Positions 1 through 32,384 of a stretch of DNA of 32,384 bases are shown piece after piece. How positions within the stretch are numbered: the stretch's first letter is position 1; every line of letters starts with the position of its first letter. The notes beneath the pieces are model-generated. The model was not told the origin of the DNA, ran no database searches, and worked only from the letters and a program-made list of their open reading frames with translations. Made by a program: the position numbers and the translations under genes. Origin of the DNA: a virus; the IMG/VR virus record IMGVR_UViG_3300032291_001252, positions 1 to 32,384 of that record. One strand, 5' to 3'.

Positions 1-123
1 GGATATTATGGAGCGTTTCAAGATACAACAACACAAACGGCAGTTTCTATTAATACTGCTTATGGTGTAAAATTAGGAGTAACAGATTTATCAAATGGAG
101 TTACAATTTCAAATAATACAAGA
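1..123. repeat. Left copy of 123-bp terminal direct repeat
   Basis: Bases 1-123 are identical to bases 32262-32384. The fibre reading frame runs through the junction without a shift. The simplest reading is that the contig is a closed circle, or a circularly permuted phage genome, with an assembly overlap. A true short terminal repeat is less likely because the repeat lies in the middle of a coding gene. Confidence 0.97.
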
Positions 124-1041
124 ATAAAAATTGCAAACGCTGGAATTTATAACATTCAATTTTCTTTGCAATTAGAAAAAACAGGTGGGAGCGGAAATAT
201 GATTGCAGACATTTGGCTAAGAAAAAATGGGGTTAATATAGACGGCACAACAGGTAAAGTAGTTTTAACAGGTAGTGCCAATGCTTCGCCTGTTGTAGCG
301 GCTTGGAATTATGTTATAGCGGTTAGTAGTAATGATTCTTTGGAGTTGATGTGGTCAACAAGTAACGATAATGTTGTTATAAAAGCAAGTCCAGCTACAT
401 CCCCACACCCTTCAATTCCATCTGCAATTTTAACCGTTACACAACAATCGGGTATAATGGCGGGCACGGGAATATCGCCTTTAGATACTGCTAATATGTT
501 AAGTAATTACGCTCGTACTAATTTAGTAAATACAAAATTTAATACAACAGATACAACATTGTTGCAACAAAAATCTTTGCCTGCATATTCAATCGTTGGA
601 AACGGAACTTTTCAACAGGCAAATGCTCAATCTATTTATTTTAAAGATACATCTGGAACTTATACAGGTTCACCTACTTGGAATGGTACTGCGCCAACTA
701 TTGCATCACACACTTACAGATGGACTAGAATAGGTAAAATGGTAACATTAAACATTTCTTTGGTTTATGGCTCAGTAGGATCAGCAAATTCTCAGGTAAC
801 AATTCCATTGCCAAGTGATTGCCCCACACCAGTTGAGCCAACAGGGTTGACTGCAAATTCAACTTTTATTTATCCTGTTTTTATAAAAATCTTTTCAAGT
901 TTTACAACATTAACAGCGTTGACAGAAAGGGCAGCATTTAGAAAAAATAGCGGAGGTACAGGTTACGAAATTAGATGCGAATTAGGAACAGGGACAACAG
1001 CATCAGGAGTATTGCTAACTTTAACTTATTATACTAACTAA
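1..1041 (+). CDS. Fibre-like protein with C1q/TNF-like domain (3' part; 5' part at 31776-32384)
   Basis: Open in frame 1 from the first base to TAA at 1039-1041. Joined across the circle to the ORF starting at 31776, it makes a protein of about 508 residues. The part just after the junction resembles the C1q/TNF-like jelly-roll modules found in many environmental phage structural proteins (pattern AGIYNIQFSLQLEK, then DIWLRKNG, then a final SAILTVTQ strand). Next comes a short DTANML-NYARTN segment echoing one in the 5' part (DTAAML-PYLRK), typical of trimeric fibre stalks, then a glycine- and threonine-rich beta tail ending in LTLTYYTN. It lies between the tail-completion gene and the lysis genes, where receptor-binding proteins often sit. 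The role in adsorption is inferred. Any start at 166 is internal and not real. Confidence 0.8.
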   Translation, partial: GYYGAFQDTTTQTAVSINTAYGVKLGVTDLSNGVTISNNTRIKIANAGIYNIQFSLQLEKTGGSGNMIADIWLRKNGVNIDGTTGKVVLTGSANASPVVAAWNYVIAVSSNDSLELMWSTSNDNVVIKASPATSPHPSIPSAILTVTQQSGIMAGTGISPLDTANMLSNYARTNLVNTKFNTTDTTLLQQKSLPAYSIVGNGTFQQANAQSIYFKDTSGTYTGSPTWNGTAPTIASHTYRWTRIGKMVTLNISLVYGSVGSANSQVTIPLPSDCPTPVEPTGLTANSTFIYPVFIKIFSSFTTLTALTERAAFRKNSGGTGYEIRCELGTGTTASGVLLTLTYYTN

Positions 1042-1042
1042 C

Positions 1043-1252
1043 ATGAAACATATCAGGCAAATAAATTCGGTAAATACAAACACTTATACGATTGTTGATT
1101 TGAGCAATTATGAAGGTGATTTGCAAGAGCATCCAATCTTTGGTGCGTTTCCAAATGCCTTTGAAATTTCGGATGATGAATTGCCTGAATACATTCAATA
1201 TGTTAGTTATGATATTGATGAATTAATTACCCTTAGAAAAAATCAAATATGA
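1043..1252 (+). CDS. Hypothetical small acidic protein
   Basis: A 69-residue protein, one base after the fibre stop and overlapping the next gene by ATGA at 1249-1252. It has no membrane segment and no motif I recognise. The middle is acidic (ISDDELPEYIQYVSYDIDEL). Its place between the fibre and the lysis genes suggests a small virion accessory or fibre chaperone, but nothing in the sequence proves it. The tight spacing and use of the local codon style support that it is a real gene. Confidence 0.6.
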   Translation: MKHIRQINSVNTNTYTIVDLSNYEGDLQEHPIFGAFPNAFEISDDELPEYIQYVSYDIDELITLRKNQI

Positions 1253-1458
1253 CAACTGCAATGCTAACTAATTTTTTGCTCACGATTGTAATTGCTTTAA
1301 TTGGGTTTGTATCAAATCAATTTATCAAACGCTTAGATAGATTTGAAAGGATTGTGCAAGGTATATTGATGAGTGATGTTGCGGTTAACAAAGATATTGA
1401 TCAATTAAAATCGGATGTAAAGGACCACGAAACACGTATTTCAAAACTTGAAAAATAA
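1249..1458 (+). CDS. Small membrane protein with coiled coil, holin or holin partner
   Basis: 69 residues. One hydrophobic helix at about residues 6-24 (LTNFLLTIVIALIGFVSNQF) is followed by a basic turn (KRLDRFERI) and a charged, heptad-like C-terminal half ending in KDHETRISKLEK. One membrane span plus a soluble coiled coil recalls XhlA-like lysis proteins, though those have the helix at the other end. Lying directly before a two-helix holin-like gene, the spanin and the endolysin, it is most likely part of the lysis cassette, as a holin, antiholin or holin partner. Which of these it is cannot be told from sequence. Confidence 0.6.
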   Translation: MTTAMLTNFLLTIVIALIGFVSNQFIKRLDRFERIVQGILMSDVAVNKDIDQLKSDVKDHETRISKLEK

Positions 1459-1463
1459 ACACT

Positions 1464-1688
1464 ATGAACAGCACTTTTTTAAATTTGAATTTTAATGATT
1501 TTGTAAAGGGTTTAGCGGTTGCAGTTTTAACCTCAGTGCTAACAATCGTTTACGATGTAGTACAAACTGGCTCGCTTACTTTTGATTGGAAACACATTGG
1601 CACGGCTGCGATAACTACTGCTATCGCTTACCTCCTGAAAAATTTGTTTACCAATTCAACAGGCACTTTATTAAAAAAAGAAAAGTAA
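1464..1688 (+). CDS. Putative two-helix holin
   Basis: 74 residues with two predicted membrane helices, about residues 12-33 (FVKGLAVAVLTSVLTIVYDVV) and 45-62 (HIGTAAITTAIAYLLKNLF), and a basic C-terminus (LLKKEK). This size and layout fit a class II holin, which forms holes in the inner membrane so that a cytoplasmic endolysin can reach the peptidoglycan. The endolysin at 2195-2644 has no signal peptide and would need such a hole. The gene begins five bases after the preceding membrane protein and ends just before a hairpin at 1692-1715. Confidence 0.65.
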   Translation: MNSTFLNLNFNDFVKGLAVAVLTSVLTIVYDVVQTGSLTFDWKHIGTAAITTAIAYLLKNLFTNSTGTLLKKEK

Positions 1689-1691
1689 AAA

Positions 1692-1715
1692 AAAGGGGTG
1701 CAATCGCATCCCTTT
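1692..1715 (+). other. Hairpin between holin and spanin genes, weak terminator or translation control
   Basis: AAAGGGGTGC (1692-1701) can pair with GCATCCCTTT (1706-1715) around an AATC loop, with one G-U pair. It starts four bases after the holin stop and ends six bases before the spanin ATG at 1722. The downstream T run is only three bases, so it is a poor intrinsic terminator. It may attenuate, protect mRNA or limit spanin translation. Confidence 0.5.
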
Positions 1716-1721
1716 ATCATT

Positions 1722-2198
1722 ATGAAAAATTTACTAATTATATTGGTTTTTTTATCCAGTTGCAACCTTGAAAAGCAAGCGTTAAAACATTTGCATAAAG
1801 CAGAAATGAAATCGCCTTTAAAGGTAGCTGAGTATTGCGCAAAGAATTTTCCTGTTGTAATAACGTCAAAAGATACTATTACACAAATTGAATATGATTC
1901 TATTATTGTTGATTGCAGCCCTGTTAAAATTTTTGATACCATTACGAAAAGAGTTTTGGTAAGTGGAGGGCATAAAAAGATTGCACTGCAAACAAAAACA
2001 ATATACAACACGATTACAAAATACGTTAAGGATAGCGCAGCCGTTCAGCAATACAAATTATTGTACGATAATTGTGTTCAATCATCCAATTTATCAAACC
2101 AAAAAATTGAACGCAAAAGTGAATGGATTAAATGGCTTTTGATTTGTTTAGCGATTTCTGCAATTTTAAATATCCTTTTCATAACTAACAAAAAATGA
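1722..2198 (+). CDS. Putative unimolecular spanin (lipoprotein with C-terminal membrane helix)
   Basis: 158 residues from ATG 1722. The start fits because it gives a clean lipoprotein signal peptide, MKNLLIILVFLSSC, with lipobox LSSC and lipid-acceptor Cys14. A GTG at 1698 lies inside a hairpin and would bury the signal. The middle (about 30-130) is charged and beta-rich with repeated DTIT/NTIT phrases. Residues about 137-154 form a single membrane helix (WLLICLAISAILNILFI) followed by NKK. A lipobox at one end and a membrane helix at the other is the defining layout of unimolecular spanins such as T1 gp11, which link the outer and inner membranes and fuse them at the end of lysis. Its place between holin and endolysin (ATGA overlap at 2195) supports this. 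No separate Rz/Rz1 pair is seen. Confidence 0.72.
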   Translation: MKNLLIILVFLSSCNLEKQALKHLHKAEMKSPLKVAEYCAKNFPVVITSKDTITQIEYDSIIVDCSPVKIFDTITKRVLVSGGHKKIALQTKTIYNTITKYVKDSAAVQQYKLLYDNCVQSSNLSNQKIERKSEWIKWLLICLAISAILNILFITNKK

Positions 2199-2644
2199 TA
2201 CCATCGCAAAAGTGCATCGACTTAATTAAGCAGTTTGAAGGTTTTGAAAAAACATCGTACAAATGCCCTGCCGGTATATGGACCATTGGTTATGGCAGTA
2301 CAATGTGGAACGATGGCAGAAAAGTTGAGCAAGGGCAAAAGATAACTTTGGAGGGTGCAGAAATGTTATTGATGTGGGAGTTAAAAAATAAATCATCAGC
2401 GTTGATTGGGTTGACTTTAAACCAAAACCAAAGCGATGCGCTATTGTCTTTTATTTACAATTTAGGGGTTGGTGCTTTTAAAAAAAGTACATTGTACAAA
2501 AAGGTTAAGGTTAACGCAAACGATGCAACAATACGTGATGAGTTTATGAAATGGAATAAAGCACGTGTTAATGGCAAATTAGTTGAATTGAAAGGGTTAA
2601 CAAATCGCAGACAAGCCGAAATTAATCTATATTATGAAAACTGA
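2195..2644 (+). CDS. Endolysin, GH24 (T4/P22-type) lysozyme
   Basis: 149 residues. The N-terminal GH24 signature shows the triad with the right spacing: Glu15 in KQFEGFE, Cys24 in YKCPAGIWTIGYG and Thr30 in the same stretch (nine and fifteen residues after the Glu, as in T4 E11-D20-T26). Cys in place of Asp is the P22-like variant. Conserved later parts include QSDALLSFIYNLGVGAF and the end GLTNRRQAEINLY. It cuts the glycan backbone of peptidoglycan between MurNAc and GlcNAc. There is no signal peptide or signal-anchor, so it should need the holin to leave the cytoplasm. It overlaps the spanin gene by four bases and the phosphoesterase gene by eleven. Confidence 0.93.
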   Translation: MIPSQKCIDLIKQFEGFEKTSYKCPAGIWTIGYGSTMWNDGRKVEQGQKITLEGAEMLLMWELKNKSSALIGLTLNQNQSDALLSFIYNLGVGAFKKSTLYKKVKVNANDATIRDEFMKWNKARVNGKLVELKGLTNRRQAEINLYYEN

Positions 2645-3614
2645 TTTATGCAGAAAATATCGGAGGGAAAACCCCGATATGCCAACATCAAAACTGGCAC
2701 GGATAGTTTATAACGATAACCCTTTGCTTTATAAAAATGTAGAGGACGCAAGATATTGGCTGCGCAGAATTGAGGGAAAAACAGGCACAATAAAAATGAA
2801 AAAAGATATTCAGGAATTTCACATTGAGGAACGTCCACGCAACCCTTATAACCTGCCCGAAACAGATGAGGCAAATTATGAGCCATACATTTTCCCTAAA
2901 CATAAAAAGGTTGGTATTTTATCCGACATACATTTGCCTTACCACAATTTGGAGGCACTTACAGAGGCATTAACGATATTGAAAAAAGAAAGCGTTGATG
3001 CTGTGCTGTTAAATGGGGACACGATTGACTGCCATACACTCAGCAGGTTTATTAAAGACCCAAAGAAAAGGGACTTCAAATATGAGTTAGATTCGCTAAA
3101 AAACTTTTTTGACATTTTAGACAAGGTACTGGGCTGCAAAATTTATTTTAAGATAGGAAACCACGAGGCACGATACGAGCATTTTTTAATGATGAAAGCA
3201 GGGGAGTTGGCAGGGATTGAGGACTTTGAGTTTAGCAATATAATCAAAGCACGTGAGAAAGGAATTGACGTAATAGCGTCCAATAGGTATATGAAATTGA
3301 ACGACCTGAACGGAATACACGGACACGAATATATCGGGGGAATTTCCGCACCTGTGAACGTGGCAAGGGGTTTGTATCTCAGGGGTAAAGTGTCAGCGTT
3401 TCAGGGACACAACCATTCAACGAGTGAACATACCGAAACCGATATGAATGGCAGGATAACAACAACTTGGTCAATCGGCTGCCTTTCGGAATTGCACCCA
3501 TCTTATATGCCTCTAAACAAATGGAATCACGGCTTTGCGTGGGTGAATTTAGATGATAACGGAAAGGACTATCAATTTTTCAATAAACGTATTTATAAAG
3601 GCAAAACGTTATGA
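2634..3614 (+). CDS. Calcineurin-like metallophosphoesterase with N-terminal HTH-like segment
   Basis: 326 residues. All five metal-binding blocks are visible: D98-x-H100 (LSDIHLP), GD at 128-129 (LNGDTID), GNHE at 175-178, HGHE around 229-232 and GHNH at 258-261. This is a full binuclear phosphoesterase site. Residues 1-50 form a basic helical segment with a pattern (SKLARIVYNDNP, then a helix, YWLRRIEGK) seen at the front of a phosphoesterase family common in Bacteroidota phages. The substrate is unknown and could be a nucleotide, a phosphodiester or a DNA end. Its start overlaps the endolysin end by 11 bases, so it is expressed late with lysis genes. Confidence 0.85.
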   Translation: MKTDLCRKYRRENPDMPTSKLARIVYNDNPLLYKNVEDARYWLRRIEGKTGTIKMKKDIQEFHIEERPRNPYNLPETDEANYEPYIFPKHKKVGILSDIHLPYHNLEALTEALTILKKESVDAVLLNGDTIDCHTLSRFIKDPKKRDFKYELDSLKNFFDILDKVLGCKIYFKIGNHEARYEHFLMMKAGELAGIEDFEFSNIIKAREKGIDVIASNRYMKLNDLNGIHGHEYIGGISAPVNVARGLYLRGKVSAFQGHNHSTSEHTETDMNGRITTTWSIGCLSELHPSYMPLNKWNHGFAWVNLDDNGKDYQFFNKRIYKGKTL

Positions 3615-3856
3615 GTGAAAATACTGATGAAATCACCGAACTAGGTGACGAAATGGCGATGGAATTTACTAGCACACATGAATATATTGTGAGTGCCTGT
3701 TACGTTCTAAACTCATTGGCAGAAGTAGATGGCAATCTATTTACAAAAGATGAAATGATTACTTTGCAGGATTCTAAATATAAGGCGTTGCAAATTATTC
3801 ATAGTTGCATAAATGAGTTATATTTGGAGATATTTCCTGAGCAGGAGGATATATAA
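3611..3856 (+). CDS. Hypothetical acidic protein
   Basis: 81 residues, strongly acidic at both ends (start MSENTDEITELGDE, end FPEQEDI), with a predicted helical middle containing two cysteines. It overlaps the phosphoesterase stop by ATGA and is the last gene of this operon, 22 bases before the terminator. I do not recognise a family. It may be a partner of the phosphoesterase or an unrelated late accessory protein. Confidence 0.6.
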   Translation: MSENTDEITELGDEMAMEFTSTHEYIVSACYVLNSLAEVDGNLFTKDEMITLQDSKYKALQIIHSCINELYLEIFPEQEDI

Positions 3857-3877
3857 AAAAGTTTTTGTGATTGGTTT

Positions 3878-3910
3878 AACCCGAAGTATGTCTATGCTTT
3901 GGGTTTTTTT
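3878..3910 (+). terminator. Strong intrinsic terminator ending the late/lysis operon
   Basis: AACCCGAAG (3878-3886) pairs with CTTTGGGTT (3897-3905), with one G-U pair, around a 10-base loop, followed by a T run to 3910. It lies 22 bases after the last gene of the operon and before the non-coding control region. Confidence 0.88.
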
Positions 3911-3915
3911 ATGCC

Positions 3916-3940
3916 TGTAAACAAATATATTTTATTTACA
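3916..3940. promoter_or_regulatory. Imperfect palindrome, possible operator
   Basis: TGTAAA (3916-3921) and TTTACA (3935-3940) face each other across an AT-only centre, forming a 25-bp imperfect dyad in the non-coding region upstream of the early promoter candidate. Such dyads often bind repressors or activators. No repressor gene is visible in the window, so a host or unknown small phage protein would have to bind it. Confidence 0.3.
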
Positions 3941-4005
3941 TAACTCAATCTTTTCAATGGTTTTAGCGTTACCTAAAAAATAATTAAAAAAAAAGTATAA
4001 AAAAA

Positions 4006-4036
4006 TTTGGTGAATAAGAAAATCTGTTCTATTTTG
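4006..4036 (+). promoter_or_regulatory. Candidate Bacteroidota-type promoter for early genes
   Basis: TTTG at 4006-4009 and TATTTTG at 4030-4036 are 20 bases apart. This resembles the Bacteroidota housekeeping promoter (-33 TTTG, -7 TAnnTTTG), with one base missing in the -7 box. Transcription would begin near 4042, giving an A-rich leader of about 35 bases before the ATG at 4077. The 220-base region 3857-4076 holds this promoter, the terminator and the dyad, and I see no gene in it. Confidence 0.5.
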
Positions 4037-4076
4037 TGTAACAAAACAAAAACAATAAACCAAAAAATCAAAAACT

Positions 4077-4274
4077 ATGACCTGTATTTTAGCACTAACA
4101 AAAGAGCAATCCGATTTACTCAAATTAAAGATGCCACAAAACGTCGTTCAATTAAAACAGAATGATGCCTACATTGAAACTCAAATTTTAATTACTGATT
4201 CTGTTCACCTCCTTACATTTTTTCACACTGGCATTATAATAGGATTAAGAAACGCAATACATAATACAAAATGA
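4077..4274 (+). CDS. Hypothetical protein, first early gene
   Basis: 65 residues, first gene after the promoter candidate, with an A-rich leader (AAAAATCAAAAACT before ATG). The N-terminal half (LALTKEQSDLLKLKMPQNV) looks helical and soluble. The C-terminal half has a hydrophobic stretch, LLTFFHTGIIIGL, that could be a short amphipathic or membrane helix. No family is recognised. First genes of early operons often encode host-takeover or anti-defence proteins, but this is only positional inference. Confidence 0.55.
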   Translation: MTCILALTKEQSDLLKLKMPQNVVQLKQNDAYIETQILITDSVHLLTFFHTGIIIGLRNAIHNTK

Positions 4275-4363
4275 AACACAACTACACAACCAAACAGCAA
4301 ATAATTTTATTCATCATTTGCACGGCTATTGCCTTACTCGGCTGCCTTGCAGATACAATTTAA
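4271..4363 (+). CDS. Micro-ORF, 30-residue single-span membrane peptide
   Basis: ATG at 4271 overlaps the previous stop (ATGA) and the ORF ends with TAA at 4361-4363, 16 bases before the ERF gene. The peptide is a basic N-terminus (MKHNYTTKQQ) followed by one hydrophobic helix (IILFIICTAIALLGC) and only six more residues. LLGC looks like a lipobox, but so short a mature part makes a lipoprotein doubtful. Tight coupling supports translation. It could be a small membrane-acting early protein or simply a coupling leader for the next gene. Confidence 0.4.
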   Translation: MKHNYTTKQQIILFIICTAIALLGCLADTI

Positions 4364-4379
4364 ACCAAAAACCAACACA

Positions 4380-4916
4380 ATGAAAAAAAGCGAATCAATC
4401 AAAGAAATCGCCAAAGCGTTGCAGACGTTTCACGTCAAATGCGACACCATTAGAAAGGATGCAAAAAACCCTTTCTTTAAATCAACCTATGCATCGCTCA
4501 GTAACATACTGGATGCAATCAATGAGCCGTTAATAGAATGCGGTTTATCGATTAGCCAATTCCCAACAGGAAACGATGGGCTAACAACAATCCTGATGCA
4601 CGAATCAGGGGAGTACATCGCAGGTGAGTATTCAATGAAACCTGCAAAGGATGACCCTCAGGGCAGAGGCAGCGCAATAACATATCAGCGCAGGTACGCA
4701 ATCGCCTCAGTTTTGGCTTTAAACATTGATGAAGATGATGATGCCAACGCTGCTACATACGGCAAAGAAAAGCCAAACGAATTGCCTTGGTTGAACAAGG
4801 GAACGGAGGCATATAAAAAAGTTGAGGCATATATGCGTAATGATGGCAATATTGCCGAAGTAAAACATAAATACAAACTATCAAAAGAAATTGAATCAAT
4901 ACTAATCAATTTATGA
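4380..4916 (+). CDS. erf: ERF-family single-strand annealing protein
   Basis: 178 residues from ATG 4380, chosen because the upstream frame to 4329 has no conserved sequence and this ATG follows an A-rich site. ERF family marks are present: the N-terminal helix SIKEIAKALQTFH, then KNPFFKSTYASLSNI, LIECGLSISQFP, and the core block GSAITYQRRYAIASVLAL followed by the acidic DEDDDAN. ERF proteins, first known from phage P22, form rings that anneal complementary single strands and help circularise or recombine phage DNA. The C-terminus (about 125-178) is divergent, as usual in the family. It overlaps the next gene by ATGA. Confidence 0.9.
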   Translation: MKKSESIKEIAKALQTFHVKCDTIRKDAKNPFFKSTYASLSNILDAINEPLIECGLSISQFPTGNDGLTTILMHESGEYIAGEYSMKPAKDDPQGRGSAITYQRRYAIASVLALNIDEDDDANAATYGKEKPNELPWLNKGTEAYKKVEAYMRNDGNIAEVKHKYKLSKEIESILINL

Positions 4917-5110
4917 AAAAAGACAACAGAGGCAGAAAAACAATCCCTGCCGAAACCAAAAAATTAGCAGTAACAATCTACCTGCAATCGCAGGAAATAG
5001 AAAAACTCGGAGGTATAGTTAATTTAAGAAACGATTTAACCAATTATTCTAAAACAAAAATATATGTTACCAACAATCACCAAAGACTACAACAAAACAG
5101 AGTTAATTAA
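4913..5110 (+). CDS. Hypothetical small basic protein
   Basis: 65 residues, basic N-terminus MKKDNRGRKTIPAETKK with an AT-hook-like RGRK, followed by a helix LAVTIYLQSQEIEKLGG. It overlaps the ERF stop by four bases and the next gene by 47 bases. A nucleic acid binding role is plausible but unproven. The end of the reading frame may be less constrained, because from 5064 the next gene uses the same DNA in another frame. Confidence 0.5.
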   Translation: MKKDNRGRKTIPAETKKLAVTIYLQSQEIEKLGGIVNLRNDLTNYSKTKIYVTNNHQRLQQNRVN

Positions 5111-5528
5111 AATTGCAGCCAATTGTACTAATGAGTTATTAGAGAATGGCCGGATCATTGAAACTCACGAATTTATTACTAAAATGGAGTTTTTCATTAA
5201 GCAATTAAAGGAAAACCCTGAGTATTATAATTACCTATCCTATGAGATTGCAAAGTATGGCAGCCATCATATAACATCTACAGGAACACGAATAGAGTTA
5301 GCGGAGGTAGGGGTAAAGTATGACTATACTTTTTGCGAGGATGATAAATATAATGAGATGGTAGTTAAAAAAATGGCATTAGAGGAACAGATTAAAGAGA
5401 GGCAAATATTTTTAAAATCTCTGCCTGTTGAGGGAATAGAAATCTTAGATGAGGATGGTGTTTTAAAACGCATTTATCCACCATCTAAATCATCTACATC
5501 ATCTGTTAAAACAACTATAAGCAAATGA
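5064..5528 (+). CDS. Conserved phage protein of unknown function
   Basis: 154 residues. The N-terminal part is helical (KTELIKIAANCTNELLENG). The middle has TSTGTRIELAEVGVKYDY, the C-terminal third has a coiled stretch MALEEQIKERQIFLKSLP and a tail GVLKRIYPPSKSSTSSVK. I recognise this tail (ERQ-FLKxxPVEG, then YPPSKSSTSS) as recurring in small proteins beside recombination genes of Bacteroidota phages and prophages, with no assigned function. The setting between ERF and the helicase-methyltransferase points to DNA metabolism. It overlaps the next gene by ATGA. Confidence 0.65.
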   Translation: MLPTITKDYNKTELIKIAANCTNELLENGRIIETHEFITKMEFFIKQLKENPEYYNYLSYEIAKYGSHHITSTGTRIELAEVGVKYDYTFCEDDKYNEMVVKKMALEEQIKERQIFLKSLPVEGIEILDEDGVLKRIYPPSKSSTSSVKTTISK

Positions 5529-7684
5529 AAAATTATAAAGAATTTCTAAAAACTAAACAAAAAACAACCACACAATCAGGATTTATAGTTGATCAATTAA
5601 ATCACAATTTATTTGATTTTCAAAAGTTTATTGTTAAAAGAGCATTAGAATCAGGTAAATATGCAATTTTTGCAGATTGTGGATTAGGTAAAACTTTAAT
5701 GCAGCTGGAGTGGTCATATCAAGTTGCAAAGCATACAAAAAAACCTGTTTTAATTCTCGCTCCATTAGCCGTAAAAGGTCAAACTCAAAATGAGGCTATA
5801 AAATTTAATATCAATACTGAATTAATTGAAATCATAAATTATGAGCAATTAGATAATATTGATTGCAGTAAGTATTCAGGTGTTGTATTAGATGAAAGTT
5901 CAATTTTAAAAAACTATGAAGGAGAAACAAAAAAACAGATTATTGATTCATTTAAAAATACTCCATATAAGTTAGCTTGTACAGCAACGCCATCTCCAAA
6001 TGATCCAATGGAATTAGGCAATCATTCAGAGTTTTTGGATGTTATGAGCCGTAATGAGATGCTTGCTATGTATTTTGTTCACGATGGAGGCGAAACTGCA
6101 AAATGGAGATTAAAAGGACACGCTGTTAAGAGATTTTATCAATTCATTGGATCGTGGGCTGTGATGTTAAATAAGCCTCAGGATATTGGATTTAATGTTG
6201 AAGGATATAATTTACCATCACTTAATTTATATGAGAAAGAAATTAAAACAGCAAAGCGTGATAATGGTAGTTTATTTAACGATGCTATAATATCTGCAAC
6301 TAATTTTAATACAGAGTTAAGATTTACAAAAGTAGAGCGTATGGATGAGGTTGCAAAAATTGTTAATAATAGTGATGAAAACTTTATTATATGGATAAAG
6401 CAAAATGAGGAAGGTGAGTTACTAAAATCATTAATACCTGATGCCATTGAAGTTAAAGGGAATGATACACAAGAATATAAAGAAAAAATGTTATTAGGTT
6501 TTGCTGATAATAAATTTAGAGTATTAATAACAAAAACTAAAATAGCTCAATTTGGTTTAAATTATCAGAATTGCAGAAATCAAATCTTTGCCTCATTAGA
6601 TTTCAGTTTTGAAGGATTATATCAGGCAATTCGTAGGAGTTATAGATTTGGTCAAAAGAATGAAGTTAACATTTATCTTATTACAACTGACACAATGAAA
6701 AATGTAAAACAATCAATTGATAACAAACAAAAACAATTTGAAACTATGCAAAAAGAAATGGCTGATGCTATGAATGCAACAATTAATAATGATGTATTAA
6801 CTAAGATTGAGTTTGATACTAAATCTGTAATAAATGAATACTATGAGATACATCGTGGCGATTGTGTTGAATTAATAGAAAATTTAGATGATGAGAGTAT
6901 TGGATTAAGTGTTTTTTCTCCTCCATTTGCTGAATTGTATACTTATTCATCACACATTGAGGATATGGGAAATTCAAAAAATTACAATGAATTTATGCAG
7001 CAATTTTCATACTTAATAAAACAACTATACAGAGTTATAAAGTCCGGTAGAAATGTTGCTATACATTGTATGGATTTGCCTATTCAAAAAGGAAAAGAAG
7101 GATTTATTGGATTGAGAGATTTTAGCGGAATGATATTAAAGGCATTTGAAGATGAAGGATTTATTTATCATTCAAGGGTTACAATTTGGAAAGATCCTGT
7201 AGTAGAAATGCAAAGGACAAAAGCATTAGGATTACTACATAAGCAAGTAAAAAAAGATTCTACTATGAGCCGTGTAGGTATTCCTGATTATGTTTTAATT
7301 TTTAGGAAAGATGGAGAAAGAATTGATCCTGTTACCAATACAGATTTAAGTGTTGATTTATGGCAAAAAATTGCATCGCCAGTTTGGATGGATATAGATT
7401 ATGGCAATACTTTGCAAGGTTATAGAAATGGCAGAGATTCAAATGATGAAAAACATATTTGCCCTTTACAATTAGATACAATTGAAAGATTAATATTATT
7501 GTATTCAAATAAAGGCGATAAGATTTTAACGCCTTTCATGGGTATTGGATCAGAAGTTTATCAAGCTGTTAAAATGGAAAGATATGGTATAGGTTTTGAA
7601 TTAAAAGAGTCATATTATGATTTAGCATCTAAAAATCTATCATCATTAGTTGAAACAAAAAAACAAAAATCTTTATTTATATGA
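5525..7684 (+). CDS. SNF2-type helicase fused to a beta-class DNA methyltransferase
   Basis: 719 residues with two domains. Residues 1-400 are an SF2/SNF2 helicase: Walker A GLGKT (53-57), Walker B LDESS (122-126), motif III TATPSPND (153-160), and motif VI RRSYRFGQ (370-377). After a linker (about 400-440), residues 440-719 form a SAM-dependent amino-methyltransferase in beta order: motif IV SPPF (465-468) comes first, and the SAM-binding motif I FMGIGS (671-676) with GFELKESYYDLA comes last. SPPF is the form usual in N4-cytosine enzymes, while N6-adenine enzymes mostly have DPPY/NPPY, so the methylated base is open. No nuclease domain is present. The phage could use it to protect its DNA while tracking along it. 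The gene is AT-richer than its neighbours (28% and 23% GC in two 60-base lines counted). Confidence 0.88.
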   Translation: MKNYKEFLKTKQKTTTQSGFIVDQLNHNLFDFQKFIVKRALESGKYAIFADCGLGKTLMQLEWSYQVAKHTKKPVLILAPLAVKGQTQNEAIKFNINTELIEIINYEQLDNIDCSKYSGVVLDESSILKNYEGETKKQIIDSFKNTPYKLACTATPSPNDPMELGNHSEFLDVMSRNEMLAMYFVHDGGETAKWRLKGHAVKRFYQFIGSWAVMLNKPQDIGFNVEGYNLPSLNLYEKEIKTAKRDNGSLFNDAIISATNFNTELRFTKVERMDEVAKIVNNSDENFIIWIKQNEEGELLKSLIPDAIEVKGNDTQEYKEKMLLGFADNKFRVLITKTKIAQFGLNYQNCRNQIFASLDFSFEGLYQAIRRSYRFGQKNEVNIYLITTDTMKNVKQSIDNKQKQFETMQKEMADAMNATINNDVLTKIEFDTKSVINEYYEIHRGDCVELIENLDDESIGLSVFSPPFAELYTYSSHIEDMGNSKNYNEFMQQFSYLIKQLYRVIKSGRNVAIHCMDLPIQKGKEGFIGLRDFSGMILKAFEDEGFIYHSRVTIWKDPVVEMQRTKALGLLHKQVKKDSTMSRVGIPDYVLIFRKDGERIDPVTNTDLSVDLWQKIASPVWMDIDYGNTLQGYRNGRDSNDEKHICPLQLDTIERLILLYSNKGDKILTPFMGIGSEVYQAVKMERYGIGFELKESYYDLASKNLSSLVETKKQKSLFI

Positions 7685-7854
7685 TAAAGATGTATTTGAT
7701 AAACAATGTTATCTCTACTAACAAAAAAACAATTTATGGCAGGAGCGGTGAAAGGGTTTACATTATCGCTAATCATCATCCTGCCCTGATTGTTTGCAAC
7801 GAGAAAGGTAATAAATTTAGTACCTCAATAAACAATTTAACTCTAAAAAAATGA
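7681..7854 (+). CDS. Hypothetical 57-residue protein
   Basis: ATG 7681 overlaps the stop of the helicase-methyltransferase (ATGA), and TGA 7852-7854 overlaps the next ATG at 7851, so the gene is coupled on both sides and fills what would otherwise be a gap. The protein begins MIKMYLINNVISTNKK and has alternating hydrophobic residues (RVYIIANHHPALIVC), suggesting a small beta barrel. I recognise no specific family. The double ATGA coupling is the best evidence that it is real. Confidence 0.6.
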   Translation: MIKMYLINNVISTNKKTIYGRSGERVYIIANHHPALIVCNEKGNKFSTSINNLTLKK

Positions 7855-8141
7855 CATTAAAAAACAGGATTGATTACCACAAAAAAAACCCACAGATTTA
7901 TGAGATGTATAAAAAATTTGCATTTCAGGCAATTAAATCTAAGCGTCCATATTACTCATCAGAGATGATTATAAACCGGGTAAGATGGGAAACTATGACC
8001 AAAGCAGAATCAGGGTTTAAAATCGCAAACGAAATGAAAGCGTTTTATTCTCGTTTATTCGTACTTGAATATCCTACCTATCAAAACTTTTTTAAACAAC
8101 GTCCTTCAATCTGTGATGGCCTTAAACTTAAAATGATATGA
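7851..8141 (+). CDS. Conserved phage protein of unknown function
   Basis: 96 residues, basic. The pattern RPYYSSEMIINRVRWET followed by GFKIANEMKAFYSRLFVLEYP and FFKQRPS recalls a small protein common in phages of aquatic bacteria, in which a helical RVRWE block precedes FYARxFMxxYPxxxxFFxxR. Its function is unknown to me. The layout suggests a compact helical DNA-binding fold. Coupled by ATGA at both ends to the neighbouring early genes. Confidence 0.65.
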   Translation: MTLKNRIDYHKKNPQIYEMYKKFAFQAIKSKRPYYSSEMIINRVRWETMTKAESGFKIANEMKAFYSRLFVLEYPTYQNFFKQRPSICDGLKLKMI

Positions 8142-8641
8142 GGCATCCATTAGAAAGAGATGATACGTTTAGTTACACAGCATCGGATATAATTCACATT
8201 GCCTGTTACTACTTAGATTTAAACCCATCAACGATAGTAAAAAGCAGTCGTAGTAAAGAGTATGTAATTGGCAGGATGTTTATTTATGATTTGCTTTTGT
8301 ATAATAGGAATTTGGATTTAACGATTGTGAAATTAGGTTATTTATTTGGTAGGCATCATTCCTCAGTAATTAACGCACGTGATGAGTTTAATAAGTACTT
8401 AGATGTTTACGATGATATGAGGCATAAACTGGAGAATTTGCATTTAAATGTTTACAGGCATTTAGATTACTATAATCATTCAATTTCAAAATCAAAAAAG
8501 GATAATGAAAGCACAAAAAAAATACTGATAGATATTCCTGAATCAATGTTTTATGATATGCTTTCACGATCCAAAAAAACTGATATAACACTATCTGAGA
8601 TTATCGTTAAATGTGTTGATAAATCATTGGCAGAAATCTAA
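8138..8641 (+). CDS. DnaA domain IV-like protein with ribbon-helix-helix-like C-terminus
   Basis: 167 residues. Residues about 14-95 follow DnaA domain IV closely: SDIIHIACYYLDL, the SSRSKEYVIGRMFIYDLL helix, LTIVKLGYLFGRHHSSVINA, which matches the DnaA-box-reading signature GRDHSTVxHA, then DEFNKYL. The AAA+ ATPase part of DnaA is absent. Residues about 125-167 (KKILIDIPESMFYDMLSR, then TLSEIIVKCVDKSL) look like a ribbon-helix-helix unit: one strand and two helices. It may bind DnaA-box-like sites to start, or compete for, replication, or repress transcription. It ends just before the promoter and structured leader of the replication gene, so it is a good candidate regulator of that site. 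Confidence 0.75.
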   Translation: MRHPLERDDTFSYTASDIIHIACYYLDLNPSTIVKSSRSKEYVIGRMFIYDLLLYNRNLDLTIVKLGYLFGRHHSSVINARDEFNKYLDVYDDMRHKLENLHLNVYRHLDYYNHSISKSKKDNESTKKILIDIPESMFYDMLSRSKKTDITLSEIIVKCVDKSLAEI

Positions 8642-8658
8642 AATTTTTTGTATTTTAG
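8627..8658 (+). promoter_or_regulatory. Candidate Bacteroidota-type promoter for the replication operon
   Basis: TTG at 8627-8629 and TATTTTAG at 8651-8658 are 21 bases apart, near the TTG/TAnnTTTG pattern; the last part of the -7 box differs. The -33 part lies in the end of the DnaA-like gene. The start of transcription would fall near 8664, exactly where the first stem of the folded leader begins. Confidence 0.42.
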
Positions 8659-8664
8659 AGTTAC

Positions 8665-8731
8665 AATTTCTTCACGTATAGCAGCCGAGAAGAAATTAAT
8701 TTCAACCACTAAGGGTTCGTGCTGCTGCTAT
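8665..8731 (+). ncRNA. Structured 5' leader, predicted pseudoknot, before the replication gene
   Basis: Three helices can form in the 112-base gap 8642-8753. P1: AATTTCTTC (8665-8673) with GAAGAAATT (8689-8697), nine perfect pairs. P2: AACC (8704-8707) with GGTT (8714-8717), loop ACTAAG. P3: ATAGCAGC (8678-8685), which is in the loop of P1, with GCTGCTAT (8724-8731), eight perfect pairs. P1 and P3 cross, giving an H-type pseudoknot with linkers of 4, 3 and 26 bases, which is sterically possible. It is followed by a short spacer, TTTTTT (8743-8748) and the ATG at 8754. Likely roles are control of translation or transcription of the DUF4373 gene by ligand or protein. No known riboswitch class is recognised. 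Confidence 0.62.
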
Positions 8732-8753
8732 CGGTACGGACCTTTTTTATTTT

Positions 8754-9449
8754 ATGAAAAAAAGCACTTATTATTTTTCACACGATTACAACGCTGCCAA
8801 CGATGTCAAAATACTTTTTATGAGGCAGCAATTAGGCATGGAGGGTTACGGAATATACTGGTACTTAATAGAACATTTAGCTGATGCAGGAGGGCGTTTA
8901 CCTTTAAAAATTATCCCTGTTTTAGCAATGCAGATGCAATCGCAGGAAATAAAAATAAGGGCGGTAATTTCGGAATTTGAGTTGTTTGAAATCGTTGATG
9001 ACACATTTTTTTCAATTCGTCTTTTAAATAACTTAGACAGAGTTAACGATTTGAAAATCAATAACTCAATCAAAGGTAAATTATCTGCTGAAAAAAGAAA
9101 ATCAACTGCGGTTGAACAGCGGTTGAACAGCGGTGCAACAAAGGAAAGGAAAGGAAAGGAAATAAAAGGAAATGAAATACAGAATGTTTTTAGTGAAAAT
9201 TTTTTAGTACACTGGCAAAATTGGATTGATTATAAAAAAACATCACATAAATTTGTTTACAAAACTGAAACGTCATTAAAAATTTCTTTTGAAAATTTGG
9301 TCCGCCTTTCTGCAAACAACGAACAAAACGCCATTGAAATAATAAACCAATCCATCGCAAACGGATGGAAAGGATTTTTTGAAATTAAAACCACACAAAA
9401 TGCAAATCGTATTGAATCAGTCGTTAATTGGGCAAATCAATTCCAATAA
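8754..9449 (+). CDS. DUF4373 (Lin1244/Lin1753-like) replication initiation protein
   Basis: 231 residues. The N-terminal domain (about 5-90) has the family pattern YFSHDYNAANDVKILFMRQ, then GMEGYGIYWYLIEHLADAGG and a second winged-helix part ending in FSIRLLNNLDRV. Residues about 105-140 are a low-complexity, lysine-rich linker encoded by tandem repeats (9108-9134 and 9143-9162). The C-terminal part (about 148-215) has the replication-protein ending HWQNWIDYKK, then NAIEIINQSIANGWKGFFEI, as in DnaD/Lin1244-type initiators. These proteins are thought to open or mark phage origins and bring the host helicase. It has its own promoter candidate and structured leader, so its level seems closely controlled. 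Confidence 0.85.
   Translation: MKKSTYYFSHDYNAANDVKILFMRQQLGMEGYGIYWYLIEHLADAGGRLPLKIIPVLAMQMQSQEIKIRAVISEFELFEIVDDTFFSIRLLNNLDRVNDLKINNSIKGKLSAEKRKSTAVEQRLNSGATKERKGKEIKGNEIQNVFSENFLVHWQNWIDYKKTSHKFVYKTETSLKISFENLVRLSANNEQNAIEIINQSIANGWKGFFEIKTTQNANRIESVVNWANQFQ
9108..9134. repeat. Iteron-like 11-bp tandem repeat inside the replication gene
   Basis: GCGGTTGAACA occurs at 9108-9118 and again directly at 9119-9129, followed by the partial GCGGT at 9130-9134. The unit is 11 bp, one DNA helical turn and not a multiple of three, so it is not explained by a repeated peptide. It lies in the part encoding the linker, as the lambda origin iterons lie inside gene O. Origin function is inferred. Confidence 0.6.
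9143..9162. repeat. Purine tandem repeat (GGAAA)x4 in the linker of the replication gene
   Basis: Four exact GGAAA units, followed by AT-rich sequence with another GGAAA after 9163. They lie 8 bases after the iteron-like repeat. They encode a Lys/Glu/Gly linker and could be low-complexity drift, but an all-purine strand beside iterons is also what an easily unwound origin part looks like. Confidence 0.55.
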
Positions 9450-10110
9450 TTCAAAAAGGATTGCTGAATGCAACGATGTTGAAATCGGGCAAACCCTTGC
9501 AAAGATTTTTGTAATGGTCGGGCTCAGGGGTAAAAACATGCCCTCCGAAATTGAATCTAAATTGTTATTCCAAAAAATTAGGGAATACTACCCACACAAA
9601 AAATTAGATGAGTTGGTACTGGCTTTTGATTTAGCGATACAAAAAAAAATAAATGCTGAGGTAAATGTTTATGATCAATTTACTTTACCTTACCTCACGG
9701 AAATAATGGATAAATACAGGGTTTATGTAAATGAACTGGCAAAGGATATTCCTGTTGAAATACCAAAGCAAATAGAATACAAAATGACAGATGCAGAAAA
9801 GTTAAATGACATTGATGAATTTGGCAAAAATCCGACTGCCTTTAACATGATACCCGGTTACATTTACGATTGGATTATTGAGTTAGGATTAATGATTATT
9901 GATGAAAATGAAAAATTAGAATACTATCGAAGGGCAATTCAAATGAGGGAAAGTGAGTTAAGAAAAAATGCTGAGTTTGGCGATGTCAAAGAATACACTG
10001 CATTTATGAAATCCAAAAAAAATGAATTTGCCGACATCAGCAAACAGGAGGTATTAAACATTGAATTTAATTACAAACGTATTGTGGTACGTGAATACTA
10101 TAACCGATGA
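9400..10110 (+). CDS. Hypothetical replication-region protein
   Basis: 236 residues from ATG 9400, giving a 50-base overlap with the replication gene; the next Met (Val-Gly-Leu-Arg context, about residue 39) would cut into a conserved-looking helix. The N-terminal half is helical with LFQKIREYYPHKKLDELVLAFDLAIQ, then FTLPYLTEIMDKYR. The second half is charged, with MRESELRKNAEF. The helical pattern recalls helicase loader or loader-inhibitor N-domains such as SPP1 G39P, but there is no P-loop, so it is not a DnaC-like ATPase. Its place after the DUF4373 gene suggests a replication partner. Function unknown. Confidence 0.6.
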   Translation: MQIVLNQSLIGQINSNNSKRIAECNDVEIGQTLAKIFVMVGLRGKNMPSEIESKLLFQKIREYYPHKKLDELVLAFDLAIQKKINAEVNVYDQFTLPYLTEIMDKYRVYVNELAKDIPVEIPKQIEYKMTDAEKLNDIDEFGKNPTAFNMIPGYIYDWIIELGLMIIDENEKLEYYRRAIQMRESELRKNAEFGDVKEYTAFMKSKKNEFADISKQEVLNIEFNYKRIVVREYYNR

Positions 10111-10679
10111 TCAATAAAATAGAATTGCATAATTCCATATTAAATGGAGATTGTGTTTTTGAGGAATGCAGATGGGAAAGCGTTAAACATTTATTTTTAA
10201 CTCATCATTATTTAAAAACTATGCCTGCTGGTATATTTGCTGTTTATGGTTTATTTGATAAAACAAATTTATATAATGCAATAGGAGCAGCAGTTTTTTC
10301 AAATGGTAGGATTCAATACGATGGAAAATATATTGAGTTTAGTAGAATGTGGATGAATGATGAATACAAAACAAATACAGAAAGTTGGTTTATTTCAAAA
10401 TGTTTAAAATTATTAAAAAAGAAATATCCAACATATGAGGGAGTTGTTACTTGGTCGGATTCTAATAAAGGTCATAATGGTATAATTTATTTGGCATCAA
10501 ATTTTGTTTATGATGGTCAAAGTAGAAAAGTGTATAAATATGTTGGAACAAATAAAAAAATAATATATCAAAGGACAGCAAATAAAAATCATATTTGTAT
10601 AGGGCATGATAAGCCAAAAAAAAGATTTATTTATTATTTTGATTCAAAAAAAAGAGAGTTATTAAAAAAAAATAAATGA
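10107..10679 (+). CDS. Mom-like DNA modification protein (GNAT-related)
   Basis: 190 residues. The core EFSRMWMNDEYKTNTESWFI followed by KCLKLLKKKYP, VVTWSDSNKGHNGIIYLASNF and VYDGQ matches the pattern of the phage Mu Mom family (E-L-x-R-L-W, then N-T-x-S-W-F-x-x-x-L, then S-Y-A-D-x-x-x-G-H-x-G-x-x-Y-x-A-x-N). Mu Mom is a GNAT-related enzyme that turns adenine in phage DNA into a carbamoylmethyl-type derivative and so blocks many restriction enzymes. The gene is very AT-rich (28%, 20% and 27% GC in three 60-base lines counted), far below the next gene, which hints at recent acquisition. It is coupled by ATGA to both neighbours. Active-site residues were not verified one by one. Confidence 0.78.
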   Translation: MINKIELHNSILNGDCVFEECRWESVKHLFLTHHYLKTMPAGIFAVYGLFDKTNLYNAIGAAVFSNGRIQYDGKYIEFSRMWMNDEYKTNTESWFISKCLKLLKKKYPTYEGVVTWSDSNKGHNGIIYLASNFVYDGQSRKVYKYVGTNKKIIYQRTANKNHICIGHDKPKKRFIYYFDSKKRELLKKNK

Positions 10680-10960
10680 TTAGACGCACTGATGCCAACC
10701 ATAAAAAATTGATTGATAAAATAAGGCAGATACCATCTGCATCGGTATTCAGCACCCACGAAGTTGGCAAAGGGTTTCCCGATATTGTTGTGGGTTATCG
10801 TGGATTAAACTACATGTTTGAAATTAAGGATGGCAAAAAAACCGCCTCAAAAAAAAAACTAACTCAGGCAGAAATAAAATTCCATAGTAATTGGACCGGG
10901 CAGATTAGTGTTGTTGAAAAAATTGAGGATATTTTAAACATATTAAAAATAAAGGTTTAA
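10676..10960 (+). CDS. VRR-NUC domain nuclease
   Basis: 94 residues, the size of free-standing phage VRR-NUC proteins. The PD-(D/E)xK core is visible: GKGFPDIVVG with Asp36, and MFEIKDG with Glu49 and Lys51, followed by the family's third block LTQAEIKFHSNW (Gln64). These nucleases act on branched or flapped DNA and are often found with SNF2 helicases in phages, as here, where a SNF2-type protein is encoded at 5525-7684. A role in resolving recombination intermediates made by ERF, or in cleaning replication products before packaging, fits. Overlaps the Mom-like gene by ATGA. Confidence 0.85.
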   Translation: MIRRTDANHKKLIDKIRQIPSASVFSTHEVGKGFPDIVVGYRGLNYMFEIKDGKKTASKKKLTQAEIKFHSNWTGQISVVEKIEDILNILKIKV

Positions 10961-10969
10961 TTTTAGCAA

Positions 10970-11485
10970 GTGAAAACCTGTAATGATTTAATCGTTGAGA
11001 TTTATCAGGATGCGAAAATTAATAATTTAATCGCAAAAATAAAGCCGACTGAATTACAGGAGGATTTAAAACAGGAGTTGATGTTGATCTTACTAGAAAT
11101 GAATTGCAGCAAGTTAAAGGAGTTAAAGCAATGCAATTCTTTGCTGCATTATGTCATCAGGATTATTACAAATATGGCTATGAGTAACAACTCGCCATTC
11201 TTTTACAAATACAAAAAAAGCGATACTGCTAAGCTATTAGATTACATCAGGTCGCAATCGGGATTTTATCCAATACATTTGGCAGACATTGCAAAAAAGG
11301 ATTTAGAAAAAAAGTTGACTAGTAATGCAAACGAGGCGCATGAATCAATGATTTTTTCAAAGTATGTGGAAATAAGAAACTGCCAAAAGGTTGCTGATTA
11401 TTTCGGAGTTCCTCATAAACACGTTTTTGACGTAGTTAAAAAAACAAAAAACCATTTAAAAACCATAATCAAAAAAGAATGTTAA
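10970..11485 (+). CDS. Sigma factor-like regulatory protein
   Basis: 171 residues from GTG 10970, nine bases after the nuclease stop; no in-frame ATG lies nearby. The N-terminal part resembles sigma region 2 (LQEDLKQELMLILLEM, then LLHYVIRIITNMAMSNNSPFFYKYKK). The C-terminal part, about 130-165 (YVEIRNCQKVADYFGVPHKHVFDVVKKTKNHL), looks like the region 4 helix-turn-helix. Similar short sigma-like proteins recur between the replication and late genes of Bacteroidota phages. It probably redirects host RNA polymerase to late promoters. I saw no clear late promoter motif to test this. Overlaps the next gene by seven bases. Confidence 0.55.
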   Translation: MKTCNDLIVEIYQDAKINNLIAKIKPTELQEDLKQELMLILLEMNCSKLKELKQCNSLLHYVIRIITNMAMSNNSPFFYKYKKSDTAKLLDYIRSQSGFYPIHLADIAKKDLEKKLTSNANEAHESMIFSKYVEIRNCQKVADYFGVPHKHVFDVVKKTKNHLKTIIKKEC

Positions 11486-11739
11486 TCGTTAGCGCATCAC
11501 TTTTCTTTTCATTTTATTTTATTCATGTTGCCAGAATACCTGCATCAATTAAAAATGGCTTGAAGTTTAAAGCACATCAAAGGTTAAAGCCACTGGATTG
11601 TTTTTCCTGTTTACCTGTTTGGATAGCTGCGGTATTATATTTATTACCTGAGTTTGTCAGTTTATTTATTTGTATTATATTTGGTGCGGGTTGTATTGCA
11701 AATGCTTTGCTTTGGATTTTAAATAAAAGTATAAAATGA
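11479..11739 (+). CDS. Small membrane protein with CxxC motif
   Basis: 86 residues, predicted membrane helices at about 2-18 and 46-82 (the latter probably two short spans, WIAAVLYLLPEFVSLF and ICIIFGAGCIANALLWIL). Between them is a basic segment and KPLDCFSCLPVW, with a CxxC pair that may bind metal or form a disulfide. It sits between the sigma-like gene and the first glycosyltransferase, coupled to the latter by ATGA. It could help the sugar cassette act at the membrane or affect superinfection. Function unknown. Confidence 0.6.
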   Translation: MLIVSASLFFSFYFIHVARIPASIKNGLKFKAHQRLKPLDCFSCLPVWIAAVLYLLPEFVSLFICIIFGAGCIANALLWILNKSIK

Positions 11740-12746
11740 AAATACTAGGACTGAGCCACCCTCAATCAGGTTGCGGTTATCATCGTGTTGTTTTGCCATT
11801 GATAACAATGCCTGATGTTAAGGGAGTAATTACAAATTATCCAAGCGAAGAAACTTTGGCAGATAAATACGATATACTACTATTCAATCGTGTTAGTCAA
11901 TTTGATGGCAACTTTGAACATGTTAGAAATCAATTAGGTTGCAAAATTGTTGTTGATATGGATGATGACTGGGAGTTACCCTCTAATCATTTGAATTATG
12001 CCGATTATCAAAGAATGGGTTTGCAGATTGAACAGAATTTGATGGATGCGGATTTGGTTACCTGTACTCACGAACGACTAGCAGCAAAGATATACCCACT
12101 AAATAAAAATGTTTTAGTCCTGCCAAATGCAATTCCTTTTGATCATTATCAATTTATAGATAAAAAAATTGAATCGGATTTAGTTAGGATATTTTGGTGC
12201 GGAGGGATAACACATGAGGGCGATTTAGAAATAATAAAGAATCCAGTGCGCAGGTTGCAGGCGCAAAGGGATAAAATTCAAATGGTTATTGGCGGCTACA
12301 ATCAGGATAACCCTTTGAGTAAATGGCTTTGGGATAAAATGGTGAGCTACTTTACCGATTCAAAGAAATTAAACCACGAAGTAATAAACTCAATGAGCGT
12401 TGATAAGTATATGGCTATGTATGAGCAGGCGGATATTATGTTAGTGCCATTGCTTAAATCGGATTGGGCAGCAGGGAAATCTAATTTAAAACTATTAGAG
12501 GCATCGGTTAAAAGCGTTCCTGTAATATGCTCAGCAGTTGAGCCGTACATTAACGATACTGATGCGCCTGTGTTGTGGGTGCATAAACAATCGGATTGGT
12601 ATAAGCATTTAAATTTTTTAATTAACGATAAAGCAGCACGTTTAGAATATGGCAAAAAAATCAATGAGTGGACAAAACGAAAGTACAATCTTGTCGAGGT
12701 TAATGCTACCCGGAAAGCCGCATTTGCAGACCTTATTAAAGCATAA
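11736..12746 (+). CDS. Glycosyltransferase, GT-B fold (GT4-like)
   Basis: 336 residues. The N-terminal Rossmann half begins MKILGLSHPQSGCGYHRVVLP, with DMDDDWE at 74-80 and DADLVTC at 104-110. The C-terminal half begins near IFWCGGITHEGDLE (152-164) and has the nucleotide-sugar-binding region at 246-266, AGKSNLKLLEASVKSVPVIC, typical of GT4 enzymes, with the E of LLEAS as the expected conserved acid. It should move a sugar from a nucleotide donor to an unknown acceptor. With the GT9-like and FkbM-like genes downstream it forms a glycan cassette, unusual in a 32-kb phage. Confidence 0.85.
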   Translation: MKILGLSHPQSGCGYHRVVLPLITMPDVKGVITNYPSEETLADKYDILLFNRVSQFDGNFEHVRNQLGCKIVVDMDDDWELPSNHLNYADYQRMGLQIEQNLMDADLVTCTHERLAAKIYPLNKNVLVLPNAIPFDHYQFIDKKIESDLVRIFWCGGITHEGDLEIIKNPVRRLQAQRDKIQMVIGGYNQDNPLSKWLWDKMVSYFTDSKKLNHEVINSMSVDKYMAMYEQADIMLVPLLKSDWAAGKSNLKLLEASVKSVPVICSAVEPYINDTDAPVLWVHKQSDWYKHLNFLINDKAARLEYGKKINEWTKRKYNLVEVNATRKAAFADLIKA

Positions 12747-12930
12747 ACACATATACGATATGTATATGAAAACTCAGGAACTGGTTGGCTTTACTTTGCA
12801 AATCAGGCAGGAGGTTGTTGATGCCTATAAAGTTGAGCATCCTCATTATACTTACAATCAAAATTGCCATGTTTGCGTTACTGAAATGTTGGTTACAATT
12901 TACAGATACTACGAAAAACAAACACAATAA
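12703..12930 (+). CDS. Hypothetical small protein with CxxC-like pair
   Basis: 75 residues from ATG 12703, overlapping the glycosyltransferase by 44 bases. This start has GAGG just upstream and keeps the helix HKHIYDMYMKTQEL, which looks part of the fold. Alternative starts are 12649 (long overlap) and 12760 (cuts the helix). The C-terminal part has NQNCHVCVTEMLVTIYRYYE, a Cys pair followed by a helix, a layout I have seen in small phage proteins of this host group. Function unknown. Confidence 0.5.
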   Translation: MLPGKPHLQTLLKHKHIYDMYMKTQELVGFTLQIRQEVVDAYKVEHPHYTYNQNCHVCVTEMLVTIYRYYEKQTQ

Positions 12931-12945
12931 TTTAAAAGATAAAGA

Positions 12946-13161
12946 ATGACACCAAAGGAAAGGGCAGATTTTTTGATTGAAAAATTTAAAGAAATTCAAT
13001 ATCCTGATTTTCAAAGTGAGCAGCAGGCAAAAAAATGCGCTTCAATTTTATGCGATACAATAATGGATTCTAATATAAACCTCGAATGCGATGAGCCAAA
13101 AAAATATATCGAATCTGTTTACAATTATTATTATCTAGTAAAAAGGGAAATAAATGGATAA
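12946..13161 (+). CDS. Hypothetical small protein
   Basis: 71 residues, starting MTPKERADFLIEKFKEIQ and ending YNYYYLVKREING. It has a mostly helical pattern, QQAKKCASILCDTIMDS, seen in a common short phage protein type (A-L-x-x-V-D-E-I then Y-W-x-x-V-K). Its role is unknown. It overlaps the GT9-like gene by eight bases, so the two are translated together. Confidence 0.6.
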   Translation: MTPKERADFLIEKFKEIQYPDFQSEQQAKKCASILCDTIMDSNINLECDEPKKYIESVYNYYYLVKREING

Positions 13162-13834
13162 AGTATTTTGCCATTCAGGCGCAACAGGCGACATGATTTT
13201 TTCTCTGCCAACAATACGTGCAATGGGTGGCGGCAAATTAATTATCACAAACTTTCACAAACAGCGTGCTGATTCCGTTAGTAAACTAATTGAGGTGCAA
13301 CCTTACATAACTAGCGTTGAATGGTCCGAATTAAAACCATCTTACGCGTACGATTTAGATAAGTTTAGGCAATATGCAGGACATCATTCAAACTTAGTTG
13401 AGGCGCATTATAAAGGGCAAGGCATAGCGATTGATAATTGGCAGGATGGTTGGTTAACTTTGCCTGAGGATATAAACATAATTAACGGAGTTAGATATTC
13501 TATAATTAACAGGACCACGAATTATGCTGATCCTAACTTCGACTGGTCCAAAGAGGTTGAGTATTTAGAAACCATTAGTGATGTTGTTTACTTTATTGGC
13601 TATCCAGAGGAGTACTTATTGTTTCAGGATAAGTTTAAAACCAATGCAAAGTATTTTCCATGCGATTTTTTAGAGGGTGCTTACCTGATTAAAAAAGCAG
13701 TTATGTTTACTGGCTGTTATTCTGCATGGTCCACGATTGCGATGGGGTTAGGAATCAATTACAGATTAGAGCAAGCACCCGGACACACATGTTCCTCATT
13801 ACTTCAACCACGTGAAACAATTATAAATGTATAG
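13154..13834 (+). CDS. GT9/heptosyltransferase-like glycosyltransferase
   Basis: 226 residues. The start HSGATGDMIFSLPTIRAMGGGK is the glycine-rich first loop of the ADP-heptose:LPS heptosyltransferase type (pattern xGxxGDxxxxxPxxRxL). Residues around 138-150 (EYLETISDVVYFIGY) and 176-205 (AYLIKKAVMFTG, WSTIAMGLGINY) follow the C-terminal GT-B half, in which TGxxSGxxHLAxALG is the family pattern. It is shorter than bacterial heptosyltransferases (about 320-350 residues), so it may use a different donor or be partly degraded. It overlaps its neighbours by eight bases on each side. Confidence 0.72.
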   Translation: MDKVFCHSGATGDMIFSLPTIRAMGGGKLIITNFHKQRADSVSKLIEVQPYITSVEWSELKPSYAYDLDKFRQYAGHHSNLVEAHYKGQGIAIDNWQDGWLTLPEDINIINGVRYSIINRTTNYADPNFDWSKEVEYLETISDVVYFIGYPEEYLLFQDKFKTNAKYFPCDFLEGAYLIKKAVMFTGCYSAWSTIAMGLGINYRLEQAPGHTCSSLLQPRETIINV

Positions 13835-14345
13835 CCAAGTAAAACAGGATGAATTTGTGTTGCACATGTTGCAGGGAAAAATAGGTACATACTTAGAAAT
13901 TGGAGCATCGCACCCTATCAACATAAATAATACTTACCTGCTAGAACAAAACGGATGGCAGGGAATCAGTATTGATAACGACGATATTAATGTAACTGAG
14001 TGGATTAAACATAGGCAAAACCCTTTAATAATTGCTGATGCAATAAATTTTGATTATCCTGAAATTGATAGGTACGATTATTTGCAGTTGGATATTGAGC
14101 CAACAGCGCAAACCTTTCAATGCCTGTTAAATTTAATGAAGTTAAAAACAAGATACTCAGTTATAACATTTGAAACTGATGCCTATTTAGATGATTCATT
14201 TGTGGCTCAGTCAAGGGTATTATTAAAGGCAAATGGTTACACACTTGCCTATGCTGATGTTCAATGTGCATTCGGTCCTTTTGAGGATTGGTATATTGAT
14301 GAAAAGGTTATTGATAAAAATTTATTAAGCAGTTGGAAATGGTAA
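13827..14345 (+). CDS. FkbM-like SAM-dependent methyltransferase
   Basis: 172 residues. The start SQVKQDEFVLHMLQGK, then GTYLEIGASHPININNTYLL (SAM-binding motif I near residues 20-27) and GWQGISIDNDDINVTEW is typical of FkbM-type O-methyltransferases that act on sugars or small molecules. A later block YDYLQLDIEPTAQTF supplies the acidic motif before strand 4. It probably methylates a sugar added by the two glycosyltransferases upstream. It overlaps the GT9-like gene by eight bases and the next gene by seven, making one operon. Confidence 0.78.
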   Translation: MYSQVKQDEFVLHMLQGKIGTYLEIGASHPININNTYLLEQNGWQGISIDNDDINVTEWIKHRQNPLIIADAINFDYPEIDRYDYLQLDIEPTAQTFQCLLNLMKLKTRYSVITFETDAYLDDSFVAQSRVLLKANGYTLAYADVQCAFGPFEDWYIDEKVIDKNLLSSWKW

Positions 14346-14581
14346 GACATAATTGGTGGAATCAAAAATTTGACAGATATTACATAGGTTTAAAAGATGA
14401 GGTAAAGGATAAAATCAGGCAGGCGTATCGTGATTTAGATTTGCATAGCGGAGGCCGTTCATTTGAACACTATGAAATTTTACAGGAATACATTGGCGAT
14501 TACTACATATTTGGTGAATCGCTGCAACAAAGATTAGAAAGGATAAACAAAAACTATGATACTAATAGCAGGACAACTTGA
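14339..14581 (+). CDS. Hypothetical small protein
   Basis: 80 residues from ATG 14339 (a TTG two codons earlier is less likely). Aromatic-rich start MVRHNWWNQKFDRYYIGL and charged helical body (KDEVKDKIRQAYRDLDL, then EHYEILQEYIGDYYIFGESL). No family recognised. It overlaps the methyltransferase by seven bases and the next gene by 26. Confidence 0.55.
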   Translation: MVRHNWWNQKFDRYYIGLKDEVKDKIRQAYRDLDLHSGGRSFEHYEILQEYIGDYYIFGESLQQRLERINKNYDTNSRTT

Positions 14582-14906
14582 AAATCTAACAACACGCAAG
14601 GATAAAACAATTAGGTTATCATTAGGCACAAATGAGTTAACCCCAAAGGAATGTGCAGAGTTATTTACTATGAATCAGCAGTTTTGTTATGTAGCCATAA
14701 AACCTGAGCCATTTATATCTAATGAACTGGATGCAATAGAATCATTGAAAACGGATTTAGATACGCAAAAAACACCATCACAACGCCTTAGAGCGATATT
14801 ATACAGAAATTATGAACAGGATAATAAAGGGTATAAGGATTTCAATAATTATTATGTGGGAGAAATGGAAAGGATTTGTGAACACTATAAGACAAAATTA
14901 AATTGA
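14556..14906 (+). CDS. Conserved phage protein of unknown function
   Basis: 116 residues. Beta-rich N-terminus (LIAGQLENLTTRKDKTIRL, then CAELFTMNQQFCYVAIKP) and helical C-terminus with TPSQRLRAILYRNYEQD, then FNNYYVGEMERICEHYK. The C-terminal pattern (K-T-P-S-Q-R-L-R-x-x-L-Y, then Y-Y-x-x-x-M-E-x-I) is one I recognise from many unrelated phages, where it lies near HNH and terminase genes and has no known function, as here. Overlaps the HNH gene by four bases. Confidence 0.65.
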   Translation: MILIAGQLENLTTRKDKTIRLSLGTNELTPKECAELFTMNQQFCYVAIKPEPFISNELDAIESLKTDLDTQKTPSQRLRAILYRNYEQDNKGYKDFNNYYVGEMERICEHYKTKLN

Positions 14907-15157
14907 AACGTCACACTAAAATCTATTTAAACTACTTTGGCTATGACGTATCGGATAGAATACTTTGTGAAGTATGCGGAGCAGTCGCAGTTGATATACA
15001 CCATATCAGGAGTAGGGGTATGGGAGGGAGTAGTGGGGCAAATGACATCGGTAACCTCATGGCAGTATGCAGAGAATGCCACGTCAATTACGGCGATAAA
15101 AAGCAATTCATAGATTTTTTAACACAAATACACGAAAGAAAATGCCAACAATCTTAA
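14903..15157 (+). CDS. HNH endonuclease
   Basis: 84 residues from TTG 14903, which overlaps the preceding stop as TTGA; no usable ATG exists. Zinc pair CEVC (Cys22, Cys25), catalytic DIHHI (His33, His34), Asn51 and second zinc pair CREC-H (Cys56, Cys59, His60) are all present, as in compact phage HNH nucleases. HNH proteins next to the terminase genes are known to aid DNA packaging in HK97-like phages, and this one lies about 190 bases before the small terminase. Less likely, it is a homing enzyme. Confidence 0.88.
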   Translation: MKRHTKIYLNYFGYDVSDRILCEVCGAVAVDIHHIRSRGMGGSSGANDIGNLMAVCRECHVNYGDKKQFIDFLTQIHERKCQQS

Positions 15158-15327
15158 CTTTAAAACAGCACAACATAGCAGTAACAATCGTAAACGATAG
15201 CAATGAACTCTGCGTAGAGGAAATGTTTGATATGTTTAAAACCGCTTTTGTTGGCGTTTCCTTTACTCAATCGCAGTTTGAGCAGTATGTATTGGAATAT
15301 GCGGAACAGCTCAAAGAAACCCTTTAA
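15142..15327 (+). CDS. Hypothetical small protein
   Basis: 61 residues, starting MPTILTLKQHNIAVTIVND and ending FEQYVLEYAEQLKETL. The first half looks like two beta strands and the second like helices. It overlaps the HNH gene by 16 bases and ends just before the tandem repeat in front of the small terminase. It has a small-phage-protein look but no recognised function. Confidence 0.55.
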   Translation: MPTILTLKQHNIAVTIVNDSNELCVEEMFDMFKTAFVGVSFTQSQFEQYVLEYAEQLKETL

Positions 15328-15348
15328 AATAGCGTACAAATAGCGTAG
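15327..15348. repeat. Tandem 11-bp repeat before the small terminase gene
   Basis: AAATAGCGTAC (15327-15337) is followed at once by AAATAGCGTAG (15338-15348), ten of eleven bases equal, and the TerS ATG is at 15351. The unit equals one helical turn, so two copies lie on the same DNA face. Small terminase proteins often bind repeats in or near their own gene (pac or cos sites), making this a candidate packaging or autoregulation site. Confidence 0.5.
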
Positions 15349-15350
15349 AT

Positions 15351-15719
15351 ATGCCAAACCCTCAAAACATAGAAAAACATAAATTTAAGAAAGGCGAAGT
15401 TGCTAATCCAACAGGCAGACCTCGCAAATACGTTTCCTTATTAAAGGATGCAGGATATAAGGTTAGCGAAATAAACGACACAATCCAAAATATGATGGCT
15501 ATGGACTTGGAGGAATTAAAACAGGTTTACGATAATCCGAAAGCAACGATACTGGAAAAGACAATCGCCAACGCTATGGTAAAGAGTTTACAAAAGGGGA
15601 GTTTGTACTCACTTGAAACGTTACTAACGAGGGTTTACGGAAAGCCAAAAGAAACGTCAAGCGTTGAGAATACAGGCAAAGTTGAGTTTGTTATTACTAA
15701 GGGCAAAACAATACTTTAA
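15351..15719 (+). CDS. terS: Putative small terminase subunit (DUF5681-like)
   Basis: 122 residues. The N-terminus IEKHKFKKGEVANPTGRPRKY is the basic, glycine-proline DUF5681-type start seen before large terminase genes. It is followed by a helical part MMAMDLEELKQVYDN, TILEKTIANAMVKSLQKGS, and LLTRVYGKPKETS. It directly precedes TerL with the stop and start overlapping by one base (TAATG). TerS would recognise packaging sites and regulate TerL; call rests on position plus this pattern, as sequence conservation in TerS is low. Confidence 0.68.
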   Translation: MPNPQNIEKHKFKKGEVANPTGRPRKYVSLLKDAGYKVSEINDTIQNMMAMDLEELKQVYDNPKATILEKTIANAMVKSLQKGSLYSLETLLTRVYGKPKETSSVENTGKVEFVITKGKTIL

Positions 15720-16873
15720 TGCAAATTGCCATTCCTGAACTACATCCCAATCAACAAGTAATCCTTGACAACTCAGCACGTTTCAGGGTTGTTATGTGTG
15801 GACGCAGGTTTGGCAAATCGGAGTTGGCTCAGTTAGAAATAATCTTTGAGGCGATGAAAGGGAATGCAGTTGCCTACATTACACCTACATATCAACTGGC
15901 AAAAACATTCTTTAATAAACTGATTAAGGTTATACCCTTTGAGAATAACAAATCGGATTTAGTTATTAATTTTCCGAACAATGGCAGCGTGATGTTTTTT
16001 ACAGGGGAGCGATTGGATAACCTTAGAGGGCGCAAATTTCATTTGGTTGTTGTTGATGAGGCGAGTTTTATCCCTAATTTAGAGGATGGCTGGTTAAACT
16101 CAATCCGCCCAACGCTAACTGATTACAAAGGGCGTGCTTTGTTCCTATCCACGCCAAAGGGTAAAAACTATTTTTATTCGCTATTTATGAAGGGTGGCGA
16201 TGTTGACTGGCAGGCGTTTAAATTTACCACATACGATAATCCCTATATTGATCCAACAGAAATAGACGATGCACGCAGGCAGTTGCCGCAGGCGGTATTT
16301 GAGCAGGAGTATTTAGCGAATGCTATGGAAAACGCTGCAAACCCCTTTGGCTCAAACCACATAATAGAATGTATCAAACCCTTATCAACCAACCCGCCTG
16401 CATACTACGGGATTGATTTGGCAAAGTCATTTGATTACAGCGTAATTATTGGCTTAGATACAAATGGCGATGTTTGTTACTTTGACCGCTTTCAAAAGGA
16501 TTGGAAACAGACACGTGAAACAATTTTGCAGATTGAAAAAAACAAACCGATTGTAATTGACAGCACTGGGGTTGGCGATGCCATAACCGAAGACCTGCAA
16601 AAGCATTTTAACTCAATGCACGGCTTTAAATATACATCGAGCAGCAAACAGCAACTAATGGAACTACTCGCCTCAACAATCCACAAAAAAGAGGTTGGAT
16701 TCCCTGATGGCTTTATCAGGCAGGAACTCGATATATTTGAATATCAGTTTACATCGACAGGGGTAAAGTACAATGCGCCAACAGGATTTCACGATGATTG
16801 TGTGAACGCTTTGGCTTTGGCTGTCAAATGTAGGAATGAGCATAGGTATTCAGGAGTTTACAGATTCATCTAA
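15719..16873 (+). CDS. terL: Large terminase subunit
   Basis: 384 residues, short but complete. ATPase: Walker A CGRRFGKS (27-34), Walker B VVVDEAS (110-116), coupling motif STPKG (144-148). Nuclease: Asp233 in GIDLAKSFD, Asp281 in VIDSTGVGD and Asp359/Asp360 in GFHDDCVNAL, the three acidic positions of the RNase H-like fold. It drives DNA into the prohead and cuts concatemers. The compact nuclease domain explains the length. Preceded by TerS and followed after 21 bases by the tail genes rather than the portal. Confidence 0.96.
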   Translation: MQIAIPELHPNQQVILDNSARFRVVMCGRRFGKSELAQLEIIFEAMKGNAVAYITPTYQLAKTFFNKLIKVIPFENNKSDLVINFPNNGSVMFFTGERLDNLRGRKFHLVVVDEASFIPNLEDGWLNSIRPTLTDYKGRALFLSTPKGKNYFYSLFMKGGDVDWQAFKFTTYDNPYIDPTEIDDARRQLPQAVFEQEYLANAMENAANPFGSNHIIECIKPLSTNPPAYYGIDLAKSFDYSVIIGLDTNGDVCYFDRFQKDWKQTRETILQIEKNKPIVIDSTGVGDAITEDLQKHFNSMHGFKYTSSSKQQLMELLASTIHKKEVGFPDGFIRQELDIFEYQFTSTGVKYNAPTGFHDDCVNALALAVKCRNEHRYSGVYRFI

Positions 16874-16894
16874 CAAAATCAAAAATCTATATTT

Positions 16895-17539
16895 ATGAGT
16901 ATGAAAATCAACGTTCAAAAGTTTCAGGAGTTGTATTCTATTAGCAACATTGATACCAACGAGGCAGAAAAGTCATCTTTGTTGGTGCAATGCTTTACCG
17001 GTAAGAATCAGGATGAGATTGATAAGTTGCCATTAGGTAAATACAATGAGCTATGTCAAAAAATAAACAATGAGTTTAAAAAGTTTACAGGTGACATGAA
17101 TAAGGATAAGCCGAGCAACTGGGTATGGATTAAAGGCAGGTTATATTTTATATCCTACAACATAGCAAAAGCACCTATGAACGCAGGAAAGTATGTTGAA
17201 ATCGCTACTTACAGCGAGGATGTTGTTGGCAACCTGCATAAAATAATGGCAACGATGTTAACACCTGTTAAGATGACTTTTAAAGGGTTGAAACTGAAAA
17301 CAAAAAAGGACCATGCAAAGATTGCAGAGGATTGTTTAAACATGGATTTTAGCGTGGCTTATCATTCCGCTCTTTTTTTTTACGCAGTTTTCAGCAAATC
17401 AATTCAAAATTCAGTTACTTATTTCAAGTCGATAACGCCTCAGGGGCAGGAGGTGGAGGAGGTAGTGAGGAATTTATGCGAAGTTTTGGATGGTTGCATA
17501 ATGGCAGAATGGTATCGGAATTTGAAGGTATCAGTATAA
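16895..17539 (+). CDS. Putative tail assembly chaperone (G-like)
   Basis: 214 residues. N-terminal part MKINVQKFQELYSISNI, LPLGKYNELCQKIN, WVWIKGRLYFISYNIAKAPMNAGKYVEI and YHSALFFYAVF make a pattern I recognise from Bacteroidota phages as the tail-chaperone-like protein after the terminase. An overlapping open frame at -1 (17353-17661) follows, recalling the lambda G/GT layout. In frame, the stretch from 17374 reads T TTT TTT, a fully phased slippery heptamer. The frame-0 C-terminus, LCEVLDGCIMAEWYRNLK, also looks protein-like. It is not next to the tape measure as in lambda, so the call is moderate. Confidence 0.55.
   Translation: MSMKINVQKFQELYSISNIDTNEAEKSSLLVQCFTGKNQDEIDKLPLGKYNELCQKINNEFKKFTGDMNKDKPSNWVWIKGRLYFISYNIAKAPMNAGKYVEIATYSEDVVGNLHKIMATMLTPVKMTFKGLKLKTKKDHAKIAEDCLNMDFSVAYHSALFFYAVFSKSIQNSVTYFKSITPQGQEVEEVVRNLCEVLDGCIMAEWYRNLKVSV
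17374..17380 (+). other. Candidate -1 frameshift site (T TTT TTT)
   Basis: A run of nine T (17373-17381) lies in frame as CTT TTT TTT TAC, so the heptamer T TTT TTT fits the X XXY YYZ rule. A shift by -1 enters the frame that is open from 17353 to TAA at 17659-17661. I found no clear stimulating hairpin just downstream, so this is only a candidate. Confidence 0.35.
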
Positions 17540-17661
17540 ACGAAATGTGGGAGTTGCCGACCATTCAATTCCTGAATGATTTGAGTTACTTAAAAATGAA
17601 ACGTGAGGTAGATGCAGATTTAGAACGTCGGATGATGCAAAAATATAAAGTGAATGGCTAA
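17476..17661 (+). CDS. T-like extension of the tail chaperone, or separate small protein
   Basis: From ATG 17476 the protein has 61 residues; the frame is open back to 17353. It overlaps the G-like gene in the -1 frame by 64 bases. Sequence just before the ATG reads as a glycine linker (GAGGGGGSEEF), as expected if it is joined to the upstream protein by frameshift. After it come SFGWLHNGRMVSEFEGISI and IQFLNDLSYLKMKREVDADL, a pattern like the T part of tail chaperones (helix, then a final FLxxLxYLKxK helix). Independent start at 17476 by reinitiation is the other possibility. Confidence 0.5.
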   Translation: MRSFGWLHNGRMVSEFEGISINEMWELPTIQFLNDLSYLKMKREVDADLERRMMQKYKVNG

Positions 17662-18289
17662 GAGTATATCGCAACGGCAAAAGATTTTACTTCAAGATAC
17701 CTTTTTAGAGGGTACTGGTAGTGCTATTGTAACCGATACGCTCAATTCCACAATCGAGGGTTTTTTAAGTACACTAGGGAATAAGTTTAAGGATGAGTGG
17801 GTACAAACGATAAACGCAAAAAAAATAGTTGCATCAGGTAACATCGAAACAAACTTGCAATTTGTAATTGACGAAACAGATGCGAACAAAGTTACCTTAA
17901 ACATATTGTTTCCTAATTATGCGAAGTTTGTTGATAAAGGGGTAAAGGGGGTTAAATCATCAAAGAATGCGCCTGATTCGCCTTATCAGTTTAAGAATTA
18001 CGGAATGAACGCAGAGGGCAGGGCATCTGTTAAAAGGTGGTTAGATTCAGGCAAGGCAAAGGTAACAGCAAGGGATGTAAAAAAATATGGCAGCTTAGGT
18101 ACGGAATCAAAGTTTAAAAAGATAAGTGAGGCAGATAGCAAACTAAACACTTTGATTTACAATATCAAAAAATATGGTATTAAGAAAAGGGATTTTATTG
18201 ATCCTGTATTGAATACCACATTAGACGGAGCAGCCAAAGAATTAGGCGATATAATAGGCAAAGAAATAGTAATAAACATTTTTCAATGA
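17654..18289 (+). CDS. Putative neck/tail-completion protein (HK97 gp10-like)
   Basis: 211 residues. Helical N-terminus SISQRQKILLQDTFLEG, then LQFVIDETDANKVTLNILFPNYAKFVDKGVKGVKSS, the block Y-A-x-F-V-D-x-G that marks gp10-like proteins, then KRWLDSGKAKVTARDVKKYG and a final helical end DFIDPVLNTTLDGAAKELG. In HK97 gp10 finishes the head-to-tail joint. It overlaps its neighbours (eight and four bases). Matching is by pattern only, so I give moderate confidence. Confidence 0.55.
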   Translation: MAKSISQRQKILLQDTFLEGTGSAIVTDTLNSTIEGFLSTLGNKFKDEWVQTINAKKIVASGNIETNLQFVIDETDANKVTLNILFPNYAKFVDKGVKGVKSSKNAPDSPYQFKNYGMNAEGRASVKRWLDSGKAKVTARDVKKYGSLGTESKFKKISEADSKLNTLIYNIKKYGIKKRDFIDPVLNTTLDGAAKELGDIIGKEIVINIFQ

Positions 18290-19458
18290 TAAGTAATTTA
18301 ATTAATCCATCGGGCGAAGTAAGCGTGCAAGACGACCTCTGGCATATTGCCTCATCGGACAATTCAGGTTTAACAGATTTCAAATTTGTTTTTGATGTTT
18401 TTGTTAATGGCGTTCAGTTGGTCCGTACAAAGGTTTTCCCTGAGCCAACAAACGGCAAAGGGTATTACAATGCATCGCAGGTTGTTCGCAATGAAATCCG
18501 TTTTGATTGGTTTACACCTACCAACACGTCAACGCCTTACATCGTATTGGCTCAGCCATCAGTAAGCGGACAGGTGGCGCAAACGTACCAAATAAGGGTT
18601 GGCGAGGATTACTCAGGATTGACATACCTAAACTTAGCAAGCGGAAACGTTACGGCTTACAACTGGATTCCTCCGGTATTTAAGCGCAGGCAACAAACCA
18701 CATCAACATTTGCAGGAAACTTTATAACCAACAGACCAAAGAATATAAGGTTAAATTTAGGGGATAAAATTATGCTGCCGTTCAAATGTAAATCAACAGG
18801 CAGTCACACAATAAGATTAAGGACCTACAACGCAGCCAACGCCTTAATATCTACCAATACATCGTCTTTTACTATTGGCAACTATGCTCAGTTTGATTTT
18901 GGTCAAACAGCCATGAATCAGTTATTTAGCAATGCGATAAATTCAGCCGTTGAGTATTACGATGTGCGAATTACAAACCCTGATTCTACATTTAGCGATG
19001 TGTTTACATTTACGCATGTATGCGATAATCGTTACATACCTATAAACCTACATTTTATAAATGCCTTTGGTATGTTTGAAACGGCTGCCTTTAATAAGTC
19101 GCAGAGGTTAACGATGGATATTGAGCGTAAAACATACACAAAAAGAAATTATAGTTTCGGCAATACTTCTGTTGATTACTACGACAGCAAAAACGTTTAC
19201 AACGAATCCACAATAAACTATGGCAGCAAAATAAACCATGCTTATAAATTGACAATGGATTACCTTAATGACGAGGAGTGGGAGTGGGTTAGTGAGTTAA
19301 TTTATTCGCCTCAAATTTATATGGAGTATGAGGGTAGCTTTTATCCGATTGGAATCAAAGAAACCAATTTTGAGTATAGCAAAATTCAAAACAATCAATT
19401 GAGGGCATTAGAGGTGAACATTGATATTAATCAACAACGAAACGGATATAGACGATGA
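18286..19458 (+). CDS. Minor tail structural protein, Dit-like candidate
   Basis: 390 residues, mostly beta. Blocks include VSVQDDLWHIASSDNSGLTD, FKFVFDVFVNGVQLVRTKVFP, ITNPDSTFSDVFTFTHVCD and HFINAFGMFETAAFNKS, a type recurring in tail modules of Bacteroidota phages in front of the large hub protein. The order (this gene, then the 838-residue protein) matches the usual Dit then Tal order, so a distal-tail role is a reasonable inference. Overlaps both neighbours by ATGA. Confidence 0.55.
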   Translation: MISNLINPSGEVSVQDDLWHIASSDNSGLTDFKFVFDVFVNGVQLVRTKVFPEPTNGKGYYNASQVVRNEIRFDWFTPTNTSTPYIVLAQPSVSGQVAQTYQIRVGEDYSGLTYLNLASGNVTAYNWIPPVFKRRQQTTSTFAGNFITNRPKNIRLNLGDKIMLPFKCKSTGSHTIRLRTYNAANALISTNTSSFTIGNYAQFDFGQTAMNQLFSNAINSAVEYYDVRITNPDSTFSDVFTFTHVCDNRYIPINLHFINAFGMFETAAFNKSQRLTMDIERKTYTKRNYSFGNTSVDYYDSKNVYNESTINYGSKINHAYKLTMDYLNDEEWEWVSELIYSPQIYMEYEGSFYPIGIKETNFEYSKIQNNQLRALEVNIDINQQRNGYRR

Positions 19459-21971
19459 CACGAATTTTCATGGAGGAATTTGAGTTAGACGTAAGTCAAC
19501 AAATATCCAACCAAATTACATACGCCATTGATGACTTGCAAAATATGGATAGCAAGTCAACATCATTTACAAAAACTATTGTATTGCAGGGAACTGCAAA
19601 CAATAACAGGTTATTTGGCAATATATTTGAGTTTGCAAATTCTAATTACACTGCTGATGGTTTGAATGTAAACTATAATTTTAATGCCTCAAAATCCGCA
19701 AATGCACGAATAGAAGTTGATGGATTAATTGTTATGAAAGGAGTTTTGAGGTTGTTGCAAATTGTTATTGATGGGGACAATATAGATTATGAGGTAGCTT
19801 TGTTCGGTGAATTAGGGGGTTTCTTTTCAAAGCTAACTGCTAGAAAATTGAGTGATTTAGATTTTAGCGAATACAATCATCAATACAATGTAACTAACAT
19901 TGCAAATAGTTGGAATAATGCAAATGGAGGCAGCGGTTATTATTACCCTTTAATTGATTACGGCAATACATCGCCAATTAATAATCCTGCATTCGCAAAG
20001 AAAAGTTTTTATTTTACAGCGTTTCGACCTGCTTTTTTTGTACGTGAATACATTGACAAAATTATAACAGGAGCAGGTTACACTTGGGAATCAAATTTCT
20101 TTAATACAGATTTTTTCAAGCGTTTAATCATACCTAATAATCAGGTAAGATTGTCATCTAAAAAAACAACAATTTTTACAGGTAAGCCGACTGGTATATT
20201 AGGACTATCAAGTATTGATGAAAAAAAGATAACATTTACAAATGTCATTGGAGGTGATTTTACAACTTCCGATAATAAAACTTGGCAATATAATGGCGCA
20301 CAAAATTTTAGTGGTACTATAAATTTTAAGGGTACTGGCTATTGGTATTTAGCTTTTACAGGGAAATTATATGGATTTAGACAAGCAAGGTTTGCGCTGT
20401 ATAAAAACAATACATTTGTAACCTATGATAATGTTGGAACTCAAACGTCAATTATTGGGGGTACTGCAAAGAATGGTTTAGCTTATAGGGTAAATTTTTC
20501 TTTTGATGTTCAATTTTTGCAATTAGGTCAATTTAATTTACAGACAAACGATACATTTTCAATAAGATTGGAGCAGTGGAGTGGAACTGATAGCATAAAT
20601 GTTAGCTTGAGTGGCAGCGAATTAAGTTTAAATGGTGCGCCTACTTTTACGCCTGCTGAGTATAACGATAATTTAATTGTATCGGAAACATTACCTAAGG
20701 GAGTTTTGCAAAAAGATTTCTTTTCGTCTATATTAAAAATGTTCAATTTAATGGTGACGGAGGATAAATACACTGAGAAAAAACTATTAATTGAGCCATA
20801 TGTTGATTTTTACAATACAGACAGAACTACCTTTATAGATTGGTCCGATAAAATAGATAGGTCGCAGGTTATTAAGATAAAGCCAATGAGTGAAATCAAC
20901 GCTCGTTATTATGACATTAAATTTAAAAGTGATTCGGATAATTACAACGAGCAATACAGAAAAAAATATACAACTGGATATGGTGATTTTAGATACAACA
21001 ACGAACTTGAATTTGCCAAAGATACAAGCACTACAGAGGTTATATTTTCTGCATCGCCATTAATTGGTTATACAAACAATGATAAAATTTTCCCTGCTAT
21101 TTACAAACTAAACAATAACACGGAGGAAATGATTGAGCATAACATTAGGATTATGCAAGCTAAAAAAATTAGTGGTAGAACATCATGGAATATCTACTCA
21201 AAAACAAATAGCGTTTTAGCTAGTTATACAACATACGGATATGCCGGGCATTTAGATGATCCAAATACACCTTACAATGATTTAAATTTCGGTGCGCCTG
21301 CTGAGATATTTTTCAACCTGCAAAATCTAATACTTTTCAGGAACTTATTTAACATGTTTTATTCCTCATATTTTGCAGAAATAACCGATAAGGATTCGAG
21401 ATTGGTTACAGCCAAAATGAAGTTCACGCCAAAGGATATTTTTAATTTGGATTTTGGCAAACTCATTTACAATGATGGAGTGCTTTACAGGTTAATAAAG
21501 ATAAAAGATTACAGCGATAATGAACTGAGCGAAGTTGAATTGCTAAGGGTTAATTACTTGCAATATGACGTACCTAATTATGAGGCATATACATTAGGGC
21601 AGCCGTTGTTTGGTGGCTACATTGTTTATTTAGATGCAACAGGTGAGCACGGATTGATTGCGCCTGATTATGATGAATTGCTTGCAGAAGGAAATTTCTT
21701 TCAATATAATTGGATTAATGCAATTGCGTATTGCAATAATTTAGTGTTGAATAGTTATTCGGATTGGAGAATGGGAACACTTACCGAAATGAGATTGATT
21801 GATGTTAACCAAATTTACATACCTAATTTTATTAATGTTGGTTTTTGGACTTCAACTTTATTCAATTTTACAAATGCTTATTGGATAGATATGGATTCAA
21901 CTGGTAACAACATAAACAATCAAGACATAAACAATGTAAATCTTTTTGCATATCCTATAAAATCTTTTTAA
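19455..21971 (+). CDS. Tail hub/tip protein with C-terminal DUF1566 (Lcl)-like domain
   Basis: 838 residues. N-terminal part TRIFMEEFELDVSQQISN, QITYAIDDLQNMDSKSTSFT, TIVLQGTANN fits hub-like proteins of Bacteroidota phages, with many beta strands up to about 700. The last 120 residues form a separate domain: FGGYIVYLDATGEHGLIAPD, WINAIAYCNNLVLNSYSDWR, MGTLTEMRLI, VGFWTSTLFNFTNAYWIDM. This is the DUF1566/Lcl C-terminal pattern (G-I-V-x-Y, then W-x-A-x-x-x-C-x-x-L, then S-D-W-R-L-P-T-x-x-E, then Y-W-S-S), a C-type-lectin-like surface-binding fold. It probably contacts the host cell. It ends directly before ATG 21972. Confidence 0.68.
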   Translation: MTRIFMEEFELDVSQQISNQITYAIDDLQNMDSKSTSFTKTIVLQGTANNNRLFGNIFEFANSNYTADGLNVNYNFNASKSANARIEVDGLIVMKGVLRLLQIVIDGDNIDYEVALFGELGGFFSKLTARKLSDLDFSEYNHQYNVTNIANSWNNANGGSGYYYPLIDYGNTSPINNPAFAKKSFYFTAFRPAFFVREYIDKIITGAGYTWESNFFNTDFFKRLIIPNNQVRLSSKKTTIFTGKPTGILGLSSIDEKKITFTNVIGGDFTTSDNKTWQYNGAQNFSGTINFKGTGYWYLAFTGKLYGFRQARFALYKNNTFVTYDNVGTQTSIIGGTAKNGLAYRVNFSFDVQFLQLGQFNLQTNDTFSIRLEQWSGTDSINVSLSGSELSLNGAPTFTPAEYNDNLIVSETLPKGVLQKDFFSSILKMFNLMVTEDKYTEKKLLIEPYVDFYNTDRTTFIDWSDKIDRSQVIKIKPMSEINARYYDIKFKSDSDNYNEQYRKKYTTGYGDFRYNNELEFAKDTSTTEVIFSASPLIGYTNNDKIFPAIYKLNNNTEEMIEHNIRIMQAKKISGRTSWNIYSKTNSVLASYTTYGYAGHLDDPNTPYNDLNFGAPAEIFFNLQNLILFRNLFNMFYSSYFAEITDKDSRLVTAKMKFTPKDIFNLDFGKLIYNDGVLYRLIKIKDYSDNELSEVELLRVNYLQYDVPNYEAYTLGQPLFGGYIVYLDATGEHGLIAPDYDELLAEGNFFQYNWINAIAYCNNLVLNSYSDWRMGTLTEMRLIDVNQIYIPNFINVGFWTSTLFNFTNAYWIDMDSTGNNINNQDINNVNLFAYPIKSF

Positions 21972-22400
21972 ATGGTTATAAAGTATTACGATGAATTTGA
22001 AGGTCAATTTATTGACATAACAGGCACAACAGGGCAGGGATTGGAATATGGTCCAAGCGGGTGGGTGACTACTTCCAAAAGCGCATACAAAACTTTTGTC
22101 GGTGAAATGAATCAAAGCGGCACAGGCGATCCAACAATAACGACATATTTTAACAACACAGGCGCAACGTTTACAATGGGCAGAGATGATGTTGGATTTT
22201 ATCGCTTGTTTGCAAGTTCAGCAATATTTGTAGAGGGAGAAACGTGGTGGTACATTGGTAACAATCAAACGACATTTGGTTACTATAATTATCAGGCGCA
22301 ATATTTAAACTCAACACAGATGCAAATAATTACAAGGGATAATGGTTCTGTGGCTGATGATTTATTGCAACATACATCTTTTGAATTTAGAAAATATTAA
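21972..22400 (+). CDS. Hypothetical tail-tip protein
   Basis: 142 residues, beta-rich with no membrane segment. Blocks: YYDEFEGQFIDITGTTGQG, TTYFNNTGATFTMGRDDVGFYRLFA, GETWWYIGNNQTTFGYYNYQ. The start at 21972 follows the hub stop with no gap, and it stops five bases before the tape measure start. Its size and place suggest a small tail-tip or lectin partner of the DUF1566-like domain. No family recognised. Confidence 0.6.
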   Translation: MVIKYYDEFEGQFIDITGTTGQGLEYGPSGWVTTSKSAYKTFVGEMNQSGTGDPTITTYFNNTGATFTMGRDDVGFYRLFASSAIFVEGETWWYIGNNQTTFGYYNYQAQYLNSTQMQIITRDNGSVADDLLQHTSFEFRKY

Positions 22401-22405
22401 ACACT

Positions 22406-24550
22406 ATGGCAGAAACGCAAGAGGTACAAATAAAAATTAGCGCAGATACAAGCGGTGCAACTAAATCGGTTGGCTCAATTAAATCGCAACTAAAAGAGGC
22501 AAATCAGGAGTTGATTTCAATGCGTGAGCAGTTTGGGGAAACCTCAAATGAGGCAATACAGGCGGCTAAGCGTGTCGCTAATTTAAAGGATGAAATTGGC
22601 GATGCAAAAGCGTTGACAGATGCCTTTAACCCTGATGCAAAATTTAAAGCGTTCGGCTCAGCTATTCAGGGCGTTGTTGGTGGCTTTGCTGCTTTGCAGG
22701 GTGCGCAGGCGTTGTTTGGAAGTGAATCAAAAGAGTTAGAGGAAACTTTGGTAAAGGTGCAAGGTGCATTGGCATTATCGCAGGGGCTGAACTCAGTATT
22801 GGAGGCAAAGGATGCATTTAAGAATTTAGGTGCGGTTATGAAAACTATCCCTTTATTCCAACGTGCAATAACTGCGGCTCAATTTCTTTGGAATGCTGCA
22901 ACGGCTGCCAACCCGATCGGTGCTTTGGTTACTGCTATTGTTGCATTGATAGCAGCAGGCGCATTGCTTATAAAGTTTTTTCAGGATAGCTCAAAAGAGG
23001 CAAAAAGAAATGAGGAAGCAGTAAAGGCAAATAAAAAAGCATTAGACGAACAGAGCAGGACATTAGAAAAAAACTCACAAACATTAGAAACCAATCAAAA
23101 GTATAAATTAGAATTAGCCAAAGCAAATGGCGCATCTACTAAATCGGTCCGTGAATTAGAGTTAAAATTGATTGATGAAAAAATTGCCTTTGCGAATGCC
23201 TCACGTGAAACTGCAAAAAATACTTTTGAGAAAAACAAAAATGCACTGGCTACCCTTAAAGCATCAGGCGCATCGGATGAAATTATTGAAAAGCAAAAAG
23301 AGGTTACAAATGAATCATTCAAAGAATTTGGCAAACAAACTCAGGACTTAAATAATGCCTATAAACAGAAAGGGGATATAATTCGCAAACAGAATGTAGA
23401 AATTATAACCGAGCAAAGAAAAGCGAATGAGGATGCCACAAAATTGGCGGAGGAAAATAACAAAAAAGCGGCAGACAAAGCAAAGGAAAATGAGGAAAAA
23501 AGAAAAGAGTTAGCTAAACAAGGTGCTGAGCAAATTAAACAATTAGAGCAGCAAAACTTTTTAAATTCTATTGCGGATGAGAATAAACGTGCTCAGGAAA
23601 AATTAAGAATTGACAGGGAAAACGAGGTTGCCTCTATAAAGGCAAAAGGTTTTGGCAGGGAGCAGGAGGCATTATTATTGCAGCAGATTGATTTGAAATA
23701 TCAATTAGAGGGCAATAAGTTAGAGGAGGAAAAATTAAAAAAGGTTGCTGAGGATGAAAAGAAAAAACAGGAAATAATTTTAGCGCAGAACGCAATTACA
23801 AATGATTTAGTTTTTCAACAGAGTTTGAATGCGCTCACAAATGAATTTGATAAAAAACAATTATTGTTATCAAAAGCGCAGCAGGATGAAATAGATTCGC
23901 AAATCGAATTTCTAAACAAAAAAGAAATTACACTTGACGAATACAATAAACGTATTGCAATAATTGATTCTAATTATCAAATACAAAGGGATGCGCTAAC
24001 TGATGAAAGCAATAAAAAAGATTTAGAAAAAACAAAAGCGGCGAACGATGCGAAAATAGAAATAGATAATAAGCAGACAAAAGCAAGGGAGGAAAATCTA
24101 CAAAAAATATCTGCTTTATTAGGCAACCTTACAGATTTAGTTGGTAAGCAAACAGGGGCAGGTAAAGCGTTAGCGGTTGCGCAGGCAACCATTGATACAT
24201 ACCTTTCAGCAACAAAAGCATATCAATCATTGGCAGGTATTCCATACGTTGGTCCTGCTTTGGGTGCGGTTGCAGCAGGCGCAGCGATTGCAACTGGTAT
24301 AAAGAATGTAAAAAGTATTCTAGCGGTTAAAGTACCCGGCTCATCAGGAGGCGGTGGCAGTGCGCCAACAGGAGGTAACATTGGAAATGTTGCGCCACCA
24401 ATACCTCCTCAATTAGGATCAACAATGATTAATCAGGCGCAGGTAAATGAAATTGGCTCAGCAGCATCGAGGGCTTATGTGGTTGAATCGGATGTTAGTG
24501 GAAATCAGGAACGAATCCAAAGAATAAACAGGGCAGCACGTATCGGATAA
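22406..24550 (+). CDS. Tape measure protein
   Basis: 714 residues. Helical from the start (TQEVQIKISADTSGATKSVG, SIKSQLKEANQEL), hydrophobic segment at about 160-195 (AANPIGALVTAIVALIAAGA), then a very long coiled coil rich in Lys, Glu and Asn, a second hydrophobic stretch near 575-635 (LGAVAAGAAIATGI) and a flexible SGGGGSAPTGG tail. This is a classic siphovirus tape measure that sets tail length; using about 0.15 nm per residue (known for lambda) gives a tail close to 107 nm. It follows rather than precedes the hub gene, opposite to the usual order. Confidence 0.9.
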   Translation: MAETQEVQIKISADTSGATKSVGSIKSQLKEANQELISMREQFGETSNEAIQAAKRVANLKDEIGDAKALTDAFNPDAKFKAFGSAIQGVVGGFAALQGAQALFGSESKELEETLVKVQGALALSQGLNSVLEAKDAFKNLGAVMKTIPLFQRAITAAQFLWNAATAANPIGALVTAIVALIAAGALLIKFFQDSSKEAKRNEEAVKANKKALDEQSRTLEKNSQTLETNQKYKLELAKANGASTKSVRELELKLIDEKIAFANASRETAKNTFEKNKNALATLKASGASDEIIEKQKEVTNESFKEFGKQTQDLNNAYKQKGDIIRKQNVEIITEQRKANEDATKLAEENNKKAADKAKENEEKRKELAKQGAEQIKQLEQQNFLNSIADENKRAQEKLRIDRENEVASIKAKGFGREQEALLLQQIDLKYQLEGNKLEEEKLKKVAEDEKKKQEIILAQNAITNDLVFQQSLNALTNEFDKKQLLLSKAQQDEIDSQIEFLNKKEITLDEYNKRIAIIDSNYQIQRDALTDESNKKDLEKTKAANDAKIEIDNKQTKAREENLQKISALLGNLTDLVGKQTGAGKALAVAQATIDTYLSATKAYQSLAGIPYVGPALGAVAAGAAIATGIKNVKSILAVKVPGSSGGGGSAPTGGNIGNVAPPIPPQLGSTMINQAQVNEIGSAASRAYVVESDVSGNQERIQRINRAARIG

Positions 24551-24569
24551 CAATTAAAATAAAAATAAA

Positions 24570-25937
24570 ATGACTTTACCAATTTACGAGTTAAAAATTA
24601 ATGAGCAATTAAGCGACGAAAGCGAAGTAAGTTATATCGCATTAGTTGACGAGCCAGCAATTAAAAAGGATTTCTTAGCGTTCAAAAATGAATTTATTGA
24701 GCCATCAAAAAACGAAAATGAAAATGAATTTATTTCTCGTTGTATTGAATACGAAATAAACGAGGGTAAAGATAGCGAACAGGCAGCAGCCATTTGTTAT
24801 TCAAAGTGGGAAAATAAGTTTAACAACGATTTAAGCATTTACGGGTACACGCCAAAAAACTTTGACATGTGTCCGGGTGCTGTTGCTACTTTTACTCATT
24901 TCGTTTCAATGAATGTTGGAATCGAAGAACAGGGAATGATAAGGTCAGCCGCTCAAATAGCAGATAATATCTTTGCTATTGAAAAGGAGGTGATTGCTAA
25001 AAATTATGCAACGCCTCAACAATTAGCTGAAACAGAAATTTTAACAGATGATTTTGTTGATTTAGTTAGTGAAATAGACAGGTTAGTGGGTATGGCTCAC
25101 AATGTAAGCTATATTTATAACCATCTAGGAACTATTAAAAGCTATGTAAAACAATCTTATAAGTTTGAATCTTACAGCGACTATCCTGAGCAGGCAAAAG
25201 AGAACGCAAAGATTGCTTTGCGATATGCTGAGGAGTACGGATGGGGTGATTGTGGAACGCCTGTCGGCAAAGCAAGAGCAAACCAATTGGCAAATGGTGA
25301 GCCAATCAGTAGAGATACAATTGCAAGGATGGCAGCATTTGAAAGGCAACGCCAAAACTCAAATAAAGAATTGGGCGATGGTTGCGGTCGATTGATGTGG
25401 TTGGCTTGGGGTGGCGATGCAGGGGTTGAGTGGGCGCAAAGAAAATTAGAACAGATTGATAAAATGAGTGCAAAGCAATCCTTTAAAATTGTAAGCGAGG
25501 AAAAAAGAATTATATCAGGTCCTTTAATGTTGGCAGATGAATTAATTTATCGCAACAATGAAAAGATGGGTGAGCACTATGTTAAGTTTTCAGCCGATAC
25601 AATTAAGGCGATAGCCATTAAGTTTTCCAAAAAGAAATACCAAAGCAAAGTTAATTTAATGCACGATCCTGAACAGGTTGTAAAGGGGGTGACTATGTTT
25701 GAGAGTTGGTTAACGGATAGTGAGCGAGGAATAATGCCGATGAAAGGATTTGAGGGCGTTGCAAATGGCAGTTGGTTTGGCTCGTTTTATGTAGAAAACG
25801 AAAAGGTATGGCAGCAAGTAAAAGCAGGCGATTATAGGGGATTTTCTGTTGAGGGTATGTTTGATTATGAGCAGCCAATTACAGCAGAGGAAAACGCCTT
25901 AAAAGAAATCGAAAAGTTGTTAAACGTAATTATTTAA
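24570..25937 (+). CDS. Prohead protease, XkdF-like, with fused head-associated domains
   Basis: 455 residues in three parts. About 45-80: ENEFISRCIEYEINEGKDSE, QAAAICYSKWENK, a Cys-containing unit found in many phage head proteins. About 200-290: SYKFESYSDYP, VGKARANQLANGEPIS, TIARMAAFERQR, LAWGGDAGVEWAQRKL, the GGDAG block also seen in phage head proteins. About 305-440: RIISGPLMLADELIYRN, YYVKF-like strand EHYVKFSADT, NLMHDPEQVVKG, FESWLTDSE, NGSWFGSFYVENEKVWQQVK, DYRGFSVEGMF, the XkdF putative serine-protease domain. It would process scaffold and capsid. It is the first gene of the head module, 20 bases after the tape measure. Confidence 0.82.
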   Translation: MTLPIYELKINEQLSDESEVSYIALVDEPAIKKDFLAFKNEFIEPSKNENENEFISRCIEYEINEGKDSEQAAAICYSKWENKFNNDLSIYGYTPKNFDMCPGAVATFTHFVSMNVGIEEQGMIRSAAQIADNIFAIEKEVIAKNYATPQQLAETEILTDDFVDLVSEIDRLVGMAHNVSYIYNHLGTIKSYVKQSYKFESYSDYPEQAKENAKIALRYAEEYGWGDCGTPVGKARANQLANGEPISRDTIARMAAFERQRQNSNKELGDGCGRLMWLAWGGDAGVEWAQRKLEQIDKMSAKQSFKIVSEEKRIISGPLMLADELIYRNNEKMGEHYVKFSADTIKAIAIKFSKKKYQSKVNLMHDPEQVVKGVTMFESWLTDSERGIMPMKGFEGVANGSWFGSFYVENEKVWQQVKAGDYRGFSVEGMFDYEQPITAEENALKEIEKLLNVII

Positions 25938-25951
25938 CCAAAAATATATCT

Positions 25952-26521
25952 ATGAGTATGAACGCAAAAGAAATCATTGAAAAATTAAGGGTGCAGTTTA
26001 ACGATTTAGTTAACCAACCCACACAGCAAGTTAAATTGATGGATGCGACATTAGCAGATGGCACACCCGTACAAGTTACCGAATTAGTTGTCGGTGGTAT
26101 TGTAACGATTGATGGAGTGCCTGCTCCTGTTGGTGAGCATACATTAAGCGATGGCACTAAAATTGTGTTAGGCGATAACGGAGTGATTATGGAAATCATG
26201 CCTCCAACAGAAATGCCAGTTGAAATAGAAATTGAGGCAAAGAAAAAAGATGATGAAATGATGAGCAAATTTTCAGCGTTTCAAAATTCTGCAAATGAGA
26301 AGTTTTCAACCTACGAATCAAAGTTTGCAACCTACGAAAGTAGATTTGCAGATTACGATAACAAATTGAATAAGGCAACTCAAATGATTGATGCCTTAAT
26401 TAATCTTAGCAAAACATTAGCAGAAACACCAACAGGCGTTCCTGATATGGCAATAAAATCGGATAACAAATTTAAGGCGGAAAAAGAGTTTAAGCACGAC
26501 GCCCTATTTTCTAAAAATTAA
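25952..26521 (+). CDS. Scaffold protein
   Basis: 189 residues. N-terminal helix AKEIIEKLRVQFNDLV, then a beta part DATLADGTPVQVTELVVGG, IDGVPAPVGEHTLSDGTKIV, which I recognise as the repeated D-G-T/P-A-P-V-G-E-H pattern of Bacteroidota phage scaffold-type proteins. Residues about 105-140 show three heptad units in a row (EKFSTYE, SKFATYE, SRFADYD), a coiled coil. The C-terminus KAEKEFKHDALFSKN is basic, as expected for the capsid-binding tail of a scaffold. It lies between the protease and major capsid genes, the standard place. Confidence 0.72.
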   Translation: MSMNAKEIIEKLRVQFNDLVNQPTQQVKLMDATLADGTPVQVTELVVGGIVTIDGVPAPVGEHTLSDGTKIVLGDNGVIMEIMPPTEMPVEIEIEAKKKDDEMMSKFSAFQNSANEKFSTYESKFATYESRFADYDNKLNKATQMIDALINLSKTLAETPTGVPDMAIKSDNKFKAEKEFKHDALFSKN

Positions 26522-26534
26522 AAATTAAAATAAA

Positions 26535-27494
26535 ATGGCATTATCATTAGGATCGTTGAGTGATTACACTAAACAACTCATTAAGCCGCTATTAACCTCA
26601 GCAGTTATTGGCGCACGTACACAGGAAATAATCATGGATGGTGGCGTAGTTATTACAGGCGCAAAAGGACCAACTGCAATTCCTTTGATGGATACTGATT
26701 CATTCTTTCAAACAGATGCATGCGGTTACAATCCATCAGGAACTACAACCTTTACTCAGCGTACAATTACACCGGGTAAAATCATGATAAGCGAAACCAT
26801 CTGCCCTAAAAACTTTGAGGCGAAATTTACCGCTGAGGCATTGAGAGCAGGTAGCACTTACACTGATTTCGGAAACGCTGATTTCTTAGCTGCTTACTTA
26901 GAAAAGAAAAACGCTCGTATCGCAGCACAACTTGAAACTGCAATATGGCAGGGAGATACAGCAAGCGGAGATGGTAACCTAAATAAGTTTGACGGATTGA
27001 TTAAGTTGATTGACGCAGGTAGTCCAGTTGACGCAAACGTTTCAGGATTTACAGGAGTTGCAACAATCACAACAATTACTGCATCAAACGTTGTAGCTGC
27101 AACAGAGGGAATCTACAAAGCAATTCCTGCGGCTGTAATGGCAAAGGGTGATGTTAAAATTATGTGCGGTTATGATTGGTATCGCTTATTGATTTTGGCT
27201 TACAGAGCATTAAATTTGTTTAGTTACAATCCACAGGATGTAAATGCTCAATCATTTATCCTACCGGGTACAAATATCGAAATCGTACCTGTAAATGGTT
27301 TGAACGGAACTGGTGATGCATACGGATTGAGCGTTGGAAATATAGCGATGGCTGTTGATTTAGAGGCAGAAGAGCAAAACTATCGCATGTGGTACAGCGA
27401 GGATAACGATGAAATCCGCAGTAAGGTATCTTTCAAAATCGGAGTGAACGTTGCCTTTACAAATGAGGTAGTGAAATTCAAAGCAGGAATCTAA
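26535..27494 (+). CDS. Major capsid protein (HK97 fold)
   Basis: 319 residues, rich in Ala, Thr and Gly. N-terminal block LGSLSDYTKQLIKPLLTSAV, middle CPKNFEAKFTAEALR and ARIAAQLETAIWQGDTASGD, KFDGLIKLIDAGS, then VKIMCGYDWYRLLI, FILPGTNIEIVPVNGL and final DEIRSKVSFKIGVNVAFTN. The order E-loop, P-domain (helix around LEKKNARIAAQLETAIWQG) and A-domain fits HK97 fold proteins, and the gene follows protease and scaffold and is the only gene of its kind. It ends 15 bases before a strong terminator, so it is expressed mainly by the transcript from upstream. Confidence 0.9.
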   Translation: MALSLGSLSDYTKQLIKPLLTSAVIGARTQEIIMDGGVVITGAKGPTAIPLMDTDSFFQTDACGYNPSGTTTFTQRTITPGKIMISETICPKNFEAKFTAEALRAGSTYTDFGNADFLAAYLEKKNARIAAQLETAIWQGDTASGDGNLNKFDGLIKLIDAGSPVDANVSGFTGVATITTITASNVVAATEGIYKAIPAAVMAKGDVKIMCGYDWYRLLILAYRALNLFSYNPQDVNAQSFILPGTNIEIVPVNGLNGTGDAYGLSVGNIAMAVDLEAEEQNYRMWYSEDNDEIRSKVSFKIGVNVAFTNEVVKFKAGI

Positions 27495-27509
27495 TTAATA
27501 AATAAATAG

Positions 27510-27543
27510 AAAAGGGTGGTGAAAAATACGCCACCCTTTTTTT
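27510..27543 (+). terminator. Strong intrinsic terminator after the major capsid gene
   Basis: AAAAGGGTGG (27510-27519) pairs perfectly with CCACCCTTTT (27531-27540) around 11 bases, and the T run goes to 27543. Sited between capsid and tail tube genes. Confidence 0.88.
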
Positions 27544-27558
27544 ATAAAATCTAAAAAT

Positions 27559-28098
27559 ATGCCATGTGAAGTAACATCGGGATATGCAATAGAATGCCGT
27601 GATTCGGTTGGCGGTATTGAAATTGTTTATCTTATCGAAAATTCAGCGTTATATGACGCATCAGGAAACAGCCGTGTAACATCAGCATCAGGGGTTGTTA
27701 CCGCTTTGACAAAAGATTCAGGTAAGAAATTCTTTAAGTTTGAAGTACCAAGAGCAACAGCATCAGCAAACAACGGAATCACTTCATCAATAGAAAACGG
27801 AACTTTCTTTTTTACTCACCAAGTTATTTTCCCAATCAACAGCCGTTCGGCTGATGTAAGAAATATCGTAACAACTTTGGCGAAAAACAGATTGACTTTT
27901 GTAACAAAAGAGGGTGATGGCACATTTAGAATGTACGGCAAAGAATTTGGTTTGCAACTAGAAACAACTGAGGCAGGTAGCGGAACAGCACTTGCAGACA
28001 GAAATGGTTATTTATTAACTTTCAGCAGCCAAGAGCGTGAAGATTTCTTAGTAGTACCTGCAAACATTGCAGCGACATTGGAAACACCGGGAACATAA
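27559..28098 (+). CDS. Major tail tube protein
   Basis: 179 residues, beta-rich. Start EVTSGYAIECRDSVGGIEIVY, middle FKFEVPRATASANNGITSSI and VIFPINSRSADVRNIVTTLA, then FVTKEGDGTFRMYGKEFGL and GYLLTFSSQEREDFLVVP. I recognise this as the tail-tube type of Bacteroidota siphoviruses. It stands alone between two terminators (27510-27543 and 28124-28153), a typical layout where a very abundant structural protein gets its own transcript or adjusted level. Confidence 0.75.
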   Translation: MPCEVTSGYAIECRDSVGGIEIVYLIENSALYDASGNSRVTSASGVVTALTKDSGKKFFKFEVPRATASANNGITSSIENGTFFFTHQVIFPINSRSADVRNIVTTLAKNRLTFVTKEGDGTFRMYGKEFGLQLETTEAGSGTALADRNGYLLTFSSQEREDFLVVPANIAATLETPGT

Positions 28099-28123
28099 TA
28101 AAACCCTATAAAAAAATAAAATG

Positions 28124-28153
28124 CCTCCGACCGATGAAAGTCGGAGGTTTTTT
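28124..28153 (+). terminator. Strong intrinsic terminator after the tail tube gene
   Basis: CCTCCGAC (28124-28131) pairs perfectly with GTCGGAGG (28140-28147) around CGATGAAA, followed by six T. It stands 26 bases after the tail tube stop. Confidence 0.92.
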
Positions 28154-28161
28154 AATGTAGT

Positions 28162-28536
28162 ATGATAACACTTTTTAAAAATGCAACGCAGAATATCTAT
28201 GTGACCAGTAGGCAAAACCTATCTGTATCAACTAATTTTGTCGGCATTTTTTTTACTAATCGCACTACGAATGAGGTTGTAAAATTTATGTTTAACAACG
28301 TTTCAACGACATTAAGATTTGATGAAATGAGCATTGTTGTTAATACATATTTTAGTAATTTTGACGAGGGATTTTGGGATTATGCTACATACGAAACAGC
28401 GACAAACAACATTAATTCAGTAAATACAGCAAACACGCCTTTAGAAACTGGTTTAATGTATCTTTATCCTGCATCGGAATTTGAGCCAACAAAATACAAT
28501 GGTCAATCAAACACGTTCTACACTTATGGAAACTAA
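28162..28536 (+). CDS. Hypothetical virion-module protein
   Basis: 124 residues, beta-rich (MITLFKNATQNIYVTSRQN, VGIFFTNRTTNEVVKFMF, GFWDYATYETATNNI, LETGLMYLYPASEFEP). The pattern looks like a small structural protein, perhaps in the tail tube or head-tail joint, because of its place between tube and portal. It overlaps the portal start at 28526 by 11 bases. No family recognised with confidence. Confidence 0.6.
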   Translation: MITLFKNATQNIYVTSRQNLSVSTNFVGIFFTNRTTNEVVKFMFNNVSTTLRFDEMSIVVNTYFSNFDEGFWDYATYETATNNINSVNTANTPLETGLMYLYPASEFEPTKYNGQSNTFYTYGN

Positions 28537-30508
28537 TTACAAGCATATCGTTTTACAATTCGACCAAGCGCAGCAGCCAAAGTATGTAGAAAAGCGAGGC
28601 AAATATATTTATATTGAGTACGGAAAAAACAACGATTATCCTGAATATCTTTTATCGTTATACAACGAATCACCTAAGCATGGAGCAATAATTAAATCTA
28701 AATGTACGTATGTTTATGGCAAAGGTTTTGAGGTTGCAGGAGTAGCAAACAGCAGAGGCGAAACGTGGAATCAAATTGTAAAGAAATGTATAAAGGATGA
28801 TGAACTTTACAGGGGTTATTATTTGCAGGTTATTTGGAATCGCATCGGGCAGATTGCTGAGGTTTATCACATTGACTTTGCAAAGGTGAGGGTTAACAAA
28901 GATTTGAATTGCTACTATGTTAAAAACGATTGGAAGGACATGCGTGAAAAGCCACGTGAATATCCAGCGTTTAACGTTAACGAAAAATATGGCTCGCAGA
29001 TTTACTATTGCAAAGAATATAATCCCTCATCGGAGGTTTACCCTTTACCCTCATATTTTCAAGGGTTAAATTATATTGAATCGGATATTGAAGTTAGCCG
29101 CCATATTTTAGGAAATGCAAAGCAGGGTTTTGTTGGCAGCACGTTAATTAATTTAAACAATGGTGATCCTATAAATGAGGAACACAAAGGGGAGGTTGAG
29201 CGTGGGTTACTTAAAAAGTTTACAGGCGATTCAGGCAAGCGTGTTGTTATCATGTTCAATAAGAGCAAGGATAACGCTGCTGAGATAGTTAACTTAGGGC
29301 AAACGATGTTGACTAAGGAGGATTTTACAAATATCAATAATTTAATTCAACAGGAAATATTTGCAGCGCATCAAATCGTTTCACCTACGTTGATGGGAAT
29401 TAAGACAGAGGGACAACTGGGTGGGAGAAATGAAATCAGGGATGCATACGAAATTTTTAATAATACATACGTTCAAGAGAGGCAGGCAGAATTTAACCAC
29501 ATTTTCACTGAGTTTAGAAACTTAAAAGGTGAGGCAGGGGAGTTTAAATTAATACCAGTTGAGCCGTTGAAGTTTGAGTTTAGCGAATCAATCATGGCAG
29601 CGAATTTAACTCAAAATGAAATTAGGGAAATGATGGGTAAAGAGGCATTGCAGACAAATGAGGTTACTGCTGATGGCAGTGTTGCTTTGCCTGATGCACA
29701 ACCTTTAATCGCAGCAGAATCAAACGAGGCAATTAAAAACTTATCAGGCAGACAATATCAAAATGTGATGCGCATTGTTCGTCAGTTTGCAAACGGCAAA
29801 CTAAACAAAGCGCAGGCATCATTAATGTTAAAGAATGGCTTTGGATTTACTGATGCTGATGTTGATACTTTTTTGGGTATTGATGAGAATCCTTTAACGG
29901 AGGATGAAGTACAAAAGTTTTCTTTAAGCGAGGATGAAAGGTTGATATTGGAGTTTCAAAACTGCGGTGAGGAAAAAAAAAATTATATTGAGGTAGCACG
30001 TGAAAGTTATCGTGAATACTTTGCAGATAATTTGAATCAGGCGCAGGCGGATGTGTTAACTTTGATAACTAAGGATCAAAATATAACGCCTCAGGTTATT
30101 GCGCGTACTTTAAAAATTGATACAGATTTGGTTGTTGATATTATTAATGATTTTATTGAGCGTGAAATTATTAAATCAATACCATCAAAAATAAATGCTG
30201 AGCCGACTTATAAGGTTTTAAAACCTGCATCGGAGTTGCCCGGTAAGAATAGCAAGGTAACAACATTAGTTATTCGCTATTCCTACGAAGGTCCTGAGGA
30301 TAGCAGAAACCGACCATTCTGTGCTAAGCTATTAGAGTTAAGTAAGCAAAAGACGTGGAGCAGGAGCGATATAGAAAGCATTTCGGAGCGTGTTGGTTAT
30401 AGTGTTTGGGATAGACGTGGCGGTTGGTACACTCAACCTAATGGAGTACATAGAGAGTATTGCAGACATCGTTGGTCATCAAAATTAATGAAGAAAAAAG
30501 ATGAGTAA
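28526..30508 (+). CDS. Portal protein with extra C-terminal domain
   Basis: 660 residues from ATG 28526; the earlier in-frame start at 28481 lies within the preceding gene and adds no conserved sequence. N-terminal portal pattern: YIYIEYGKNNDYPEYLLSLY, NESPKHGAIIKSKCTYVYGK, YRGYYLQVIWN, then SRHILGNAKQGF, the ITEHA-like part QQEIFAAHQIVSPTLMGI and NEIRDAYEIFNNTYVQER. Two later regions, a helical middle (about 390-540) and a C-terminal unit with TTLVIRYSYEGPEDSRNRPF, CAKLLELSKQKTWSRSDIES, YSVWDRRGGWYTQ, YCRHRW, resemble Cys/His-containing head-morphogenesis domains. It forms the vertex channel. Placed after capsid, not before it, which is unusual. Confidence 0.86.
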   Translation: METNYKHIVLQFDQAQQPKYVEKRGKYIYIEYGKNNDYPEYLLSLYNESPKHGAIIKSKCTYVYGKGFEVAGVANSRGETWNQIVKKCIKDDELYRGYYLQVIWNRIGQIAEVYHIDFAKVRVNKDLNCYYVKNDWKDMREKPREYPAFNVNEKYGSQIYYCKEYNPSSEVYPLPSYFQGLNYIESDIEVSRHILGNAKQGFVGSTLINLNNGDPINEEHKGEVERGLLKKFTGDSGKRVVIMFNKSKDNAAEIVNLGQTMLTKEDFTNINNLIQQEIFAAHQIVSPTLMGIKTEGQLGGRNEIRDAYEIFNNTYVQERQAEFNHIFTEFRNLKGEAGEFKLIPVEPLKFEFSESIMAANLTQNEIREMMGKEALQTNEVTADGSVALPDAQPLIAAESNEAIKNLSGRQYQNVMRIVRQFANGKLNKAQASLMLKNGFGFTDADVDTFLGIDENPLTEDEVQKFSLSEDERLILEFQNCGEEKKNYIEVARESYREYFADNLNQAQADVLTLITKDQNITPQVIARTLKIDTDLVVDIINDFIEREIIKSIPSKINAEPTYKVLKPASELPGKNSKVTTLVIRYSYEGPEDSRNRPFCAKLLELSKQKTWSRSDIESISERVGYSVWDRRGGWYTQPNGVHREYCRHRWSSKLMKKKDE

Positions 30509-31292
30509 AAATATACTATTTATTACAGAGCAAACCTTTAAGGACCGCACTGGCGCATCAAATCAAATTGATGCTAAGCAAATTTTTCCGATGGTGAAAG
30601 TTGCAGGCGATATGTATATTCAACCTGCATTAGGCAGTAAATTATACACACGTTTGCAATCGGGAGTGGTATCAAATAACCTAAATGCAAATGAAGTTAT
30701 TTTGATAAATGATTACATTACGGATTGTTTGATTTGGTACACTATGAGTATGTTGCCTATGACGATGGGATTTCAATTATTTAGCAAAGGATTCCTGCAA
30801 AAGACAGCAGAGGAAAGCAACCCACCAAGCCGAGCAGATTTGGAATTGATTGAGCAAAAGTATTTGAGTTTGGCGGAGTTTTATAAGACAAGATTGATAA
30901 AGTATTTACAGGAAAATTATACTTTGTATTTTGAATACTTGAATTATGGCAGTGGATTAGATATTATTTTCCCCGAGGAAAAAGCATATAGCTGCCCGAT
31001 TTATTTAGGGAATGCTTATATACCTGAAACGAGCAAATATGTTAATTCGTCATCGGGTTATTCTGCTCCTGATATTGTTTACTATACAGCCGTTGGCGGT
31101 GAATCTACTTTCAGTTTGTCAACGTTGGCAGGTAGAACAGTTTTATTCGCCTCACGTGGAGGATTGGGCAAAGGAATTACACAAACGCCAACAGCAGATA
31201 CCGGGTATTTGCAAATCGTTGGAGGGGTTGTTACTTTACCGACAGGCGATATTGCAATGGCGAATGAATTGTTTACATTTTTATATCGTTAA
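30501..31292 (+). CDS. Head-tail connector, DUF6712-like
   Basis: 263 residues. N-terminal helical part LFITEQTFKDRTGASNQID, FPMVKVAGDMYIQPALGSKL, then ILINDYITDCLIWYTMSMLP and LAEFYKTRLIKYLQENYTLY, which matches the adaptor-like proteins with DUF6712 that follow the portal in Bacteroidota phages. After about residue 190 a Gly/Thr/Ser-rich beta part (GGESTFSLSTLAGRTVLFAS, TPTADTGYLQIVGG) may be a fused capsid- or tail-decorating domain. It overlaps the portal by eight bases. Confidence 0.7.
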   Translation: MSKNILFITEQTFKDRTGASNQIDAKQIFPMVKVAGDMYIQPALGSKLYTRLQSGVVSNNLNANEVILINDYITDCLIWYTMSMLPMTMGFQLFSKGFLQKTAEESNPPSRADLELIEQKYLSLAEFYKTRLIKYLQENYTLYFEYLNYGSGLDIIFPEEKAYSCPIYLGNAYIPETSKYVNSSSGYSAPDIVYYTAVGGESTFSLSTLAGRTVLFASRGGLGKGITQTPTADTGYLQIVGGVVTLPTGDIAMANELFTFLYR

Positions 31293-31347
31293 AATATGAG
31301 TAAAGGTTACAAAAAAGAGTGGATTGATAAAGTAAAATCTAAATTTA

Positions 31348-31779
31348 ATGACGTACAACCAGTTAATAAAAAAGATAACAACGCTGCTGCAAAGCAATGT
31401 GATAATAAAGAGCGTAAGGAACGCAACGCCGCAGGAGTGGTTAGGATTTGAGGAAATGCCTGTAATGCCTGTTGCATTGTTTAACATCAACAATGGTCAG
31501 CTAAATGCAGGGAGGGATTTGGTTTATAGTATTCAGTTTTGGTTTTTGGATAAGAGTGGTAAAGATGGCGAAAATGAGCAGCAAGTTATAAGCGATCAAC
31601 ATCAATTAGCAAACGATTTAGTAATGGCATTGAGGCAGGATAGAACATTAACGATTGATGCGAATGTTAGGTGGGATGCGATAAGCGAAAAGTTTGAGGA
31701 TTATTTGACAGGAGTTACAATTACTTTTAATATATTTACAACAGGTCAATTTAATAACTGCGATTTTCCAAATTTATGA
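31348..31779 (+). CDS. Tail terminator/tail-completion protein
   Basis: 143 residues. N-terminal helix TYNQLIKKITTLLQSNVIIK, then EEMPVMPVALFNINNGQLN, LVYSIQFWFLDKSGKDG, ANDLVMALRQDRTLTID and a beta end TGVTITFNIFTTGQF. The mix of a first helix, beta sheet with -Y-x-I-Q-F-x-F-L-D and a second helix suits tail-terminator or gpU-like proteins that end tail growth and join it to the head. The start lies 55 bases after the connector; the in-between ORF at 31296-31451 is rejected. Ends over the fibre start (ATGA). Confidence 0.6.
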   Translation: MTYNQLIKKITTLLQSNVIIKSVRNATPQEWLGFEEMPVMPVALFNINNGQLNAGRDLVYSIQFWFLDKSGKDGENEQQVISDQHQLANDLVMALRQDRTLTIDANVRWDAISEKFEDYLTGVTITFNIFTTGQFNNCDFPNL

Positions 31780-32384
31780 AAAAAATTATACTCGTCTTAT
31801 TTGTTTTTTTATGCCAAAAATCTATCGGGCAGGTTTATCAATTAATGCCTCAGTATGGTTATCAGGCAGCACGAATGTTGTTTGATTCTACTTTGCAGAT
31901 TCCTACATTTTGCGGAGTGCCAACATTAAAGAGTGTTCAGTTTGTAACTAAAAAGGCAGCCATTGCTTTTGATTCGTGCAATAATAGATTTTACACATAC
32001 AATCCTACGACGTTGACATGGTCGCAGGTTAGCGGTGGCGGTGGCTCAACAGATACGACAAGTTTAAGCAACAGGATTAACCTAAAATTAAACATTAGCG
32101 ATACCGCTGCGATGCTTAATCCTTACTTACGCAAAATAGACACTACGAATAAATTTGTAAATAGAATTACGCGAACGGAAGGCAAAGATTCAATAATTTA
32201 TTTTGTAGGAGCAAATAGATTTGCAATTAAAGATAGTGTTGGAACTAATCCCGCACCCGTTGGATATTATGGAGCGTTTCAAGATACAACAACACAAACG
32301 GCAGTTTCTATTAATACTGCTTATGGTGTAAAATTAGGAGTAACAGATTTATCAAATGGAGTTACAATTTCAAATAATACAAGA
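31776..32384 (+). CDS. Fibre-like protein with N-terminal signal peptide (5' part; continues at 1-1041)
   Basis: From ATG 31776, 203 codons run to the end of the window and continue in frame at base 1 because 32262-32384 equals 1-123; about 508 residues in all. The first 19 residues, MKKIILVLFVFLCQKSIGQ, are a typical Sec signal peptide with expected cut after IGQ; Cys13 has Leu before it, so it is not a lipobox. Residues about 95-125 have the stalk-like phrase DTTSLSNRINLKLNISDTAAM. A fibre with an export signal is odd for a protein that must be put into a virion in the cytoplasm. It overlaps the tail-completion stop by ATGA. Confidence 0.8.
   Translation, partial: MKKIILVLFVFLCQKSIGQVYQLMPQYGYQAARMLFDSTLQIPTFCGVPTLKSVQFVTKKAAIAFDSCNNRFYTYNPTTLTWSQVSGGGGSTDTTSLSNRINLKLNISDTAAMLNPYLRKIDTTNKFVNRITRTEGKDSIIYFVGANRFAIKDSVGTNPAPVGYYGAFQDTTTQTAVSINTAYGVKLGVTDLSNGVTISNNTR
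32262..32384. repeat. Right copy of 123-bp terminal direct repeat
   Basis: Identical to bases 1-123, so the unique genome is 32,261 bp. It lies within the fibre gene in the same reading frame as the left copy. Confidence 0.97.

Follow-up and report, generated by a model that had tools for sequence, protein, structure and literature searches.

The leader locus and its two hairpins

The window analyzed here is a whole stretch of 32,384 nucleotides from IMG/VR virus record IMGVR_UViG_3300032291_001252. A gap at 8642–8753 lies between a gene for a protein with a DnaA C-terminal-like domain (8138–8641) and a DUF4373/Lin1244_N gene of the replication-initiator type (8754–9449, plus strand). The latter is the first gene of an operon, and its product matched PF14297 (E 2e-9) and a PHROG of replication initiation proteins (E 1.7e-10). 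The second gene (9400–10110, plus strand) had no Pfam or PHROG match and sits where other phages have a DnaC-like helicase loader, a likeness of position only. Based on the annotation of DUF4373 relatives in named phages as replication initiation proteins, and on a DnaC-like helicase loader being next in two of them, we consider this to be a replication operon. Two genes downstream of DUF4373, the product of 10107–10679 matched the Mom DNA-modification family (PF25680, E 1.4e-24). The short protein encoded upstream of the gap resembled a DNA-binding domain of the DnaA C-terminal type, with a score slightly under the curated cut-off (PF08299, E 7.7e-7), and could mark or bind an origin.

An earlier note on this DNA had reported two crossing, perfect helices in the gap, and both are present. 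Helix 1 pairs AATTTCTTC (8665–8673) with GAAGAAATT (8689–8697) over 9 bp, and helix 2 pairs ATAGCAGC (8678–8685) with GCTGCTAT (8724–8731) over 8 bp. They are as unlikely to have arisen by chance as that note supposed: with a finder script that seeks two hairpins with complementary loops, and favors complementary loops by design, the leader scored 27.8, the best of 2000 dinucleotide shuffles scored 24.6, and none reached the observed value.

The topology proposed in the note, an H-type pseudoknot with a nested hairpin, had to be revised. The minimum-free-energy fold contains the hairpin built on helix 1 (HP1) and a 14-bp hairpin that had been missed (HP2, 8711–8745), which is the longest terminator-like site within 5000–12000. 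The 3′ arm of helix 2 is exactly the 7-nt loop of HP2 plus its closing base, and the crossing helix is therefore a kissing loop between two hairpins. The nested 4-bp hairpin (8704–8717) competes with the HP2 stem and is not conserved; with 69% of cells paired, no better than shuffles, and one pair broken in seven of ten relatives, it was rejected.

All parts of the element lie on the plus strand. The promoter (8628–8658) comprises TTG at 8628–8630 and TATTTTAG at 8651–8658, a variant of the Bacteroidota −7 box TAnnTTTG. HP1 (8665–8697) has the 9-bp stem (8665–8673/8689–8697), above which are an A·A mismatch, two more pairs (8675–8676/8686–8687) and a loop (8677–8685) holding the 5′ kissing strand ATAGCAG(C) (8678–8685), whose pairing with 8724–8731 is perfect. 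After the linker (8698–8710), which contributes to the 40 nt between the two 7-nt kissing strands, comes HP2, AAGGGTTCGTGCTG-CTGCTAT-CGGTACGGACCTTT, a terminator-like stem of −17.5 kcal/mol with the 3′ kissing strand CTGCTAT (8725–8731) as its entire 7-nt loop. Directly after HP2 is TTTATTTT, and the U-tract TTTTTTATTTT (8743–8753) extends from the end of HP2 up to the start codon. The kiss (8678–8685/8724–8731) lies 22 nt before the start codon of the rep gene, so that a leader loop pairs just upstream of it. On paper, an ORF with a TTG start (8648–8884) overlaps the leader and starts upstream of the predicted 5′ end of the RNA (about 8663); unsystematic inspection revealed no conserved ORF in the leaders.

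Distribution, structural types and covariation

Relatives were collected in IMG/VR scans with the DUF4373 protein, with an alignment and with three further relatives, and amounted to several hundred loci, many of them overlapping. Most are metagenomic fragments, and two are contigs of Chitinophagaceae MAGs (L082, L083). Apart from these two, a Bacteroidota host is suggested by the promoter type and by the lineage of more distant relatives in genomes. In most loci the finder returned the same architecture right before the gene, with different loops, and scores of at least 24 were reached in 12 of 60 regions upstream of DUF4373 versus 4 of 10068 control windows. These control windows, a slid-column control and independently recruited loci served as safeguards against the bias of the finder.

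The leader was present within 3.5 kb in 73 of the 74 distinct loci of the core clade, defined by a close DUF4373 (HMM score at least 240), and in 69 of these 73 it stood directly before DUF4373. In the 74th locus (L019/L293) the loops AAGGCGAA and TTCGCCTT were recognized by eye, and both were confirmed in the sequence. Among phages with a distant DUF4373 (HMM score below 240), 15 of 98 passed the script within 3.5 kb, several marginally, and the RNA was absent from the 4 kb upstream of the distant DUF4373 in the named phages Porphyromonas phage005, EF62phi, Flavobacterium phage 1/32 and LBR48. Strong matches in 246 genomes from the family of the Chitinophagaceae MAG UBA8137 were confined to the two contigs of UBA8137 itself. 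Four weak matches in the same genomes (L209–L212) had no convincing kiss and were taken as chance; low-score finder matches such as L186, L191, L192, L267 and L270 are probably chance as well and support no claim made here. Each phage has one copy, at the head of the operon.

The leaders could be sorted into three structural types. Type A (the window, L003, L005, L018 and L059) combines a long HP1 with an almost uninterrupted HP2, type B (L011–L079 and others) has a short HP1 of 4–6 bp and an internal loop in HP2 above a 4–5-bp GC base, and type C (L022, L070 and L134) carries in its linker one more small hairpin, whose loop is of the GNRA type. The sequences of the HP1 stem, linker and HP2 differ between the types, with no evident shared core. 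Common to all types are an HP2 loop of mostly 7 nt and the spacing of the kissing strands, with a median of 40 nt in 34 leaders. The HP2 internal loop is semi-conserved in L012 (2900–3003) and other type-B leaders and is possibly a protein-binding or non-canonical motif. One type-B leader, L084 (1100–1356), has the promoter box and HP2 without HP1, through either a deletion or an assembly fault; it is on a 3.2-kb contig in a Sphingomonadaceae MAG, to which this phage contig may have been mis-binned.

Covariation was assessed in a MAFFT alignment of ten type-A leaders; a type-B MAFFT alignment with a misaligned ATTGCAG group was left out of the counts. HP1 had 98% of cells paired and covariation in 8 of 11 pairs, the kiss 97% and 5 of 7, and HP2 93%, with a double-sided change in 10 of 14 pairs. 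All helices together were paired in 95.9% of cells, with double-sided changes in 23 of 32 pairs; when the partners were shifted by one to three columns, pairing fell to 42–52%. The homologous leaders change both strands together, the opposite of the broken helices that, according to the earlier note, would have counted against the structure. In addition, 17 distinct 7-nt loop pairs were paired in 119 of 119 cells versus a maximum of 97 with randomly dealt partners, although these pairs had been chosen as complementary and the slid-column test is the cleaner of the two. Later scans added the loops GGACAGACC, ATGCGAC, ATTGCGC and CTCTCAC. Covariance models that held no kissing information recruited L185, L134, L070, L022 and L010, as well as L340, L352, L271/273/275 and L246, and all of these kiss. 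In total at least 20 different loop pairs were found, all complementary, and with so many different matching pairs among the phages, the pairing clearly matters.

Minimum-free-energy folds of five leaders, covering all three types, gave HP1 and HP2 with an open 7-nt HP2 loop. Complementarity is largely limited to the loops and at most one closing pair; based on this and on the covariation of both the HP2 stem and the kiss, it is probable that stem and kiss form together, in a kissing complex, and do not exclude each other. A pair of hairpins whose loops of about 7 nt are fully complementary is also what characterizes ColE1-type kissing complexes, the loops of ColE1 RNA I and RNA II being 7 nt long and fully complementary. 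The ColE1 interaction is intermolecular and antisense, whereas that in the leader is intramolecular with a spacing of about 40 nt. By analogy, we argue that a fully paired 7-nt kiss would be spatially compatible with HP2.

Overall, the loops do not evolve faster than the scaffold or four-fold sites, and between close relatives they are as conserved as the scaffold. For this reason, block changes aside, we rejected the idea that hypervariable loops mark immunity or incompatibility. A striking block exchange of loop specificity was seen between L014 (2900–3003) and L028 (2900–3003), whose scaffolds are 97% identical and which differ in both kissing loops at the same three positions (GTACGAG versus GTTGCAG).

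Promoter, U-tract and the genes behind the leader

In 29 of 34 leaders, HP1 is closely preceded by an exact TAnnTTTG, compared to an expectation of about 0.018 per 20-nt slot. The promoter-like box of the earlier note lies where the relatives have this motif, but the window's own TATTTTAG is a degenerate version of it. In Flavobacterium, the sigma-A box TAnnTTTG spans −12 to −5 (PMC9723704). Based on this position, the 5′ end of the RNA would be at or near the base of HP1, at about 8663 in the window, and the U-tract would end 85–90 nt after it. All 34 leaders have a U-tract with at least 6 T in 8, including those in which the next gene is not DUF4373; it is interrupted in part of type B (TATTTTATTT), in L022 (ATCTTATTTTT) and in L020 (AATTTTATTTT). 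HP2 energies across the leaders range from −11.6 to −19.9 kcal/mol. A stable stem with a U-tract directly behind it, between a promoter and the first gene, is the anatomy of an intrinsic-terminator attenuator.

The leader is at the operon head whichever gene comes first. It precedes a SNF2-like helicase in L114 and L002, a helicase-methylase in L255, a DNA methylase in L352, a DnaG-type primase in L246 and small ORFs of 62–67 aa in L007 (2809–2997), L010 (2801–3001), L134 (3801–4004) and L244 (3452–3640). These first genes are on the same strand as and upstream of DUF4373, which follows 200–2900 nt further on. The distance to the next ORF is also variable, with 26 nt in L010 and, in L125, a 420-nt gap behind a terminator that has kept its U-tract. 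A binding site specific for the DUF4373 protein, as the earlier note had suggested, does not fit with the same RNA standing directly before helicase, methylase, primase and small-ORF genes. The small ORFs were considered as a shared regulator and rejected, having no homologue in the window and only sub-threshold Pfam matches, none above the curated cut-off. The window itself encodes, at 5525–7684, a SNF2-like helicase fused to an N6/N4 DNA methylase; in L114 and L255, the gene that comes straight after the kissing RNA is of this make-up, coding for a helicase in the former and a helicase-methylase in the latter.

Of the 34 start codons that come first after a leader, 26 have T at −3, and the other genes in the same loci have A at −3 in 116 of 208. 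Adenines at −3 and −6 favor translation in Flavobacterium (PMC6847099), and at the leader-linked starts U replaces the A-rich −3/−6 context of the other starts. The retention of the RNA before different genes and the U-rich start context together favor an action on transcription, with which translational effects would be compatible.

A candidate attenuator and its alternatives

The analysis supported the proposal that the gap encodes a previously undescribed leader RNA that is structured, looks regulatory and has both a promoter of its own and a crossing helix. Comparison with Rfam 15, which the earlier note had called for, gave no matches in the window, none that was convincing in 8400–9000 at E up to 5 and none in 16 relatives. 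In the open-licence literature on kissing leaders, put RNA, rep attenuators and structured phage RNAs, mostly at the level of titles and abstracts, the element is undescribed. Judged by sequence comparison, the leader represents a new family of phage RNA, probably acting in cis and about 85–90 bases long, before many Bacteroidota phage replication genes.

We consider it probable, on balance, that the leader is a promoter-proximal kissing-loop attenuator that acts in cis, with HP2 as an intrinsic terminator gating the replication operon. RNA polymerase would start at about 8663, giving an RNA that begins with HP1; some 40 nt later the HP2 loop would emerge and pair with the HP1 loop over 7–8 bp. 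The HP2 stem would then close, the U-tract would follow, and transcription would in many cases stop there, leaving a compact RNA of about 85–90 nt. Read-through, set by the folding of the kissing complex and perhaps also by a phage or host factor, would yield mRNA for the initiator and the downstream replication genes. The operon would be gated by conditional termination at HP2, with the HP1 loop bound to the HP2 apex. The kiss may raise or lower termination, and the sequence fits both.

A related anatomy is that of put antitermination, in which the kissing complex would bind the polymerase at the RNA exit channel and make it resistant to HP2 and to terminators beyond it without a protein factor. 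The put RNAs of HK022 (putL and putR) are described as phage early-operon RNAs with two stem-loops in about 70 nt, putL being directly downstream of its promoter (PMC9378689). Our 34 leaders likewise have two hairpins, with the TAnnTTTG box a few nucleotides before HP1 and a promoter that is presumably early, a layout within the roughly 70–90 nt of a putL-like element, and each phage carries the element once, at the head of the operon; the first terminator to be overcome would be HP2 and its U-tract. The put fold is described as having a minor-groove triplex, and the part of the description considered here mentions neither a kissing loop nor a terminator U-tract (PMC9378689); HK022 also belongs to a different phylum. 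We regard this reading as unlikely. A trans-acting small RNA, stable after termination, whose loops would pair with the leaders of co-infecting or sibling genomes in the manner of antisense copy-number control or of phage immunity based on RNA, is rather unlikely. It would account for the leader having its own promoter and terminator, for the 5′ end at a hairpin, for the 420-nt gap behind the terminator in L125 and for the change of both loops as a block on scaffolds that differ by 3% (GTACGAG versus GTTGCAG), and both kissing loops and groups of loop specificity are typical features of how plasmids control their replication (PMC10724649). However, each loop has its partner on its own RNA, at an almost constant distance, and this favors an action in cis, and the loop rates carry no general sign of diversifying selection. 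Nor was a conserved antisense promoter detected, the search of 16 leaders for a minus-strand −7 box being a weak test with a single box pattern.

Translation can be controlled by leader pseudoknots in T4 gene 32 and ColIb-P9 repZ, and with these precedents HP2 and the kiss could mask or expose the ribosome-binding region, with the DUF4373 protein perhaps recognizing them as an operator. They end 8–12 nt before the start codon, and the first AUG is usually 8–13 nt from the start of the U-tract. We think this quite improbable, since the form of the RNA is kept before unrelated first genes that are 26 nt (L010) or 420 nt (L125) away and the start context is U-rich rather than A-rich. The earlier note had put forward a riboswitch-like element. 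In a ligand-binding riboswitch of this kind, the kissing core would serve as the aptamer and HP2 as the expression platform. The combination of leader and terminator agrees with it, and loop-loop kisses occur in known riboswitches, but positive support is absent: types A, B and C have no evident shared core and hardly any positions in common outside the helices, and there is neither an Rfam match nor an association with metabolic genes, which makes this reading very improbable. Finally, HP2 could be no more than the terminator of the operon upstream, with the helices a product of chance; taken alone it is terminator-like, and it lies after the gene for the DnaA C-terminal-like protein. This reading is hardly credible given the shuffle result, the covariation of HP1 and the kiss, and the conservation of a promoter box that separates HP1 from the upstream gene; the coevolution of the loops, as read from the alignments, already contradicts it.

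The kissing-loop attenuator shares features with plasmid replication control. The ColIb-P9 repZ leader pseudoknot is a plasmid element that acts on translation, with leader-peptide coupling and an antisense RNA; here, by contrast, the partner is the terminator loop and there is no conserved antisense promoter in the leaders searched. In ColIb-P9 and the I-complex, too, a leader hairpin loop pairs just upstream of the replication initiator gene (repZ or repA), and replication is controlled by RNA (PMC10724649). In the rep attenuators of pIP501 and pT181, too, transcription stops prematurely in the leader of a gene for a replication initiator (PMC4981023). In those plasmids an antisense RNA sets termination, whereas the phage leader has the complementary loop built into it, and an antisense promoter overlapping the leader did not appear in the 16 leaders by the same single-pattern, weak test.

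It is possible, if doubtful, that the leader switches transcription by RNA alone: a 5′ hairpin, while still nascent, would catch the loop of the terminator that follows it and in this way directly decide termination or arm the polymerase in a put-like manner, with interchangeable loop pairs making the switch of each Bacteroidota phage distinct. The role of the leader is probably that of a gate on the onset of phage DNA replication. As an RNA family it is unlisted, and the comparative evidence for it is unusually clean; it is located at the head of a replication operon, in phages of a phylum for which little is known about how phage genes are controlled. Should termination depend on the kiss, the leader would be a minimal and portable switch made of RNA, and its natural loop pairs, at least 20 in number, could be tested by swapping. 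If this is true, Bacteroidota phages would gain an RNA device comparable to HK022 put or the plasmid rep attenuators.
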